From Halalkalicoccus jeotgali B3 (GTDB lineage: Archaea > Halobacteriota > Halobacteria > Halobacteriales > Halalkalicoccaceae): DNA of 64,000 nucleotides. Every line of letters starts with the position of its first letter. Within the stretch, counting starts at the first letter, position 1. The DNA lies in NCBI RefSeq assembly GCF_000196895.1, contig NC_014297.1:496001-560000 (forward strand). Reading direction: 5' to 3'. The notes beneath the pieces were generated by a model that made no database searches, was not told the origin of the DNA, and saw nothing but the letters and a program-made list of their open reading frames with translations. The position numbers and the translations under genes are program-made. Of the stretch, positions 1-64,000 are shown one piece after another.

Positions 1-675
1 TGAAAGTTGAGCCGATGACTGCTCGGTGAGCGCGCCGTCGTCAAGAATGAGAACTCGATCGAACCGATCTGCAAGACGGCGATCGTGGCTTATGACGACA
101 AGTGCCATTTCTGTGCGGTCCCGGAGGTCAAATAGGAGATCAAGAACCTGAGCTGCTGTCTCAGGATCGAGCTGGCCAGTCGGCTCGTCAGCAAGAATAA
201 CGTCAGGTTGGTTCGCCAATGCCCGTGCAATGGCGACGCGCTGTTTTTCACCGCCACTAAGTGTAGCTGGATATTGGTCGGCCAGATCGGTGATGTCTAA
301 GGCGTCAAAGAGAGTATCCAGCCAGTCTTCGTCACGTTTACCTCGATGATCTTGAGGGACGGCAGCATTCTCACGTGCGGTTAGATCATCAATGAGTCGA
401 AAGTCCTGAAAGACGAATCCGACCGTTTCGCGTCGAATCCGGGCTCGTGTGCGCTCCGAACTCTCGCTAACATCGTGTCCGTCGACGACGAGTGTCCCTG
501 CAGTGGGCGAATCAAGTAACCCCAGTACGTTGAACAGAGTTGTCTTTCCAGATCCGCTCGGCCCTTGGATTAGAGTACTACTGTCGCGGTTGATCTGAAT
601 AGAAACTCCATCCAGAATTTCGTCCCCTCCTCGCTGGATAAGTAGTCCATCCGCTTGGAGTAGTGCCTGGTTCAT
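1..675 (-). CDS. ABC transporter ATP-binding protein (LolD/MacB type), 3' end outside window
   Basis: The reading frame opens at an ATG (complement of 673-675) and stays open to the window edge, giving 225 residues without a stop. It carries Walker A (GPSGSGKTT), the ABC signature LSGGEKQR, Walker B with ILADEPTG and the H-loop histidine in ISHD. This order and the spacing are those of LolD/MacB-type ATPases, which energise FtsX-like permeases on the cytoplasmic face of the membrane. The partner permease would be expected to the left, outside the window. An FtsX-like permease without an ATPase lies far away at 42910-45819, and whether the two work together cannot be told. Family assignment is secure; the substrate is unknown. 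Confidence 0.93.
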
Positions 676-700
676 TCGTATGTATTGTTAGACGGGGAGC

Positions 701-710
701 TATGTATATT
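701..710 (-). promoter_or_regulatory. TATA box of the ABC ATPase gene
   Basis: On the minus strand an A/T-rich AATATACATA lies about 26-35 nt before the ATG at 675. That is the archaeal TATA position for a leaderless or nearly leaderless transcript. No Shine-Dalgarno sequence is seen before this ATG. Confidence 0.45.
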
Positions 711-927
711 TGTTGACCAATATAGTCAATGTTCTTGAAGGTTTCCTACATCAATTTAATTCAGCCGCTACGGTATAAGAGCAGTTTCGAATCAGACTAA
801 TCAGTTTTGAATTGTTTTGAGTAATTTATAGAATTTAGCAGTAGTTGTTGTGATTTAGGTGGATTCCTAATTAAGCAATAACCGCGCGCCTGAACAACTC
901 CTAAGGTAGTCGGTTCGGATCAACGAT

Positions 928-1038
928 CTATTCGTCTATTTCGGTACCACAGACGCTACAAAAGTTTGTTTGCCATGGTACAGTGACGCGAATCTTGCGA
1001 GGCTCATCACACTCTGGACAGTAGAGTTCTTTAGCCAT
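928..1038 (-). CDS. 36-aa CPxC micro zinc-finger protein
   Basis: This short gene encodes 36 residues from an ATG (complement of 1036-1038) to a TAG (928-930). It has one CPEC pair near residue 8 and a CSVC pair followed by G near residue 28, so four cysteines are placed to bind one zinc ion. Very small zinc-ribbon proteins with CPxCG-like pairs are abundant in haloarchaea, where some affect stress response and biofilm formation. The ORF ends in an acidic stretch typical of halophiles. It stands alone between two unrelated genes. The four regularly placed cysteines make a chance ORF unlikely; the specific role is unknown. Confidence 0.7.
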   Translation of the reverse strand: MAKELYCPECDEPRKIRVTVPWQTNFCSVCGTEIDE

Positions 1039-1308
1039 AGTATATCCCTCGATTCACCAGGCCCTGCTACTATTTGTACGCGTAAAATAGTATTGGAAAA
1101 AACCACCCGTATAATCAGTTGTATTAGACACCCTTCGTTCCGAACTATATTTCAGACCGGATTTTTGAAAATTCAGGGAGTATATCAAATCAACTGGGAA
1201 ATTAGTTGAAGGACTAGTAGGCTATTTGATTGTCAGTTTGTCAGATGTCTGTAGTTATTATAATTACGACCGAAAGAACAATAAACGGAATTCGAGAATG
1301 AAGTATAC

Positions 1309-2244
1309 ATGGAATTAGAAGATAGTCGACTCCTCATTACAGGAGGTGCTGGATTCATCGGTTCGCACCTCTCTGAGCAACTCCTTGCAGCCGGAAATGA
1401 AGTCGTTATTCTCGATAACTTTGCAAATAGCGAACCCGGAGATGTCCCCAACGAGGCAGAACTAGTTGAGGGCGATGTCACTGATCTCGCTGTTGTCAAC
1501 GAAGCTATTGATAGCGACATCGACGGCGTGTTCCACCTCGCAGCACGCAAATCGGTCAATGACGAGTGGCCGCGCCAGCAGTTCGAGGAGAACACTGCGA
1601 TGACCTATAATATTCTCAAGGCGATGGATCATTCTGATGTTTCTGAGATCGCTTTTACTTCCTCTTCGACAGTCTATGGGGAGGCCCCGCGTCCGACACC
1701 TGAGGACTACGCACCCGCAGAACCGATCAGTGTCTACGCGACGAGCAAGATCGCCGATGAAAGTCTGCTCTCGACGCACGCCCATACCCATGGAATGCGG
1801 GTGTGGACCTTTCGGTTCGCGAATATCGTCGGCCCGCGACTCCGTGGAGCGGTGATTCCCGACTTCGTCGAGAAGCTCCGGGCGAACCCCGAGACGCTGA
1901 CGATCCTCGGTAACGGTCGTCAGGAAAAGTCCTATATGTATATTGAGGACTGTCTGGACGCGATGAGCCACATCATTGAGCATACTGATCAACCAGTCAA
2001 TACGTTCAACCTCGGCACCCGAACGACGACTTCAGTCAATCAAATTGCTGATATCATTAGTGACGAACTCGGAGTAGATCCCAAGTATGAGTACACGGGT
2101 GGCGAGCGCGGCTGGACCGGCGATATTCCGAAGATGTGCCTCTCGATCGAGAAGCTCACAGGACTGGGGTGGGATGTCGAGCTCGAAAGCGACCAAGCGG
2201 TACGGAAGACAACCTGCGAACTCATAAACGAGATGAGCAACTAA
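1309..2244 (+). CDS. NAD-dependent sugar-nucleotide epimerase/dehydratase (GalE-like)
   Basis: 311 residues, the usual length for extended short-chain dehydrogenases acting on nucleotide sugars. TGGAGFIG at residues 11-18 is the Rossmann NAD-binding motif, and the catalytic pair is Tyr143/Lys147 in YATSK, with a serine cluster (TSSSTVYG) at about 117-124. The protein probably interconverts or dehydrates a UDP- or dTDP-sugar in the cytoplasm for glycan synthesis. The specific substrate cannot be read from sequence. The start at 1309 places the Rossmann strand directly after a short N-terminus. It stands alone but fits functionally with the nucleotidyltransferase at 28606-29343 and the glycan locus from 41 kb. 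Confidence 0.9.
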   Translation: MELEDSRLLITGGAGFIGSHLSEQLLAAGNEVVILDNFANSEPGDVPNEAELVEGDVTDLAVVNEAIDSDIDGVFHLAARKSVNDEWPRQQFEENTAMTYNILKAMDHSDVSEIAFTSSSTVYGEAPRPTPEDYAPAEPISVYATSKIADESLLSTHAHTHGMRVWTFRFANIVGPRLRGAVIPDFVEKLRANPETLTILGNGRQEKSYMYIEDCLDAMSHIIEHTDQPVNTFNLGTRTTTSVNQIADIISDELGVDPKYEYTGGERGWTGDIPKMCLSIEKLTGLGWDVELESDQAVRKTTCELINEMSN

Positions 2245-2347
2245 TCATCAGTCTATACATCAGTAAATTATAATAATTCAAACAAAATTTGTTCTGACTT
2301 GGTAACTCCTATCTCAAATTGAGGGTTATTTACTTTAGCGAGACAGT

Positions 2348-2743
2348 TCACTCACTGATTGTATTGTCTTCAGTTCTGATACGGTCTACAGAACGAGCCA
2401 GTCGTAAAGGCTTCAGATGTGAGATCACTCCTGCAGCGAGTGCGCGTCGGACATGGTCTGTAAATGCTCTCTGATCATCCGACAGACAGGCTAGCTTGGA
2501 GTCGGGATCGTATTTGATGGAACCACACTTAGCTAATGCCGGTAAGTCCCTCTCATGTATCGTTTTCCTAACAATCAGTGGTTGGATTCCGACTTGAGGC
2601 CCGATGTATTCGCTAAGTTCAGTGAGTCCAGCAGGATAGCTACACATGCGGAGGTAGCGAAGAATGTGCCAGCGATAGCGATTCTCCTCGTCTGGAACGT
2701 GCTCGGTGACGATTTTCGCATATTTAGAGTTGGTTCGTGACAT
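2348..2743 (-). CDS. Small winged-helix protein (haloarchaeal DUF7344-like)
   Basis: 131 residues. The middle (about residues 24-95) reads as a helical winged-helix fold: a 'WHILRYLR' helix, then a proline-containing turn before a second helix with LTELSEYIG. This arrangement resembles the haloarchaeal DUF7344 family of putative DNA-binding proteins. No sensor domain is visible. The gene is monocistronic, transcribed towards the epimerase gene, with A/T-rich sequence upstream. A regulatory role is inferred from the fold only. Confidence 0.6.
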   Translation of the reverse strand: MSRTNSKYAKIVTEHVPDEENRYRWHILRYLRMCSYPAGLTELSEYIGPQVGIQPLIVRKTIHERDLPALAKCGSIKYDPDSKLACLSDDQRAFTDHVRRALAAGVISHLKPLRLARSVDRIRTEDNTISE

Positions 2744-3015
2744 ACTATATCACTGTATTGGAGTAGCCTAATAAAATATTTCTGGTTATTAATTAAAATG
2801 AAATCTGAGATGGTAGAATAAACACTGTGCTGGTGATGTATTTCTGTCTGGTCAGCTAACATACAATTGTAGATTGCTGGTATTGTGATAGCATACAATA
2901 CAAATAAATTCACTGGGAAAATCGGATGGCTATAGTCAGGTAGCCTGCATTAACGGTAGACGAGGCTTAGAACACACAAAGCGGACCTGACACGGCTAAG
3001 AGTTGCTTTTCAATG

Positions 3016-4290
3016 TTACTCCCAGAATTTCGGCACTGTTCCTTCTATTTGATAGCCTTCCCCTTGATTGCTATCGGAAATCAATGTACGGCGTTCTCCA
3101 TCCATTGATAACGGCCCCATGACGTTCGTCAGCAAGATATCCCGCGTCTCTGTCCGGTAGAGCTCGTACCACTCGTCGCCATCGACACTCGCGAGCACAA
3201 CCGAATCCTCGGCCGTTTCGTGCATTGGGGAGTAACCAAACGGCATGAGACAGAGCTCGCGTCCCGTTTCGAGGTCCTCGCGGATATGCCAGCGTCGCCG
3301 AGCGTACATCTCCATCGTGTCATCTTCCGGGTCAGTCTCGATCTCAACATGGACCCGCTCGAAATCATCTGCCTCCTCAGGAACGTCATTCGGGCCATCG
3401 CGCTCCCAACGGAGGATCCCCTCCGGATCGCCGTCGCTCCCGAGAGTGATGCAATCCTTGAACGCGGCGATCTGCGTGACCATCGTAATCGCACCGCGAT
3501 CGTCGATCTCTTTCCATGACTCCCCGAGGTCGTCGCTCCAGTAGAGTTGGGAATTGCCGTGGTCGCCGACGGCGACCCAAATACGCTCGGCATACGGGTC
3601 GTATTCGACATCGTGGATGTGGTTGTTCGCTGCGTCGGTAGTGTTGACTTCTGGCTCAAGGATTTGCTTGAAGGACTGTCCACCGTCTGTCGAGAGAATC
3701 ACCTCATTACCGTGTTTGCCCGCTTCGTAGTCCGAGAGCTTGTAACAGGAGATAACGACAATGTCCTCGTAGGCAACATGACCTAGACTGTTCGAGACCC
3801 TGCCGTAGTCGAACTGGTAAAGCGTCTCTGAATCCGTGTGGTCCTCGTTGATGAGTTCGATCGTACCGCCCTCTTCGCCTCGGCCCCCGACGGCGGCGAT
3901 GATCCGTCCGCTCTCAGGAACGATGACTGTCTGGACGTTGCCATCAGCCACCCCCTCGAAGGAATACAAGACTTCAGTTGTCTTCCACCAGTCATCACTG
4001 ACCAGTACGCGCGGGCCATCGCGCCCATAGATACGTTCGTTCTGGTCGATCCAGACAGGTTGGCCGGCCTCACGTTTGTCGTGAACTTCAAGATCGTAGT
4101 GCGTATACGGCCGTCCATCACCGCCCTCCGGTTCGGGTCGTTCTTCTTCGGACTCCTCCTTGCTGGATTCGTCATTCCTGTCAGCCGATCCGTCGGACGA
4201 CTCTGTCTCCTGACTTCCGATACATCCCGCGAGCGTGACGCCCGAGCCGATTGTTGCTGCCGATGCTACGATGAACTTTCTACGATCCAT
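3016..4290 (-). CDS. Tat-exported lipoprotein with Asp-box/beta-propeller sequence (paralogue 1)
   Basis: 424 residues from the ATG at 4290. A longer frame exists upstream, but this start puts the twin-arginine signal (MDRRKF) at the very N-terminus, followed by a hydrophobic stretch and the lipobox LAGC, so the protein should be exported folded and lipid-anchored. A Ser/Glu/Asp-rich linker (about 25-60) follows. The rest has repeats of sialidase/BNR Asp-box type, for example STDGGQSF and SDDLGESW, which mark beta-propeller blades. No sialidase catalytic set was recognised, so a binding or carbohydrate-related role is only possible. It is nearly collinear with the lipoprotein at 8647-9927, a clear duplication. 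Confidence 0.8.
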   Translation of the reverse strand: MDRRKFIVASAATIGSGVTLAGCIGSQETESSDGSADRNDESSKEESEEERPEPEGGDGRPYTHYDLEVHDKREAGQPVWIDQNERIYGRDGPRVLVSDDWWKTTEVLYSFEGVADGNVQTVIVPESGRIIAAVGGRGEEGGTIELINEDHTDSETLYQFDYGRVSNSLGHVAYEDIVVISCYKLSDYEAGKHGNEVILSTDGGQSFKQILEPEVNTTDAANNHIHDVEYDPYAERIWVAVGDHGNSQLYWSDDLGESWKEIDDRGAITMVTQIAAFKDCITLGSDGDPEGILRWERDGPNDVPEEADDFERVHVEIETDPEDDTMEMYARRRWHIREDLETGRELCLMPFGYSPMHETAEDSVVLASVDGDEWYELYRTETRDILLTNVMGPLSMDGERRTLISDSNQGEGYQIEGTVPKFWE

Positions 4291-4945
4291 AACAAAAGAT
4301 AGATATTTTATGCTAATAGTCCTTTTGGCTGATAAGTACGTATTAATTACTATTGGTGGGTGACTAAAGCTGTTATCGATAGCATATGCCACTTCCCTCT
4401 ATAGGAGGCTATACGACTTCGTATCAAATAGCAGATTGATTTCGCTGGCAACAATAGCTGGACTATTCTGCTGGATTACTTGGCGCACCGATGTAGAACT
4501 AGATGCCGTAATGGCCATTCTCTCCTGCCAGATACTAGTGAAGGTCTCTTGATCGGGGAGGAAGGTCTCATCATCGTGTCCTCATGGTCGTCAGCGACAA
4601 CTGTGACGACGAGAGTATCATCCTTAGTGTTCCAAGATAAGGGTCAAAATAGAAGGCGAGTAAGGGTGGAAGCCTGTCTGTGATAGAACACGATTCTTCA
4701 TAGATAGTGGAAGTTACATCATATATAATATGTACTGATATGTCACTATCAATTGCGCTGATTCAGGACGGATTGCGGGCCAATTATTGGCTGTTAGAAG
4801 ACATATATGGTATTCAACAATACATCTCAGCATGTGTATAATCCAAAACGTCTCCAAATATTTCAGTGAAATCAACTTACCAATCAGATATTACTATTAT
4901 GTCTCTCGTAAGATGAATGAAGTGCTCCGTAAGAAGAGCATCGCT
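4291..4945. other. 655-nt gap without a convincing gene
   Basis: A/T-rich sequence holding the back-to-back promoters of the lipoprotein (minus) and the repeat protein (plus). Short open frames here lack motifs, and their composition does not look coding. I see no RNA gene or repeat. Confidence 0.5.
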
Positions 4946-6070
4946 ATGAGCCAAGACGATTCACCGCACGACCGAACGCGTCGCACAGTATTGAAAACGA
5001 CCGGAATGGCAACGATCGGTTTAGTTGGATTCTCCGGTGTTGGAGCAGCCCACGATGATAAGAAAGACGAGGACGACGAATCATACTTCCAGGGCTTTCG
5101 CCACGGATACTACAGTCAGAAGAAGGACGACGAAAAAGTTCACAAGGACGGGTATCGAGACGGGAAGAAGCAGTGTCGCAAATACAAAGGCAAAGATGGG
5201 TACTTTGCAGGAGTCTACGACAGCTATCATGGGAAAGGCAAACGCAAGCACCATGATGATGGATACCACGATGGCTATCGCTACGGGAAGAAGAAAGGTC
5301 ACGAATATGATGGAGAAAACAACAAGCAGTCGTATTTCCTAAGCTTTATTTACGGCTATTACAGCGAGAAGAAGAAGGAGTGGGGCGAGGATAACGAAAG
5401 CTATCAGAAGGGCTATGACGACGGTGTGAACAAGTGCCAGCGGTACGACGGGGAAGACGAGTACTTCCGCGGCTTCCACCACGGCTATCACCACGAGAGC
5501 AAAGAGACCTCAAAGGACGAGGAGGGATACGACGACGGGAAGAAAAAGCGTCACCGTCGCGGCGATAGGGACAAGAAGGACCATAAGCACGATTACGACA
5601 AGAAGGACGACGGTCACGACAACAAAGATAAAAAAGACAACGAAAAAGATCACAAAGACGGTAAGAAGGACGGTCATAAACGCGACGGAAAAGACAAAAA
5701 AGACGACCATCACGACAAAGACAAAAAAGATCACAAACACGGTCACGACGATAAGGACAATAAGAAAGACGACGACCATCACGACCACGACAAGGACAAA
5801 AAGGACGACCACCACGACGACAAAGACAAGAAGAAGGGCTACGACGACGGCTACCACCACGGGGAGAAGAAGAGTCCTAAATCTAAGGACGATTACGACG
5901 ACGAGGACAAGAAGGACGACCACCACGACGACAAAGACAAGGACAAGAAAGACGACGACCACCACGACGACAAAGACAAGGACAAGAAAGACGACGACCA
6001 CCACCACGATCACGACGATAAGGACCGTAAGAAAGACGACGACCATCACGACCACGACAAGGAAAAATAA
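4946..6070 (+). CDS. Tat-exported His/Asp/Lys-rich repeat protein
   Basis: 374 residues from the ATG at 4946. Upstream in-frame ATGs exist, but this one places the twin-arginine motif (TRRTVLK) at about residue 12, before a hydrophobic core ending in VGAAH. Residues about 40-200 hold three to four imperfect repeats of some 45 residues built on 'YFxGFxHGYYS' and 'GYDDGKK'. From about 200 to the end the protein is almost only D, K and H in blocks such as DKKDDHHD. Such composition suggests binding of divalent metal or polyelectrolyte at the cell surface, but that is inference. I recognise no family. It lies between two paralogous Tat lipoproteins and upstream of another Tat protein with a shorter HDK-rich stretch. 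Confidence 0.82.
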   Translation: MSQDDSPHDRTRRTVLKTTGMATIGLVGFSGVGAAHDDKKDEDDESYFQGFRHGYYSQKKDDEKVHKDGYRDGKKQCRKYKGKDGYFAGVYDSYHGKGKRKHHDDGYHDGYRYGKKKGHEYDGENNKQSYFLSFIYGYYSEKKKEWGEDNESYQKGYDDGVNKCQRYDGEDEYFRGFHHGYHHESKETSKDEEGYDDGKKKRHRRGDRDKKDHKHDYDKKDDGHDNKDKKDNEKDHKDGKKDGHKRDGKDKKDDHHDKDKKDHKHGHDDKDNKKDDDHHDHDKDKKDDHHDDKDKKKGYDDGYHHGEKKSPKSKDDYDDEDKKDDHHDDKDKDKKDDDHHDDKDKDKKDDDHHHDHDDKDRKKDDDHHDHDKEK

Positions 6071-6258
6071 GCATAGCGTTGACCCAGTAGGAAACATCAC
6101 AAAACCTACTGCGGCTCAAACCTGTCGTGACGATTTCCCCATCTCTCATATTGGGATGCCTTCGGAGCAATCTTCGATTGTAGGATGAAACAGTCTTTTG
6201 GCGCGACTTGAGAGGCTACCCTTGAATAGAGAAGTTCAGTTCTCAAGGATGTCTAATT

Positions 6259-6526
6259 ATGACTATTTCGTATTCGTCACTATCTTTAGCCTCCCAGATG
6301 ACGCGATCTGTATTCTCTGTGCTCACGAAATGGCGACTCCGAATGCTTGTAGCGCTCTCAGTGGTAGCTCCGACTGTCGGCATCTGCTCTCACCACTTAT
6401 ACCGGTGGTAAACTGGCGAACGGCTGGTTTATCGGACCAGTGGTGCCCGTCGAGATCGTGGTTGTTGTCTCAGCAATCAGTTACTACGAACAGGAAACAC
6501 GCCGGAATCTAGTAAAGCGACTATAA
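6259..6526 (+). pseudogene. Possible frameshifted small membrane protein
   Basis: From the ATG at 6259 one frame gives a hydrophobic segment (RMLVALSVVAPTVG) and stops. A neighbouring frame then continues with a second hydrophobic segment (VPVEIVVVVSAISYYEQE) and a basic tail ending at TAA 6524-6526. Joined by one frameshift near 6410 they would form a two-helix membrane protein of about 88 residues. Alternatively both stretches are chance. The rest of 6071-6885 shows no gene. Confidence 0.3.
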
Positions 6527-6885
6527 CCCAGCTTCAGTTGTGAGCTACTCTACTTCGTTCACTGAAATCTGATCTGATCATTGAGAGTTAGGCAGCTGGA
6601 TATATCTCTAACAAATGTTCAAAAAGGCCCTATCGTCGGGGATACCCAGTTTGATCACAGCTGTGGTCCTGATTTGTTATCGGAGAGGTGAGAAAGGACT
6701 GTGGATTAGTATGGAAAATATCACTTGGTCATTAGTCGACTGTTCATCCCGTCAAAGAAAATATCGCCACATGGGTGTTGATAGAAAAAACTTATAGACT
6801 TTCGTATAATATATGATCACCAAGTTAGATAATTTTAAATAGTGTAGTGTTATTGTTGCGTACACACTGAGTACATCAGTGTGTG

Positions 6886-7536
6886 ATGGATATGGAAGGA
6901 CCTGACAGGAACGGCGACGCAACGCGACGAACACTGTTGAAAGTGCTTGCAGCTGCTGGCCTTACCGGCACTGGGATCGCGGCTACGAGTGGATCCGCAG
7001 CAGCGCACGAATCGGACCACAAGAAAGAGTGGTGCGAAGACGAAGATCACCACCATAAGAAAGGACACGGAAGAGGCCACGGCAAATTCGATAAAGATTA
7101 TCACCGATATAAGTGCAAGCTGGAGCGTGATGGGGAGATCGTCGATGAATGCGATGCTGTTGACGAGTGTGAGGTCGGTGATGACGTAACGTATACCGGG
7201 ACGCTACTCGTCACTGCTGTTGAGCTGAGCGATGACAATGAGGTCCTCGTGAGTGGTGAGCTGGAAGGAACACTCGACGGTGACAATTGTGAAGAAATAG
7301 AGGAGACGTTCGAGGACGTTTCCATTGGAACCCTTCAGGAGATTTTTACTGTTCGTCCCGCTGACGATCCGGAAGACTGTCCCATTCTGGAAATCAATAT
7401 CGGTGGCCTCTGTCTCGAACTCCTTGGTCTTCAGGTTCAGCTTGAAACCATTGAAATCGATCCCGTGGGTATCATTGGTGAGGACAATCTCGTGAGCGAC
7501 CTCCTCTGCGATCTGCTCCGTCGTCTCAGCTTCTAA
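6886..7536 (+). CDS. Tat-exported protein of unknown function, Cys-containing C-terminal domain
   Basis: 216 residues from ATG 6886; the codon just before it is an in-frame GTG. The Tat signal (TRRTLLK) and Ala-rich hydrophobic core end at SAAAH. Residues about 40-65 are His/Lys/Glu-rich, echoing the repeat protein upstream. The remainder is acidic with scattered cysteines. Its C-terminus, a leucine-rich 'LLGLQVQLETIEID' followed by 'DLLCDLL', resembles a small secreted family in actinobacteria and haloarchaea that ends in LLGLxVxLDxVxLDI and LLCxxAxLL. The family match is from memory. No enzymatic motif is visible. Confidence 0.72.
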   Translation: MDMEGPDRNGDATRRTLLKVLAAAGLTGTGIAATSGSAAAHESDHKKEWCEDEDHHHKKGHGRGHGKFDKDYHRYKCKLERDGEIVDECDAVDECEVGDDVTYTGTLLVTAVELSDDNEVLVSGELEGTLDGDNCEEIEETFEDVSIGTLQEIFTVRPADDPEDCPILEINIGGLCLELLGLQVQLETIEIDPVGIIGEDNLVSDLLCDLLRRLSF

Positions 7537-7560
7537 TACTCTTCGCTGTATTTAGCGACC

Positions 7561-7567
7561 TTTTTTT
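7561..7567 (+). terminator. Oligo-T terminator after the 216-aa Tat protein gene
   Basis: A run of seven T residues lies about 25 nt after the TAA of the preceding gene. Archaeal polymerase terminates at such runs without a hairpin. Confidence 0.45.
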
Positions 7568-7652
7568 GAGTGATATAGTTAATATATGATAATAAAGAGT
7601 CAAATCGGGGTACAAATCCTGCCATAGCGACTGTCACCAATTGGTTGTTTCA

Positions 7653-8405
7653 CTAACCGATCATACGAACGAGCGTTAGAATATCCTGAAAATCAACTAC
7701 ACCGTTGTCGTTAAAATCAAGCATGAGAATTATTGAGGAGTTTTCGTTCTCAGTCGACGCAGATCCGTTCTCATTTGATGAGGAAGCGTTTGAATCACCT
7801 GCAGCAGATTCGGCTACATTAGATTGCGTGTTGCCAGCCTCCCTCTCCGTTGTGTCTGTATCCTCAGAGTCCGTATCAGTAGAGGTGCCTGTAGTTGACT
7901 CATTAGTATCCTCCTGTGGAGACGAGGCTGATCCATCCGTAGCGATATCACTGTTCTGATCTCCTGTCTCGTTAACTCCACTCCCGGTGAGCTGCCCAGC
8001 AGTTTCTGTTGCACTTCCGGCGATCTCAACCTGGACAGAAGCCGATTTCTGACCCGTTGACGTCGGTGAGAACTGGATACTGATTGTACGTGACTCGTTC
8101 GCCTGGAGCGTGAATGGAGCATCACCATCTACAACGGTGAACTGATCCGCATCCGACCCCGTGATCTCTACTTCAGTAATAGGGAGTGTCTGGTCTGTTG
8201 GATTTGGTTGAGAGACGGTTCGTACAACACTGGATCCGACGACAGTCTCTCCGAAATTCAGCGTCTGTTGTGCTCCGACGGGTGTCATACCGAGCCCGGT
8301 CGCGCCGATCCCGATCCCCGCGGCTGTACCCGTTGTTCGAAGCACGCGTCGTCGAGAAACAGCCTCTTTCCAGTTGGCTTCCTTTGATAGTACTGAGTCT
8401 AACAT
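7653..8405 (-). CDS. Tat-exported protein with choice-of-anchor-D-like domain and C-terminal dockerin-like repeat
   Basis: 250 residues from the ATG at 8405, chosen over one nine codons upstream because it gives a normal Tat signal (SRRRVLRTTG, then a Gly/Ala core ending PVGAQQ). Residues about 45-140 resemble the ASH/choice-of-anchor-D beta-sandwich (FGETVVGSS..., ADQFTV, ISIQFSPTSTGQKSA). A long Ser/Thr/Glu/Asp linker follows. The last about 20 residues contain DFNDNGVVDFQD, a calcium-binding F-hand loop as in type I dockerins. Only one repeat is present, whereas classical dockerins have two. The protein is probably surface-exposed. No cohesin partner is seen in the window. Confidence 0.75.
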   Translation of the reverse strand: MLDSVLSKEANWKEAVSRRRVLRTTGTAAGIGIGATGLGMTPVGAQQTLNFGETVVGSSVVRTVSQPNPTDQTLPITEVEITGSDADQFTVVDGDAPFTLQANESRTISIQFSPTSTGQKSASVQVEIAGSATETAGQLTGSGVNETGDQNSDIATDGSASSPQEDTNESTTGTSTDTDSEDTDTTEREAGNTQSNVAESAAGDSNASSSNENGSASTENENSSIILMLDFNDNGVVDFQDILTLVRMIG

Positions 8406-8646
8406 CACTACATATTTGACTTGTCTATACACTTAGTATTCAGAATAACTAAAGTAAAAGATGAGTAAAAACTAGAATATTGAAAAGACCCAACAGTTCC
8501 AATTGATGATTTGAGATCATGCCGGGCGAGAAGAAGTGCGCATTCACGCGGTAATAGGGTGCTACGGAATGGACTGGATTCGACCGCGTCCTCTCGACTG
8601 GATCAGAACAGGTGTCAACGAGGGAAATGATCGTTCGGTGACCGGG

Positions 8647-9927
8647 TTACTCCCAGAACTTCGGGACCGTCGCGTCGATCTGATAGCCATCGCCCTGATT
8701 ACTGTCGGACACAATCGTTCTGCGATCGCCATCCATCGACAGCGGCCCCATGACGTTCGTCAGGAGAATTTCGCGGGTTTCCGTCCGATAGAGCTCATAC
8801 CACTCGTCACCATCGACACTCGCGAGCACAACCGAATCCTCTGCGCTGTCGTTCATCGGGGAGTAGCCAAACGGCATGAGACAGAGCTCACGTCCCGTTT
8901 CGAGGTCCTCGCGGATATGCCAGCGTCGCCGAGCGTACATCTGCATGACATCGTCGTCGGGATCGGTCTCGATCTCGACGTGGACCCGCTCGAAATCATC
9001 TGCCTCCTCAGGAACGTCATTCGGGCCATCGCGCTCCCAACGAAGAATTCCTTCGGGCGTGCCGTCGCTCCCGAGAACGACGCAGTCTTTGAACGCGGCG
9101 ACTTGGGTGACCATCGTGATGTCGCCCCGATCGTCGATCTCGCTCCACGATTTGCCGAGGTCGCCGCTCCAATAGAGTTGAGAGTTGCCATGGTCGCCGA
9201 CGGCGACCCAAATACGCTCGGCGTACGGGTCATACTCGACGTCGTGGATGTGGTTGTTCGCCGCCTCGGTGCTGTTGACGCTCGGTTCAAGGACCTTTTC
9301 GAACGACTTCCCGCCGTCCGTCGAGAGAATTACCTCGTTACCGTGGTCGCCCGCCTCGTAGTCCGAGAGCTTGTAACAGGAGATAACGATAATATCCTCA
9401 TAGGCGACGTGGCCCATGCTGTTCGACACCCGCCCGTAGTCGAACTGGTAAAGCGTCTCCGAGTCGGTGCGGTCCTTGTTAATGAGTTCGACCTTCCCAC
9501 CCTCTTCGCTCCGACCCCCGACAGCGGCAATGACTCGCCCGTTATCCGGAACGATAATGGTTTGGACGTTCCCGTCGCGCTTGCCATCAAACGAGTACAG
9601 CACCTCGGTCGTCTGCCACCAGTCGTCGCTCACTAGTACGCGTGGTCCGTCGCGTCCGTAGACGCGGCCATTCTGATCGACCCAGACGGGCTGACCGGCC
9701 TCTCGCTTGTCGTGGACCTCGAGATCGTAATGGTAGTACGGCTCGCCGTCTCCCCCTTCCGGTTCGGGCTGGTCAGCCTCCGAATCGGTATCGTTGGACT
9801 CCCTATCTCCGGTAGTCGTATCCTCCGAAGACTCGGATTCGTCCCCTGAACTCCCAAGACAGCCCGCGAGCGCGATACTCGACCCAGTCGTTGCGGCTGA
9901 GAGGGCGATGAATTGTCGTCGATCCAT
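8647..9927 (-). CDS. Tat-exported lipoprotein with Asp-box/beta-propeller sequence (paralogue 2)
   Basis: 426 residues, starting directly with MDRRQF (twin-arginine) and a lipobox LAGC at about residues 19-22, then an acidic Ser/Glu/Asp linker. From about residue 55 it aligns almost without gaps with the lipoprotein at 3016-4290, including both Asp-box segments and the same C-terminus ending VPKFWE. Differences concentrate in the linker, as expected for paralogues under shared constraint. A long open frame on the opposite strand is a codon-usage shadow. Function is unknown; the folded export and lipid anchor suggest a surface binding or carbohydrate-related role. Confidence 0.82.
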   Translation of the reverse strand: MDRRQFIALSAATTGSSIALAGCLGSSGDESESSEDTTTGDRESNDTDSEADQPEPEGGDGEPYYHYDLEVHDKREAGQPVWVDQNGRVYGRDGPRVLVSDDWWQTTEVLYSFDGKRDGNVQTIIVPDNGRVIAAVGGRSEEGGKVELINKDRTDSETLYQFDYGRVSNSMGHVAYEDIIVISCYKLSDYEAGDHGNEVILSTDGGKSFEKVLEPSVNSTEAANNHIHDVEYDPYAERIWVAVGDHGNSQLYWSGDLGKSWSEIDDRGDITMVTQVAAFKDCVVLGSDGTPEGILRWERDGPNDVPEEADDFERVHVEIETDPDDDVMQMYARRRWHIREDLETGRELCLMPFGYSPMNDSAEDSVVLASVDGDEWYELYRTETREILLTNVMGPLSMDGDRRTIVSDSNQGDGYQIDATVPKFWE

Positions 9928-10210
9928 ACGACCGACAACCGGGCGGATGCTGGTAGTAAAATAGTCACTAATACGGTATTACTGAATTTCGATACAATAA
10001 TCCCCATCCTACTGGTGAGGAACCGGCATAGAGTCGTTAGTTTGAGAAGGAAGTTCGTAGTGTCGTGTATTAGACCCCGATCTCGATGGACACACGTAGG
10101 ATGGCTACTCAACGGTGGAGAGATGGTAGCTGACAACCGTTCCCCAAATTTATCGATGGTTGGTCAGAGAACGCTTGCCGAATGGTGCGACTACTCCTCT
10201 GTCGCAGCTG

Positions 10211-10420
10211 CTACTGAGTCGTATCGATACCGAACAACGCGTTACACCCACAGAACTGCGTCCATGCATTTTGTAGCAACCCGATCCCCGCGAGACCCGC
10301 GATTGCAGCTTTCGTCCGTTGCCCAGCAAGCAATGCAGCGAGGGCCACGACGACCAGCCAGATACCGAGCACCCCACGGATGATGCGATCGGTCCCTCCC
10401 ACGTTCTTCGGATAGTTCAT
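10211..10420 (-). CDS. DUF2892/YgaP-like small membrane protein
   Basis: 69 residues from the ATG at 10420, which opens MNYPKNVGGTDRIIRG, the usual start of DUF2892 proteins. Two hydrophobic helices follow (VLGIWLVVVALAALL and AAIAGLAGIGLLQN), then a short tail with CGCN. DUF2892 forms the membrane domain of bacterial YgaP rhodaneses and occurs alone in many archaea. Function as a solitary protein is not established. Longer starts would add about 40 unrelated residues. Confidence 0.8.
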   Translation of the reverse strand: MNYPKNVGGTDRIIRGVLGIWLVVVALAALLAGQRTKAAIAGLAGIGLLQNAWTQFCGCNALFGIDTTQ

Positions 10421-10673
10421 ATCCGGTTGTGGGGAAGAGATGTGCATATAGTTTTGGACCCAACGAGAGGGACGGGATTTCTGAGTCAGTGGCTCCACTG
10501 AAACTTGTCCGGAGAAACACAATGAGACACGATACGCGGACCACATCCCATGTAGTGAAACGAACCACAGAACCTATCGCGGTCTCGACCGATGATAAGG
10601 CTACGACGACCAGAAATTTCGGTAGGTCGCCCGTGAGACGATGATCAAATTGGGAATGGCGGACCGTCGTCAC

Positions 10674-10874
10674 TCAACGGGAACGCCGGAGGAACAGTTC
10701 GGCACCGCCCCACCAGTTGACGACGACCTCGTCGAGTTCCCATCCCTCTGCCGCAAGCTCGTTCAACGATTCTTCGGTCGCATCGCTCTTGATTCGGAAC
10801 CACAGGAGGCTGGTCGGCGCGTTGACGACCTTGTACTCATAATCCGCTTTGCCGCTCACACGCCGTCCGCTCAT
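10674..10874 (-). CDS. DUF4177-like small protein
   Basis: 66 residues from the ATG at 10874. The core 'YEYKVVN...LNELAAEGWELDEVV' and the ending with GGAELFLRR match the DUF4177 pattern (YKVV, xNxLxxxGWEL, FxR), a small alpha/beta domain found widely in bacteria and haloarchaea. No catalytic residues are known for the family. It stands alone with about 290 nt of non-coding sequence upstream. Confidence 0.75.
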   Translation of the reverse strand: MSGRRVSGKADYEYKVVNAPTSLLWFRIKSDATEESLNELAAEGWELDEVVVNWWGGAELFLRRSR

Positions 10875-11161
10875 TGTGGTGCTCACGTGCATCCAAAGGT
10901 CACATGAAGATAAAACCGCCCCGCTCATCTCGGAAAAATATAGCACCGACTTTATGATAATTTATCTACTGATCAACGGTGAACGACGAGTCAGTTCGAG
11001 GTGGTATGGAATGAGGGCAGCGAGACCGAGTAACCGATATGCACTCTGTAGTTCGCATGAGTGTTTTGTCAGTTTCTGATGATTTTACTAACGCCGAGCC
11101 ACTGGAAATTGATTAGGGGTGGCTGTGTGGAGCTGGCACGATGCGCCCGTACGGCCTACGT

Positions 11162-12532
11162 TCAGTCGCGCGGTTCGATCCGCATTCGAATGGGATCGAG
11201 TGAGCGCGTCGTGATACTTACGGAGAGATCGAGGTCTGGGTCCGAGATGAGTTCGAGATGATACTGTCCAGCCAACGTCGCAAGGATCAGTTTGGCCTCG
11301 ACGATCGCGAACTGTTGGCCGATACATCGGCGTGGACCGCCGCCAAACGGGAAGTAAACGAACTGGGGTCGGTCGTCATCCCCGGCAAATCGGTCGGGGC
11401 GAAACGCAAGTGGGTCCTCCCAGAAGCGGTTGTCGCGATGAATCGTCCACTGCATCGGTGCCACTGTTGCCCCTTTGGGGAGTGTATACCCGCCGAGCTC
11501 CAGTGGTTGGGTTGTCTCTCGAGGGATCGACGGGACAGGGGGGTAGAGTCGCATCGCCTCGCGTATCACTTGTTCCGTGTACGTCAGCTCGGGGAGCTCC
11601 TTGAAGGTCGCGTGATTCGCCGTAAGCACCTCCTCTAGTTCCGCAACGAGTCGGCGTTCGACCGCCGGATGTTGGGCCAGTAAGAACCAAGTGAACGTCA
11701 GCGCCGTCGCCGTGGTTTCGTGGCCGGCGAACAGGAACGTCATCATCTCGTCGCGGAGGAGCTTCTCGGACATCGCCTCGCCGTCCTCGTCCGTGGCGGT
11801 CAGCAGCATCGACAGCAGATCATCACGGTCCTCGACACCGTCCCCTCTGCGTGCGGCAACGAACTCCTGAATCACGGCCTCCATCTCCCGGATCCCGTGC
11901 TTATACCGGCGCCACATCGGAATCGGGACCCACTTCGGAACCATCCGGGCGATAGGCTGTTTCGTCGGTTGTCCCGGCTCTTGGAGCGCACGAACGGTCT
12001 CTCGAATACCGCGATCCTCGTACTCGATGTCGGAGCCGAACATCGATTTGACGAGGATACGGAGGGTGAGCCCTTTCATCTCGTTCTCGATGTTGACGGT
12101 CGGTGTGCCGGTCCAGTCGGCCGCTGCGGTCCGGACTTCGGCCGTCATCGTATCGGCGTAGTCAGCGATCCGGTCCATATAGAAGGCGGGCTGGATCCGT
12201 TCGCGCTGACGCTCCCAGAGCTCGCCTTCGCTCAGGACTAATCCTTGCCCAAGAAGCTCACCGAGGTCGTCTTGACTCAAGCTCGCCTTCCGGAAGCGAT
12301 CGTGGTCATCGGCAAGAATCTGTTCGGCGAGGGCAGGATGGTTGACCTGGTAGAGGTCGCCGATTCCGAGCAGTTGGAGGTGGACGATGTCACCCTGGCG
12401 CGCCGCTGTCTCGTACAGCCCGTCCTGTTCACGCACGAGCTGGTGCGTATTCCCAATCACTGGCAGTCCGTCGTGTGTCGGCGGAGCGGTTTCGTACGTT
12501 GGGATGCTATCAGACCGTTGATATTCAGCCAT
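11162..12532 (-). CDS. Cytochrome P450 (haloarchaeal, CYP174-like)
   Basis: 456 residues, full P450 length. The heme-binding loop FGGGPRRCIG puts the thiolate ligand at Cys403. The I-helix oxygen-activation motif AGHETTA is near residue 260, and the K-helix ExxR is in EAMRLYP. There is no membrane anchor, so this is a soluble monooxygenase, probably served by a separate ferredoxin. Haloarchaeal P450s of this type have been placed in CYP174; the match is from recollection. No redox partner or pathway genes are adjacent, and the substrate cannot be inferred. Confidence 0.93.
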   Translation of the reverse strand: MAEYQRSDSIPTYETAPPTHDGLPVIGNTHQLVREQDGLYETAARQGDIVHLQLLGIGDLYQVNHPALAEQILADDHDRFRKASLSQDDLGELLGQGLVLSEGELWERQRERIQPAFYMDRIADYADTMTAEVRTAAADWTGTPTVNIENEMKGLTLRILVKSMFGSDIEYEDRGIRETVRALQEPGQPTKQPIARMVPKWVPIPMWRRYKHGIREMEAVIQEFVAARRGDGVEDRDDLLSMLLTATDEDGEAMSEKLLRDEMMTFLFAGHETTATALTFTWFLLAQHPAVERRLVAELEEVLTANHATFKELPELTYTEQVIREAMRLYPPVPSIPRETTQPLELGGYTLPKGATVAPMQWTIHRDNRFWEDPLAFRPDRFAGDDDRPQFVYFPFGGGPRRCIGQQFAIVEAKLILATLAGQYHLELISDPDLDLSVSITTRSLDPIRMRIEPRD

Positions 12533-12836
12533 GTACGACTATCGTCGTCCGATCCCCTTCAGCATTGGTGGCTGTCAACCGGGGAGGACCGTTCCGGGAT
12601 GGGTGGTATCGATCGTGATCGGAAAAGCGGGTCCATCGATAGTTGAGAACCGGTTCTCGGGCGCTGTTCGATGGACTGTATCAGTCCCGTGTGATCGATC
12701 GTTCTTCTCCGTCTCTTCGGTCGTCCGGGTCGTGTAATCACTGCCCTGTATGTAGTATAATATTAACAATTTACTTTCATTACGCTCGCGGAACTTTCAT
12801 ATCGATCTGACTCCTGTCGAGTACTATCTCCTGATT
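12533..12836. other. 304-nt divergent promoter region
   Basis: Sequence between the P450 start (minus) and the 89-aa gene (plus). An A/T-rich stretch TAGTATAATATTAAC at about 12756-12770 could supply a TATA box. No gene is seen. Confidence 0.45.
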
Positions 12837-13106
12837 ATGGATAACACTCATTCAGGACCTGTGACGCGGAACGGCAATCGAAGCGCGATCCTCGAGTCGC
12901 TCAAAGATGGGATAGACGGCCTCCAGCGAGCGATCGAGACCGCAAGGCCGGAGACGCCCGAAGAACAGCGCGTGCAGTTGCGCCAGTATTACGAACTCGG
13001 CTATCTGGCCAACCAGTGCTGGAAGTTACAACGGGATACCGATATCGACGAGATGAGTCAGCGGATGGCACTCCTTGAAGACAAGACCGATATGGAGAGA
13101 TACTGA
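12837..13106 (+). CDS. Conserved-looking 89-aa hypothetical protein
   Basis: 89 residues, mostly helical and acidic with no cysteine cluster or membrane segment apart from one cysteine. Helices at about 18-38 and 45-65 suggest a small helical bundle. It overlaps the next gene by one nucleotide (TGATG), which implies translational coupling and a shared role. I recognise no family. Third-position G/C bias supports coding. Confidence 0.65.
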   Translation: MDNTHSGPVTRNGNRSAILESLKDGIDGLQRAIETARPETPEEQRVQLRQYYELGYLANQCWKLQRDTDIDEMSQRMALLEDKTDMERY

Positions 13107-13717
13107 TGGCGACTAAACGGCAGCTCGAACGCAAACTGGCGGAGCTCGAAGCACAGAATCACTCGACTACTCCCGAGGAGGACGATCGAGAGTGCCTCGA
13201 ATTGCACTTCGACGGCCTGCATGCGTACGAGCTTGAGCCCGAGCTCACCGACACGCTCAGTTCGTACGGGTTCGTCGTCGAACGTGACGTCCGTGAGTAT
13301 GCGAATGGCCGAACGGTCGTGCTGCAGACGACACCGTCGGCGTCGGCCGTTCTCGGCGCGGTCAGTTGGCATCGCGACGGTCCGACGGCCGATCACAACG
13401 ACGTTCGGATTATCTGGGAGCCCGACCGCCTTGAGCAGGTGCGTGCGGACGCCGAACACTCGACCGTGTATGTTGCGCCCGACGTCCCGGACGAAACGGA
13501 GCGAACCGTTATCGCCGAGGGCGATGGATGGACGGCGATCGTTCCGTCCGATCGGGTGATCACGAACAGAGTAGTGCGTCGTAAAAACGCCGAGTATCAC
13601 GGGTACGAGATCCTCGGCCCCGTCGAGCTTCCATTGGAGAACGCCGCGGAGTACGATCTCGTCGAGGTCACGACCGATCCGGACGGTGATCGCCAGTCGA
13701 GGGATGGCGACGACTGA
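13106..13717 (+). CDS. 203-aa hypothetical protein coupled to the 89-aa gene
   Basis: Starts inside the stop codon of the preceding gene. Residues 1-20 form a charged helix, and about 30-150 alternate short strands and helices with no transmembrane segment. The product is strongly acidic and ends in a disordered Asp/Gly tail. Long frames on the opposite strand are shadows. I recognise no family. The overlap with the upstream gene suggests the two proteins act together. Confidence 0.65.
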   Translation: MATKRQLERKLAELEAQNHSTTPEEDDRECLELHFDGLHAYELEPELTDTLSSYGFVVERDVREYANGRTVVLQTTPSASAVLGAVSWHRDGPTADHNDVRIIWEPDRLEQVRADAEHSTVYVAPDVPDETERTVIAEGDGWTAIVPSDRVITNRVVRRKNAEYHGYEILGPVELPLENAAEYDLVEVTTDPDGDRQSRDGDD

Positions 13718-13779
13718 CCTCGAAACGAGGATCCGAGCAACGCCTCGAGCGGCTCGAAGCCGAGTGAAAGACGGACCGG

Positions 13780-13959
13780 ATGGCAGACGAGAGATTCGGC
13801 GGGGAACTCGACGAAGTCCGTTCGGACGAACGCGAAACATCCTCGCAAATGAACGTCCGGGGATGCTCAGCGCTACAGACAGAGGAAACAGATCGCGTCA
13901 GCTTGGACGTGATGTCTGAAAAATCGAAGTCGTTGTTCGTCGCTGTGAGCGACAGGTGA
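13780..13959 (+). CDS. Possible 59-aa small protein
   Basis: An ATG at 13780 opens 59 acidic codons ending at TGA 13957-13959, between the two-gene unit and cspA. Composition is compatible with coding, but no motif, promoter or ribosome-binding site confirms it. Confidence 0.25.
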   Translation: MADERFGGELDEVRSDERETSSQMNVRGCSALQTEETDRVSLDVMSEKSKSLFVAVSDR

Positions 13960-13968
13960 GTCTCGGAG

Positions 13969-14175
13969 TTACTGTCGGACGACGTTTGCTGCGCGAGGCC
14001 CCTTCGGTGAGGACTCGATGTCGAACTCGACTTCCGTACCTTCCGTGAGGTCCTCGCCGCCGACGTCTTCCATGTGGAAGAAGACGTCTTCGTCGTCGTC
14101 GAGGTCGCCGTCATCAGTCGAAATGAAACCGTAGCCGCCCGTATCGTTGAAGAAATCAACCTTACCGTTTGCCAT
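13969..14175 (-). CDS. cspA: Cold-shock domain protein CspA
   Basis: 68 residues from the ATG at 14175. GKVDFFNDTGGYGFI corresponds to RNP1-type motif 1 and DVFFHMEDV to RNP2 of the cold-shock OB fold, which binds single-stranded RNA or DNA. The linker between them carries an Asp-rich insert (DDGDLDDD), so it is a few residues longer than the most common haloarchaeal CspA. It is monocistronic. Haloarchaea usually carry several csp genes, so this is one paralogue. Confidence 0.92.
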   Translation of the reverse strand: MANGKVDFFNDTGGYGFISTDDGDLDDDEDVFFHMEDVGGEDLTEGTEVEFDIESSPKGPRAANVVRQ

Positions 14176-14500
14176 TACAGACAAATGTAGAGGCGTGCGA
14201 GGGATAACCCTTGCGAGAGTCAGGTTACCGTGGCCCCCTTTTCTTCACGCTGTGGAATGATCTGCTTGCAACGGGAAACCGGGTGGGCGCGTTTCTCACT
14301 GCCCTGAGGCGAATGGCAAAGCAACGTCACCGCCACCATCAACGTACCACGAAGTTGCCGGCGAGCAGATCCAAGCGACCGAAACAGTAAAGCGAACGAC
14401 TGGCTCCGAGTCGGCCCGGCACGCTTCACCGACACAACCATGACAGCAGCGCGCTCCTCTCACGCAACCGTTAATATCTCAAATCGTCATATAGGGATTC
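14176..14500. other. 325-nt gap, no gene recognised
   Basis: Holds the cspA promoter side and the promoter of the two-helix protein gene. Short frames here lack motifs. Confidence 0.45.
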
Positions 14501-14713
14501 ATGGATTCTCGATTCAGACTCTTCATCGCAGGTCTCGTCGGCGCCCTTACCGCGTTCATCTTCACTGTCATCGCGTTCACCGGCGTGCTCAATCTCATCG
14601 AAACGACCGTCTTCGCCGGTATCTTCCTCGTCGTGATGATCGGCTTCGAGCGGTTCATGCTGTGGGCGGAAACCCTCGAGAACGCCGAATCGTCCACCGA
14701 GATAGCCCGATAA
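14501..14713 (+). CDS. 70-aa two-helix membrane protein
   Basis: 70 residues: a short basic N-terminus, a first hydrophobic helix (about 8-30, LFIAGLVGALTAFIF...), a second (about 33-52, TTVFAGIFLVVMIGF) and a soluble acidic tail. The pattern fits a small integral membrane protein with both ends on one side. No family was recognised. It converges with the decayed hydrolase copy that begins five bases downstream. Confidence 0.6.
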   Translation: MDSRFRLFIAGLVGALTAFIFTVIAFTGVLNLIETTVFAGIFLVVMIGFERFMLWAETLENAESSTEIAR

Positions 14714-14717
14714 AAGC

Positions 14718-15256
14718 CTATTTTGCCGGACTCCGATACTCGATCGAACGGCTTCGTTTCGCCTCACTGGCGCGTACCGACCACCAGACGACGCCCGTGA
14801 CGAGCGCAAGGGTGAGTTCGAACACCAGCATCGGCGTCGGATCCATTGAGAGGAAATGGCCGAGGATCGTCCGTCTCTGCTCGCCGTATGGTGGCAGGGG
14901 CAATAGCGGCCACCCTAATGTCCTGCTGTAGATGAACTCGCCACGAACCACGACGGAAGGACGTCACCGACGGTATACGAGAGGGCGCCGATCGCGGACG
15001 CCTCACCCCACGTTGGCTTGTGATACCAGACGACGGGTGCGTAGATGAGCATCGAGAGCGAATAACGAGTGGCCAAGCGAGCGACCTGAGGGGAGGATCG
15101 CTACAGTCCACGCCAGTGGTTTGTCGATCAGATCCGGAAATTGGGTGCCAACCAGGAGGAGCACGGTCGCCGGCTGTCAGGTGCTCGGTCGTATCGATAG
15201 CGAGTGTAGAACGCATAGAGCAGATAGCCGACTACAGCGTGTCCCCATGGTCACAT
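14718..15256 (-). pseudogene. Decayed YdjM-type metal-dependent hydrolase (copy 1)
   Basis: Aligning with the intact gene at 38636-39184 shows the same start region (complement of CCCCATGGTCACAT), but codon 2 is TGA where the intact gene has TGG. The downstream sequence follows the intact protein in different frames, so frameshifts have accumulated. The C-terminal about 75 codons still read in one frame (LPLPPY, ILGHFLSMD, VVWW). The family is membrane-associated with conserved His and Asp. A nonsense change at codon 2 plus frameshifts argues for a dead gene. Confidence 0.75.
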
Positions 15257-15489
15257 CATCCCCGAGTTCTTGGGCCAGGCGCATGTATTCACTGAGATCG
15301 GTTGTGACCGACGGGGAACACCGTCCTCGATGGATGGTTATGGCAGCGTCCCAAGGGGGCACCTGCCCTGTGACCGCCGCAAGTCAGTACAGACGGACTG
15401 TCTCACGACTACTGGGTAGTGAGGCGAGACCTGGCTCGTTCCCGTTCGGGTCCAGCGAGACATTTTGGTTCCGTACAGCGGGTCACCGA

Positions 15490-16077
15490 CTACGGGGAGC
15501 GGGTGGTGTCGTCGATAAAATTCTCGAGAAGTTGCTCGCCGAAGACGAGGACGAGCGCGGCGCCGAGGAGATCGAACACGAGGTCGAAGACGATATCGAA
15601 CTTGCTGTAGGTGATAAGGATGGGTTCGATACCGAGTCGGTCGGCAGTGCGATGAATGATGTACTCCATGAGCTCCCAGAGGACACCGACACAGGCGACG
15701 ACGCCGATGACGTCCGGCCGTGGATCGCGGCCGCGACGACGGCTGACGGCATAGACGATCCCGCTGAGCAATGTCGCGGAGTGGGTGTGTGTAAGATGGT
15801 CCCACCACCAGACGTCGTCGTACGGCCCGAGCATGCCAAATGCGTGGGTGAGCATCGCGATCGTCGCGTACACCCGTTGCCACGGGCGGAACTCGAGGTC
15901 GTAGCGGTGTTCGAGAACGTCGGGGAGCGAGGCCGCGGCGAGTCCGAGGCCGGCGTTGACGATCGCGCCTGGATCCCGACGGCGAATCCCGACGACGAGG
16001 ACGCTCACGATGCCGGATTTGATACCGTATTCGACTCGGTGTGCGACCGTCGTCTGTGAAGGTTTCGGGCCAGTCAT
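15490..16077 (-). CDS. Integral membrane protein resembling DUF2238/YjdF
   Basis: 195 residues with four to five hydrophobic helices. Conserved-looking polar motifs within or near helices are VWWWDHLTHTHSATLL and GVLWELMEYI, as in DUF2238/YjdF membrane proteins, whose function is unknown. The C-terminal part contains KFDIVFDLVFDLLGA, also typical of the family. It stands next to the decayed hydrolase copy but is not part of it. Family call is from memory of the motif pattern. Confidence 0.72.
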   Translation of the reverse strand: MTGPKPSQTTVAHRVEYGIKSGIVSVLVVGIRRRDPGAIVNAGLGLAAASLPDVLEHRYDLEFRPWQRVYATIAMLTHAFGMLGPYDDVWWWDHLTHTHSATLLSGIVYAVSRRRGRDPRPDVIGVVACVGVLWELMEYIIHRTADRLGIEPILITYSKFDIVFDLVFDLLGAALVLVFGEQLLENFIDDTTRSP

Positions 16078-16255
16078 TGGGCATGAGAAGGGGATCGGTT
16101 GGGAATGTCACTCTGTACCATAATCAGCTATGGATCTCGGTAATAGAATACATTCGTTCGGTATAGAGAGGAGGTGATAAGTCCTGTCGTCACTTGGATT
16201 GATAGAGGTTCGTCGCGGCGAAGAGGACAGTCATATCGACGAGTGTGCGCGGCAT

Positions 16256-16507
16256 TTAATTGACATCGACACTCCAGATGTCATGATCGGTCGGGACGTC
16301 GATCTCATCGTCACCATCGGAGTAATCGAAGTCGCTGAATGTGCCGCTGCGCTGCTGGACGACTTGGACACGGAGGGTGCCGTCGTCCTCGATATGCCGA
16401 GACGCCCCGGGATCGCGTTGCCGACAGCGAGAAACTACTTGTTCGTGTCCTTCTTCATGGCGTCCCTTCTTGCAGTTCGAAGGAAACCTACTCAGTAGCG
16501 AGCACAC
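16256..16507 (-). CDS. Hypothetical 83-aa protein, possibly with a damaged 5' end
   Basis: The last about 55 codons are acidic with strong G/C third-position bias (for example DFDYSDGDDEIDVP), which looks coding. The first part is Cys/Arg/Ser-rich and unlike a haloarchaeal protein, and a different frame offers a short start MKKDTNK. The gene may therefore be frameshifted or use another start. No family was recognised. Confidence 0.35.
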   Translation of the reverse strand: MCSLLSRFPSNCKKGRHEEGHEQVVSRCRQRDPGASRHIEDDGTLRVQVVQQRSGTFSDFDYSDGDDEIDVPTDHDIWSVDVN

Positions 16508-16644
16508 AGAACGCGTTGTCGACGATAACTGGCTCTACAGCCAGTCTAGGCCGTAGAACGATAGACACATGCCTCTTGACACCCTCTATCGAAGTGAGGA
16601 CGTTGTGCCGCTCGGAGAAACAACCAGGCACACTTCACTAGATA

Positions 16645-17223
16645 ATGGCAAAATCGGATTTCGTTCCATCGGAGACTACCAGAACCGACGTACAGATTGG
16701 CTTAGTCGTGGCCGACCAGCGAACCGGCGACCTCCGTCAGGTGATCTATGCCGACTCACAGACGGTGCTCATTCGCGACGAGACGAACGCGACGACACTG
16801 ATTCCCCGTAGAACCTTCGGGAATGAGTTGGGCACCCGATATCGTGCTCGGCACGAGGCCACCCCGCAGATCGATGGCGGACAGTACGAGCAACTCCGCA
16901 CCAGTCTCGCCGAGTATAACGACCAAGACGGCCGAAAAGCCCAACACAAAGCCGACGCATTACGAGAAGCGCTTGACCTCCTCGCTGGCACAACGGCCGA
17001 CGAGCCGAAGCGAACCGGTGACCAAGAGCAGACTGACGACCAAGAGATCGAGTTTGAGGAGATCCCCGGCATCGGTCCGCGAACAGCCAGCAACCTTCGA
17101 CGGCAGGGGTTCGTGACCGTCACGAGCATCAACACCGCAAGCGACGACGTCTTGCGTGCGATCCCAGGAATCGGCCCCGACGCTCTCGCAAAGATTCGGG
17201 CGTTCGTCGCGGAGCAACCGTAG
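16645..17223 (+). CDS. Helix-hairpin-helix protein
   Basis: 192 residues. The C-terminal about 60 residues hold a tandem helix-hairpin-helix unit: IPGIGPRTASNLRRQGF and, after a spacer, IPGIGPDALAKIRAF, the non-specific DNA-binding fold found in RadA N-termini and many repair proteins. Residues 1-75 form an Arg/Thr-rich beta-type domain, and 100-130 is an acidic linker. No nuclease or ATPase motif is present. It is probably a DNA-binding accessory protein. The gene is monocistronic. Confidence 0.85.
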   Translation: MAKSDFVPSETTRTDVQIGLVVADQRTGDLRQVIYADSQTVLIRDETNATTLIPRRTFGNELGTRYRARHEATPQIDGGQYEQLRTSLAEYNDQDGRKAQHKADALREALDLLAGTTADEPKRTGDQEQTDDQEIEFEEIPGIGPRTASNLRRQGFVTVTSINTASDDVLRAIPGIGPDALAKIRAFVAEQP

Positions 17224-17376
17224 CCGGCAGCAGAGTAGCTGGCTTGTGACATTCGTCGAGAAGTGGGTTCGCTCGGCCCAACAGTATGTGCTCTCTGCGT
17301 TCGCTCGTCATTCGAGACGAGTGGATCCAAAACACATCATCAGAGCAGGAACCCCGCGGTTTGACCCGGAGTACGT

Positions 17377-17937
17377 TCACTCATGGACGCCTTCACGGAT
17401 CGAGATCACGGGACAATGCACTGACTCGAGGATCTCCTGTGAGACGCTGCCGAACAGCGCCCGCCGAGCCGAAGACTGTTTCCGGCCACCCACCACGACG
17501 AAGTCGGCCTCACGGTCCGCAGCCATGGCAACGACGCGCTCGGCCGGATCGCCGACCGCGCCCCGGATCTCGTAGTTGATACCGGTCTCGCCGAGGGCCG
17601 TTGCCAAGTCTTGGATGAGGTCTTTTCTGTCGAAGAACCGTTCGATCACCTCGGGCCGATCGGCCGCCGTCGGGAGGCGACGCGTGACCCAGGCAGGGAC
17701 GTCGCCTTCGAGTCCCGGGTGGGCGGGCACACCCTCCTTGAACCGAGTTTCGAGGAGCGACTGCGTTTCCTCGCCCGCTTCCTCAAGAGCGGCCCGGTAG
17801 GTCTCCTCGGTGAGGACGTGCGCGATCACGACCGTCGCCCCCGCTGGTCCAGCGACGTCGGTCACCGCCTTGGCGAACGCATCGATGTGCGATGCATCCT
17901 GCTCACCGAGGGCCACCAAAAGCGTGTCCAATCCCAT
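17377..17937 (-). CDS. UspA-family universal stress protein
   Basis: 186 residues from the ATG at 17937, which starts the first strand (LDTLLVALGE) at once. The C-terminal nucleotide-binding stretch VVVGGRKQSSARRALFGSVS matches the UspA pattern, but a Lys replaces the second Gly of the classical G-x2-G-x9-G(S/T), so ATP binding is uncertain. An insertion of about 40 residues (85-125) relative to minimal Usp domains contains a WVTRRLP segment. A stress or regulatory role is inferred from the family. It converges with the HhH gene. Confidence 0.88.
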   Translation of the reverse strand: MGLDTLLVALGEQDASHIDAFAKAVTDVAGPAGATVVIAHVLTEETYRAALEEAGEETQSLLETRFKEGVPAHPGLEGDVPAWVTRRLPTAADRPEVIERFFDRKDLIQDLATALGETGINYEIRGAVGDPAERVVAMAADREADFVVVGGRKQSSARRALFGSVSQEILESVHCPVISIREGVHE

Positions 17938-18137
17938 GCCACTAGTTATCATTCCATCATATTAGTTTCTTCCCGGGTCGGTTGACGACGACAGATACCA
18001 GCTCGAGGATGTGTCCCAAGGGTCGTCCTGCGTCGGGGAGCGGAGACGTACCAGTAGACGTGCGTTTGAATGGTGGGACGTTGAACTGCAAGAGTTACCA
18101 GTCTATTGCTGGGGATTGATTGCCGGGTGTCCACATC

Positions 18138-18198
18138 GAAGCCCCACCCTCAAGGACTGAGGCGCGTGTGCGCCAAGGGTGTAGGGTGGGGTAGTTTA
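18138..18198. mobile_element. Candidate orphan IS200/IS605-type end (or terminator hairpin)
   Basis: A 9-bp inverted repeat (CCCCACCCT at 18142-18150, AGGGTGGGG at 18183-18191) encloses a smaller hairpin with GCGC arms. The flanking GAAGCCCCACCCTCAAGGAC and GGTGGGGTAGTTTAC resemble right ends of haloarchaeal TnpB/IS1341-type elements as I remember them. No tnpA or tnpB is nearby. It touches the stop codon of the dehydrogenase gene, so it may also work as its terminator. Confidence 0.45.
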
Positions 18199-19140
18199 CT
18201 CGTCACACTCCCGGAGTGCGCGTCGAATGGCAGCCACGCGCTCGTCCCGGTCGGCCGTAATCTCGTCGGGATCGCGGTCGTACTCGAAGAAGCCGGCCCC
18301 GGCCTCGATACCCGTCTTTCCGTCGGCGAGACGGTGCTCGTACGACGGATTGGGTGTCTCACGGTCGCACAGATCCGGATAGATGTCCACGGCACCCGTT
18401 CGGAACAACTCGAGTCCGGCGATGTCCACCGTCTCCAACGGCCCGATGGCGGCCGTCCGCGTGGCGTACCCGTCACGAATCGCCCGGTTGACGTCCTCAG
18501 GGGAGGCGATCCCCTCCTCGACGATATGGAGACACTCCCGAATCACGGCGTGCTGGACCCGGTTCCAGACGAACCCGGGGACGTCACGTCTCACCAGAAT
18601 TGGATCGCGATCGACTTGCTGCAGAAAGCTCCGGATGCGATCGACGGTCCGGTCGCTCGTCCGTTCCCCGGGAATGACCTCGACCGGACGCAGCAGGTAC
18701 GGTGGATACCACCAGTGACAGCCGATGATACGGTCGGCTACGTCGGATGCCTCCGCAGCGATGTCGGTTATTGGCAGCCCGGAGGTGTTGGACGCGAGAA
18801 TCGCGTCCTCGTCGGCCTCCGTCGCAAGCGCGGCGAACAGCTCCTGTTTCACGCCGAGGTCCTCCGCGACCGTCTCGAGTACGAGGTCAGACTCCGCAAC
18901 GGCCCCCTCGCGATCGAGCGTGTAGTCGACGGTCGCAACGTCGGCCTCGAGGTCGGGATCTGCAAGTCCCCTGTTTACGAGAAACTCGGCGGTGTTCCGG
19001 ATCCGTTCACGAGCCCGATTGAGGTTCACATCTCGGTGATCGACGACGGTAACGTCGATCCCGGACCGAACGAACTGCACGGCGAAGCCGTGTCCCATGG
19101 CGCCCGCACCGACGATCGTCACCTCGTCAAATGTTCCCAT
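18196..19140 (-). CDS. 3-hydroxyacyl-CoA dehydrogenase family protein
   Basis: 314 residues from the ATG at 19140, one Rossmann domain plus the C-terminal helical domain, the usual size of single-function enzymes. GAGAMG at residues 11-16 binds NAD(H). ASNTSGLPI holds the conserved Ser-Asn, and IIGCHWWYPP contains the catalytic-histidine region; the usual 'GxHFFNP' is altered to CHWWYPP. It probably oxidises a 3-hydroxyacyl-CoA or a related hydroxy acid in the cytoplasm. The altered motif suggests a substrate different from beta-oxidation intermediates. No beta-oxidation genes are adjacent. Confidence 0.9.
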   Translation of the reverse strand: MGTFDEVTIVGAGAMGHGFAVQFVRSGIDVTVVDHRDVNLNRARERIRNTAEFLVNRGLADPDLEADVATVDYTLDREGAVAESDLVLETVAEDLGVKQELFAALATEADEDAILASNTSGLPITDIAAEASDVADRIIGCHWWYPPYLLRPVEVIPGERTSDRTVDRIRSFLQQVDRDPILVRRDVPGFVWNRVQHAVIRECLHIVEEGIASPEDVNRAIRDGYATRTAAIGPLETVDIAGLELFRTGAVDIYPDLCDRETPNPSYEHRLADGKTGIEAGAGFFEYDRDPDEITADRDERVAAIRRALRECDE

Positions 19141-19679
19141 GATAGACGGTGCGATCGGTCGTCGTATAAGGATTGGTGACATTCCAAACGAAGAGATGGG
19201 ATAGAAGCACAGGAAACGAGGTGTATGACGGTGCACGGCATCTCCACCCATGGGGTCGACCGTGGCGCTTCCACCGATGTTGTTCAAGGATATCGACGAT
19301 GGACGGACAGTGGCCGACGAGCGGACTTCAAGCGCGCACGAGTCGGGCTGCTCATCGGACCGAGTCCCGCCGCACTCGAAATCACCGACGCGTACAGCGT
19401 GGATCGGGAGGCTCTCGTGTTGACGATAGTGTGTGATAGTGGACGCTAGATGCCATTTCGGACAACCGGAGTCCATGCGGATCTCGATAACACTGGAGTC
19501 GAGAAGGTCGATCTGCAGTTATGGTGGGATGGGTATAACTGAGTGCATGAAATCCCTCAAAACCATCATATAGTATAGTGGATAAAAGCGATCGGTTTCA
19601 TACTGTCTGTGGTGGTTCGCCACAGGCTCAGTCGTCCAGTATCGGTGTGAACCGATCCTCGGGATCGTTCTGGTTCTAT
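19141..19679. other. 539-nt gap, no supported gene
   Basis: Frames open on both strands but without motif or plausible composition. The A/T-rich part at 19565-19580 is a possible promoter. Nothing further is recognised. Confidence 0.4.
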
Positions 19680-21290
19680 TCAATTATCCGCATGGAAGAT
19701 TATCACACCATCGTTTTCATACGCCACCTCATAGGAATCACTCTCATTTGTCGTGTTATCCGCTTGTGTAGCGAACTGACCTTTCGGGACGTAGATGTAC
19801 TCGGGGTCGAGGTTGTTTTCATTGAGCGTGTCGCGGACACACATTTCGTCGTTACAGGCGCTCAGCTCGCCGTGGAGCGCCCGCTGGTGTTCGTACTGCT
19901 CGGGTGTCGTCCACTCGGCTCCCCACCAGACGCTCAAGGCCGTACGCTCGGCGACGTAGGGGAACCACTCGGCAGCAGAATCCAATACGACGAACTGTGT
20001 GTCGGGCGGTGTCTCGCTTGCCACCCACTTCATCGCCTCAATATCGTCGCCATCAACGTATGACGACATAGAGGTTCGATCCTCGCCGGGAGGATCCCCG
20101 GCGACATACAGCGCGCCGAACCAGGTCGTCGTTACGACTATTGCGATGAGTGCTACGGCCATGATCGTCTCGCGGCCGCTGTGACCGGAGACGACATTGG
20201 ATGACAGCTGGTCCCTGTCGCCTTGTCCCGAAGCGACCTCAGCCAGCCACGGAACGACCGCCCCGACGACGACAATCGCCATCAGCATCGCACCAGGGAT
20301 GAACGCGATGCGCTGTTGCGTGATGAAGATATCCGTAACGACGAACCAGATCGGGAGCGCGTAGCGACGCTCCGAAAGAGCGTAGATCGCACCGGCGGTG
20401 ACGAGAAAACCGATGAGCAGTTCGGACGGATAGCTTGAGCTATGAAAGAGGAGGAGACTGCCGAGGATATCCTTGAACTCGCTGCTGAAAAGACCGCCAT
20501 GAGTCGCAGAGGCGTTCAAAATGGTCTCATACCCGTACGTCTGCGAGACGTAGAGCCACCAGGGTGCGCCAACGATCGCGCCACCTACCGCAACAAGCGC
20601 GCCATCTACTAATCCACGGACTGAGCGGGAAAAGAGTGCATAAAGGACGAGATACGAAAGACCGAAATATGCCATGTACAATGGGTGTGTGAGCATTGTC
20701 AGTCCGTAGAGAGCAGCACCCGGAAGCGCCCATTTTCGGTCGCCGGTTTTGAACAACCGTACGCCAACGTAGAGTCCAGTAACTACGAGTAAGAAGGCAG
20801 GGCCTCTGACCGTCCCCCCGCCGGAAATATGCCAGCGAACGGTTTGCGGAATGACGGCGATCATGACAGTCGCAAATCACGCCTGTCGGACCGAGAGGAA
20901 CTCCCGAGATAGATAGAAGTAGGGGATCAACGCAAGCACCGATGCGATTCCAGGTACTATCCTGATGAGGTGGAACGGATCAATCCCGAAATCGATCAGC
21001 ACTGCCATGACGTAGAACATGAGCGGTGGATACGCGAAGGGGAGCCCACCCTCAGTGTAGTGCGGGATAATTTCAGGACGACGATACCCATTTTCGAGTA
21101 CCACCTCGGCCATGTGGGGGAACAGCGCCGTTGCGTATGCAGGGTATGGATGGGTCAAATAATAGCTCGCGACGACAATACTGCCCGCTAGTAATGCGAC
21201 TGTGAGCCAAACGCGTTCGTCCTCAAGCAGTGCGCTGATCGTGAGTGCTTGAGATTCCTCGTGTTTCTGACTATCGTACTCTTCGGCCAT
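19680..21290 (-). pseudogene. GT-C membrane glycosyltransferase interrupted by one in-frame TGA
   Basis: From the ATG at 21290 the frame runs 137 codons to TGA (complement of 20877-20879) and then continues in the same frame, with no further stop, to 19680. The whole would be 536 codons. The first part holds a membrane helix and a loop (YPAYATALFPHMAE, FAYPPLMFYVMAVL) typical of PMT/ArnT-like enzymes that take sugars from a polyprenyl-phosphate carrier. The second part has about eight more helices and a C-terminal soluble domain with WWGAEWTTP. A restart ATG lies five codons after the TGA. A recent nonsense mutation or a sequencing error are the simplest explanations. Confidence 0.78.
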
Positions 21291-21657
21291 CTAGTGGCTA
21301 TCTTACACTGTGACTGATGTAGGGATTACGACACTGTTGTTTCCACTCTCAATGTGCATCGAGTTCACATCGATCCCGCAAAGCGGATTGCAGGGACGAT
21401 CTTCGGGTGCATCATCTACTAGTGAGTATCTGATCTGATTCGGCATCGTTCATCGTAATCCGATACTCGCTTGGGAGCACTCACAGTTCTTCCTGCGAGA
21501 ACAAATCACCCGGAAGGGTGGCTAATGGAGCGATAGAAGCTGCGAGGTGGTCGGTCGTCTTCTATAGGTGAGTACGTGGTTCTATACTCGGCTGTCTGAT
21601 TAATTATTGCCTACCCCTGGAATGTCGATAACTGTGGTCGGCGATGAACTGTGATGA
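21291..21657. other. 367-nt gap, nothing recognised
   Basis: Non-coding sequence between two minus-strand genes. No hairpin, repeat or open frame of interest was seen. Confidence 0.4.
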
Positions 21658-22695
21658 TTACGCTGTCTTCGATTTGTACCACTCACGAGCGAAAAGGTCA
21701 AACGAGATCTTCGCGGTCCCGAGGATGACGGGTCCAACAAACAGCCCGATCGGACCGAGGACTGCAATACCGCCAAAGATACCGACGACGATCACTGCTG
21801 AGCTGAGCTCTCCGCTCTTGCCGATCACTGCGGGCCGAATATAGGTGTCCGACAGACTCACCAGTATCCCGTAGCCGACCATCAGCAGGGCTGCCAGTGG
21901 ACGGCCAACGATGAGTAGATAGATCGCAACCGGGATCCAGGTCCCGAACACGCCGATGAGGGGGAGTAACGCGAGCAGGAACGTGACGACTGTTAGAAAG
22001 ATGGCGCCCGGTACCTCCAGTACCCAGAATCCGATCCCGAGTAATATCGCCTGAATGGCTGAGACGATGACGTTCCCGATAACCGATGCCCACATCAGAC
22101 GATCAAGCCGCCCGAACAACTCGGTTTTCACCTCGTCGCTGATCGGAACGATCGTCTGGAACCACGCAACCAATCGATCGCCATCGCGAAGCAACCCGAA
22201 GACGACGAACATCGTCACGGTGAGACTGATCGCGATCGAGGGAATTCCACCGATGATTTCGAGTGTGCCACCGAGCATTCCATCCAGTCCACTGTTGATC
22301 GGGTCCTGATTTGCCTCGTACGCCTCACGCACGTCATTCGAGTCGATCGAATAGCCACTGCTATCCAGTCGCTGCTGAATCGCCGTGACACTCAGCCCTT
22401 CCTCTAGAAGGGTCTCTGTCAGTCCCGACGCCTGTTGAACCGCGATGACGACGATGTAGAGTACCGGAATGATAATCGTAAGAAACGATGCGGTAATGAG
22501 CGCTAGTGCCGATGCAGTCGGGCCGACGATGCGCTTCAACCCCTTATGGAGTGGCATGAGCGCGTAGGCTAGGACGACGGCGAGGAGAATATACTGGAGG
22601 TACGGTAACATGAGCAGCACCGCGAGGATACCGCTTGCGATGGCGATAACCCCGAGTGCAGACTGTTCGGTGAGTTCGTGAGTCGATCTAGCCAT
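21658..22695 (-). CDS. AI-2E/PerM-family membrane transporter (UPF0118)
   Basis: 345 residues from the ATG at 22695 (MARSTHELTEQ), preferred over a start 36 codons upstream because the family begins just before its first helix. Eight or so hydrophobic helices surround a long periplasmic-type loop, and the late segment FLLALLPLIGVFGTWIPVAIYL contains the PxxG feature typical of the family. Members export diverse small molecules or act as Na+/H+ antiporters; the substrate here cannot be told. The gene is monocistronic. Confidence 0.88.
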   Translation of the reverse strand: MARSTHELTEQSALGVIAIASGILAVLLMLPYLQYILLAVVLAYALMPLHKGLKRIVGPTASALALITASFLTIIIPVLYIVVIAVQQASGLTETLLEEGLSVTAIQQRLDSSGYSIDSNDVREAYEANQDPINSGLDGMLGGTLEIIGGIPSIAISLTVTMFVVFGLLRDGDRLVAWFQTIVPISDEVKTELFGRLDRLMWASVIGNVIVSAIQAILLGIGFWVLEVPGAIFLTVVTFLLALLPLIGVFGTWIPVAIYLLIVGRPLAALLMVGYGILVSLSDTYIRPAVIGKSGELSSAVIVVGIFGGIAVLGPIGLFVGPVILGTAKISFDLFAREWYKSKTA

Positions 22696-23018
22696 ACTGT
22701 AGGAGTGTCCCTCCCCCCTGAAGAGCGTGTCCCGGTTATCCGACGCATAGTGGAACTGTTTGAGAATAATAATAGAAGTGTTGTATGTTGCCGACTGTTT
22801 CATAGTATTAGCTTTCTTTACTCAAATAAATCGGCGAGGTGATCAGTGATGAGTCCGCGAATATCAAGCGGCTGTCGACGCTATATTCATTATCGCAGAC
22901 CGTTCTTGTAGCGGAGAGCCACTGGAGAAAACACACGAGTGACCATGGCATAGGTGCCAAAGCGGGATGACAGTAGTTGCTACTGGCGAGTGGGTCAAGA
23001 AGCAGTCTTTCGGTGAGT

Positions 23019-23193
23019 CGCTTTCGTCGAAAGTAGCGAGGAGAGAGGTAGATTCTGCCTCGTATCCCGTATGCGAGCGGGGCGAGGCGATACACCCACC
23101 GCTCATCGACCGTTTAGTACAGCCAGCGGTACAAGCGAAGGAGCGGACGAGTGCACGGGCGGTGGGACCACGGGCTGAAACGGGGCCATTCTA
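23019..23193. ncRNA. Conserved non-coding block downstream of cassette A
   Basis: This block aligns with 39354-39530 although both are non-coding. Shared landmarks in order are the palindrome CTTTCGTCGAAAGTAG (from about 23021), ATACACCCACCGCT (from 23090), CGACCGTTTA (from 23107), GGGCGGTGG (from about 23157) and ACGGGCTGAAA (from about 23170). CCCACCGC and GCGGTGGG, about 55 nt apart, can pair. It lies just after the last gene of the operon, so it may be a structured 3' UTR or a separate small RNA on either strand. Confidence 0.45.
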
Positions 23194-23811
23194 GCAGCCC
23201 TCGGTTAGGTGGTCGCTACTTTCGGCGACAGCGTTCTCCTCGCTCGCTTCCTCGCCGGTGTCGGCCTCGTAGAGTTCCCAAAGCGCCTCGGGGATCGTCT
23301 CCTTCGTGGCGACCAGTCGTTTGTTCGCGCCTTCTTTGGTGCCGCTGCCCGTCTGGAGTTCGAAGGCGTCCCACTCGGTGGCAAGGTCTGTGAAGGCGTC
23401 GCCGACAGTTTTGTGAGTGAACTCAATGCCAAGCCCGTGGCCCATCGTGATTACCGTGGGAACGTCGACGCTCCCGCCCTCGCCGATCGGATTCGTCTTC
23501 TGAGTGATTTGCCGGAGGATCTCATTGCGCGCGAGGCGCTTGGCGCGCTCTTTTTTGGTTCCCGTCCGCTGGGTACGCTGAGCGCGCAGCTGGGCCTGGA
23601 GGTGCTGGATCTCGGTTTCGAGGGTATCGATGCGCGTGATGATCGCATCGACTTTCCCGATCGGGTCGGTGTCGGTCGAGGTATCGCTCAGGCCGTGGAG
23701 TAATCGGCGGATGGCGGCCATCTCGAGAGAATCCTGTCTGAGCATCCCGCGTTCGAGTCGGTCGAGGCGGGTTTCGATCGGTTCCTCGGGAGTGTCCTCA
23801 GAGCGTGACAT
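23191..23811 (-). CDS. Cassette A gene 3: 206-aa coiled-coil protein of unknown function
   Basis: 206 residues from the ATG at 23811. Residues about 10-110 are heptad-rich and highly charged (LDRLERG, ITRIDTLETEIQHLQAQLRAQ), indicating a coiled coil, followed by a basic stretch KKERAKRLARNEILRQI. The C-terminal part (about 110-190) is a distinct domain containing NPIGEGGSVDVP and MGHGLGIEFTHKTVGDAF, nearly identical in the second copy. I recognise no family. It overlaps the upstream gene by 14 nt, so the three genes are probably translated together. The basic segment suggests nucleic-acid contact, which is inference. Confidence 0.8.
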   Translation of the reverse strand: MSRSEDTPEEPIETRLDRLERGMLRQDSLEMAAIRRLLHGLSDTSTDTDPIGKVDAIITRIDTLETEIQHLQAQLRAQRTQRTGTKKERAKRLARNEILRQITQKTNPIGEGGSVDVPTVITMGHGLGIEFTHKTVGDAFTDLATEWDAFELQTGSGTKEGANKRLVATKETIPEALWELYEADTGEEASEENAVAESSDHLTEGC

Positions 23812-24130
23812 GGCCTTCCTCCGGTTCGCTCCTGATGATTCGTTCGATGCCCAGCAGCGTGAGGGTGGTCCGTTGGGTTGTAGCATCCATCGTGACGCCG
23901 AGGTGGCCCTCAGCCAGTAGTTCGGTTGCCCCGAGTGTCGGATCGGTGATGGTCGACTGACAATCCCGACAGTAAATGCACGGGATCGACCACTCCTCGT
24001 CGCCGGCATACCGGACCGCGTAGGCGCTGACGGGGTCGCCCTCGCCAAGGGTAGTCTTGCAGTACTGACAGCGGGTTTCTATGAGCTGGTAGCCGGTGAG
24101 GAACTGTTCCGCGGGCGCGGTGATCAGCAT
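23798..24130 (-). CDS. Cassette A gene 2: 110-aa zinc-binding-like protein
   Basis: 110 residues. RCQYCKTTLGEGDPV near residue 20 and CIYCRDC near residue 51 give five cysteines as two CxxC pairs plus one, the arrangement of a treble-clef or zinc-ribbon fold, with the AYAVRYAGDEEW strand between them. The C-terminal half (TLGATELL..., LTLLGIERI) is alpha/beta. It overlaps both neighbours (7 nt upstream, 14 nt downstream), and the same overlaps recur in cassette B. Function is unknown. Confidence 0.78.
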   Translation of the reverse strand: MLITAPAEQFLTGYQLIETRCQYCKTTLGEGDPVSAYAVRYAGDEEWSIPCIYCRDCQSTITDPTLGATELLAEGHLGVTMDATTQRTTLTLLGIERIIRSEPEEGHVTL

Positions 24131-24330
24131 TTCTGAACCTCGCAGTCGGCGGTGTGGAACGTAGGTCGGTAGAGGTCCTGTTCGTTGATGGACTCTCGGC
24201 TGCAGGACCGACAGCGCCAGTAGGTGGTAGCGTTCGGGACTGACGGTGGTTCCCTGTGTGGGCCACTGAAATACTGTGTCAGGGTCTGTGAGGCGATACT
24301 GTTTTCTGGCGGTGAGTGGCTAGTATTCAT
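24124..24330 (-). CDS. Cassette A gene 1: 68-aa Cys-rich protein
   Basis: 68 residues from the ATG at 24330, preceded by AAGGGAG, a ribosome-binding site on the leader. The N-terminal 35 residues look disordered. Then WRCRSCSRES and the tail FHTADCEVQKC supply C-x2-C and H-x3-DC-x4-C, enough for one zinc site. It starts the three-gene unit directly after the three-way-junction leader. Copy B differs most in the N-terminal segment. Function is unknown. Confidence 0.75.
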   Translation of the reverse strand: MNTSHSPPENSIASQTLTQYFSGPHREPPSVPNATTYWRCRSCSRESINEQDLYRPTFHTADCEVQKC

Positions 24331-24346
24331 TGCTTCTCCCTTGCTG

Positions 24347-24408
24347 AGAAGCGCGGTCCGGTGTACCAGCACCGGGCCAGATCGATTCTGTGCTAGACCC
24401 GCGCTTCT
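24347..24408 (-). ncRNA. Three-way-junction leader element of cassette A
   Basis: The 62-nt element lies just before the cassette's first gene. The outer stem AGAAGCGCGG (24347-24356) pairs with CCGCGCTTCT (24399-24408), 10 perfect pairs. Inside are hairpin 1 (CCGGTG 24358-24363 with CACCGG 24370-24375, 6-nt loop) and a weaker hairpin 2 (CAGA 24378-24381 with TCTG 24387-24390). Cassette B has the same three-way layout at the same place with compensated hairpin-1 pairs. A TATA box 23 nt further upstream would start the transcript about at the outer stem. A role as an RNA regulator, or a DNA cruciform bound by the cassette regulator, is inference. Confidence 0.6.
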
Positions 24409-24430
24409 GGTTAGCTAGATGATTACCAGT

Positions 24431-24440
24431 CTATTATATC
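24431..24440 (-). promoter_or_regulatory. TATA box of the cassette A operon
   Basis: On the minus strand GATATAATAG lies about 25-30 nt before the outer arm of the leader element, a good archaeal TATA position for a transcript beginning at that arm. Confidence 0.45.
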
Positions 24441-24535
24441 TTGTGCAATTTGCCCATCCTATGAGACAGTATTGGAAGCCAATTCTTATTGCGTGTAGAC
24501 AACAACTATACTATATGCAACGACACGCAGAGACA

Positions 24536-24778
24536 ATGGATGCCGACGATCTTACTAAGACAGATCGGGCTATCTTAGACGTGCTAAAACGAGGCCGAGG
24601 AGGCGATGAACCCTGGGGAATCTGTACGAAGGGTTACTTAGTAGATGAGACCGGATTCTCACGCAATAGTATCTATAATCGCCTAGAAGTTTTGGAGGCA
24701 CACGAGCATATCAAATTAATTCATGGTCCAACTCGCTTGTTTGCATTTGTAGATGACCCTCGGGATGTTGATCAGTGA
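24536..24778 (+). CDS. Cassette A regulator: PhiH1-repressor-like winged-helix protein
   Basis: 80 residues from the ATG at 24536. Longer in-frame starts exist, but this one matches the N-terminus of the copy B regulator. TDRAILDVLKRG, the recognition-type helix GFSRNSIYNRLEVLEAH and the wing ending AFVDDPRD are those of haloarchaeal winged-helix proteins related to the phage PhiH1 repressor. It is divergent from the three-gene unit, with the leader element between them, so it is the likely regulator of the cassette and of itself. Sequence similarity to the copy B regulator is much lower than for the operon proteins. Confidence 0.78.
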   Translation: MDADDLTKTDRAILDVLKRGRGGDEPWGICTKGYLVDETGFSRNSIYNRLEVLEAHEHIKLIHGPTRLFAFVDDPRDVDQ

Positions 24779-24785
24779 GAATATC

Positions 24786-26006
24786 TCAGGGAAACATCGA
24801 TCCCTCACCGGTCGCATGCTGTTCGGCAACGTCCTTGTTTAATTCGACTCCAAGTCCAGGCGCCTCGGGTACCTCGATATAGCCGTCCTCGATGAGCGGC
24901 TCGGAGCGCACCAAGAGATCGTCCCACCACTCGACGTCGAGTGCGTGATACTCGAGGACATCGAAATTCGGGACAGCCGCCCCGAGGTGGACGTTCGCCA
25001 TCGTTCCGATCGGGCTACAGACGTTGTGGGGTGAGATCGGGATGTACTGCTCTTCTGCACGGTTGGCGATTGCCTTCGTTTCCGCCAGGCCACCACAGGT
25101 GCTTGTATCGGGCGTGAGGATGTCGACGCCGAACTCCTGAATCAACTCCGCGAACTCGTGGACCCGAAATCGGTTTTCGCCGGTCGCAAGCGGCACCTCC
25201 GTCGAACGTGCCAGTTCGCACTGGGCGCGCATGTTCTCCGGCGGGAGAACGTCTTCGAGCCACATGAGATCGTACAGCTCGAGTTTACGGGCGAGTCGTT
25301 TACCGCTCTCGAGACTATAATCCCAATGACAATCGAAAGCGAGGTCGACTCCGTCACCGATCGTGTCCCGGATTGCCTCGACCGTCTCGACCTTGTGCTC
25401 GATCGCTGCATTCGAGAGGCGACCGTTGACCGGATCCGGGTCGTTGTCGATCGGCGTATCGAGGTCGAATTTGATCGCCGTGAATCCCTGCTCAACGACG
25501 TCCCGAGCGGTTTCGGCATAGGCCGCCGGAGCGTAGGCGTCGTTGTCACTGTAGTCGGTCGAACCGTGCTCGACCGAGTAGGCCTCGCCAGCGTGACAGT
25601 CACAGTAAATGCGGACCGTATCGCGGTACTTCCCGCCCAACAGTTGGTAGACAGGGACGCCCAGGAGTTTGCCCGCCGTATCCCAGAGGGCGATTTCGAT
25701 GCCGGAGGCGGCCGTCACGACTTTGCCGGTAGTTCCGCCATGGCCTGATAGCTCCTGGACCATTAGTCGGAAGAGACGCTCGACGTCTAGCGGATTCTCG
25801 CCGATCAGTACGTCCTCAATGTAGTGCATGAGTTCGGCGATCGCGCCGCCGCGATAGGACTCACCGATGCCGATCACGCCGGCATCAGTATGGATCTCGA
25901 CGATATTCCAATCGAAGTTGCCCTCGATGACACACGTCTCGAGGCCGGTGATCTCGACGTCTCGCTCATTTGTTCGGATTTGGCTCTGTTTCGAGTAGTC
26001 TCGCAC
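24786..26006 (-). CDS. Enolase-superfamily sugar-acid dehydratase (MR/MLE family)
   Basis: 406 residues starting with GTG at 26006. The capping domain is followed by a barrel with the expected acid/base and metal residues: KFDLD on the second strand, then FDCHWDYS, WLEDVLPPE and TGENRF for the Mg ligands and their neighbours, and ISPHNVCSPI for the late catalytic His. This set is that of the mandelate-racemase group, which includes galactonate, gluconate and xylonate dehydratases of haloarchaeal sugar oxidation. The substrate is not fixed by sequence alone. The convergent regulator ends eight bases away. Confidence 0.88.
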   Translation of the reverse strand: MRDYSKQSQIRTNERDVEITGLETCVIEGNFDWNIVEIHTDAGVIGIGESYRGGAIAELMHYIEDVLIGENPLDVERLFRLMVQELSGHGGTTGKVVTAASGIEIALWDTAGKLLGVPVYQLLGGKYRDTVRIYCDCHAGEAYSVEHGSTDYSDNDAYAPAAYAETARDVVEQGFTAIKFDLDTPIDNDPDPVNGRLSNAAIEHKVETVEAIRDTIGDGVDLAFDCHWDYSLESGKRLARKLELYDLMWLEDVLPPENMRAQCELARSTEVPLATGENRFRVHEFAELIQEFGVDILTPDTSTCGGLAETKAIANRAEEQYIPISPHNVCSPIGTMANVHLGAAVPNFDVLEYHALDVEWWDDLLVRSEPLIEDGYIEVPEAPGLGVELNKDVAEQHATGEGSMFP

Positions 26007-26141
26007 TGGGAATCATCGCTGATCAAGGGCACCGACTACCTTGAGTATGGACCCCTAGGCAATCTAACTAGAGATACTCAGGATGGGACACTCGTGGCTC
26101 CGGGCCTACCATTCAAGCAGTCACATCACTCATCGATACTA

Positions 26142-27317
26142 ATGGCCGATCCTGCCGTATCAAACCGGGTCGCCGGAATCGAACCCCAACAGATCCGTCG
26201 CCTGTTCGATCTCGCGAGCGACCACGACGCCGATGATATTGTCCACCTCGAACTCGGCGAACCCGATTTTCCTACGCCAGCCCACGTTATCGACGCGGCA
26301 GCGGTGGCCGCACGCGACGGTGAAACCAACTACACGCCCAATGCAGGGATCGACTCGCTCAGACGGGCCATCGCCGATCGGTTGCGTGCCGATGGAGTCG
26401 ACGCCGATCCCGATCGGGTGGTCGTGACGACTGGTGGCGTCGAGGCGCTGTACCTGACGTTATTGACGGTGACCGACCCCGGCGATGAGGTCGTCGTACC
26501 GACGCCAGCCTGGCCGAATCCCCTTTCGCAGGCTCGGTTGGCGGGGGCGACGCCTGTCCCAGTACCACTGTCACCGGCCGATGGTTTCGCCTTCGATGCT
26601 GATCGGATCATCGATACGATCACCGACCGCACCGGCGCTGTCATCGTGACCTCGCCGTCGAACCCCACGGGTCGGGTGTTCGATACGGCCGCCATGGAGC
26701 GGGTCGTCGACGCTGCCGCACGCCATGATGCCTACGTCATCGCCGATGAGGTCTACCACGAACTTACCTACGATCGCCGCCCGGACCGCCTCGCGGCGGT
26801 GACGGATCACCCAGAGCGGGTCGTCACGATCGACTCCTGTTCGAAGACGTATTCGATGACGGGTTGGCGCGTCGGCTGGCTCAGCGGTCCCAAACCCGTG
26901 ACGACGGCTGTGACCAAAATCCACGAGAGCACGACCTCCTGTGTGAACACGCCTGCCCAGTACGCCGCCGTCGCAGCGCTCACCGGGACCGATGCACCAG
27001 TCCGGGAGATGCAGGCGGCCTTCGAGTACCGCCGCGATGCGATCGTCGACCGGCTCGATGCAATTCCGGCCGTCTCGGCGCCGCGTCCTGAGGGTGCCTT
27101 CTACGCGTTCGTCGACGTAAGCGCGCTATCGGGTTCGAGCATGGAGATCGCCCAGCAGCTACTGTTCGAATACGACGTGGTCGCCGCCCCGGGAAGCGCC
27201 TTTGGGCCCGGTGGCGAGGAGTACCTCCGATTCAGTTTTGCGAACGATCTCGACCGGATCGAACGGGGACTCGACCGCTTCGAACAATTAGTTCGTGATG
27301 AGGGCCACGGTGCCTAA
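26142..27317 (+). CDS. Class I/II PLP-dependent aminotransferase
   Basis: 391 residues from the ATG at 26142. The frame is open further upstream, but that part overlaps the divergent dehydratase gene. Lys235 in SCSKTYSMTGWR is the Schiff-base lysine. PSNPTG holds the conserved Asn, YVIADEVYHEL the Asp-x-x-Tyr, and LRFSFAN the carboxylate-binding Arg. This is a fold-type I aspartate/aromatic aminotransferase, acting in the cytoplasm on an amino acid and 2-oxoglutarate. Substrate specificity is unknown. A promoter must lie in the short divergent region. Confidence 0.93.
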   Translation: MADPAVSNRVAGIEPQQIRRLFDLASDHDADDIVHLELGEPDFPTPAHVIDAAAVAARDGETNYTPNAGIDSLRRAIADRLRADGVDADPDRVVVTTGGVEALYLTLLTVTDPGDEVVVPTPAWPNPLSQARLAGATPVPVPLSPADGFAFDADRIIDTITDRTGAVIVTSPSNPTGRVFDTAAMERVVDAAARHDAYVIADEVYHELTYDRRPDRLAAVTDHPERVVTIDSCSKTYSMTGWRVGWLSGPKPVTTAVTKIHESTTSCVNTPAQYAAVAALTGTDAPVREMQAAFEYRRDAIVDRLDAIPAVSAPRPEGAFYAFVDVSALSGSSMEIAQQLLFEYDVVAAPGSAFGPGGEEYLRFSFANDLDRIERGLDRFEQLVRDEGHGA

Positions 27318-27425
27318 TCGAGTCTCATAGCAGGCCCGAATGGACTCAGGAAACAGTGGCTGACGTATGGATCCGGCTCCGAGTCTCAGGTATTCCATGA
27401 CACCACAGTCGCCACGCTGGGGCGA

Positions 27426-28385
27426 CTATGACTGAACCACGTTTTCGAAGTCTCCCCCGTTGTCGAGGGCCCGTACGTTGTGTGCAACAATATCTGCGAG
27501 GCGCGGCCAATGTTCTGGACTGTGGCCTGCATTGTGCGGCGTAATCATGACGTTCTCGAACTGCCAGAGGACATGGTCCGGTGGCAGGGGTTCGGGGTCA
27601 GTCACGTCGAGTGCGACGTCGCCAATCTGGTTTTTCTGAATGGCGTTGATCAGGGCGTCCGTTTCGACGATAGGCCCCCGGCCGATGTTAGTCAATGTTG
27701 CATCCGGCGGGAGTGTCTCGAGTGCGTCGGCATCGATCAACCCACGGGTCGTCTCGGTGAGTGGGGAGGCGACAATGAGATGGTCCGTCCGCGCGAGCGC
27801 GTTGTGAATGGCGTCCGTCTCAAAGCCGATGACCTCATCGGTCGGCCCACCTTTCTCGGGGGTGTATCGCATACCGATCGTCTCGACCTCGAACCCCGAG
27901 AGCCGTTGGACAATTGCCTGCCCGATCGAACCGAGGCCGACAACGGTAACGGTACTACCTTTAAGCTCACGGGTCTGATAATGGCGCCATTCGTGGCGCT
28001 GTTCACGCCGCCAGCCTTCTCGGAGTCGACGCGTCATTACCAGTAGATAGCCGAGTACCTGTTCGGCAATGTTCGGAGCGTGAATACCCGATGCGGTCGT
28101 AACGGTGACATCCATCTCTTCGAACGTCTCAAACGGTAGGTGGCCATAGCCAGCGGCAACGCCTGCGAATAGCTCGAGATTCTCTGCTCTAGAGAGGAGG
28201 TCGGTGTCGATATCGACGGTTGATACGACTCGTGCCGTTTGAATGAGTTCGCGTTCCTGTTGTGGGGTCCGAGCGAGTGCGATTCGGTGGTCAGGGAGCC
28301 GATCCCGGAGTTCGTCCCGATATTCCTCTGCAGAAATCCCGTGTGCTCCTCCTCGAAGTACGAGGACGTCTATTGTCTCACTCAT
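27426..28385 (-). CDS. D-isomer-specific 2-hydroxyacid dehydrogenase
   Basis: 319 residues. VVGLGSIGQAIVQRL is the NAD(P)-binding loop in the Rossmann domain, NIGRGPIVETDALI carries the catalytic-Arg region, DVTDPEPLPPDH the Glu region and ITPHNAGHSPEHW the catalytic His. It reduces a 2-oxoacid to the D-hydroxyacid or the reverse. The nearby sugar-acid dehydratase yields a 2-keto-3-deoxy acid, so a link to sugar-acid metabolism is possible but not shown. The gene is monocistronic. Confidence 0.92.
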   Translation of the reverse strand: MSETIDVLVLRGGAHGISAEEYRDELRDRLPDHRIALARTPQQERELIQTARVVSTVDIDTDLLSRAENLELFAGVAAGYGHLPFETFEEMDVTVTTASGIHAPNIAEQVLGYLLVMTRRLREGWRREQRHEWRHYQTRELKGSTVTVVGLGSIGQAIVQRLSGFEVETIGMRYTPEKGGPTDEVIGFETDAIHNALARTDHLIVASPLTETTRGLIDADALETLPPDATLTNIGRGPIVETDALINAIQKNQIGDVALDVTDPEPLPPDHVLWQFENVMITPHNAGHSPEHWPRLADIVAHNVRALDNGGDFENVVQS

Positions 28386-28605
28386 CTGTTGATGTACTCT
28401 ACTGGGATGTGTTCTTGTCTAGGTTCCGGTTGGAGTAGTTATTCGAGGAAGTGACTGGGAATGAGCGGAGTCGCTATCTCTACTCAGTTCTGCGTGGATA
28501 AGACTGCGATTCAGTGATTTGACTGTGTGCCTAAGGAGTCGATAGAACGACTGCAACGTGAGAAAACAGCGGTTCGAGATACTACTGACGTCCTCTTGGT
28601 ACTCT

Positions 28606-29343
28606 TTAGTCTGCTTCGGCCTCGACTTCTGTCCCGTTCTGTAGACGTTGCTCGGCTTTGTCGCGGTCCTCTGGGTACCCAACGTCGATCCGCCAGCCAT
28701 CGAGTCCGATCGCATCGATCGTCCGGCCCGAACGGATGAGGAGGTCAATAGCTTCGCTGATCTCGTATTCCCCACGATTCGAGGGTTGGACGAGATGGCA
28801 AGCGTGGAAGATCTCCGGGCTAAACGTGTAGAAGCCGGTCATCACCAGGTTAGTCGGCGGATCGTCGGGCTTCTCGACCACCTCGATGATCTCGCCGTAA
28901 TTGTTGGTGTTGCAGACGCCGTATCGGGAGGCTTCCTCCCATGGCACTTCCTCGACGAGAAACGCGGCGTCCGCACGGTCCTCGCGCTGTCGGCGAACAA
29001 CGTCCTCCAAATTCGACTGGAAGATATTATCCCCCAGCATTAGCATGAACTCGTCATCGATGTAATCCTCTACTGTCAACAGCGCATGGGCAAGTCCCAA
29101 CTGTTCGCGCTGATGGGCGTAGGTGATCGGGATCCCTTCGTAGCTGTCGCCGAAGTGTTCGATGATGTGTTCTTTCATGTGCCCGACGACGACGACGAAC
29201 TCTTCAGCACCCAGATTGGCGAGCTGATCGAAACAGTGCGCAACAAGTGGTTGTCCATCGACCTCGACCATCGCCTTCGGTTTGTCATCGGTGAGTGGCT
29301 GCAGCCGTGTTCCTTTTCCAGCAGCTAGTACGACAGCATTCAT
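28606..29343 (-). CDS. Sugar-1-phosphate nucleotidyltransferase (AglF-like)
   Basis: 245 residues. AAGKGTRLQPLTDDKPKAM is the nucleotide-binding signature G-x-G-T-R-(L)-x-P-(L)-T, GDN is the metal site, EKPDDPP the sugar-binding region and DVGYPED the late Asp. The length and lack of a left-handed helix domain fit short glucose-1-phosphate uridylyl/thymidylyltransferases such as haloarchaeal AglF. It would activate a hexose as UDP- or dTDP-sugar for glycan assembly. An AATATTTA TATA-like box about 25 nt before the ATG suggests a leaderless mRNA. Exact nucleotide and sugar are unknown. Confidence 0.9.
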   Translation of the reverse strand: MNAVVLAAGKGTRLQPLTDDKPKAMVEVDGQPLVAHCFDQLANLGAEEFVVVVGHMKEHIIEHFGDSYEGIPITYAHQREQLGLAHALLTVEDYIDDEFMLMLGDNIFQSNLEDVVRRQREDRADAAFLVEEVPWEEASRYGVCNTNNYGEIIEVVEKPDDPPTNLVMTGFYTFSPEIFHACHLVQPSNRGEYEISEAIDLLIRSGRTIDAIGLDGWRIDVGYPEDRDKAEQRLQNGTEVEAEAD

Positions 29344-29836
29344 ACTTTAGAATTCTCTTGTTCAGTTAAATATTTTGCGTTGAAAACTGAATATTACACT
29401 AGAAGAACTGAGATTGGACATTGAGTAGGGAGCGTGATAGCGACACGTCAGTTGAATTTCTTCGATCGAAAACGAGGTATGGGACGATATGACGATTCTT
29501 CCACAACCCTCCCGTAGACGAGTCTTCTTCGTCGATAAGGGTGGATCAGAGCGTGACGTGATCGTTGCTGGATCGACCGCAGACAGATACTGACTGGTAG
29601 GACGCCGACCGTTGTCTGAACCGATTGCTTCGGTCGAATCGGTTATCGGTAGAGGATCAGTCAGTGCAAGTTCTATAGAAGAGAGCGATCGATCGTCTGA
29701 TAGCAGCGCACTCTCTGTTTGAGTTGATAGTATCCCGAAGCGATGGGTTAGCGATGCACCGGTAGTTTAAACGGAGCGGTAGTATACATACACGTAGTTC
29801 CGCTGGGAGCACTAACGAAACAACCCCCATGCAACG
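29344..29836. other. 493-nt region upstream of orc1/cdc6, candidate origin sequence
   Basis: No gene is seen. An 8-bp perfect inverted repeat AACCGATT/AATCGGTT (29619-29644, 10-nt spacer) and an ORB-like segment TTTCTTCGATCGAAAACGAGG (29457-29477) occur here, and GAAAC followed by a C-run lies at about 29817-29828. Haloarchaeal origins usually lie beside orc genes and carry repeated ORB elements. I see only single imperfect examples, so origin activity is uncertain. Confidence 0.35.
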
Positions 29837-31051
29837 ATGAACAAGTACGATGACCTGTTCGACGAGACGACGCCTGATGATAGTGTCTTTGCCGATAAGG
29901 GCGCACTTGATCCCTTAACTGAGCCCAAGGAGACCATTGCTCGCGATGAGCAAGAGCACGAACTCGCGACAATTCTCAACGGTATCCACGAAGGCTATCT
30001 CCCACCGACCGTTTCGATCCACGGGCCACCCGGGACGGGAAAGACCATGACCACACGACGGGTCACCCAGGAGTTCGCCACACGAACTGAGGAGCTCGCC
30101 GTCGAGTACGTAAATCTCAAGGACTGTCGAACGGTCTTCAGTGCGGCCAACGAGATTCATCTTGCACTCACTGACGAAAAACGTGGTGCCTACGAAGGGC
30201 TTGACGGGGTCTTCGAAGGAATTTGGGAGGCACTCACTACGTATCCGGAATGGACGGTCCTCATTCTCGATGAAATCGATCACGTTCAGCACGATACGAA
30301 CTATGATCCCAACGAGTTCTTCTATCGGCTCCTGCGTGGAGAGGGTAAGCTCGCCCGCGATGTTCAGCTCTCATGTTGGCTGCTTAGCAACGAGTTGTTG
30401 ACAGTCGACCTCCGGCTCGACAGCCGTGTACAGAGTGTCATGGGGGACAGGGAGCTGTTCTTCCCACCATACGGGCACGCAAAGCTCGAGGCTATCTTGA
30501 AGCCACGTGTCGAGCAGGCGTTTCGCGATGGGACTCTGTCCGACGATACATTCGACCATGGTATCACCAAGGCGGCGTACCGATGGGGCGACGCACGGCG
30601 GGCGCTTCGGCTCTTCCGACAGGCAGGTGAGACGGCGAATGAACGCGATCTCGAGCAGGTGACTACGGACTGCCTCGATACCAACTTCGACGCAACTGAG
30701 CGGGAGGCGACGATCGAGAAGCTGCTGTCGCTTCCCCCAAACCATTTCATGGTGCTTATTGGGGTCGCCCAATGGGAGAACACGCGTACTGGAGAAATCA
30801 TTCAACCCGTCACTACCGCTCAAATCCAGGAAAGTGACGAACTTACTGAAATTGGGCTCGGAAACCGAGCGGTTCGTAACCTCATTATGGAACTCGAGAC
30901 CATGGGATTAGTCGAAACGTGGATCGAGTCGAAGGGGAATGAGGGCCGCGTGAAACAGGTCGAAACCACCTTCGATCCACAGTGGGTACATCAGGCAGTA
31001 AAATCCTATATCAACGAATCGGATGTTCGGTCGCGTTCAGCCGAGGAGTAA
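29837..31051 (+). CDS. orc1/cdc6: Orc1/Cdc6 replication initiator
   Basis: 404 residues. Walker A HGPPGTGKT at 62-70 and Walker B VLILDEIDH at 141-149 define the AAA+ ATPase. A sensor-2-type segment (ITKAAYRWGDARRAL) is at about 240-255, and the last about 100 residues form the winged-helix DNA-binding domain. It binds origin recognition boxes and loads the MCM helicase. Haloarchaea carry many orc paralogues, often one per replicon or integrated element, so this gene may mark an origin or a past plasmid integration. It is monocistronic. Confidence 0.95.
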   Translation: MNKYDDLFDETTPDDSVFADKGALDPLTEPKETIARDEQEHELATILNGIHEGYLPPTVSIHGPPGTGKTMTTRRVTQEFATRTEELAVEYVNLKDCRTVFSAANEIHLALTDEKRGAYEGLDGVFEGIWEALTTYPEWTVLILDEIDHVQHDTNYDPNEFFYRLLRGEGKLARDVQLSCWLLSNELLTVDLRLDSRVQSVMGDRELFFPPYGHAKLEAILKPRVEQAFRDGTLSDDTFDHGITKAAYRWGDARRALRLFRQAGETANERDLEQVTTDCLDTNFDATEREATIEKLLSLPPNHFMVLIGVAQWENTRTGEIIQPVTTAQIQESDELTEIGLGNRAVRNLIMELETMGLVETWIESKGNEGRVKQVETTFDPQWVHQAVKSYINESDVRSRSAEE

Positions 31052-31248
31052 ACTGCCCCTCCCTACTCGCTCACGGCTGACATCGTTCGTCCTTGAGGGT
31101 AGGCCCACCGACGGTCGGACAACGCTACGATGCGCTCTTCGTGAAGTCGGGAATGTCGAATTCGAGGGTGGGGCGGAGTGGTTCTACCGGCTAGAGAGCG
31201 TCTACCGACAATCTCCGATCTTTGAGACCGGAGCAGTTGACCTATGAC

Positions 31249-31398
31249 TTACTTTTCCTCTGAATCGCTATCAGCGTCGTGGAGACAAAGACGGCAGTAT
31301 CTGACTTGCTTTTCCCGCTCGCTCCGAACTGGTTCCCCACAGCTCCGGCAGTACGTAGGGAGCTGGATTGGTGTGTTCTCGGAGAGCCATTGAAGCAT
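31249..31398 (-). CDS. 49-aa small zinc-finger protein
   Basis: 49 residues from the ATG at 31398 to TAA at 31249-31251. YCRSCGEPVRSE and YCRLCLHD supply a C-x2-C pair, about 15 residues and a second C-x2-C pair, a zinc-ribbon spacing. The acidic tail is typical of haloarchaea. It is convergent with orc1. The regular cysteines support a real gene; function is unknown. Confidence 0.6.
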   Translation of the reverse strand: MLQWLSENTPIQLPTYCRSCGEPVRSEREKQVRYCRLCLHDADSDSEEK

Positions 31399-31623
31399 TA
31401 TCTCTGTTTGTTAGTGACCACCACTATCCGTCTTTCGTATTCTGGTGGCAGTCGGTCGAGCGTCCGCCAGTGGCCTGGGATATTCGTTCACTACTACGGT
31501 TTTCGTTGACCCCAGCAATCGCTTGACGGTCAACGCCGGTCCAAGAGGTAACCTATACAGTGCCCTTAACACGTATTAGTCAGACAATATATATGACGAT
31601 CTCTGATGACTATCAGATAGAAC

Positions 31624-32433
31624 ATGATGAACCTGGGTGATTTCACCTTTGATGATTACGGGCGACTGCTTGACGCTGCGCTCGCACACGGGTACACGTT
31701 CTACACCCTCGAAGAATACGTTACCCGATCGAATCATGACTCTCCGCATATCATCGTTCGTCACGATGTCGACCGGAAGGTTAGCACCGCACGCTCAATG
31801 GCGCGCGTTGAGGCCGACCGAGACATCTCGACAAGTTACTATTTCCGCACCTCGACATTCAGCCCCGAAACTGCCGCTGAGGTCTCCGGATTAGGGCATG
31901 AGATCGGGTATCACTACGAAGATCTCGCGAAGACACGCGGAGACTTCGAAGCAGCCCACGAGCGTTTCGGGCGGAATCTCGCTGCGTTCCGAAACCATGC
32001 AGACGTGCGGACGATCTGCCCCCATGGGAGTCCGCTCTCACCCCATCACAACCTCGATATGTGGCGTGGCGAGTACAGTATTGAGGACTACGATTTGGTC
32101 GGTGAGGCATATCTGTCCGTTGATACTAATAGTGACGACGCCGAGAGACCCTCCTATGTCTCGGATACGGGCCGGGACTGGGGAACGACCATCGCTGATT
32201 TCGGCCGTATCTCGACGACTGACGACCTGATCGCGGGCCTCGAATCCGGTGGCTGTGAACGCCTCTATCTGCTCGTGCATCCGGGTCGCTGGTCGCGCAA
32301 CCCCGCAGAGCATATCCAGCGTGTGGCGTGGGATCTGGCCGCCGAGGCTGGCAAATCCACCGCGAAGGGTGTCCATGCGATCGGGCAAGCGACGAACGAT
32401 CGAATCGTTCGGGCCTTCCGCGAGAGAACATGA
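31624..32433 (+). CDS. Polysaccharide-deacetylase-like protein
   Basis: 269 residues; an adjacent second ATG (31627) is an equally possible start. IIVRHDVDRK near residue 40 is the metal-binding motif of the NodB-like fold with the Asp pair, and EIGYHYEDLAK near 95 supplies the His motif. A late motif is YLLVHPGRW. The length suits a cytoplasmic or unexported deacetylase-like protein, since no signal peptide is present. Such proteins occur in haloarchaeal glycan loci. The acceptor is unknown. AATATATAT about 35 nt upstream is the probable TATA box. Confidence 0.8.
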   Translation: MMNLGDFTFDDYGRLLDAALAHGYTFYTLEEYVTRSNHDSPHIIVRHDVDRKVSTARSMARVEADRDISTSYYFRTSTFSPETAAEVSGLGHEIGYHYEDLAKTRGDFEAAHERFGRNLAAFRNHADVRTICPHGSPLSPHHNLDMWRGEYSIEDYDLVGEAYLSVDTNSDDAERPSYVSDTGRDWGTTIADFGRISTTDDLIAGLESGGCERLYLLVHPGRWSRNPAEHIQRVAWDLAAEAGKSTAKGVHAIGQATNDRIVRAFRERT

Positions 32434-32444
32434 GGTTTCGGCCT

Positions 32445-32680
32445 TCGGCGCCCACGTAGCGACCACTTCGGCTCGCATCGTCTGAAGGCCGGGCCGGCCT
32501 TGTCCTCACTAGACGTTCGCGCCGAGCGCAAGCACGCCGTTGAATGTGATCATCGGCGACGGCTCTCACGAGAGGAAGTGTCCGAGGATCGTCTGCCCTT
32601 GTTCATCGTAGAGTGATGGCGGCCAGAGAAGGGTGGTGGCATATACGAACTCGCCGTGAATTCGGATGGACGACAGCTAG
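32445..32680 (-). pseudogene. C-terminal remnant of a YdjM-type hydrolase (copy 2)
   Basis: On the plus strand, GGCTCGCATCGTCTGAAG and the downstream GAGAGGAAGTGTCCGAGGATC stretch align with the 3' half of the intact gene at 38636-39184 and with the decayed copy at 14718-15256. In translation it retains WPPSLYDEQGQTILGHFLS-like sequence, then breaks down. The 5' half is missing. It sits between the deacetylase-like gene and the alcohol dehydrogenase gene. Confidence 0.65.
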
Positions 32681-32682
32681 GG

Positions 32683-33696
32683 CTAGGGTGTGATGAGGAG
32701 TTTACCGACGCTCTCGCGATCCTGCATCGCTGTGAACGCCGCGTCGGTTTCCGAGAGTGGGTAGGTCCGATCGATTTCGGGCGTGAACGCACCGTCGTCG
32801 ACGAGATCGACGAGCGTCTCTAGGTCGCCTTGGGTTCCCATCGTGCTTCCAATGAGACGTTTGTGACCGAGAAAGAGATCCGGGACGTCGATCTCAGACG
32901 TCCCGCTGGCCGTCCGCCCACAGACCGCCATCCGGCCGTTGCGCCGCAGGACGTCCAGTCCGAGTTGAGTATATGCGCCACCGAGGTGGTTGAGCACGCT
33001 GTCGACCGGCTCGATGTCGGCGATAGCCGCTCGGATATCGTCCGGGTCAGTGCCCACGATCGCGTGATCGAGGCCGAGCGATTCGAGGCGGTCGAGCTTC
33101 GTCTGTGAAGAGGACGTCCCGACGCTCTGAGCACCGAGGACGGCCGCGAGTTGGACGCCGGCAACGCCGACGCCGCCGGTCGCACCCGGGACGAACACTA
33201 GATCGCCAGGTCCGGCCTCGACACGGCGAAGCATGTGGTACGCAGTCATGTACGCCGTCGGAAGCGCGGCCGCCTCAACCATCCCCACATCGTCGGGGAG
33301 CGCGACGAGGCGATCGGCCCGGACGCGGGCGGTCTCGGCGAGCCCGCCATGATAGAGCGAGAAGTTCTCACAGAGATTCTCCGGGCCTTCCCGACAGTAA
33401 CGACACGTCCCGCACGTCTCGTTCGGGCAGAGGACGACTCGGTCCCCGGGGTCGACGCCGGCGACGTCCTCGCCGACGTCTCGGACGACGCCGGCAACAT
33501 CGAGGCCGCTGACGAACGGCAGGTCGTCGGTATCGATCATCGCAGAGTCGCCCTCGAGGATCCAGAGGTCGTGGCGGTTGATCGCGCACGCCTCGACGTC
33601 GACGAGCGCCTCCCCGTGCCCGGATTCGGGTGTCGGTTGGTCGATGATCGAGACGCCGTCCGGGCCGGTGAGATCGGTGAAGGCTGCGACACGCAT
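32683..33696 (-). CDS. Zinc-containing medium-chain alcohol dehydrogenase
   Basis: 337 residues from the ATG at 33696 (MRVAAFTDL), the standard N-terminus of the family; a longer frame would add 14 odd residues. The catalytic-zinc region contains GLDVAGVV and a Cys replaced by neighbouring polar residues, while the structural zinc lobe CGTCRYCREGPENLC has all four cysteines. VFVPGATGGVGVAGVQLA is the NAD(P)-binding loop. It oxidises an alcohol or reduces an aldehyde or quinone. Substrate unknown, and no cluster partner is evident. Confidence 0.9.
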   Translation of the reverse strand: MRVAAFTDLTGPDGVSIIDQPTPESGHGEALVDVEACAINRHDLWILEGDSAMIDTDDLPFVSGLDVAGVVRDVGEDVAGVDPGDRVVLCPNETCGTCRYCREGPENLCENFSLYHGGLAETARVRADRLVALPDDVGMVEAAALPTAYMTAYHMLRRVEAGPGDLVFVPGATGGVGVAGVQLAAVLGAQSVGTSSSQTKLDRLESLGLDHAIVGTDPDDIRAAIADIEPVDSVLNHLGGAYTQLGLDVLRRNGRMAVCGRTASGTSEIDVPDLFLGHKRLIGSTMGTQGDLETLVDLVDDGAFTPEIDRTYPLSETDAAFTAMQDRESVGKLLITP

Positions 33697-33869
33697 CGCT
33701 CTGGTATTCGCCGTCCGTCCAGTTAGCAGTACGGGCACACTCGGTGATGGTGGCTACTGCGTCAGTCAGTGTGAAAATCGTCTCATACCCGCTGCTGGGA
33801 CACAGGGTGCGATTGGTTCGATGGCTCACCACAATAACGAAGTCCAGCCGCTCGAAAGACTGGGACAGG

Positions 33870-34508
33870 ATGCCATCTCTCCTCGAACGCTTACTCGGCA
33901 CTGACACACCCGACGAACAGGTCGATCTCGAAGCGCGCCAGAACGACGCGGATGAAGCGCTTCGCGATGCCGTTAAGCGCGGTAACTACACCGTCGAGGA
34001 CTGTGGTGTGACCGGTGTCGCGGTCGTGAACGAAGGCCCGAATGGTGAACCGGTCATCGTCCCTATCGCTCGCTTCTCGCTCGGTGAAGACGTCGAGAAC
34101 CCCAACATGGATCTCGTCTGGGAACTCGTCGGTGAAGCGGTCAAGGCCGTCCAGGCACCGTTCGACGACGTGTTCGTTCGTCACTACGACGTTCAGTTCA
34201 CCTTCGACGGCGACGAACTCTTCGAAGCCGAAGAGTGCCGGCGGGTCGCGCTCACTGATCAGCTTGTGGATCGGTACGCGACCGACGCCGGGTTCGGTAT
34301 TGCTGACCTCCGCGATGCGGTCGAAACAATGGATGACATCGACGACGAGATCGCACCGGTCGCGTGGGGTGAGTGTAAAGATTACAGTCAGACGGACAAC
34401 GCGGCGCTCGTCGTCGCCGGGACGGCTGCCGCTGCGAGTGCCAGTGCGAGTGCCGCGAGCTGTGCGGGGGCTGGTGCAGCGGGCGGTGCGGGCGGCGGCG
34501 CGTGTTGA
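33870..34508 (+). CDS. Hypothetical protein with an Ala/Ser/Gly/Cys-rich C-terminal tail
   Basis: 212 residues from the ATG at 33870, preferred because upstream codons overlap the divergent dehydrogenase promoter. Residues 1-170 form an acidic alpha/beta domain with no recognised motif. The last 35 or so residues are almost only Ala, Ser, Gly and a few Cys, ending GGGAC. That tail resembles a flexible or lipid/thiol-reactive segment, but no known anchor motif fits. Codon bias supports translation throughout. I do not recognise the family. Confidence 0.68.
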   Translation: MPSLLERLLGTDTPDEQVDLEARQNDADEALRDAVKRGNYTVEDCGVTGVAVVNEGPNGEPVIVPIARFSLGEDVENPNMDLVWELVGEAVKAVQAPFDDVFVRHYDVQFTFDGDELFEAEECRRVALTDQLVDRYATDAGFGIADLRDAVETMDDIDDEIAPVAWGECKDYSQTDNAALVVAGTAAAASASASAASCAGAGAAGGAGGGAC

Positions 34509-34618
34509 CGGGTTTAAACTAGGGCCGTGAGTGCGATGTACTGCTCGCCGTGGAACGGCATCTTCGGAGTAGTAATAAGTAGCCACGGCCGCCCTGAGCC
34601 AGCGCCTTTGAACGGATC

Positions 34619-34647
34619 CTCCCCGTAGACGATCGTTCAACGGGGAG
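34619..34647 (-). terminator. Inverted repeat just after the 116-aa HTH gene
   Basis: CTCCCCGT (34619-34626) and ACGGGGAG (34640-34647) pair over 8 bp with a 13-nt loop, immediately downstream of the TGA of the minus-strand HTH gene. The position suits a terminator or 3'-end structure. Confidence 0.4.
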
Positions 34648-34650
34648 AAC

Positions 34651-35001
34651 TCATCTCTCAGCCTGCTCGCTCGCCTTGATCCACTCGTCTCGGTCCTCTT
34701 CTCCGTAGCAATCATCGAACAGGCGCGTTACCCGATGGTGATCGTAGGCCTGTCGAAGTCGATCCAGGTTATCGGTGAGTGCCCAATATGGAGCCTTATG
34801 TCGAACGAGCTCCTGCTTTGCGAGTCGCGAGAGGACCGGATGGATCGAGTTTTCGGGGACTGGCGTCCGACTGGCGATCTCCTTTGCCTTCCATGCCCGG
34901 TCTCGATTCTCATAGAGGAACCGAAGCACGTGCTCCGGGTTGCTGAGTTCCGCTAACTCCTCTGGGGAGCGTTCGTCGAACTGATCGATATCGATCGACA
35001 T
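34651..35001 (-). CDS. MarR-like winged-helix protein
   Basis: 116 residues. Residues about 22-80 are a winged helix: HVLRFLYENRDRAWKAKEIAS, then VPENSIHPVLSRLAKQELV as recognition helix, then a wing. Similar haloarchaeal proteins often sit beside toxin genes of type II systems as the antitoxin, but no partner is visible here; the sequence downstream is only a hairpin and a short gap. It may be an orphan regulator. Confidence 0.72.
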   Translation of the reverse strand: MSIDIDQFDERSPEELAELSNPEHVLRFLYENRDRAWKAKEIASRTPVPENSIHPVLSRLAKQELVRHKAPYWALTDNLDRLRQAYDHHRVTRLFDDCYGEEDRDEWIKASEQAER

Positions 35002-35341
35002 GTACGTGTACGTACCTTCGCTACGCTGTCAATTAAATGTATGCTTTGTATGGTTACCACGCTTTGTAGGTTAGTAGGATGTATATCTGAATGGGAACGA
35101 CGACTGCGATCGATTCGGAGTGCTGTTTCCAGGAGGCCGAGCAGGGCGGGGTAGTTCGCCAAGGAGCGTTCGCTTCTGACCGTGTACGTCGCCGAATACC
35201 TCGATGTGGATGTGATCCCCCGACTGAATTCAGGATTTCTTCCGAATGCGCTCAGAGCGCCGAACATTGAAACAGAAATAATTCAATGGATACTAGGTAT
35301 ATATCGCTCCATGTGGTAGCGTCGGCACGGAGACGTTACGA
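35002..35341. other. 340-nt gap with a possible gene remnant
   Basis: Contains a plus-strand open stretch (about 35155-35322) reading LLTVYVAEYLDVDVIPRL that might be the tail of a decayed gene; no start is evident. A TATA-like GGTATATATCG lies near 35290 before the next gene. Confidence 0.3.
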
Positions 35342-35911
35342 ATGGATATCACTGACAGTCCCGACGACGCGTACATCGGCGACGAATCTCCACCGAATCT
35401 CGACGAATTGGAGTCGCCTGATGTACTGCTCAAGGGAGGTTCGATCCGCGAGCGACTCTTCGACGCCGTCACCGGCCTTCGAACCCCCACGAAGGTTTCC
35501 GACATCGCTGACCGTGCTGACTGTGACACCGAAACTGCCCGCAACTACATGAAGTGGTTCAACGAGATGGGACTGGTTCACTGTCACGATGGTCGCCCTG
35601 TCCGATACGAGCGCAACGACGCGTACTTCCAGTGGCGACGCATCGACCGCATCCGCGAGGACTACTCCGAACGAGAGATCGTCGAGGCGCTTTCAGACAC
35701 CATCGATCAGATAGAAAAGTACAGAGAACAATTCGACGCAGACGATCCTGACGCCGTCTCCCTCGTCGAAGCCAGTCAAGACATGGCAACCGAAGACGCG
35801 TGGAAAACACTCTCCGAGTGGAAAACGCTCGAACGAAGAGCGTCTCTCCTCGATGCGGCGCGGCGTGACCACCCAGCCTTCGGTAGCACCCCCGGTCACA
35901 TCGATGTCTGA
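35342..35911 (+). CDS. HTH protein, DUF7342-like (pair 1, antitoxin-like)
   Basis: 189 residues. An HTH (about 45-80: TPTKVSDIADRADCDTETARNYMKW) is followed by a wing and then a long charged helix region ending WKTLSEWKTLERRASLLDAAR. The same layout, including the W-x-x-L core, is seen in the protein at 36729-37268. The next gene overlaps its stop by 8 nt, as in co-expressed antitoxin-toxin pairs. The family resembles haloarchaeal DUF7342 proteins as I remember them. Function as an antitoxin is inference. Confidence 0.72.
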   Translation: MDITDSPDDAYIGDESPPNLDELESPDVLLKGGSIRERLFDAVTGLRTPTKVSDIADRADCDTETARNYMKWFNEMGLVHCHDGRPVRYERNDAYFQWRRIDRIREDYSEREIVEALSDTIDQIEKYREQFDADDPDAVSLVEASQDMATEDAWKTLSEWKTLERRASLLDAARRDHPAFGSTPGHIDV

Positions 35912-36340
35912 CAATTCGGCTGACCCGCCCAGTACCGGTCCCATCGATGCTGAAATTCTCGACCGGATTGCCGCGCACCTTTCCAGAAGCGCTCGCTTCG
36001 ACGACTCCAAGCACGCCCCGCGTATGCGCCGAACGCTGTCGTCGCGGATTATGACCTCGGGTACGTTCCTAGCGGGGTCACACGTGCGTCTCTTCGAATC
36101 CGATGGTTCGAGACCGACGACTTCAGCGTCCATTACGCCGAGCAATACCGGACGGGGTCCGCATGGGAGTGTCGTTGGGACCGCCACCCGAACGACCACA
36201 ACACTCGCGAGCACTTCCATCCGCTCCCGGATGCACCGACGCCAGGCGAGGATGAGGACTATCCAGACGAGTGGCGAGACGTAGTTGCCGCCGTACTTAC
36301 TCGTCTCGACGAACGGATCCAGGCGTTCTGGAACGAGTAG
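35904..36340 (+). pseudogene. Frameshifted partner of pair 1 (TumE-like His-rich protein)
   Basis: From ATG 35904 one frame gives MSDNSADPPSTGPIDAEIL... up to DDSK near 36011. Then an apparent 11-nt insertion (CACGCCCCGCG) shifts the frame, and the expected continuation YAPNAVVADYDLGYVP resumes in another frame and runs to TAG 36338-36340. Without the insertion it would encode about 140 residues with RIRWFETDDFSVHYAEQY and a conserved RHPNDHNTREHFHP motif, rich in His and Asp. This resembles TumE-like toxins or nucleases. The partner of the HTH protein upstream is therefore probably inactive. Confidence 0.65.
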
Positions 36341-36650
36341 GGCCCCAACGCGGACCCGTGGTGTCCGGTTCTACAAAACGGAGTCCAGCTGAAGATGACT
36401 CGGTTTAGGGGAAACCGTAGGTTGTCGCCGTCGGGAGTCGTGTCGATCGCCCACAGGATCCGTGACAATGCTTGTGACTCGCGTGTCGACAGGCTCTTTC
36501 GTTGAGTCTCTGTGTCGTGAGTCGTGTTCATAGCCGTTCACCGTATATAGATCCTAAATCGAGCCAGAGTAGTATGACATGAGTGCAGCACGTTCAAAGA
36601 AAATCTTCGTCTGGTACTCGCTCCACTACCGTACATATGACGCCGCGATA

Positions 36651-36670
36651 TTCACTTGACATCCTCCCCG
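36651..36670. mobile_element. Candidate IS200/IS605-type end remnant
   Basis: TTCACTTGACATCCTCCCCG resembles the end sequence seen at TnpB-type elements in haloarchaea (complement CGGGGAGGATGTCA). It lies alone in a non-coding stretch between the two HTH pairs. Only about 20 nt match my memory, so this is weak. Confidence 0.3.
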
Positions 36671-36728
36671 GTTGAATATTTGAATCGAGCCAAATTATTT
36701 GTATCGCGCGGTCCAAGCGTCAGTACAG

Positions 36729-37268
36729 ATGGCTGAATCGAAGCCAGAATCGTGGAGAGAGACGATGAGCGGCCGTGAGCGTGTTCGGCACGTCGTAGAA
36801 CTCCTCGAAGAGCCGACGCCAGTGCAGGAGATTGCAGACCGGGCGGACGTCTCGCGGACGACGGCCGACGATGAACTCCAGCGACTGGCGAGTGACGACT
36901 GGGTTACCGAAACGACTATCGATGGGACGAAAGCGTACGATCTGAACCCGGTGCGGATGCTCTTCGACGAGGTGACAGACCTGATCGAGGCGCATTCGCG
37001 TGACGAGTTAGAGAGTCAACTTGCCGAGCTTACGAAAGAACAGGACCAGCTGGCGACAGAATTCAACGTCGAGTCGCTTACCGAGTTCCGAGAGCAATTC
37101 GCTGCGGAGGAGTTCTCGGCTGAGGAGCTTCGTGAGCGCCGGAACGTGATCGCTACGTGGGAGTCACTCAACACCGAACGTGGGCTTGTGAAACACGCTC
37201 TCCAGTTATATGACGATGTCGTTGAACTCTCTTCACCGCGAACTGACTCTCCTTCGACGCTCGCCTGA
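36729..37268 (+). CDS. HTH protein, DUF7342-like (pair 2, antitoxin-like)
   Basis: 179 residues from the ATG at 36729 (MAESKPESW); an ATG ten codons upstream is less likely because AAATTATTTG, a TATA box 26-35 nt before 36729, fits a leaderless start. The HTH is at about 25-60 (TPVQEIADRADVSRTTADDEL), followed by a wing with 'IDGTKAYDLNP' and a long coiled region (about 85-160). Its stop shares a base with the next start (TGATG). Paralogous to the protein at 35342-35911. An antitoxin or regulatory role is inferred from arrangement only. Confidence 0.75.
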   Translation: MAESKPESWRETMSGRERVRHVVELLEEPTPVQEIADRADVSRTTADDELQRLASDDWVTETTIDGTKAYDLNPVRMLFDEVTDLIEAHSRDELESQLAELTKEQDQLATEFNVESLTEFREQFAAEEFSAEELRERRNVIATWESLNTERGLVKHALQLYDDVVELSSPRTDSPSTLA

Positions 37269-37777
37269 TGGTTGTCTTCCTTGCAAACCGGGCGAGTTTG
37301 CAGAGCAAGCGACTCCACGACCGAATCCGGAATAGACTCAGCGGTGAGTTCAACACCGTTCGTCGACGGCGTGCCGAACCGCGCGAAGCTGGCCCGTACC
37401 GGGTTGTCGCTGACGTTGATCCACGACAGTTTCTCAGCACCGACCGGTACCCAGCGACGACAGCTCGTATCGAGATTGGAGTTCAACTGCAGACCGGAGA
37501 GCCATACGAGTACTACTGGTTCAACTGGATCGAGCCGAAGCGAAGCCTGCTCGTCGGCTGGCATCAGGATGATACCTACGACGATCTCGGACCAGTTCAC
37601 CTGCAAGTGAACGATGGCTCAACAGCTGTGACTCATCACCCGGCCCAGTTCATCGATTCACACCCGCTCGACGTCGTTGCGCAGAGACTCGCAGCGCTTC
37701 CAGACGTAGTTGCAGCCGTCAAGTGGGAGAACGGCCGTCCTATTGGACTTGATACAGCTGCCTCTGTACTCGAGTAA
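37268..37777 (+). CDS. Intact partner of pair 2, possible toxin-like protein
   Basis: 169 residues beginning in the stop codon of the HTH gene. The layout parallels the broken partner of pair 1: a basic N-terminus, then strands with RIEIGVQLQTGEPYEYYWFNWI, then GWHQDDTYDDLGPVHLQV, where the pair-1 protein has RHPNDHNTREHFHP. His and Asp in a WH-x-D...H arrangement could form a nuclease-type or metal site. There is no membrane segment. Homology of the two partners is suggested by eye, not proved. Toxin activity is inference. Confidence 0.65.
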   Translation: MVVFLANRASLQSKRLHDRIRNRLSGEFNTVRRRRAEPREAGPYRVVADVDPRQFLSTDRYPATTARIEIGVQLQTGEPYEYYWFNWIEPKRSLLVGWHQDDTYDDLGPVHLQVNDGSTAVTHHPAQFIDSHPLDVVAQRLAALPDVVAAVKWENGRPIGLDTAASVLE

Positions 37778-38048
37778 TGTACTACCCGGTGTGTTCTGCG
37801 TCTCGATCGCTGAACGGGTCGCTATTATAACAGAAGCATGAACCGGGCCAGCGGGGAAGCGGTATGAAAGTCGCTCAATGAATCGATTGCGCTCATTGTG
37901 TGAAGTACTATCGATCAGCAGAATTGTGTCCATCGAGTGCTAGTATTCGAGTCGAACCTCGATTGTAGTGATGTTAATTATTTATAGTACTATATCCTCT
38001 CTTTATCGAGGCTAGCTGAAACAACTACTGGAGATTACTGATTTCGGG

Positions 38049-38450
38049 ATGAACACAGAAGAACGGGAACGCCGACAGCGAATCTGGAAACTCCTCACGT
38101 ATGAGGATCAGACATACACCGAAGTGGTTGAAACAGTCGCGGATGAATTCGAGGTGGATCCGGACACGGTAGAGGAGGACATCAAGAATATCGATAAGTG
38201 GCTATACAAACTGGATGTCTACCGCGACGTTCAGGGGATCTCCTTGCTTGCCGAACTTCGTGACAATCGCCGGCGACTACACCAGCTGGCAGAAATTCTC
38301 GACGAGCAAGGAGAATTCGCCGAGGAACGGAAGATCAGAGCAGAGATCAATCGGTCGATCAACATGGAGCGACATCTGGCCGATAGCACGCTTGCTGTGC
38401 GAAGGGTATCACTTGAAGACGAGGATCTACTTGACGAGATGGGACTGTGA
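38049..38450 (+). CDS. 133-aa HTH-like hypothetical protein
   Basis: 133 residues, highly charged and helical. Residues 8-48 (RRQRIWKLLTYEDQTYTEVVETVADEFEVDPDTVEEDI) look like a helix-turn-helix, then about 60-115 forms a long charged helix (LRDNRRRLHQLAEILDEQGEFAEERKIR). The arrangement resembles the small N-terminal DNA-binding components of phage packaging or partition systems, but no partner is near. No family was recognised. It is isolated in a region with decayed genes. Confidence 0.62.
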   Translation: MNTEERERRQRIWKLLTYEDQTYTEVVETVADEFEVDPDTVEEDIKNIDKWLYKLDVYRDVQGISLLAELRDNRRRLHQLAEILDEQGEFAEERKIRAEINRSINMERHLADSTLAVRRVSLEDEDLLDEMGL

Positions 38451-38635
38451 TAACTGTCCAACTGGATCCAGATGCACTACCAACGGTGTTGTAGTAAAGG
38501 TAAAACCCGATCGCGAGTCCGTGCTCTAATGTAATCGCGGTGGAATGTCGACAGTTCCTCTAGCTGATTCAGCTCATCTTCTAGGTAGTCCTGTGTCTAC
38601 TCTAGGCGTGTCGAATCGATCGACCCTCCCTCATC

Positions 38636-39184
38636 TCAACGGCTCCACGCGCTGACCACTCCGTCTCGCATCGTCTGAAGGCCGGGTCGACCCTGTCGCC
38701 ACCAGAGAATGACCACGACGAACCCGAGGATAAACTCAAAGGCCACCATCGATGTCAGGTCCAGCGAAAGGAAGTGTCCGATGATCGATCGATCTTGTTC
38801 AGGATACGGCGGTAGCGGCAGCAATGGCCAGACGAGAAAGGTAATAGAGGCAAACTCACCGCGGATTAGGGCTGGAAAGATGTCACCAGCGATGTGTGAA
38901 AAAGCACCGATCGCGAGCGGAATGTCCCACTTCCCGTCCCAGTCACGGGTAACGGCGGCTACGACGAGTACGAGCGGGACAAGAAAGAGCAGGGAATGGC
39001 CAAGCGAGCGTCCCGTGGGCAATATAGGCAGGGTCCACGCCAGCGGCTTGTCGATCAAGTCAGGAAGTTGTGTGCCGAACAGCAGCAGTATTATCGCCGG
39101 CCCGTCCGGTGGACGGTCATAGCGAACGCGTGTGTAGGCAGCATAGAGCAAATAGCCGACTGCAGCGTGTCCCCATGGCCACAT
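38636..39184 (-). CDS. YdjM-type membrane-bound metal-dependent hydrolase (intact copy)
   Basis: 182 residues. It has the YdjM/PF04307 pattern: MWPWGHAAVGYLL at the start, TQLPDLIDKPLAW, GRSLGHSLL and GAFSHIAGDIFP, with His and Asp placed to bind metal, and about five hydrophobic helices. Members are presumed hydrolases in the membrane, and one E. coli member is induced by SOS. Two degenerate copies exist at 14718-15256 and 32445-32680. This copy has no stop or frameshift. Cassette B begins about 170 bp away. Function in haloarchaea is unknown. Confidence 0.85.
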   Translation of the reverse strand: MWPWGHAAVGYLLYAAYTRVRYDRPPDGPAIILLLFGTQLPDLIDKPLAWTLPILPTGRSLGHSLLFLVPLVLVVAAVTRDWDGKWDIPLAIGAFSHIAGDIFPALIRGEFASITFLVWPLLPLPPYPEQDRSIIGHFLSLDLTSMVAFEFILGFVVVILWWRQGRPGLQTMRDGVVSAWSR

Positions 39185-39353
39185 TGGTTCCAGGTTCTTC
39201 GGCGAGGATCATGTATTCACTGATACTGGTTGTGATCATTACGCACACCATGTCTCTCTTTCTGGAATCCAGATCAAGCCTTCATCAGAAGACGCCACTG
39301 CAGAAGTTAGCATACGCTACGAAGCGTGAAACAGAAGACTCGATTTCTTGAGA

Positions 39354-39530
39354 GGACTACTTTCGTCGAAAGTAGTGAAAAAGAGGCCACGTCCACCTCT
39401 TGGCCTTCATGCGAAGCCCTGCGAGGTAATACACCCACCGCTATTCGACCGTTTATTCTAGACCACAGTACAAGACAAATAGCTATCTAGTACAAGGGCG
39501 GTGGAACAACGGGCTGAAAAACATCCATCT
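39354..39530. ncRNA. Conserved non-coding block downstream of cassette B
   Basis: The palindrome CTACTTTCGTCGAAAGTAG (39357-39375) is perfect around its central T, and the block then repeats the landmarks of the cassette A block in the same order: ATACACCCACCGCT (from 39429), CGACCGTTTA (from 39446), GGGCGGTGG (from about 39496) and ACGGGCTGAAA (from 39509). CCACCGC and GCGGTGG can pair. Sequence between the landmarks has diverged. The recurrence suggests a selected structure rather than drift. Confidence 0.45.
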
Positions 39531-40150
39531 CAGCGCACCTCGATCGCGTGCTCGCTACTTTCAACGACAGTGTCTTCTCCAGTTGCTTTCTCGCCGGTCT
39601 CGGCTCGGTAGACGTCCCAGAGTGCATCGGAAATCGCATCAGCAGTGGCAACCAATCGTTTGTTCGCACCTTCCTTCGTGCCACTCCCATCTTGGAGTTC
39701 GAAGGCGTCCCATTCGGTCGCGAGTGCCTGAAACGCGTCGCCGACCGTCTTGTGGGTAAAGTCGATTCCGAGTCCATGGCCCATCGTGATCATAGTGGGC
39801 ACGTCGACAGCACCACCCTCGCCGATCGGGTTCGTGGTCTGTTCGATCTGACGCAGTATTTCGGTACGCGCGAGGCGTTTGGCGCGCTCTTTCTTGGAAC
39901 CCTTTTGCTGGGTGCGCTGGGCACGCAGTTGGGCCCGGAGATGCTGAATCTCGGTTTCGAGCTCCTCAATTCGGTCAACGATTGCATCGACTTTCGTGAT
40001 AGGATCGGACTCAGTGGAGATATTACTCAACCCATGAAGGAGCCGGCGGATCGCGGCCATTTCAAGGGAGTCCGTCCTAAGCATCTCACGCTCGAGCCGT
40101 TCGAGACGGGCGTCGATGGGTTCGTCGGCCGACTCCTTAGAGCGTGGCAT
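39530..40150 (-). CDS. Cassette B gene 3: 206-aa coiled-coil protein of unknown function
   Basis: 206 residues, the same length as the cassette A protein and roughly 70% identical by eye. The charged coiled coil, the basic KKERAKRLART segment and the NPIGEGGAVDVP and MGHGLGIDFTHKTVGDAF core are all kept. Changes are mostly conservative and lie outside the core, as in two copies under selection. Its start overlaps the upstream gene by 14 nt, as in cassette A. Confidence 0.8.
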   Translation of the reverse strand: MPRSKESADEPIDARLERLEREMLRTDSLEMAAIRRLLHGLSNISTESDPITKVDAIVDRIEELETEIQHLRAQLRAQRTQQKGSKKERAKRLARTEILRQIEQTTNPIGEGGAVDVPTMITMGHGLGIDFTHKTVGDAFQALATEWDAFELQDGSGTKEGANKRLVATADAISDALWDVYRAETGEKATGEDTVVESSEHAIEVR

Positions 40151-40469
40151 AACCTTCCCCCGAGGCGCTCTTCGTAATTCGTTCAATACCGAGCAGTGTG
40201 AGAGAAGATTGCTGGGTCGCAGTGTCCATCAAACAGCCGAGTCGTCCCGTGACTAGTAGTTCAGTCGCTCCGAGCGTCGGCTCAGTAATGGTTGATAGAC
40301 AATCCCGACAGTAGAGGCGCGGGACGACCCACTCGTCATCGCCGGCATACCGGACTGCGTAGGCAGTGACTCGGTCGCCCTCGCGAAGCGTACTTTTACA
40401 GTACTGACAGCGCGTTTCAACGGTCGGGAAATCAGCGAAGAGCTGTTCAGCGGGTGCATTGATCAGCAT
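40137..40469 (-). CDS. Cassette B gene 2: 110-aa zinc-binding-like protein
   Basis: 110 residues from the ATG at 40469. RCQYCKSTLREGDRV and RLYCRDC align with the cassette A protein; one cysteine of the second cluster (CIYC in A) is RLYC here, so four cysteines remain. The rest (AYAVRYAGDDEW, TLGATELL, LTLLGIERI) is clearly homologous. Upstream and downstream overlaps are 7 and 14 nt, the same as in A. The loss of the extra cysteine indicates that the remaining four are the zinc ligands. Confidence 0.78.
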   Translation of the reverse strand: MLINAPAEQLFADFPTVETRCQYCKSTLREGDRVTAYAVRYAGDDEWVVPRLYCRDCLSTITEPTLGATELLVTGRLGCLMDTATQQSSLTLLGIERITKSASGEGYATL

Positions 40470-40675
40470 TCCTGGCACACCTCACAGTCAGGCGCGTGGA
40501 ATTCACTCCGGTAGAGATCCTGCTCGTAGATGGATTCACGAGAACACGATTGACAGCGCCAGTAGGTAGTCGCGTTCGAAATCGTTGGGGGTTCGTAGTG
40601 CGGACCGCTGATATACTGATTGGAGCTGGTTGGTGAGCCGATACTGTTTTCTGATGGTGAGTAGCTAGTGTTCAT
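40463..40675 (-). CDS. Cassette B gene 1: 70-aa Cys-rich protein
   Basis: 70 residues from the ATG at 40675. AGAGGAG about 8 nt before the start is a ribosome-binding site. WRCQSCSRES and FHAPDCEVCQEC preserve the cysteines of the cassette A homologue with one extra Cys. The start of the tail differs slightly (SSNQYISGPH). First gene of the three-gene unit, right after the leader element. Confidence 0.75.
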   Translation of the reverse strand: MNTSYSPSENSIGSPTSSNQYISGPHYEPPTISNATTYWRCQSCSRESIYEQDLYRSEFHAPDCEVCQEC

Positions 40676-40688
40676 TGCTTCTCCTCTA

Positions 40689-40749
40689 GAGAAGCGCGGT
40701 CGCGTGTCCAAGCACGCGGCCACAGGCCTTCTGTGGCGCTTCACGCTTC
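40689..40749 (-). ncRNA. Three-way-junction leader element of cassette B
   Basis: 61 nt upstream of the first gene. Outer stem AGAAGCG (40689-40695) with CGCTTCT (40743-40749); hairpin 1 CGCGTG (40700-40705) with CACGCG (40712-40717), loop 6 nt; hairpin 2 CCACAG (40719-40724) with CTGTGG (40730-40735), loop 5 nt. Compared with cassette A, hairpin 1 pairs 2 and 3 have swapped bases on both sides and kept pairing. GAAGCGC/GCGCTTC offers an alternative outer pairing. The 5' arm AGAAGCGCGGTC is identical in both copies. Confidence 0.6.
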
Positions 40750-40898
40750 TACCATCGGTTATACAGTGCTACTACTTCAATCTATTGCTGTTGTAAACTC
40801 TTATAGTCAGCAAACATTAGAAGCATACAAAGTAATAAGACTGCGAATCTGAGCACGAATAGTTACTATTGTGAATACTGATACTCAAGATAGAAAAG

Positions 40899-41144
40899 AT
40901 GGGCCTGTCCCCTACTGACCTCAACGATCTTGATAACGAAATATTAGATTGCCTTCAAGAGGGACGAGCGACGCCAACATTAATCAAACGCCTCTTAGAA
41001 CGAAAAGGCACCCGTGAAACAGTGAGCCGGCAATACGTAAACCAACGTCTTAAGCGGCTTACCGAGCACGGTCACATAGATAATATTCTTGACACGGGTG
41101 TCTATGAGCTAATAAATGATCCTCGTAATAGCGAAAATAATTAA
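40899..41144 (+). CDS. Cassette B regulator: PhiH1-repressor-like winged-helix protein
   Basis: 81 residues. LDNEILDCLQEG, then a recognition-type helix TVSRQYVNQRLKRLTEHG, and the ending YELINDPRN are typical of PhiH1-repressor-like proteins. It occupies the same divergent position relative to the three-gene unit as the cassette A regulator, but the two regulators are poorly similar outside the fold. That contrast may mean the two cassettes respond to different signals or avoid cross-talk. Confidence 0.76.
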   Translation: MGLSPTDLNDLDNEILDCLQEGRATPTLIKRLLERKGTRETVSRQYVNQRLKRLTEHGHIDNILDTGVYELINDPRNSENN

Positions 41145-41255
41145 GTAGAATGAGACTGGTCCTTCGATCAATTTCAATTATCCGCTTTTATGTATCGATT
41201 TGTTGGTAGTTAGGTGATTTCAATTGAGAACGCCAGCAGAAGGTATTTGAGAGGA

Positions 41256-42920
41256 TTAACAACCTTCTGTGGACCCACCCGGTGGGGTAACAATCACAAG
41301 TTGGTCATCGCCAGAACCACTCATGTACACCAAATTATTGTTCGCTTGCCAGTCAGCGTATTGGTTATCAGACAGCTGTTCAGGCGGAGCCGGATAGAAT
41401 TGAGCACCGACTGTTGTCCACGAATTTTCTGCAACTGTCGTACAAGCAGGTGGATTTCCACCCTGGAGCCAATTGTAAACCGGTTCTGTACCGGCGTTGT
41501 GTTCGGAACCATAGTAGTTACCTTCGATCCGAGTAATATGATCATCGCCAGTCCACGGTTCAGGGATGGTTGTCGAAGCGAACGTCGCTGTTGAGAATTC
41601 AGCCTCCGTTGTGGTACTTTGGTACGACAGTGCCTCAAGTCCGATGAATGCGATCGGTATTGTAGTGACTGCAACGAGGATCAGTGCGATCGGCAGGCCG
41701 ACTTTAATTGCCGTACCGAATGACTGTGGCCAGTCGTCCATATGATCGTATAGCACAAATGCTGCAATCACGGCCACGACGATTGTCCCGAAATGAACGA
41801 ACGTCTGTGTACGTCGTACGAGTATGTCGTATTGTGGTGATAATCCAGCAGTCAGACCGATCCCGATAAAGGCAAGCGGTGCCACTAAGAGAGCGAGAAT
41901 AAGTGGTCCTTGGTCTGATCGAACTACAACGGGGATCCCCCAAATCGTAAGAAGAACGAGCAGCAGCAGAGGTGCAACTAACGCAAGCAACAATGGTGGT
42001 GTCGTAGACAGACCGGGAAACACCGGCTGGATCGTATTCAAAGCAAGAACACCGAAACCGAACAGATTGACAGAAGCGATCGCTCCTCGGCTCAAAACCG
42101 GCTTTGCGGTTCGGATCCAGTATGCCAAACTAGCGATTACGATAATCCATGCAATTATCAAGGAGGGGTTAGATGTGATTACTCCAGAATTCTCTGGAGG
42201 AGCTCGTGCATAATACGATAGCAGATAGATCCAGAATCCAAATAGGACAATGGCTCCTGTAGTGAGGGGGAGTCGCGTCGGACGCTGAATAGCCCAGATA
42301 CTAACCAAGACTGTAAGTGTAACTGCAGCGATCATCGTACTGATATGGTGTGTCGCTGGCAACGCAAGCAGTAACACTCCTGCTGCACTGAGCCAAGACC
42401 AACGTGAAGACTCGAAGAACCGATGCAGACAGAGAATAACTAAGGGAATAAATAACAACCCGAGGACTTCATAGCTAACCGCTACGGTTCGTCGCAGATA
42501 GAGCCCTTCAGTCGCGAGGACGATCCCTGCAAGTGTACCAGCAACAAGTACACGTCGGGGGGGCCACCCGAATTCAATGCCGAACTTGCGTACAAGCCCC
42601 ATCGCGACCAAAGCAGGGATCGTTCCGATAACCGCAATGATCGGTTGAGCAAGCCAAATCGGCTGGATGTCAGTTATTTGGCTCAGGGTGACCAGGAGTA
42701 GTACAAAGACATAACGAGGTAACGCCATTGACCGATGGTCATCCGGACTCGGAACAGATCCTGCTGCCAACGAGTCACGAGCAATATCAGCAAAGACAAA
42801 CCCGTCCGGGTTGAATGGCAGGGGCGTCCAGTAGAGGGGTGAAAGTCTAATTGCTATGCCAATTGCGAGTACTGAAAGCACAGCAAGCGTATATCGCCAG
42901 TAGTCGCGATTATCTCTCAC
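41256..42920 (-). CDS. Multi-pass GT-C-type membrane glycosyltransferase-like protein
   Basis: 554 residues from the GTG at 42920. An ATG at 42953 is also in frame, but GGTGAG 8 nt before the GTG is a good Shine-Dalgarno site and the overlap with the permease stop is then 11 nt. About eleven hydrophobic helices and the first-loop segment FNPDGFVFADIARDSL, acidic and typical of GT-C enzymes that use polyprenyl-phosphate sugars, are followed by a soluble C-terminal domain with WLQGGNPPAC. It probably adds a sugar on the outer face. It is translationally coupled to the FtsX-like permease. Confidence 0.75.
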   Translation of the reverse strand: MRDNRDYWRYTLAVLSVLAIGIAIRLSPLYWTPLPFNPDGFVFADIARDSLAAGSVPSPDDHRSMALPRYVFVLLLVTLSQITDIQPIWLAQPIIAVIGTIPALVAMGLVRKFGIEFGWPPRRVLVAGTLAGIVLATEGLYLRRTVAVSYEVLGLLFIPLVILCLHRFFESSRWSWLSAAGVLLLALPATHHISTMIAAVTLTVLVSIWAIQRPTRLPLTTGAIVLFGFWIYLLSYYARAPPENSGVITSNPSLIIAWIIVIASLAYWIRTAKPVLSRGAIASVNLFGFGVLALNTIQPVFPGLSTTPPLLLALVAPLLLLVLLTIWGIPVVVRSDQGPLILALLVAPLAFIGIGLTAGLSPQYDILVRRTQTFVHFGTIVVAVIAAFVLYDHMDDWPQSFGTAIKVGLPIALILVAVTTIPIAFIGLEALSYQSTTTEAEFSTATFASTTIPEPWTGDDHITRIEGNYYGSEHNAGTEPVYNWLQGGNPPACTTVAENSWTTVGAQFYPAPPEQLSDNQYADWQANNNLVYMSGSGDDQLVIVTPPGGSTEGC

Positions 42921-45819
42921 GAATCTCACCTCTAGTTGGAACTCGATTGTCACCTGTTAGTACGGCAGCAGGGGAGCGATACAGTAATGAACCGACAGCG
43001 ATCGTCGCACTACAGAGTGTTAACCCGAGTCCGATCACGAGTGTAAGCAGCACTACTCGAACTGGTGGGAGTGTTGGAATGTGAATTCCGTAGATCGTCA
43101 TCAATCCGAGAACATCCAATAACTGCATGACGAGCAGTGAGACAATGAGAGCTCCAATGGAACCAAGCGAACCGATAATAAACGCATCCCGTAGTACGAT
43201 TTGGAGAACAGCATAGGGACCGGCCCCAACGGCTCGATGAATACCAATTGCTTGTCGACGAGAATGAACTGCCCGTGTCATCGCCGCTGAAAGGCCTCCG
43301 ATAGTCATAGACGCTGCCAATCCACCTAACGCCACCAAGAGAAGCGTGATGTTGCCGACAGCCGCTTCGATAGCTTGGTCGAGACCGCTACTATCGTTTG
43401 TATAGCCGCTACTCGCAAGTGCCATAGCAGCGCGTTCGTCGCCTGAAACCTCATAGCTCGTCTCTGCACGAACAGTGCCCGACAGTTCTACCTGGACATC
43501 GTATGTTCCTGGAGGTTGACGAGAGAGCGAGGTTTGATATTCAGTTCGTTCACCAGTCTCGAGTTGGATTTGTTCTTCAGTAGTCGTCCCGGGGCCAATG
43601 ATACGAATCGATGTTTCGATCGGTTCGTTCCACGGATTGTAGACGGTGGTCCTGACTTCAGGTGCAGTAAGTGCTGTTGTCGATTTCGGTACAACATCTG
43701 TAGAAACGACAGGTTCACGGTCGGCATCGGCCGTAACCTCGATAGGCGCTGTTGCCGTCCCATTCTCGGTTGCAACTCGAACCTCACGGGTACCAGTTGA
43801 GCCGACTGGAAGCCGGACACGACCATCTGAATCAGTCTCGACAGTGGTGTCATCGATCGCAACGGCTGTATTTGCGAGTGACTCATTGGTGACTGTCTGG
43901 ACTTCAACAAGTGGTTCGCTGCCTGGAGGTGCCTCTGCTGGAATACCACGTAGTCGAGGTGTCTCTGGATCAACGATCGTGATCGATTGAGACGCTTCTC
44001 CGTTGACTTCTATCGCTCTATCGCCAGGGCCAGCAGTCGGGAGGGAAAGCTGCACTGTCTGTTGCTCCCCACCTCCAAGCGTGACCTCTTGTTCAGTTTG
44101 TTCGTCTTCAAGCGATGCGGTCACTGTATGGGACCGTTCGGTGGTGCCGTGGTTTCGGAGGGTGACGTCGACATCGACTGTATCATTTGCGACAGCGCGC
44201 TCCGGTGCTGAGATATCGAGAACTGTTACCGAGGAAGAGGCCTCTGACCCCTCAATGGCTTCGTCGGTACGAATCAGATTGACCTCGTCATTACTTAGGC
44301 CAGCGAGATGTTGCGCAGTAGGAAGAGAAAGCAATAGCTGATCTTCGTGTGCACCTGGTGCCGTATAGACGCCGACGACAGTAACGCGGGAGACTCCTTC
44401 TTCAACACTACCGCCGAGAACCAGCGTTTCGCCTATCTCCACATCAAGTGATCGCGCCAATGAGGCTCCTACAATAGCTTCATTGGGTGAGGTATGCATA
44501 CGTCCTTCCTTGAGTTCTGCATCAGTGACGCTCGCAAACGATTCGTACTCAACGCCTCGTGTAAGAAACGGTTGACCATCAACAACGGCAAATCCCATGA
44601 CCTCAGCGCTAGCATTGACCCCATCAGCCTGGAGTGCGTTGGTATATTCCATGGGTACTTGACTGTTAAGGGGGTGAGCGGTGCCTGGCTCGGAAATCGT
44701 TGAGCCGGTAGTCGTCGCAACTGGTGCAGCAGTCAATGTGAGAGCCGAAATCACGAACAGAACCGACATGAACACTGAGAGTGTCGCCGTTGCTGGTACA
44801 AACGTTCGCCAATCGAGCAACACGAGCCCAGATTGATTTCGGCCTTCAATCGCTGTTGAGAGTTGAGCAGGCAGGTCACGGACTGCTGACCAAGCAGCAA
44901 CTGCACCTGCGACTGCACCGATAAGAATCAGACCGAGATAGGCTGGGATGAGAATAAAGAGAGCTTGGGTGGTTGCACCAAGGTCGAGAGCCGCCGGAAA
45001 ACCGAGGTAGATAGCTGCCGAGAGCACTGCATTTGGAAGAATAACACCAAGAGCATACCCAAGCAGAACACCAACCGTAGTTAGGATGGCTGCACGGAGC
45101 GCAAATGTGCCAAGGATGGTTCGAGGTGTTGCCCCCGTTGATCGTGCTGTCCGGATCGTTGCGAGACGATCACGAACGCTCATTCGGGTGACGCTATAGA
45201 CCGTAACCGCAACGAGGACTGCGCCGCCACTAACAACGGCTCCCATAAGCGAAAGCAGCTGTGATTGACCGGTGAGGAAAAAGCCTAGCGCTGCCCGCAG
45301 CGGAACACCTATTGTGGGAACCTGATTCCCGCTATCAGTCAGAACGAGAGTTTCGGTTGTCCCAAGTTCAGCGACCGTCTCAGGTGTTGTTATATACCAA
45401 TTAGGCGGAAAAAGGTACCTCTCGTCTTGGCTCTCAACGGCCGCTGCAACGGATCCGTCTGTACCCTCTAACTGAATAGTGGTAGCGTTGCCTTCTCCAT
45501 GGAGGAACCCACTATCGGGTGGTGATGGAACATTCCACGATGAGGGTGCGTTAGCTGGGATGCCAATGACGGTAACGTCTGTTCCATCTTCTCTTGTTGC
45601 TGTTGCAATCGGCAGCGTTAGTGCGTCTTCGGGTGCATCTTCTGTAACCGTTGCCGTTCCAGAAGATCGTAGCTCATCAGCAAGACCGATCGGCTGTGCA
45701 CTAGCGGCAACGATAAGCAACGTACTGCCGGTGAGAAACGCAACAGTCAGTGCAACCATTACAATGGCAAGCCGATCCCGTTGAGACCAGCGTCGAATCA
45801 GAATACGATGGTAACTCAT
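42910..45819 (-). CDS. FtsX-like ABC permease with a large extracellular insert of CARDB-like domains
   Basis: 969 residues, about twice the size of a simple MacB-like permease. Two FtsX modules, each with about four helices, are at about residues 15-330 and 800-960 (LATIRTARSTGATPRTILG and RRQAIGIHRAVGAGPYAVLQ are the typical cytoplasmic coupling loops). Between them are a MacB-like extracellular domain and Ig/CARDB-like segments (SITIVDPETP, RTVYNPWNEPIE...) at about 490-780. No ATPase gene is adjacent. It may pair with an ATPase elsewhere, for example the one at 1-675, or act in lipoprotein or glycan handling. The 3' end overlaps the GT-C gene. Confidence 0.82.
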   Translation of the reverse strand: MSYHRILIRRWSQRDRLAIVMVALTVAFLTGSTLLIVAASAQPIGLADELRSSGTATVTEDAPEDALTLPIATATREDGTDVTVIGIPANAPSSWNVPSPPDSGFLHGEGNATTIQLEGTDGSVAAAVESQDERYLFPPNWYITTPETVAELGTTETLVLTDSGNQVPTIGVPLRAALGFFLTGQSQLLSLMGAVVSGGAVLVAVTVYSVTRMSVRDRLATIRTARSTGATPRTILGTFALRAAILTTVGVLLGYALGVILPNAVLSAAIYLGFPAALDLGATTQALFILIPAYLGLILIGAVAGAVAAWSAVRDLPAQLSTAIEGRNQSGLVLLDWRTFVPATATLSVFMSVLFVISALTLTAAPVATTTGSTISEPGTAHPLNSQVPMEYTNALQADGVNASAEVMGFAVVDGQPFLTRGVEYESFASVTDAELKEGRMHTSPNEAIVGASLARSLDVEIGETLVLGGSVEEGVSRVTVVGVYTAPGAHEDQLLLSLPTAQHLAGLSNDEVNLIRTDEAIEGSEASSSVTVLDISAPERAVANDTVDVDVTLRNHGTTERSHTVTASLEDEQTEQEVTLGGGEQQTVQLSLPTAGPGDRAIEVNGEASQSITIVDPETPRLRGIPAEAPPGSEPLVEVQTVTNESLANTAVAIDDTTVETDSDGRVRLPVGSTGTREVRVATENGTATAPIEVTADADREPVVSTDVVPKSTTALTAPEVRTTVYNPWNEPIETSIRIIGPGTTTEEQIQLETGERTEYQTSLSRQPPGTYDVQVELSGTVRAETSYEVSGDERAAMALASSGYTNDSSGLDQAIEAAVGNITLLLVALGGLAASMTIGGLSAAMTRAVHSRRQAIGIHRAVGAGPYAVLQIVLRDAFIIGSLGSIGALIVSLLVMQLLDVLGLMTIYGIHIPTLPPVRVVLLTLVIGLGLTLCSATIAVGSLLYRSPAAVLTGDNRVPTRGEIRER

Positions 45820-46299
45820 CGTTGAGTGGTTAGCGAAGATGAAAATTTAGTCGGTCGTAACTGTATCATGTATCTACAATTGAAATACGCACATATAACT
45901 TTCATTTTTGTCTACTCCAGAATCTATGTCACAGCTGTTAATATTCTTCTCAGTATGATATTAGATAGTTTAACGTATTAAATATTTATATATTTAACCG
46001 ATGGTCAGAGGAGTAGCTTGATGCCTTAAAGATTTACAGCACTATTATTGTTGATATTTTATAAATATTCTAGGATTTTTCACTAGTGGTCGGAATAGTT
46101 GTGTCGATCGTCGAATCCGTTTGCCAGAACTGGTCGTAGGCATATGTATCTCTGGATTGGCATTATAGTCAATGTTTTGTTATTTATCGGCTAGGAGGGT
46201 CAACGAAAGAAAAGCTATCGTAACCTTCCCCGGCCACTCGCAGCGATCCTCGTGAATAAGTGACTCTCTCGAACAGGAATGTTGATGGTGCTCATTTGG
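45820..46299. other. A/T-rich gap, no gene
   Basis: Upstream of the permease gene. A/T-rich promoter-like sequence (for example TTTATATATTTAACC at about 45986-46000) and no open frame of interest. Confidence 0.45.
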
Positions 46300-47110
46300 A
46301 TCGACTATAGATCAACGTACATTCATCGATGAACGGACAGCCGTCACAGCAGGATGGATCGTGCCAAGTGGACCCCTCTTGAATGGATCCGACACCCAGA
46401 TCGCTGTGGTTATACGTGACTCAACGTACCGGTAGTGCCCGAGATAGAGATCTCATTAAGAAGCCGACCAAGCGGGTGGGCGCAGTTGGAGAGAATTATT
46501 TCACCAATCCAGAAGTTGTTATTAGAGGAAGCGCACGGGGCGCTTTGATGGTCTTATTTTAGACCAATGATACCACGATGAATACGTTGAGTATTTGAAT
46601 AATACAATCATCGGCGAACTCCTTGAATTATATATCTACGATGACTTCCGCGGCGGGTCCGTGACTAATCGGATTGAGGATGGGCCGCAGTGGACCAATT
46701 ACTAGCCGGATTGGTCCGATGACGCCTCTATCGAGAATGACGAACTCGTCATCCCTTCGGGAGGGACCCTCATAACAGATACCCCCATCTCAACTGGGAT
46801 GTAGCGGTTCAACTGGATTTCTGGTGACCCATTAAGGCGGGTTTCGTCTTTGACTTTTGCCGAGATACTATGGACGACGAGTGGCGTCTCATCATGTCCT
46901 CAGGCGGGGGAGTGTACAATCTGCGGAAAATCGTATCGAGCAGTGTGACCGATCTCATTGATGGGAATTGGTCGGGGGATGATACCGAACACACGACAGA
47001 AATAGAGCGGTCTCTCGACGGCAACGGGGGGTTGTTTTTGATGGAACGAGCCAATGGATCATCACAGATACTTTCGATCCCATTCTCACAAAGCTCCGGA
47101 TCGAAACATG
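46300..47110 (+). pseudogene. Decayed secreted-type protein gene (concanavalin-like beta-sandwich remnant)
   Basis: In one frame sequence such as IYDDFRGGSVTNRIEDGPQW, then WSDDASIENDELVIPSG, reads like a LamG/concanavalin-type beta-sandwich, but it contains TAG at 46703-46705 and 46802-46804. Beyond about 46870 the plausible frame shifts by two (DDEWRLIMSSGGGVYNL, DDTEHTTEIERSLDG). An earlier segment (46318-46430, WIVPSGPLLNGSDTQIAVVIRDS) may belong to the same gene. Several inactivating changes show that the gene is dead. Confidence 0.55.
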
Positions 47111-47176
47111 TCAGATATTATATTAAATCAGTGACATTAAAATATGAGCTGTTGGTTTATAGTATTTAGAGAAAAT

Positions 47177-47302
47177 ATGTATCATGAACTGCACGAGATA
47201 TGGGACCGAATCGAGATACCCGTTAAAATCATTGGCGCACTAATAGTCGCAGCGCTCTTGTTGGCAATCGCGGAGGTGCAGTCAATTCCGATTTTATTGT
47301 AG
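47177..47302 (+). pseudogene. Remnant of a small membrane protein
   Basis: An ATG at 47177 opens 41 codons with one hydrophobic helix (VKIIGALIVAALLLAIAEV) and a TAG at 47300-47302. The same frame goes on with further hydrophobic sequence (MLIVSGAIMLPIGIARA) interrupted by another stop near 47323. This suggests a decayed membrane protein, although the first ORF could still be translated. Confidence 0.4.
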
Positions 47303-47383
47303 CGGTGGCTGCTGGTCTCCTAGATTATGTTGATAGTTTCGGGCGCCATTATGCTCCCAATCGGCATCGCACGCGCCATCTAC

Positions 47384-49360
47384 TCACAGACCAGCCATAT
47401 CAGACAGATCGGTATCAGAGCCAGTAGCGTCCTCGGAGTCACTAGAATTACCCTCATAATACCCGAAGTTCTCGCCGGAATCGTAGACCTTTGACCGATT
47501 ATCAAGGCCGTTCCAAACATCTGATTCGGCTCCGTATCGGGAGTTGTGGCCGGCATCTGGATTGAAATCTTGGTCAGTCGTCATGACTTTCAACGGCCGG
47601 TCCTCTAATTCGCCAGCCCGGATGAGCAGTATTGATCCAGGAGGATGGTCCGCGAGTTGCCCATCCTCTGTAACATGAATTCGGCCATGTTGTCCATTCG
47701 AATCCGAGAACTCGATATACCGAGAGACGACGAAATCCGACGGGATTGGGGCGTCGGAGTACGTTGTTAGCGTCTCCGCCGACGAAACCTCTTGCTCGGT
47801 TAGGTATTTGGTGTGAGTTGTCGTGGTGGCGAGAGGCTGGTCTGTCGCGACGATATCGGCCGATACTGCTCCAAAAAACGACAAGAAGAGTACGGCACCG
47901 ATCAGCACGCCGTAGGTAATGTGTGCTGGGGTAGAATCGAGGAGTCGGACGACACCAACCGCGACGGCAATTGAGACGAACATGACGGAGTAGATCCCCC
48001 ATCGATCGAAGTTGAGGGCACCCGCGGCGGGGATGAGCGTTGTCGGGCCGGGAACGGTGAGTCCGAGTAGTGTAGTCCCGAGCAGCGCTATAATGATGAG
48101 TCGGATGGACGATCGATCATCGGAGAGAATAACCATCGTGCCGAGGACCGCAAAAAAGACGAGTGGCGCATACGATGCATAGTTTAGCAGACTGACCAAC
48201 GGTTCAACAAGGTCTTGGGCACCACCACCGCCACCGCTTGCACTCGGCGGCGATAGCAAAAATCCGACTAACGTTTGGAGAACAAACGGGCTTGAGTAAA
48301 TCCAGTACGCGGCCACAAACAGCGCTGCCCCGACTAATGTCGAGACTGGAAAAGCACGTTGGAACCCATCCACGGATGCATAGATGAACCAGAGAGCCGC
48401 ATACATCGCAACGATCAGGACGATGAACGGAATGGACGCTGCGTGGTAGGTCACGATCGCCACGATCGTCAGACCCAATAGTGTGATCGAGCGGTTGTTG
48501 TGGGTGTATGAGTAGTAGACGAGCGTCCAGAAAAACACGACTAAGAGAATACCAGTAATACTCCGAGAGATACTGTATGTGCCATAATAGATGAACTCTG
48601 GGTTGAATGCAGCAAATAGTGGAGTCAGTAATGCAATCCGTCTATCTCCAGATACCCGGTACGCGACTGAATACAGCAGCGGGGTTGCCGAAGCATAGAT
48701 AATCCCCGAGATAACTGCGATCAGTCGTTGTGGCCGCAGCTCGATGCCTGTGATGTCGGCGACTACCGATCCGAGGATGTGCCAGAGAGGGTACATCCCA
48801 TACAGGTCTTGATAACTTCCATAAATATTACCGAGCGGTACACCCCTGTTAAGCTGTTTGATCCACCAAGCGTGGGGGATGATATCCGTACCGCCAACAT
48901 AATAGTACGGCAACAAGGAGACACTCCAGATGATCGTCAGTGACAGAACGGACACCTGAGACAATACCAGCGCGTCCGACCCATTCACATGAGTTATCTG
49001 CAAGAAGATGGAGAGACCAGCAAACGCAAAGACCGCATACACGAAGTAGTTTCGAGAGCCCGCAATTGCCATCCACGAGATAGCGAGGGCCATTGGAACG
49101 AGGAACAGACAAAGAAGCAACGTGGAGTTCATCTCCCGTGAGTGGCCCCTCGTTGGTTGGTATGAGGCCAGCACATAGAAGATAGACGCAAGGACGAGAG
49201 GGACCGCAAGGTATGACCCAATAACAGCATATCCCGGCAATCCGAACAGATACGCAAGAACGATGGCACCGATTCCGACAACAGGAGCCACGACTGCGAT
49301 AACCGTTGCGGTCAGCGTAAAGCGTCTATTAGAACTATCCGAAAAGAATTCATGATCCAT
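47384..49360 (-). CDS. Large multi-pass membrane protein, GT-C glycosyltransferase-like
   Basis: 658 residues with about twelve hydrophobic helices. The loop YYVGGTDIIPHAWWIKQL after the first third, acidic and aromatic, and the following LYGMYPLWHILGS resemble the acceptor/donor loops of archaeal GT-C glycosyltransferases (some annotated DUF2206). A soluble C-terminal domain of about 130 residues ends in an acidic Ser/Asp tail. It probably transfers sugars from a dolichol carrier at the cell surface. It is surrounded by decayed secreted genes, so it may be a surviving member of an older surface locus. Confidence 0.72.
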   Translation of the reverse strand: MDHEFFSDSSNRRFTLTATVIAVVAPVVGIGAIVLAYLFGLPGYAVIGSYLAVPLVLASIFYVLASYQPTRGHSREMNSTLLLCLFLVPMALAISWMAIAGSRNYFVYAVFAFAGLSIFLQITHVNGSDALVLSQVSVLSLTIIWSVSLLPYYYVGGTDIIPHAWWIKQLNRGVPLGNIYGSYQDLYGMYPLWHILGSVVADITGIELRPQRLIAVISGIIYASATPLLYSVAYRVSGDRRIALLTPLFAAFNPEFIYYGTYSISRSITGILLVVFFWTLVYYSYTHNNRSITLLGLTIVAIVTYHAASIPFIVLIVAMYAALWFIYASVDGFQRAFPVSTLVGAALFVAAYWIYSSPFVLQTLVGFLLSPPSASGGGGGAQDLVEPLVSLLNYASYAPLVFFAVLGTMVILSDDRSSIRLIIIALLGTTLLGLTVPGPTTLIPAAGALNFDRWGIYSVMFVSIAVAVGVVRLLDSTPAHITYGVLIGAVLFLSFFGAVSADIVATDQPLATTTTHTKYLTEQEVSSAETLTTYSDAPIPSDFVVSRYIEFSDSNGQHGRIHVTEDGQLADHPPGSILLIRAGELEDRPLKVMTTDQDFNPDAGHNSRYGAESDVWNGLDNRSKVYDSGENFGYYEGNSSDSEDATGSDTDLSDMAGL

Positions 49361-49527
49361 TGTCTTGTTTTTTTAGAAGGAACGGAGGGCATTATTCTTA
49401 TCCATTCGATGCTACAGAGGCGGCGTTGATTACATTCTGAAGAGCGATCTAGCAGTTGATTCACCCTCACCGTGCATGGATACATTATCACATCGTAGAC
49501 CGCCCGTCCGTCCGGAGGTGACTACTG

Positions 49528-49914
49528 ATGCCATTCCAATTTTTTAAGGAAGGCTCAGATTACAAGTTTGGATCGATAAGTGTAGACAATATAGTTATCG
49601 ACGGAGGGACGTGGGACGGAACCTCGCAACCAGGAGGACAGGCATCCCTTTCGGTTGTTCGGTTGGGAGATACGGATGGGTCCGAGATCCGAAATGCGAT
49701 TGTCCAGAACGGGAGCTACTATGGCCTTAACATCCCAGAGTCGAACAACATCCGAGCCCACAACATAATATCACGAAACCATTACCGACACGGCATCCAG
49801 CCACAAAACCCAGCTGGACGGTACTGGGCAGTACTACAACTGAACAATATCGAGGTCTATGGAAACGGGGAAGTCGGGCTCAGCATACGTTATAATCGAC
49901 ATTTAATGATATAG
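49528..49914 (+). pseudogene. Right-handed beta-helix (pectate-lyase-like) fragment
   Basis: 129 codons reading as short parallel strands with Asn ladders: DNIVIDGGTWDG, SEIRNAIVQNGSYYGLNI and NNIRAHNIISRNHYRHGI. This is the repeat style of pectin-lyase-fold proteins. It lacks both the N-terminal signal and the several further coils a functional beta-helix needs and stops abruptly. It is probably the leftover middle of a surface polysaccharide-binding or lyase gene. Confidence 0.6.
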
Positions 49915-50020
49915 ACTTATAATATCGCGTGCGAAATTGATAAACAAACTTGTCCCACCGTTCTATACCCCCGAGATTGAATAGAAAATATGGAAGTGAC
50001 TGTACGCTACATCTTGCTCA

Positions 50021-51532
50021 ATGAGTAGTCGGACTATCTCAGGAATCGTCTCTGTCTTAGGAGGGAAAATCGGTGGTCTCTTGTTAGGTACCGTGACAAC
50101 CCCACTGCTCGTCAGAATTCTTGGGAGCGAAGATTACGGAGACTATGCCTTCTTGCTCTCGATGTTCGCAATCATCACTATTTTTTCCCATGCCGGAATT
50201 TCGGCAGGTATTCGAAAGTACATCGTTGAAGAACGAGATCAGCAGGGGTGGAAAGAACACGTCTTCGCGTTTTACGCGCGCCTAGCCATAGGACTCGCAG
50301 CTCTCGGCAGTATCTGTTTGATACTCTTTGGCGTATTCGGTCCGGTCGAACGACTGTTCGGTGACGGCTTCTCCCTGTATTTCATTCTTCTTGCCGGTAT
50401 GCTCATTACTAATCAAATATTCTATGTTTTTCGATATACTCTGATGGGTCTTCATTTTGAGCGCTATTCCGAATCTCTCTCCGTATTACAGACGTTCCTT
50501 TTGGGTGTTTTTGGACTGAGTTTAGCCTACATTGGTTTCGACGTTGCTGGAGTTCTCGCAGGAACAACGCTCGCCTTCTTAGTATGTGCGTTCGCAGCGA
50601 TGTGGATCCTGCGGTCCCGTCTCAATCTCACAGTCGCCTTTCGGTCATTGCCCACGGAATTTCCGGCGAAGGAACTCTTCAATTTCAACACCTACAATAC
50701 CGTTTTCGTTTTCCTAACGGTATCTTTATATAATGTTGACATTTTATTACTTCAGCCGATGGTCGGTAGTCACGAAACTGGATTGTACAAGGCTGCACTA
50801 GTCATTGCGGAGTTTTTGTGGCTCATCCCGACCGCGGTGCAAATTATTTTCATCCAGTCTTCTTCGGAGATGTGGTCACGGGATGCCAGCGAGGAGATTA
50901 CCAGTATGGTGAGCACCGCAACCCGATACACGTTGGTGCTTACGACGCTGTTACTTCTCGGTATTGCAGCGCTCGCAGCTCCGTTCATGGAACTCTATTT
51001 CGGACCTGAATTCGGTGCTGCGGTCGTCCCCATGTTACTCCTCCTCCCTGGTGTGCTCGGATTCGCAGTCGCTCGCCCGATCTATGCGATCGGACAGGGA
51101 AAAGGAGAACTGCAAATACTGATCGTCGCAACCGGAACTGCAGCAGTCATTAATCTTGCTCTGAACCTACTCTTAATCCCACGATACGGGATGGCTGGTG
51201 CAGCGATCGCAACCAGCATCGGGTACGGATCGATGGTCGTCTTTCACTATCTCGCAGCCCGCCGAATCGGCTACAACCCGTTCGATGATCTTCGACTTCC
51301 CCGTATCGCCATCACCGTTGGTGTAGCTGCACCGATCATCTTTGGACTCTCTTATGTGATCAACTCCGGACTCCTCTCGCTCATAATCGTCCCTCCCCTT
51401 GGCTTCCTCGTCTATTCGACGCTCACGTTGCGGACCGGTGCGGTCACAGCGGATGAGATCGTCCCACTCCTCGACCGTGCTCCAACTCCACTGTCGGATT
51501 GGTCGATCAAGATGGTTCACAGCATCGAGTAA
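50021..51532 (+). CDS. Oligosaccharide flippase (Wzx/RfbX, MOP superfamily)
   Basis: 503 residues with about twelve to fourteen hydrophobic helices and the MOP N-terminus (GGKIGGLLLGTVTTPLLVRILG, then EDYGDYAF). Positive residues sit in the short loops and the C-terminus is short. Wzx-type proteins move polyprenyl-linked glycans across the membrane. In Haloferax the similar AglR is thought to serve N-glycosylation. It stands at the start of the plus-strand part of the glycan locus and probably handles the local glycan. Substrate unknown. Confidence 0.9.
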   Translation: MSSRTISGIVSVLGGKIGGLLLGTVTTPLLVRILGSEDYGDYAFLLSMFAIITIFSHAGISAGIRKYIVEERDQQGWKEHVFAFYARLAIGLAALGSICLILFGVFGPVERLFGDGFSLYFILLAGMLITNQIFYVFRYTLMGLHFERYSESLSVLQTFLLGVFGLSLAYIGFDVAGVLAGTTLAFLVCAFAAMWILRSRLNLTVAFRSLPTEFPAKELFNFNTYNTVFVFLTVSLYNVDILLLQPMVGSHETGLYKAALVIAEFLWLIPTAVQIIFIQSSSEMWSRDASEEITSMVSTATRYTLVLTTLLLLGIAALAAPFMELYFGPEFGAAVVPMLLLLPGVLGFAVARPIYAIGQGKGELQILIVATGTAAVINLALNLLLIPRYGMAGAAIATSIGYGSMVVFHYLAARRIGYNPFDDLRLPRIAITVGVAAPIIFGLSYVINSGLLSLIIVPPLGFLVYSTLTLRTGAVTADEIVPLLDRAPTPLSDWSIKMVHSIE

Positions 51533-51704
51533 CCGTTTTGATCGTCACGGAGCTGTTCCGGCCGATAATGAAACAAACTATTTCAGATAGTAATAGTTTA
51601 AGTCATCGAATTTTCAATAAGTGCTCTGACTAGAAAATTGATATTAAAGGTAACAATATAAAATTATACTTATACAGATTGGTAGTATACTTACATATTT
51701 TCTA

Positions 51705-52577
51705 CTAAAATACTGTTCTGATTCGAGAAACGATTTTTCTTATCTTTAGTAGGTAAGTAATCATATAGAATGTTAGTAGAATTGATAAGGAGTAATTGAG
51801 ATCTCGAAGTCGTCTATAGAGTCTAATAGGATTTGGTGGTAGGAAATCTATTATTTTAACAGCGCTATTATCAGATGATATTCGTCGCTCAGCGGAGGCA
51901 CGACCAAGGCGAGCAGCCTTTGAAAAATGATTTGAGGCGGAGGTCCGAGCAGGATGCTGAAGGTGAGTATCCGATGCATAATAAGAACAATAATTTCTTT
52001 TGTTGACACGATGGCCAAATTCTGCATCTCCACCAGATTTGACGGTGGAATCAAATAGCCCGACGTTCTCGATCACCGACCGTCGTACAGCTAATGAACA
52101 GGTTGGAGAGTAGTTCTTATAATTCATGTAGTAGTGTACTGGAAGACCCTGCGCACGATCGTAACGAGCCCAAATAGTTTGTTTATCATTCGGAATGGTT
52201 ATATTAACGTCACACCCAATATAATCTGAACCTTGTCGAAAGCACTGCTCTAAATCGTTTAGCCATTCTGGAGGTGCGGTCATATCCGCGTCAATGAATG
52301 CAAGATACTCGCCGGAAGCGGCATTGATTCCAGTATTGCGAGCGGCATACGAACTCTGAATATCCGATTCTACGAGGCTAGTTACAAGATGAGGATGGTC
52401 TGACTCAAGCTTCTTGATAACAGAGAGAGTCTCATCTGACGAATTATTATCTACAACAATAATCTCATAGTCATTTTTGGGATAATCAATATCTATAAGC
52501 GATTGAATAGTATCATATATGCCTGCTGGATCATTGTAGACAGGACAGATTATGGAAAATCTCACAGCGTCGCTCAT
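51705..52577 (-). CDS. GT2-family glycosyltransferase
   Basis: 290 residues. The GT-A core has SIICPVYNDPAGIYDTIQSL and IIVVDNNSSDET for nucleotide-sugar binding, DAD within FIDADM as metal site, and a late GGDAEFGHRV stretch near the catalytic base. The C-terminus has a hydrophobic helix (SILLTFYMITYLL) that may anchor it to the membrane. The gene is A/T-rich relative to its neighbours. It is homologous to the protein at 55304-56197. Donor and acceptor unknown. Confidence 0.88.
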   Translation of the reverse strand: MSDAVRFSIICPVYNDPAGIYDTIQSLIDIDYPKNDYEIIVVDNNSSDETLSVIKKLESDHPHLVTSLVESDIQSSYAARNTGINAASGEYLAFIDADMTAPPEWLNDLEQCFRQGSDYIGCDVNITIPNDKQTIWARYDRAQGLPVHYYMNYKNYSPTCSLAVRRSVIENVGLFDSTVKSGGDAEFGHRVNKRNYCSYYASDTHLQHPARTSASNHFSKAARLGRASAERRISSDNSAVKIIDFLPPNPIRLYRRLRDLNYSLSILLTFYMITYLLKIRKIVSRIRTVF

Positions 52578-52722
52578 AGAATAGTTCTAGATATAATTAA
52601 CCAAAAATGTTCCGGACCGATAACTGATGTTATATTAGCGAGATATTCCACTTTCTGGTTCCTATACCTTTTCCGATATATAATTATATACGAGAAGTGA
52701 TATTTAGCAATATAAAAAAGTA

Positions 52723-52731
52723 TTTATATAA
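52723..52731 (+). promoter_or_regulatory. TATA box of the pyruvyl transferase gene
   Basis: TTTATATAA ends about 21 nt before the ATG at 52752, the position expected for a leaderless archaeal transcript. Confidence 0.5.
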
Positions 52732-52751
52732 TACCCAAACAGTATACATCA

Positions 52752-53936
52752 ATGGTCCGAATCGGGATTCTCACATTCAGTAATAACGAAAATAGAGGAG
52801 CGCTATTACAGGCATATTGTGTGAAACAACTACTTGAACAAGAAATAGAGGGGTCAACTGTCTCAGTCGTCGATTATCGTACTAAATCAAAAGAGAGAAG
52901 CAGGAGATTTAACATTTTCGCTAAACATCCTAAAAAGCTTCCAACGCTCTTGAATAGAATACAGGACTTTCGAATATGTGAAAATTTTGCTCAGAACACA
53001 CTTTTTGAAGACACAGATCAACTGATTACTAATGATCACGGTGAAGCAGTATCATGGTTAGAAGAAAAAAACTATGATTTGATAATTACAGGAAGTGATG
53101 AAGTTTGGAAGATTCGGTCAAAAAGAGAAGGTATACACAAATATACACGTCCGAATCGCCCATTTCCAAATTTATACTTTTTAGATCCATCACTATCCGC
53201 AACAACTGCTTCGTATGCTGCCTCAAGCAATACAACGATTCCAGATCGTCTCAACAAATATGAGAGAAAGACAATGGAAAGACATATTTCAGCAATAGAT
53301 TTTGTGAGTGTACGAGACCACCATACTAAGGAATTGCTCTCGGATTTTGGAATAAAGAACGTAAGAAAAGTTCCGGATCCAACGTTGACAGTAGATATTC
53401 CCATAAGGAGTAATAGTAGTAGAATCTTGAAGAAAAATGGTATAGATGTAGATAAGCCCGTGCTTAATGTGCATTCTGAGGAACACCCGGCGATAAGAAG
53501 AGCTTGTAAGTATTATAAAAACAAAGGGTATCAAATAATATCCACACGGTCATCACCATATGCAGATATTAACATGATGGGGAAGGTAGATCCCTTTGAA
53601 TACTACTCACTATACAATTTATGTGATCTAGTTCTAACAACTAGCCTTCATTCTACTATTTTTTCGCTAAAGAACGGTACCCCCTTTGTCACTATTGACA
53701 CGAACGAAATTTATAGAGATATAGAGAGCAAGACTCATTCACTCCTACGTGACTTTGAGTTGCTCGAAAGACATGTGCCAGTTAGTAGCCATAGTAGATT
53801 ATTACAAGAAGATCAGCTCGAAAAATATGAGATGGGCTTAGATCAAGATCATGTAAAATCAAAAATTAATAAAATGAGAAAAGATGGTAGAAAATATATA
53901 CAGAGTATAGGTCAAAACATAAACCAACGCAACTAA
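52752..53936 (+). CDS. Polysaccharide pyruvyl transferase family protein
   Basis: 394 residues. The N-terminus IGILTFSNNENRGALLQAYC and the segment LIITGSDEVWKI are typical of the PS_pyruv_trans family. Later LVLTTSLHSTIFSLKNGTPFVTID is the conserved SLHSxIFS motif. These enzymes attach pyruvate from phosphoenolpyruvate as a ketal to a sugar of a surface polysaccharide. The gene is strongly A/T-rich, unlike most of the window, and lies beside the MurB homologue, also A/T-rich. This indicates a shared recent transfer. Confidence 0.88.
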   Translation: MVRIGILTFSNNENRGALLQAYCVKQLLEQEIEGSTVSVVDYRTKSKERSRRFNIFAKHPKKLPTLLNRIQDFRICENFAQNTLFEDTDQLITNDHGEAVSWLEEKNYDLIITGSDEVWKIRSKREGIHKYTRPNRPFPNLYFLDPSLSATTASYAASSNTTIPDRLNKYERKTMERHISAIDFVSVRDHHTKELLSDFGIKNVRKVPDPTLTVDIPIRSNSSRILKKNGIDVDKPVLNVHSEEHPAIRRACKYYKNKGYQIISTRSSPYADINMMGKVDPFEYYSLYNLCDLVLTTSLHSTIFSLKNGTPFVTIDTNEIYRDIESKTHSLLRDFELLERHVPVSSHSRLLQEDQLEKYEMGLDQDHVKSKINKMRKDGRKYIQSIGQNINQRN

Positions 53937-53961
53937 TAGATATAAATAATTTTATATTTCT

Positions 53962-54831
53962 CTAATTATCATCTTTCCAAATTTGATACTCCGTTTTGAG
54001 ATCCCGTCCACCGGGAATAATCTTGTTTGCTATTTTTGCTATCTTCATAAGCCGTTCGACATCTTTCGAAGTGGCGTCTCCTGTATTAATAATCCTATTA
54101 TTATCAGAAAATTTTGCATCGCCTATTTGCAATCCTTTGAGAGGTAAGGGCTGTCCCGTCTTAAATACTGAACCAGCGTTTGGGAGAGAACGTTCACGAC
54201 TTTTTGTTTTCAACATCCTATCCTTTATCTTCTGAGTACTGTCTTCTTCGTTCTCTTCAGGAAATTCAAAGGTAGCGGAAAGTATCACCCAATCGTTATG
54301 ATCTTGGAATGACGAATATCTATTGGAAAAATCAAAATATTCTCTCGGCTGAGTTTCAATCTCCTTTCCATTAAAAAATTCAACTGAAACTAGGTAGTCC
54401 GAGAGCGTTGAATTATGACCCATACCACGTCCTGCGTTCATGAATACTCCTCCACCAACAGTTCCAGGGACGGAGTATAGGTACTCAATACCACCGAGAT
54501 CATGCCGAATTATATAATTTGCAAGCTGTGGCAATTTTACAGACGCACCAGCAGTTACAGAGGTCCCATCAACCTCTATTGACTGGCAACATTTCTTCAT
54601 ATCAATTATAAGATCGGTAATACCATTAGTGTCAACCAATAAATTTGATCCAGCTCCAAGAATACGATAGGGGATATTATTTTCTTTACAGCATGATAGC
54701 AATTCAATAGCTTCTTCTTTTGATTTCGGAGTCGCGATCTCAGCAGTACCACCAATACGTAGCCAAGTATGATTAGAAAGTTGGTCTACCTTTGTTTCCA
54801 CCTTCTCATCCAAGAGCGACTCATAGGTCAT
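53962..54831 (-). CDS. MurB-like FAD-dependent reductase (UDP-N-acetylenolpyruvoylglucosamine reductase homologue)
   Basis: 289 residues, the length of type II MurB. The FAD-binding region has ILGAGSNLLV (57-66) and VPGTVGGGVFMNAG (121-134). Catalytic residues can be placed: Arg171 in SNRYSSF, Ser221 in NAGSVF, Glu281 in LKTEYQIW. MurB's usual KHxxFIxN is altered to DNNRIIN, and the insert before it is shortened. In bacteria MurB reduces the enolpyruvyl ether to muramic acid for murein; this class of archaea lacks murein. The neighbouring pyruvyl transferase suggests a lactyl-ether sugar in a surface glycan, which is inference. A/T-rich and probably of bacterial origin. Confidence 0.85.
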   Translation of the reverse strand: MTYESLLDEKVETKVDQLSNHTWLRIGGTAEIATPKSKEEAIELLSCCKENNIPYRILGAGSNLLVDTNGITDLIIDMKKCCQSIEVDGTSVTAGASVKLPQLANYIIRHDLGGIEYLYSVPGTVGGGVFMNAGRGMGHNSTLSDYLVSVEFFNGKEIETQPREYFDFSNRYSSFQDHNDWVILSATFEFPEENEEDSTQKIKDRMLKTKSRERSLPNAGSVFKTGQPLPLKGLQIGDAKFSDNNRIINTGDATSKDVERLMKIAKIANKIIPGGRDLKTEYQIWKDDN

Positions 54832-54850
54832 TCGTAAATATCACACGACA

Positions 54851-54860
54851 GGATTATACA
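54851..54860 (-). promoter_or_regulatory. TATA box of the MurB-like gene
   Basis: On the minus strand TGTATAATCC lies about 20-29 nt before the ATG at 54831, consistent with a leaderless mRNA. Confidence 0.45.
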
Positions 54861-55006
54861 TGGAACGGCATCAAATTTTGGATGATGGAATTAAACGGTT
54901 ATATCGATACCAATTCTTAGAGTAATTATTGCTGGTAATAGATAGTTATTATAGAAATAGTCGTAATTAAATATCGTTAGAATCTCATTCTTCACAAAGA
55001 TAAGCC

Positions 55007-55225
55007 ATGAGTGAAACAGTTAATCCGAGTATTTACACAACAAAGATGAGTGTATCAACAACAAATACTGATTTTAGTATTGGATCACTCTCAGTAGGAC
55101 TAGTGTTTCTACTAGATTCGTTAACTAGACGTAAAATTTTCGGGAAAATGCAAATTGAATCAGTAGTGTATTGGATAATAGTTTTCTCCTTCCTGATTAG
55201 ATCTATCAATTACAACCAACTTTAA
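55007..55225 (+). CDS. Possible 72-aa membrane protein
   Basis: 72 residues, Ser/Thr-rich at first, then two hydrophobic stretches (LSVGLVFLLDSL and VVYWIIVFSFLI). A/T-rich like the rest of this stretch, so long open frames are expected by chance less often than in G/C-rich DNA and it deserves mention, but it has no recognised motif. Leader sequence from 54832 to 55006 shows nothing else. Confidence 0.35.
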   Translation: MSETVNPSIYTTKMSVSTTNTDFSIGSLSVGLVFLLDSLTRRKIFGKMQIESVVYWIIVFSFLIRSINYNQL

Positions 55226-55303
55226 TTGAGTCGTTATTATTTTATGTAATTAATGCAATAGAGATCGTTAGTTACTTTTGAATTCTCAAGACAGTATTAC
55301 AAT

Positions 55304-56197
55304 ATGCCACAGCCATTCGTTTCCGTCATCATACCGGCCTACAATGGAGCAGAGCGACTCAAAAAAGTTCTGAATGCACTCCAAGGACAAACGTATCCCG
55401 ACGACCGGTTCGAAGTACTCGTCGTGGACAATGGCTCGACGGATCGAACTCCAGAGGTAATTGCCCAATCACCGTTTCAGGGCTATGAAGAGACGGACGT
55501 ACAGGGGCCGTATGCGGCCCGTAACACCGGAATAAAGCACTCAAAAGGGGAGATCATTGCACTTCTGGATGCGACCTGTATCCCGAACAGCGACTGGCTC
55601 GAGGCAGGAATCGAATGCTTCGGCGACAAGTCGATCGATCTCGTTGGCGGCCAAGTGACGTTCGACCTCGGCGACGATCCTTCTCCCGCCGAGATCTATG
55701 ATTCGAAGGGTAACGTCCAGATGGAGCGGAACATCCGTGAGAGGAATGTAGCCAAGACAGGTAATCTGTTTTTTAGACGTGACGTATTCGAGACGATCGG
55801 ACCATTTCCCCACGATCTTCGGTCGGGAGGCGACGTACTTTGGACTGGAAAAGCAACACGATCCGGATTTAATCTCGTATACTGCGCGGATGCGGAAGTC
55901 CACTACCCGGCCAAACAGTTCCATTCGTTGGTCCGCAAGCAGTACCGAGTCGGTAAAGGAAGACCGAACATTTGGGAGATAAACGGGAAAGAGCCGGTTG
56001 AAGCCGTCCTTTCCGGAGTACTCGCGTTCCCGATGAAGGTGATAAATACGTTCGGATCCGACAGTGGGAACTCCACGTCCGAGGCGAACGATGATGAAGC
56101 GGTATCACCGGCAGTGATTATGGTAGGTGCGATCTGCTATATCGCTCAACTTCTGGGAACTGCTGTTACACTGGTTTCAATAGCCCAAAAAGATTGA
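55304..56197 (+). CDS. GT2-family glycosyltransferase
   Basis: 297 residues. SVIIPAYNGAERLKKVLNAL and VLVVDNGSTDRT are the nucleotide-binding segments of a GT-A fold. The metal-site motif is LLDATC, where a canonical DxD would be expected, so activity may be altered. GGDVLWTGKATRSGF corresponds to the acceptor and base region. A C-terminal hydrophobic helix (PAVIMVGAICYIAQLLG) may anchor it. Homologous to 51705-52577. Donor unknown. Confidence 0.87.
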   Translation: MPQPFVSVIIPAYNGAERLKKVLNALQGQTYPDDRFEVLVVDNGSTDRTPEVIAQSPFQGYEETDVQGPYAARNTGIKHSKGEIIALLDATCIPNSDWLEAGIECFGDKSIDLVGGQVTFDLGDDPSPAEIYDSKGNVQMERNIRERNVAKTGNLFFRRDVFETIGPFPHDLRSGGDVLWTGKATRSGFNLVYCADAEVHYPAKQFHSLVRKQYRVGKGRPNIWEINGKEPVEAVLSGVLAFPMKVINTFGSDSGNSTSEANDDEAVSPAVIMVGAICYIAQLLGTAVTLVSIAQKD

Positions 56198-56199
56198 CA

Positions 56200-57366
56200 C
56201 TATCTGCTGATACGGTCAGTGACGATTGGACCACTGTCATCTTCCGACGTTAGTTCAATCTCGATGTTTGGAAGGTACGTCAACTCGTAGATCCGCGCAG
56301 CATGAGTAGCTGGATCCGGCGTTCCATTTATCAGCAGGTTTTCCTCAGAGTCGTAACAAAGATTCAGCTGTTTTTCGACCCAACGGCGCTGATCGTGCTG
56401 GTCACCACCGAACACTTCCAGAGCGTATGCGTTCTCAATCCCGGCTGGATTGTACGAATATCCATAGTCGTTATAGAATACTTTGAGCTGGTATTTCAGG
56501 TTCGAGATGAGATCAATCGTTCTTTGGAGCATCGCAGAGTCCCACACGGAAGCGGTAGGATATTGTTCTGCGAGCATAGCGAGTGCGTGGAGGTTAAATG
56601 AGTGATAGCCCCACGCCTTCTCAAACAGGTCGTTACGGCGGATCGTATCGACAGTAGAGAGACCGTGCAATGCTGACGGTGCAAGTAACCAATAGCGTTC
56701 CGGTGATTTCAGATAAGAAGCATATTCGGAGATGGTGAATGCTGGATGTAACGGATGTCGGATCAGGCCTTCGGAGTTTACGTCTGTAAGTTGTTCAAGG
56801 CGTTCAATGAATCGTTCAACCTGTTTACCCACTTTAGGGGCACCAGCATTCGCAAGTAGGGCACCTGCGGCGGCGAACCAGAGCTGGTGGTTATACGTCA
56901 GATCGAATCGCTTCGTTTCACCAGTAGGCTCGACAGTTCTCCAGAGAGCTACATCATGATAAAACGGATGAGTCATAAAAACGTCTTCTGCAACTGCAAG
57001 TGCGCGATCGGTTCTGATCCCGTGATTTGCTGCGGCAACTAAACCTTCGATTGCCCATGCCTGGCCGATAAGGCCATTGCACGAATCTTTTCCATCGACA
57101 TTCCGACAGTGATACGTATATCCATGTGGGCGTACGTCCTCAGATAATAGATAATCAACTGTATCAACGATAGCATCACGAAATACATCCTTTCCGGTAA
57201 GATCGTAGGCCTTTGAGAAGGTTACCAACCAGTGAGCGGTATTCCTCACAGGTGTTTCAGGATCATGATACGGTCCGTTATGGCCTGCCGGCGCAGCACC
57301 CTCCTTGTTCAGTAGTGAAACGCCCTCGTGTGCGGTTTTGATGATCAGATCGTATGTTCTAGTCAT
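56200..57366 (-). CDS. Alpha/alpha-barrel protein of the haloarchaeal Agl cluster (AglQ-like)
   Basis: 388 residues without signal peptide or membrane helix. It is helical with repeated hairpins, and motifs such as GHNGPYHDPETPVRNTAHW, NGLIGQAWAIEGLVAA, TYNHQLWFAAAGALL and YHSFNLHALAMLAE resemble an (alpha/alpha)6 barrel, as in N-acylglucosamine epimerases and unsaturated glycuronyl hydrolases. Haloferax AglQ, in the N-glycosylation cluster, is such a protein as I remember it. A sugar isomerase or hydrolase role is therefore inferred. It converges with the GT2 gene at 55304. Confidence 0.7.
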   Translation of the reverse strand: MTRTYDLIIKTAHEGVSLLNKEGAAPAGHNGPYHDPETPVRNTAHWLVTFSKAYDLTGKDVFRDAIVDTVDYLLSEDVRPHGYTYHCRNVDGKDSCNGLIGQAWAIEGLVAAANHGIRTDRALAVAEDVFMTHPFYHDVALWRTVEPTGETKRFDLTYNHQLWFAAAGALLANAGAPKVGKQVERFIERLEQLTDVNSEGLIRHPLHPAFTISEYASYLKSPERYWLLAPSALHGLSTVDTIRRNDLFEKAWGYHSFNLHALAMLAEQYPTASVWDSAMLQRTIDLISNLKYQLKVFYNDYGYSYNPAGIENAYALEVFGGDQHDQRRWVEKQLNLCYDSEENLLINGTPDPATHAARIYELTYLPNIEIELTSEDDSGPIVTDRISR

Positions 57367-57459
57367 GATGGTGAGCTTTCGACGGTAAGTAGCCGTCTAT
57401 GTTGAAGATAGTGAGCTTTTACTGAAATTCTATCTACAATATATTATACATTCGGTTCG

Positions 57460-58479
57460 TTATGTGGTGCTCTGTTCGAGGATGAGGTTAGTCGTATCTA
57501 TTTTCTCGTCGAGTATAGTGTCTCGGCGCTGTTCCCAACGATCGGTACTCGGTTGCTGCAGGAGTTCGATCGCTTTTTCTATTCCTCTGACATGTCGATC
57601 ATTGTCCGAATAGGTAAACACCATTCCGTATTTGTCCTCTAATTCGTCGGTATATCCCCGCCTTGTAGAAGAGACAAAAATAGCTGGTGTCCCAAGCACA
57701 GCACTTTCAGTCGCCATCGTGGCACTCTCTCCAACGAAGAGGTCCGCGTAGTAGAGGACGTGATGAATCTTCTCGGGAGGGATATCAATCTTGTACGAAT
57801 CCAGCTCGTCAGCAATACCGTTCTCGGCAGTGATCAACACGCGAGCACCGGTGGCCTCCAGTTTATCTACTACTTCTTTTGGATCCGAGAAACCACCATG
57901 CCCGACGTCATGGGCAGCATTCCACGCTACGAGTCGTAAAACGACGAACTTCTCGTCGGGATCGATCTCGAGCTCCTCGACGACGGAGGGATCCGGAGTG
58001 AACCGGTCGGGATGGAGATACGCCAACTCGTGATATCCGGGATAGCGGACCTGCTTCGGACCGATATCACCTTGATAGCATTCCGGTGTATAGATGCGAT
58101 CAGCAAGGGGAAAGGCGAGTTTGTTCTGCAGCGTTCCGATCTCGGTATCGGTAAAGATTAGGCTACGGGCTCCAACTAATTTGGCGACGTGAGCAACTGC
58201 TGGCTCACCCATGGCGACTATTACGTCGGGTTTGATCCGCCACGCTTCCCACGCCAATCGAAGTTCGTATTTCGCCTGCACGAGGGCCAGTTTGCTCAAA
58301 CGATCAGCATCGCCAGCAAGGACGGTGTGGTCTATGTCGTATGCTTCAAGCAGATCGATCGCGATGTCCTTGTTGCGTGCATAGACGTGGACCTGGTGGC
58401 CGTCTTCCTTGAGCTTCTGGATCGCGTTTCGAAACAGGTGGACGTGTGCCGGATGCTGGATCGTGAAGATGATCTTCAT
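57460..58479 (-). CDS. DUF354-family glycosyltransferase-like protein
   Basis: 339 residues, GT-B-like. The N-terminus MKIIFTIQHPAHVHLFRNAI, then DGHQVHVYARNKDIAIDLL, is the recognised start of DUF354 proteins. LITAENGIADELDSY and FVGESATMATESAVLGTPAIF correspond to the nucleotide-sugar-binding C-terminal half. The family occurs in archaeal glycan loci near GT2 genes and is presumed to act on sugar nucleotides. The stop codon is followed at once by the DPMS-type GT2 gene of the same strand upstream, an 10-nt spacing suggesting one transcript. Confidence 0.85.
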   Translation of the reverse strand: MKIIFTIQHPAHVHLFRNAIQKLKEDGHQVHVYARNKDIAIDLLEAYDIDHTVLAGDADRLSKLALVQAKYELRLAWEAWRIKPDVIVAMGEPAVAHVAKLVGARSLIFTDTEIGTLQNKLAFPLADRIYTPECYQGDIGPKQVRYPGYHELAYLHPDRFTPDPSVVEELEIDPDEKFVVLRLVAWNAAHDVGHGGFSDPKEVVDKLEATGARVLITAENGIADELDSYKIDIPPEKIHHVLYYADLFVGESATMATESAVLGTPAIFVSSTRRGYTDELEDKYGMVFTYSDNDRHVRGIEKAIELLQQPSTDRWEQRRDTILDEKIDTTNLILEQSTT

Positions 58480-58489
58480 GTACTCATTC

Positions 58490-59560
58490 CTATTCGTGTA
58501 TCTGGACTTCTCGACTCTCGTTGGCCTGCATGTCGAACAGCATCGCGAACATCAGGAACATACTCCCCATCGTGAATATCATCAGACTCAACGAAGACCG
58601 AACGAAAAAGGATTCCGTTCCAAAGAGGCCCACGTACGCTGACCACCCACCGCCGATGATTCCGAGCCCGACCATCGCAGCGCCGAAGTAATAAAACAAC
58701 GCGAGCGGATGGAAGTCCAACACCAAGTATCGCGTCTTCAATCGCCACAAGAAGTTCTGCAGGAGCATCCCCGAGACCTTTCGGATGTACTCAGGATAAT
58801 TAATAGAACTCTCTTCGTCACCGTAGATCGCGGGCATCGCGACATCGGCGACCCGCATTCCTTTCGCGTTCAACTTTACCAGCAGATCGTTACAGTAACC
58901 GTAATACTCGTACATCTCCTCAACCCCGGCATTGTCGAGCGCCCGATAATTGATTGCCGTATAGCCGTTCTGGGGGTCCATCGTTTTCCAGTAGCCACTG
59001 GCAATCTTCGTGAGAAACGTCAAAATCGAGTTCCCAAAGAAGCGCCACTTGGGCATACTCATCCGATAGTTCCGGTATAACAATCGGTTGCCCTTCGCGT
59101 AGTCAGCCTCACCTTCAACAATCGGATCGAGCAGCTTCGTCATCTGGCTCAGATCCATCTGGCCATCGCCGTCGACAGTCACCGTCACATCGATCTCGTC
59201 GCGAAGTGTCGCTAAATACCCGGTCTTAATTGCCCCACCAGCACCCAAGTTCTCTCGGTGCTGAATCGGGACAACTCGTCCCTTAGTATTGTGAACCTGA
59301 GCACGCTGCTCAAGCATCGACAGTGCACCACCGTCGGTTGCGATCGCTTCAGCTTCCTCAACCTTCGACGACATCTCCGCCTCAACTGGAGCGTCATCGC
59401 GAGCAGCAGCTTGAATCTCGTCCCACGTACCGTCAGTCGAACAGTCATCAATGGTGTAGATCCAATCGACGAATTCAGGCATTCCTCGGATAACATCCCC
59501 GATGAATCCTTCTTCGTTGTACGCAGGGACGATTACACCAATCGTATGCTCACGATACAT
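58490..59560 (-). CDS. GT2 polyprenyl-phosphate glycosyltransferase with C-terminal membrane helices
   Basis: 356 residues from the ATG at 59560. GGAGG about 9 nt before it fits a ribosome-binding site; an ATG twelve codons upstream is less likely. GVIVPAYNEEGFIGDVI and TIDDCSTDGT are the GT-A start, TVDGDGQMD the DxD metal site, and DPQNGYTAINYRALD the acceptor region of dolichol-phosphate sugar synthases. An insert of about 50 residues (60-95) precedes the QHRENLGAGGAI loop. The C-terminus has two helices. It probably charges dolichol phosphate with a sugar, first step for the GT-C enzymes. First gene of a two-gene unit with 57460. Confidence 0.9.
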   Translation of the reverse strand: MYREHTIGVIVPAYNEEGFIGDVIRGMPEFVDWIYTIDDCSTDGTWDEIQAAARDDAPVEAEMSSKVEEAEAIATDGGALSMLEQRAQVHNTKGRVVPIQHRENLGAGGAIKTGYLATLRDEIDVTVTVDGDGQMDLSQMTKLLDPIVEGEADYAKGNRLLYRNYRMSMPKWRFFGNSILTFLTKIASGYWKTMDPQNGYTAINYRALDNAGVEEMYEYYGYCNDLLVKLNAKGMRVADVAMPAIYGDEESSINYPEYIRKVSGMLLQNFLWRLKTRYLVLDFHPLALFYYFGAAMVGLGIIGGGWSAYVGLFGTESFFVRSSLSLMIFTMGSMFLMFAMLFDMQANESREVQIHE

Positions 59561-59846
59561 AGATCGATCCTCCGTAGGAAATAGGATCCGATTCATTGAT
59601 TGGAGGGGACCTGTTCATAGGTATGTTTGAATTATTATCTGACATTTGTAGACCCTATTTCTATGATAGCTACGTTGCAATAGTACATATATGTGTCCAT
59701 ACATCATCACATAATATCTAATCAAATTGACTATCTTATGTATCGATAGTGAACAAATTCTCACTACTATTTTTGGCAATATAGCTATCACGATTACATT
59801 ATTCTGGATGGAGAATCTCGCCAGCAGTACCCTTCCTGCGAGCGAG

Positions 59847-60851
59847 TTACGCCACGTTAACCCAGAGGTGAGTCTCCCGATAGGCGTTCTCCCGAGTCGG
59901 CTCAGCGGGCACCTCACCATCGTAAAGCAGGAACGTCAGACGAAGATCCTCGCCTCTCATCGTTGGTGTGACTGGATACTCCTCCTGCCAGGTCTCATTG
60001 TGCTCAAGCGTTGTACCGACTTGATCGAGCTCGTCACGCTCAACGACTGTTGATTGATTACCTTCACCTTCGACTCGCTGGAGTTGCACCACTACTGTGT
60101 AATCAACACTCTCGTACTCGTTGTTCTCGATTCCGAGAGTCAACGGCTGAGATTCACCCTGAACGAACTCTTGAGGGTAGTCCGATGCAACAAGCTCGCC
60201 CTCCTCGTTCTCAGTAAGTAAGTAGAACTCCGAGAACTGCTCGCCCTGCTGCGGCGAAGCAATCGCGAATCCAACACTCCCAACGGCAAGCATAATTGAC
60301 AGGGCAAGCGCAACAGTCAGTGCCGCATCAATTCGATCAGTAGGGTCGAATAGTTCTGTACGCCCTGCGACAACCCACTCTCGATACGGTACAGAAAATC
60401 GCTCCTCAGGGGGTAGTTCCCATCGGCGGACTGCTGCAATAATCGTACACACGATCGTAGCCCCACTCACGGTTAGCATGATCGGCGCCAGCTGGATTCC
60501 CCAGGGAGTGAAGTTCAAGATGAGACCCAACAAGGGAACGATCGCAATACTCAGTCCAAATGCAAGCGCGATCCGCTCAATCGGATCGATGTCACCAGCT
60601 GTAGATACTTCTTCCTCAGTATTAGCAACTGACTCACCGTGCTCGGGGAACAATGCAGCAACAAAGACGTACCCTGGAATGAAGAGAACGAACGGCAGCC
60701 CGACGACGATCCGAAGCGGCGTCTCTCGAACGCCAGGCAGGAAGACGGCCAACACAGTAAGAAGGGTAAAGATCAGTACAGAGACGAGGTCAGCTGGAAA
60801 GCGCCGTACCGCTGGTGGGAGTAACAACCACCAATCACGTTCGGAAGACAT
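59847..60851 (-). CDS. DUF1616-family membrane protein
   Basis: 334 residues. The N-terminal half has four helices with ETPLRIVVGLPFVLFIPGYVFVAALFP, typical of DUF1616. The C-terminal half is an extracellular beta-sandwich domain with GIENNEYESVDYTVVVQLQRV. DUF1616 genes sit beside glycosyltransferases in many haloarchaea and are presumed to belong to the surface-glycan apparatus. About 250 nt without a gene separate it from the DPMS-type GT2. Function unproved. Confidence 0.85.
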   Translation of the reverse strand: MSSERDWWLLLPPAVRRFPADLVSVLIFTLLTVLAVFLPGVRETPLRIVVGLPFVLFIPGYVFVAALFPEHGESVANTEEEVSTAGDIDPIERIALAFGLSIAIVPLLGLILNFTPWGIQLAPIMLTVSGATIVCTIIAAVRRWELPPEERFSVPYREWVVAGRTELFDPTDRIDAALTVALALSIMLAVGSVGFAIASPQQGEQFSEFYLLTENEEGELVASDYPQEFVQGESQPLTLGIENNEYESVDYTVVVQLQRVEGEGNQSTVVERDELDQVGTTLEHNETWQEEYPVTPTMRGEDLRLTFLLYDGEVPAEPTRENAYRETHLWVNVA

Positions 60852-61028
60852 AATCTATGGTTCTGTACCAGGGGTAAAAAACTAGTCGACTGATGGCAAG
60901 TATACTGTACTCAGTGGGAAACACAACTACCGTTTACGTTCCGCTGTTTATGTTTGCCAAGGGAACTACCTCGGTAGGCCAGCCACACTACTACCTGCTC
61001 ACTCGAAACTCTCCCTACCCAGAGACAC

Positions 61029-63113
61029 TCATGAGGAGGGCGGCCGAGTATTCCCAATTAAATGGTTTGCAGCCGTAATAACACTTGAGGCGGCATTATC
61101 GGGGATTGAATCAGACGCGAATGTCGCTCGCTCGAACTGTTCCGTGATCGAGAGGAGCGTATTGCGCTGGGCGTCATCGAGATCCGAAGCGGTCTCATTA
61201 TAGAATTCCCAGTGGGTCCAGCCGGGGGCAGCATTCGCCCTCAGATGGTTACGGACGGCTGTGTACGCTAGTGTGATCGCACGATCGGTATCACCGTTTT
61301 GATGGCATTTACGTGCCAATCCTATCAATATGTGAGCCGGCACATGAGGTGTTTCTGCATCTGCTCCATCCGCTTCGGAGCCTGCATAACTACCCAACGC
61401 GTATGACAGCGGATCACCTCCTGTAGTTTGCTGACGGCGTCGATAGACCCAGCCAACAACACCTAACCCGAGCGCAACCAGAATCGTGCCCGGTAACCAG
61501 ACAGCATCGAGGATCGACTGTGTGACTGGCAGCCCTGTGACGGTGTCGCTTCCCTGTGAATCAGCGAGGTTTGTCCCCGCGCTATCATAGACTGCCGTAA
61601 TCTCCGCGGACTGACCTGCAAGAGCGGGCGGCGTGACCGTCCCTTGGTACTCGCCAGTTCGATCGGTCTCCAGTGTCCCCACCGTTGATCCGCCAACGAG
61701 AATACGGACCGATTCAGCCGGCAGCGCTCGGCCGTCGGCCGTTGCAAGCCGCCCGGAGACGGCGACCCGATCGTCGTCAGTCTTCGCCGCCGTCATGGTG
61801 GTCTGTGTTTCGGTCTCCTCGACGGTCATCGGCGCGGCCGTCTCCGCACTCGTCAGGGCTTGCCCTTCGAGTGGCAGTTCCGCACGAAGGGTTCCCTCAC
61901 CGGCCGGGATCGTTGCTGGAGTCGTGGTACTAAGCTCGAATGCGCCCTCACTGTCCGTTTGGACTTCGCCGAGTCGCTGATCGCCTAACGAGACGACAAC
62001 CGGAACGCTCCCGGCACCCTCACCATCGCTTCCTGTGACTGTACCAGTGACTGTCAGCTCGTCCCCGAAGGCAACCGGATCGCTGACCGACTCGATGATT
62101 ACTATGGGCTGGGATTCTTCGACCGTCACCGGGACTGTCGTGCTGGCGTCAGCATACTCGGAACCAGCGTCGGGTTCGTACGTGATCTCAAGGGATTCCG
62201 TATCAGTCGAAAGCACGGTCGGGCGATAGACGAGCGTGAACTCACCATCCGCGTCGGTCGTCGTCGTCACCGTCCGATCATTGATGACAAAGGACACCTC
62301 TTCGGAAGCGATCGGATTACCGTCCTCATCAGTGAGCGTTCCACTGGCTACGAGTGGCTCTTCAAAGGAGATCGGGCCGGATGGTGGTTCGATCTCGAGA
62401 ACGGTTCCGACGAACTCCAGTTCTTGGACTTCCTGTTGTTGGGCTTCGATCGACTCGCGTTCGCTCGCGACGTTTTGCCGTTCCTCGCTTAGATCCTGAC
62501 TGGATGATTCGCTGATGTTCGCGTAGTTCTCTTCGAGGGCAGTTCCGCTCTCTTCGGTCTCTTCAGAGATCCGTTGGAGTTCGCGTGCGAGTTCACGGGC
62601 CCGTTCATCATCGCCACTGTCGACCGCTTCCTGGTACTCGTTGTAGGTCGCCTCGTACTCTTCGGCCGAATCAGCGAACTCGCGTTGGTTCTCTGCTGCG
62701 GTTTCGAACTGACGGACCGTTTCATCGTCGGCCCCACTATCGCTCTCCTCAGCAAGCTCGACATATCTACTGAGTTGCTCGTTGTAATCATCGCCGACCG
62801 TTTCTCGGGCCAATTCATACTCACCTTCACTGAGCGCAACCGATCCCTCGCCCAATGACGCAGCGAGTTCCGCAGACAGTCGTTGCTGAATGCCATCCAG
62901 ATTGCCGTCTTCATCGACGTTATTGGGGTCTTGATGGCGAGGCGTTTCCGTCGTATTATTCGTTGCGCCGGAGTCCGGTGGTGATTGCTGAAAAGCACTG
63001 TCGGGCGCTGATTGAGCACCGACGACACCGAAACCACCGACGAGTGATAGACAGAGTAGCGCAGCCACGATGAGAACACGGAATCGGTGGTGAAATCGAC
63101 TGGCCGGGGACAC
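61029..63113 (-). CDS. Secreted/membrane protein with Ig-like repeats and a DUF4129-type C-terminus
   Basis: 694 residues. A signal peptide (about 14-34, ending VVGAQSAP) is followed by a disordered acidic segment and a coiled-coil region (about 70-215). Three Ig-like/Big-type domains (about 225-540) follow, each with a GxxTDxxG or TVTGSDG pattern. One membrane helix (LPGTILVALGLGVVGWVYRR) precedes a cytoplasmic DUF4129-like domain with GDTDRAITLAYTAVRNHL and LTEQFERATFASDSIP-like sequence. In haloarchaea DUF4129 proteins are encoded with DUF58, transglutaminase-like and MoxR genes. The divergent partner here is DUF58, fitting that locus. Confidence 0.8.
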   Translation of the reverse strand: MSPASRFHHRFRVLIVAALLCLSLVGGFGVVGAQSAPDSAFQQSPPDSGATNNTTETPRHQDPNNVDEDGNLDGIQQRLSAELAASLGEGSVALSEGEYELARETVGDDYNEQLSRYVELAEESDSGADDETVRQFETAAENQREFADSAEEYEATYNEYQEAVDSGDDERARELARELQRISEETEESGTALEENYANISESSSQDLSEERQNVASERESIEAQQQEVQELEFVGTVLEIEPPSGPISFEEPLVASGTLTDEDGNPIASEEVSFVINDRTVTTTTDADGEFTLVYRPTVLSTDTESLEITYEPDAGSEYADASTTVPVTVEESQPIVIIESVSDPVAFGDELTVTGTVTGSDGEGAGSVPVVVSLGDQRLGEVQTDSEGAFELSTTTPATIPAGEGTLRAELPLEGQALTSAETAAPMTVEETETQTTMTAAKTDDDRVAVSGRLATADGRALPAESVRILVGGSTVGTLETDRTGEYQGTVTPPALAGQSAEITAVYDSAGTNLADSQGSDTVTGLPVTQSILDAVWLPGTILVALGLGVVGWVYRRRQQTTGGDPLSYALGSYAGSEADGADAETPHVPAHILIGLARKCHQNGDTDRAITLAYTAVRNHLRANAAPGWTHWEFYNETASDLDDAQRNTLLSITEQFERATFASDSIPDNAASSVITAANHLIGNTRPPSS

Positions 63114-63517
63114 GTTATCACAATACTACACAGTCGCTCATTAAAATACTGTTCGGAAAGGAGTCAATTATAACTCATATTAGCGATGTCACAGAGATCG
63201 TGTTGGGTGGCAATCTGACGAGCAACTAAGTCTGGACCGTATCCACCGATAGAGGAAGTATACGAGTTGCTTGTTTGATCCGAACTGGCGACGGCAAAAG
63301 TGAATTGGAGAGTACATACCGGTCGAACAAGTGAAAATATCTCTCATCTAATTAATCATACCGATTTTGAATGGGCCACCGATCCTCCAGTCACAAAACG
63401 CACGCCGTTGACCGATGCTCCAATAGATTGCAGCGATGACAACTACCTACCGAGTACGTCAGAATTCTCTCAGCAGAGTAGGTAGTTTCAATTACCCGGA
63501 TGAATAGTATAGAATTA
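63114..63517. other. 404-nt divergent promoter region
   Basis: Between the DUF4129-type gene and the DUF58 gene. A TATTTTAAT stretch about 25-35 nt before the former start is a likely TATA box. Short frames show no motif. Confidence 0.45.
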
Positions 63518-64000
63518 ATGCATGCTACACGCCGCTTTTGGACCACGATCGGACTGGTCGTCGTCCTCACGGCGGGGGCTGTCCTAACCGCCCGCCCACT
63601 TCTGGGTGCAGGGGCGGCGCTTATCGGCGCAACACTCCTCGCCCACCAGTCTGTCTTCGCGCACACGCTCGCGCGAACCGTCGAGGGGCTTGCAGTCGAG
63701 ATATTCATCGAACAGGAATCGGTTCTCACTGACGAGACGACGACACTCGTTCTCCGGGTTGCCGACCAAGCGGGCTCGCCGCTGGCGCTCGCCGTTGAGG
63801 CACAACCACCTGTCGGCGCTCGCCTCATCGGGGGCACACGAGACGTCTCTCTCAGCGCCAGTGAGACCGACCGCGAGGCCCAATCCGAGTTCGAGCTAGC
63901 TTGGCCCGTCACAGGGACCTTCGAATTCGACCAGCCCCGATTGGCGGTCGCCGATCGGTACGGGCTCTTCGAGGAGGAACTGCCGGTCGACGCTCATTAC
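63518..64000 (+). CDS. DUF58-family protein, 3' end outside window
   Basis: 161 codons from the ATG at 63518 to the window edge. Two hydrophobic helices at the N-terminus (about 7-50: TIGLVVVLTAGAVL and LLGAGAALIGATLL) are followed by an acidic beta-rich extracytoplasmic domain (TTTLVLRVADQAGSPLAL). This matches the N-terminus of DUF58 proteins, which are found with MoxR ATPases and DUF4129 and transglutaminase-like proteins in a putative envelope or chaperone system. The vWA-like core would lie beyond the edge. Confidence 0.75.
   Translation, partial: MHATRRFWTTIGLVVVLTAGAVLTARPLLGAGAALIGATLLAHQSVFAHTLARTVEGLAVEIFIEQESVLTDETTTLVLRVADQAGSPLALAVEAQPPVGARLIGGTRDVSLSASETDREAQSEFELAWPVTGTFEFDQPRLAVADRYGLFEEELPVDAHY

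Follow-up and report, generated by a model that had tools for sequence, protein, structure and literature searches.

The window analyzed here, which denotes the whole stretch of 64,000 nucleotides from Halalkalicoccus jeotgali B3, contains two cassettes (copies A and B) that have the same gene order, the same gene overlaps, and a divergent regulator each, exactly as a first-pass annotation had claimed and at matching coordinates. The first open reading frame (ORF1) behind a structured leader encodes a C2HC-type zinc-finger protein, designated p68 in copy A (24124..24330, minus strand) and p70 in copy B (40463..40675, minus strand). This gene is followed by that for p110, a CxxC...CxxC zinc-ribbon protein with relatives downstream of other leaders (23798..24130 in copy A and 40137..40469 in copy B, both minus strand), and by that for p206, which AlphaFold2 predicts to combine a coiled coil with a winged helix (23191..23811 and 39530..40150, both minus strand). 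The overlaps of 7 and 14 nt proved real; across the 10 cassette copies described below, the 14-nt overlap is present in all 10 and the 7-nt overlap in 8, with 1 nt in the other 2. Copies A and B are 71% identical in p68, 66% in p110, and 74% in p206.

The leader RNA occupies 24327..24408 in copy A and 40672..40750 in copy B (both minus strand), with covariance model scores of 83.5 and 81.8 bits, respectively. In copy A, it comprises a predicted three-way junction of helices P1, P2, and P3 together with a hairpin, P4, that ends 1 nt short of the p68 start codon. The divergent winged-helix regulators lie on the plus strand: regulator A, which is PhiH1-repressor-like, at 24419..24778 and regulator B at 40899..41144. 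For regulator A, position 24515 is a more probable start than 24419, because the orthologue in genome G002 begins there and the TATA box of the cassette falls within the opening portion of the long ORF. In copy A, the 3' element (23019..23233, minus strand) contains inverted sites at 23213-23233, within the p206 ORF, and 23019-23039, with inner pairs CCACCGC/GCGGTGG and GCCTCG/CGAGGC; that of copy B (39359..39571, minus strand) contains inverted sites at 39551-39571 and 39359-39379. A block of ~200 nt 3' of p206 is conserved, as is the leader, both of which had been anticipated.

The window's own genome contains exactly two cassettes. The cassette was recovered in 10 copies from 6 Halalkalicoccus genomes, including Halalkalicoccus paucihalophilus DSM 24557, and in 0 from the 189 other genomes of the sample; among genomes searched, the full cassette is found in Halalkalicoccus only, and its gene order is invariant across all 10 copies. 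Nei-Gojobori comparison of copies A and B yielded dN/dS ratios of 0.15 for p68, 0.25 for p110, and 0.13 for p206, with dS of about 0.8–1.4. As judged from these substitution rates, the cassette is old and under purifying selection. The earlier proposal of a regulated module with a recurring gene order, a structured leader, and selection on the operon is borne out by the 10 copies, 6 genomes, and ratios of 0.13–0.25; we encountered neither a known family with an assigned function nor a duplication limited to one genome with dN/dS near 1, the two outcomes named as contrary to it. However, the module is not self-contained as had been proposed, in that the leader, the pair p68/p110, and members of the p206 family can each be found elsewhere without the other two. 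The cassette consists of three parts with separate distributions, namely the leader, p68 plus p110, and p206. The leader RNA, treated as background in the first-pass annotation, is the most notable of these.

In a tree of the cassettes, the three copies of G003 cluster by genome, as do the two copies of G001, which indicates lineage duplications or gene conversion. Cassettes of multi-copy genomes all lie within one chromosomal region, and the genes that flank them vary. Similarity to other genomes mostly stops sharply on both sides of the cassette. The left flank of the A locus is also found in G004, and its right flank is partly shared with G002. In G004 (L020/L021), the A-type left flank is nevertheless accompanied by a B-type regulator, which suggests that regulators have been exchanged between cassettes. 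An orc1/cdc6 gene (29837..31051, plus strand) lies in the same island as the two cassettes; its relatives adjoin cassettes in G003 and G006, and fragments are present in G002 and G003. An orc1/cdc6 gene (29837-31051 in the window) and orc fragments thus recur around cassettes (loci L011-L021), and the island, which is rearranged, also contains sugar/polysaccharide-type genes. An apparent insertion into orc1/cdc6 in G002 did not hold up: at the protein level the two fragments cover a common stretch, and their sequences differ, which indicates that they come from different orc genes. Elsewhere in the window, positions 5001-6000 display a very strong AT skew (0.549) over gene 4787-6070.

Both regulators match halovirus regulator families, which upholds their earlier description as PhiH1-repressor-like winged-helix (wHTH) proteins. 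Regulator B matches PHROG 38164 at 9e-22 and PHROG 2440 (transcriptional regulator) at 2e-8; the values for regulator A are 2.5e-5 and 2e-4. Neither matched a family above the cut-off in Pfam or NCBIfam. With a profile built from five Halalkalicoccus regulators, a divergent winged-helix gene was detected in nine cassettes and at 14 or more of 40 other leader loci; in most cases, its start lies about 130 bp upstream of the leader. The coupling of regulator to leader described in the window hence recurs far beyond Halalkalicoccus. On Haloterrigena turkmenica pHTUR03, for example, a divergent regulator, leader (E 9e-9), ORF1, and p110-like gene are found together. The P3 dyad is of the CGCGTG or the CCGGTG type, and across the nine regulator-bearing cassettes this type tracks that of the regulator; P3 may therefore double as an operator.

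Comparison shows the leader to be a conserved cis-regulatory RNA of ~80 nt that forms a three-way junction and ends at the start codon. RNAalifold analysis of the 10 cassette leaders, aligned without a guide structure, revealed that P1 closes hairpins P2 and P3, all three helices being nested. In these leaders, 90.7% of cells are paired, compared with 81% in shuffled alignments and 28–43% in slid structures, and the observed covariation was matched by 0 of 500 shuffles. When 59 related genomes were searched with a covariance model (R1) built from the 10 leaders, 23 proved to contain this RNA, with no more than 6 per genome. After 40 further leader loci were fetched, the comparison was made on 51 distinct leaders. 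Compensatory changes, found in 18 of 19 pairs (179 cells), support the secondary structure, as expected of a cis-regulatory RNA; covariation reached 0.550, compared with 0.169 after shuffling (0 of 500 shuffles reached the observed value) and at most 0.083 for slid structures.

Since selection of leaders by fit to a covariance model favors pairing, and hence inflates paired percentages, we sought independent evidence in the positions of the ATG and promoter. The ATG lies at or adjoins the end of the model in 50 of the 51 distinct leaders, and an A-rich stretch with a TTTA peak is located 27–35 nt upstream, which is consistent with an archaeal-type promoter and with a transcript that would start at P1. 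The leader is placed as a 5' UTR, behind a promoter and directly before the start codon. Of 50 leaders, only 26 have a Shine-Dalgarno-like 4-mer close to the start; haloarchaea have no strict requirement for one. Inside ORF1, a GAAAACAGTATCG-like motif at +25 to +38 is common to unrelated proteins (leader set A11) and in L138 falls in a different reading frame, which suggests that the element may extend into the coding region.

A second covariance model (R2), built on 53 matches, identified the leader in 218 of 391 Halobacteria genomes and 70 of 86 genera (E-values of both models are rough). A phylum-wide sample of 148 genomes contained 12 with a match, all of the same order, and no leader was found outside the class Halobacteria among the listed genomes. 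No Rfam 15 family matched the leader above its gathering threshold: there was no match in the window and, in ten other leader loci, only a chance mir-10 match away from the leader (E up to 1). An exact leader pattern was not found in viral contigs, and the open-access literature yielded no account of this RNA.

The 3' strand of P1 (consensus GCTTC) can also pair with bases just before the ATG to form P4, which ends 0–1 nt before the ATG in most leaders. The mean P4 score was 6.67, compared with a maximum of 5.87 in 300 strand swaps, and compensated variants include GGTTCT/AGAACC, GGGTTT/GAACCC, and GCTCTCG/CGAGAGC; within the ten cassettes alone, P4 hardly varies and gives no evidence. Folds in which P1 or P4 was forced differ by a median of -0.5 kcal/mol, as computed at 37 °C with a folding model that is not intended for high salt. 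The shared strand and near-equal energies suggest that P1 and P4 may constitute a bistable translational switch.

p68 and p110 are small zinc proteins that belong to a wider set of leader clients. Together with p206, they gave nothing above the cut-off in Pfam, PHROGs, NCBIfam, PADLOC, or the PDB. A second type of Halalkalicoccus operon behind the leader encodes a p68-like protein and a p110-like protein of about 250 amino acids, and clients elsewhere include SWIM zinc-finger proteins as well as small zinc proteins followed by p110-like proteins. No ribosomal-protein gene lies downstream of the leader among the clients read. In the window's own genome, a leader directly precedes a phage-integrase gene (L118; G000:C1 1001548), and in L127 the leader is followed by a small ORF and then an IS200-type Y1 transposase gene. 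Among six plasmid loci chosen for their client proteins, pHTUR03 alone had a strong leader and one other had a weak one. The p110-like/SWIM genes of the remaining four lack a detectable leader, which indicates that clients also occur leaderless.

Distant relatives of p206, 24–28% identical, are present in other haloarchaea. AlphaFold2, using a 16-row alignment, predicted long helices followed by a winged helix with a pLDDT of about 88–93, and Foldseek searches with this model returned generic winged helices, none with E below 0.001. The last ~50 nt of the p206 gene pair with a site about 145–190 nt after the stop codon to form an inverted repeat (17–24 nt) that is present in the Halalkalicoccus copies and in distant relatives, even though the sequences differ. 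Pairing is complete in L031 (24/24), L073 (17/17), and L030 (10/10), and the repeat scores were reached by 0–8 of 300 shuffles. In L049, the best-scoring helix is a different one and the GTTCACCACA/TGTGGTGAAC pair is visible by eye. Looser coiled-coil/winged-helix relatives of the L056 type had no significant inverted repeat. We infer that p206 may be a DNA-binding maintenance protein that acts on its own 3' sites.

Searches with p206 found no match in viral contigs, phages, or plasmids. Distant p206 proteins used as queries against viral contigs gave two clear L056-type matches (L078 and L079); two weak matches (L076 and L077) were set aside, as the contigs look unrelated. L056-type genes lie directly before MCM in two viral contigs. 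Some p206 relatives are found in provirus-like or integrated elements, as read by eye from ORFs; L069 resembles a sphaerolipovirus-like provirus by eye, with only its AAA ATPase domain confirmed. Toxin-antitoxin-like pairs (PIN-type/AbrB-like by eye) directly follow the p206 3' element in L064, L068, and G003 copy 1 (L011 13536-14065).

We consider it probable that the cassette is a mobile-element-derived DNA-maintenance operon under double control, with a repressor acting on the promoter and an RNA switch acting on translation. The divergent winged-helix repressor would act on the shared promoter region. Judging from the TATA box, the transcript would begin at the 5' strand of P1 and open with the ~80-nt RNA. 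One fold, with the P1/P2/P3 junction, would keep the start region accessible; in the alternative fold, P4 would form between the 3' strand of P1 and the nucleotides immediately preceding the start codon and would hide that codon. The choice between P1 and P4 would switch p68 translation and, by way of the overlaps of 7 and 14 nt, that of p110 and p206, with the junction sensing a ligand or protein. p206, predicted to bind DNA, would act at the 3' inverted sites of its own gene, perhaps most plausibly as an origin or partition factor.

The association of P3 dyad type with regulator type in nine cassettes, together with the usual binding of dyads by wHTH regulators, could mean that the leader dyads are DNA operators and the RNA fold is a by-product. 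We regard this as improbable, because neither P1 nor P2 is a simple palindrome, the three helices form a nested, covarying set, the location of the TATA box implies a transcript that starts at P1, P4 directly adjoins the start codon, and a recognized divergent regulator is missing at many leaders. What an RNA leader would respond to admits two proposals. It may be an autoregulatory mRNA site for a protein of its own operon (p110 or p68) rather than for a small molecule, a proposal that gains from the commonness of protein-binding leaders, the several clients that are small zinc proteins, and the recurrence of p110-like proteins as second gene; unrelated clients (the integrase of L118, SWIM proteins, and the IS200-type transposase second in L127) do not fit a single operon-encoded binder, and we hold it only tentatively. 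It is similarly tempting to speculate, with no great confidence, that the leader is a natural ligand-sensing riboswitch class restricted to haloarchaea, by which mobile elements time small zinc-protein and DNA-maintenance genes.

Two further explanations concern the cassette as a unit and the role of p206. A small transposable unit ending in the leader and the 3' inverted site would account for the sharp loss of similarity at both edges and for 1–3 copies per genome amid varying flanking genes. No transposase was found among the cassette genes above the cut-off, including the Y1 transposase of IS200/IS605, and no target duplication or empty site was found; a transposon was rejected on the first two grounds. 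In addition, multiple copies of a genome lie in one region, the A locus is common to G000, G002, and G004 through one or other flank, and the copies are ancient, all of which makes such a unit very unlikely. It is possible, if doubtful, that p206 forms with its 3' element a module for partition (centromere) or transcription regulation instead of an origin: a coiled coil, a winged helix, and paired inverted sites would likewise be compatible with centromere-binding proteins, and toxin-antitoxin-like genes follow the three copies named above, but the looser relative directly before MCM and the cassettes that adjoin orc1/cdc6 weakly favor replication over partition.

The leader occurs in over half of the haloarchaeal genomes searched, covaries strongly, and has no counterpart in Rfam; it would represent a large new family and, if it controls genes, a new class of archaeal gene-control RNA. 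Haloarchaea amenable to genetics allow it to be tested, and it provides an entry point to the regulation of small genes by the mobile elements of haloarchaea. A 2021 paper counted one experimentally determined natural archaeal riboswitch, the fluoride riboswitch of Thermococcus (PMC8241225).

Several known systems resemble parts of the cassette. In SNJ2, the published layout places the Rep gene before a hairpin origin (PMC13107129). p206 is like RepSNJ2 and Rep-Arvir (PMC13107129) in that a viral DNA-binding protein gene has a conserved hairpin element downstream. However, RepSNJ2 contains a DUF7845 catalytic domain and tyrosine, whereas neither p206 nor its relatives matched Pfam DUF7845, and we rejected p206 as a replication initiator of the Rep-Arvir type. 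With translational riboswitches and ribosomal-protein leaders, the leader has in common its structured nature and 5' position, a junction that covaries, and a predicted alternative hairpin that covers the start region; it differs in having no Rfam match, in its small zinc-protein and mobile-element clients, in its confinement here to Halobacteria, and in being a candidate ligand sensor only. The published S15 leader of Halobacteria (PMC7247131), unlike this one, precedes rpsO. Finally, the cassette regulators resemble PhiH1-repressor-like haloarchaeal regulators in being small, divergent wHTH proteins of mobile-element context that match PHROG 2440/38164, and are distinguished from them by their coupling to a structured leader RNA and a zinc-protein operon.
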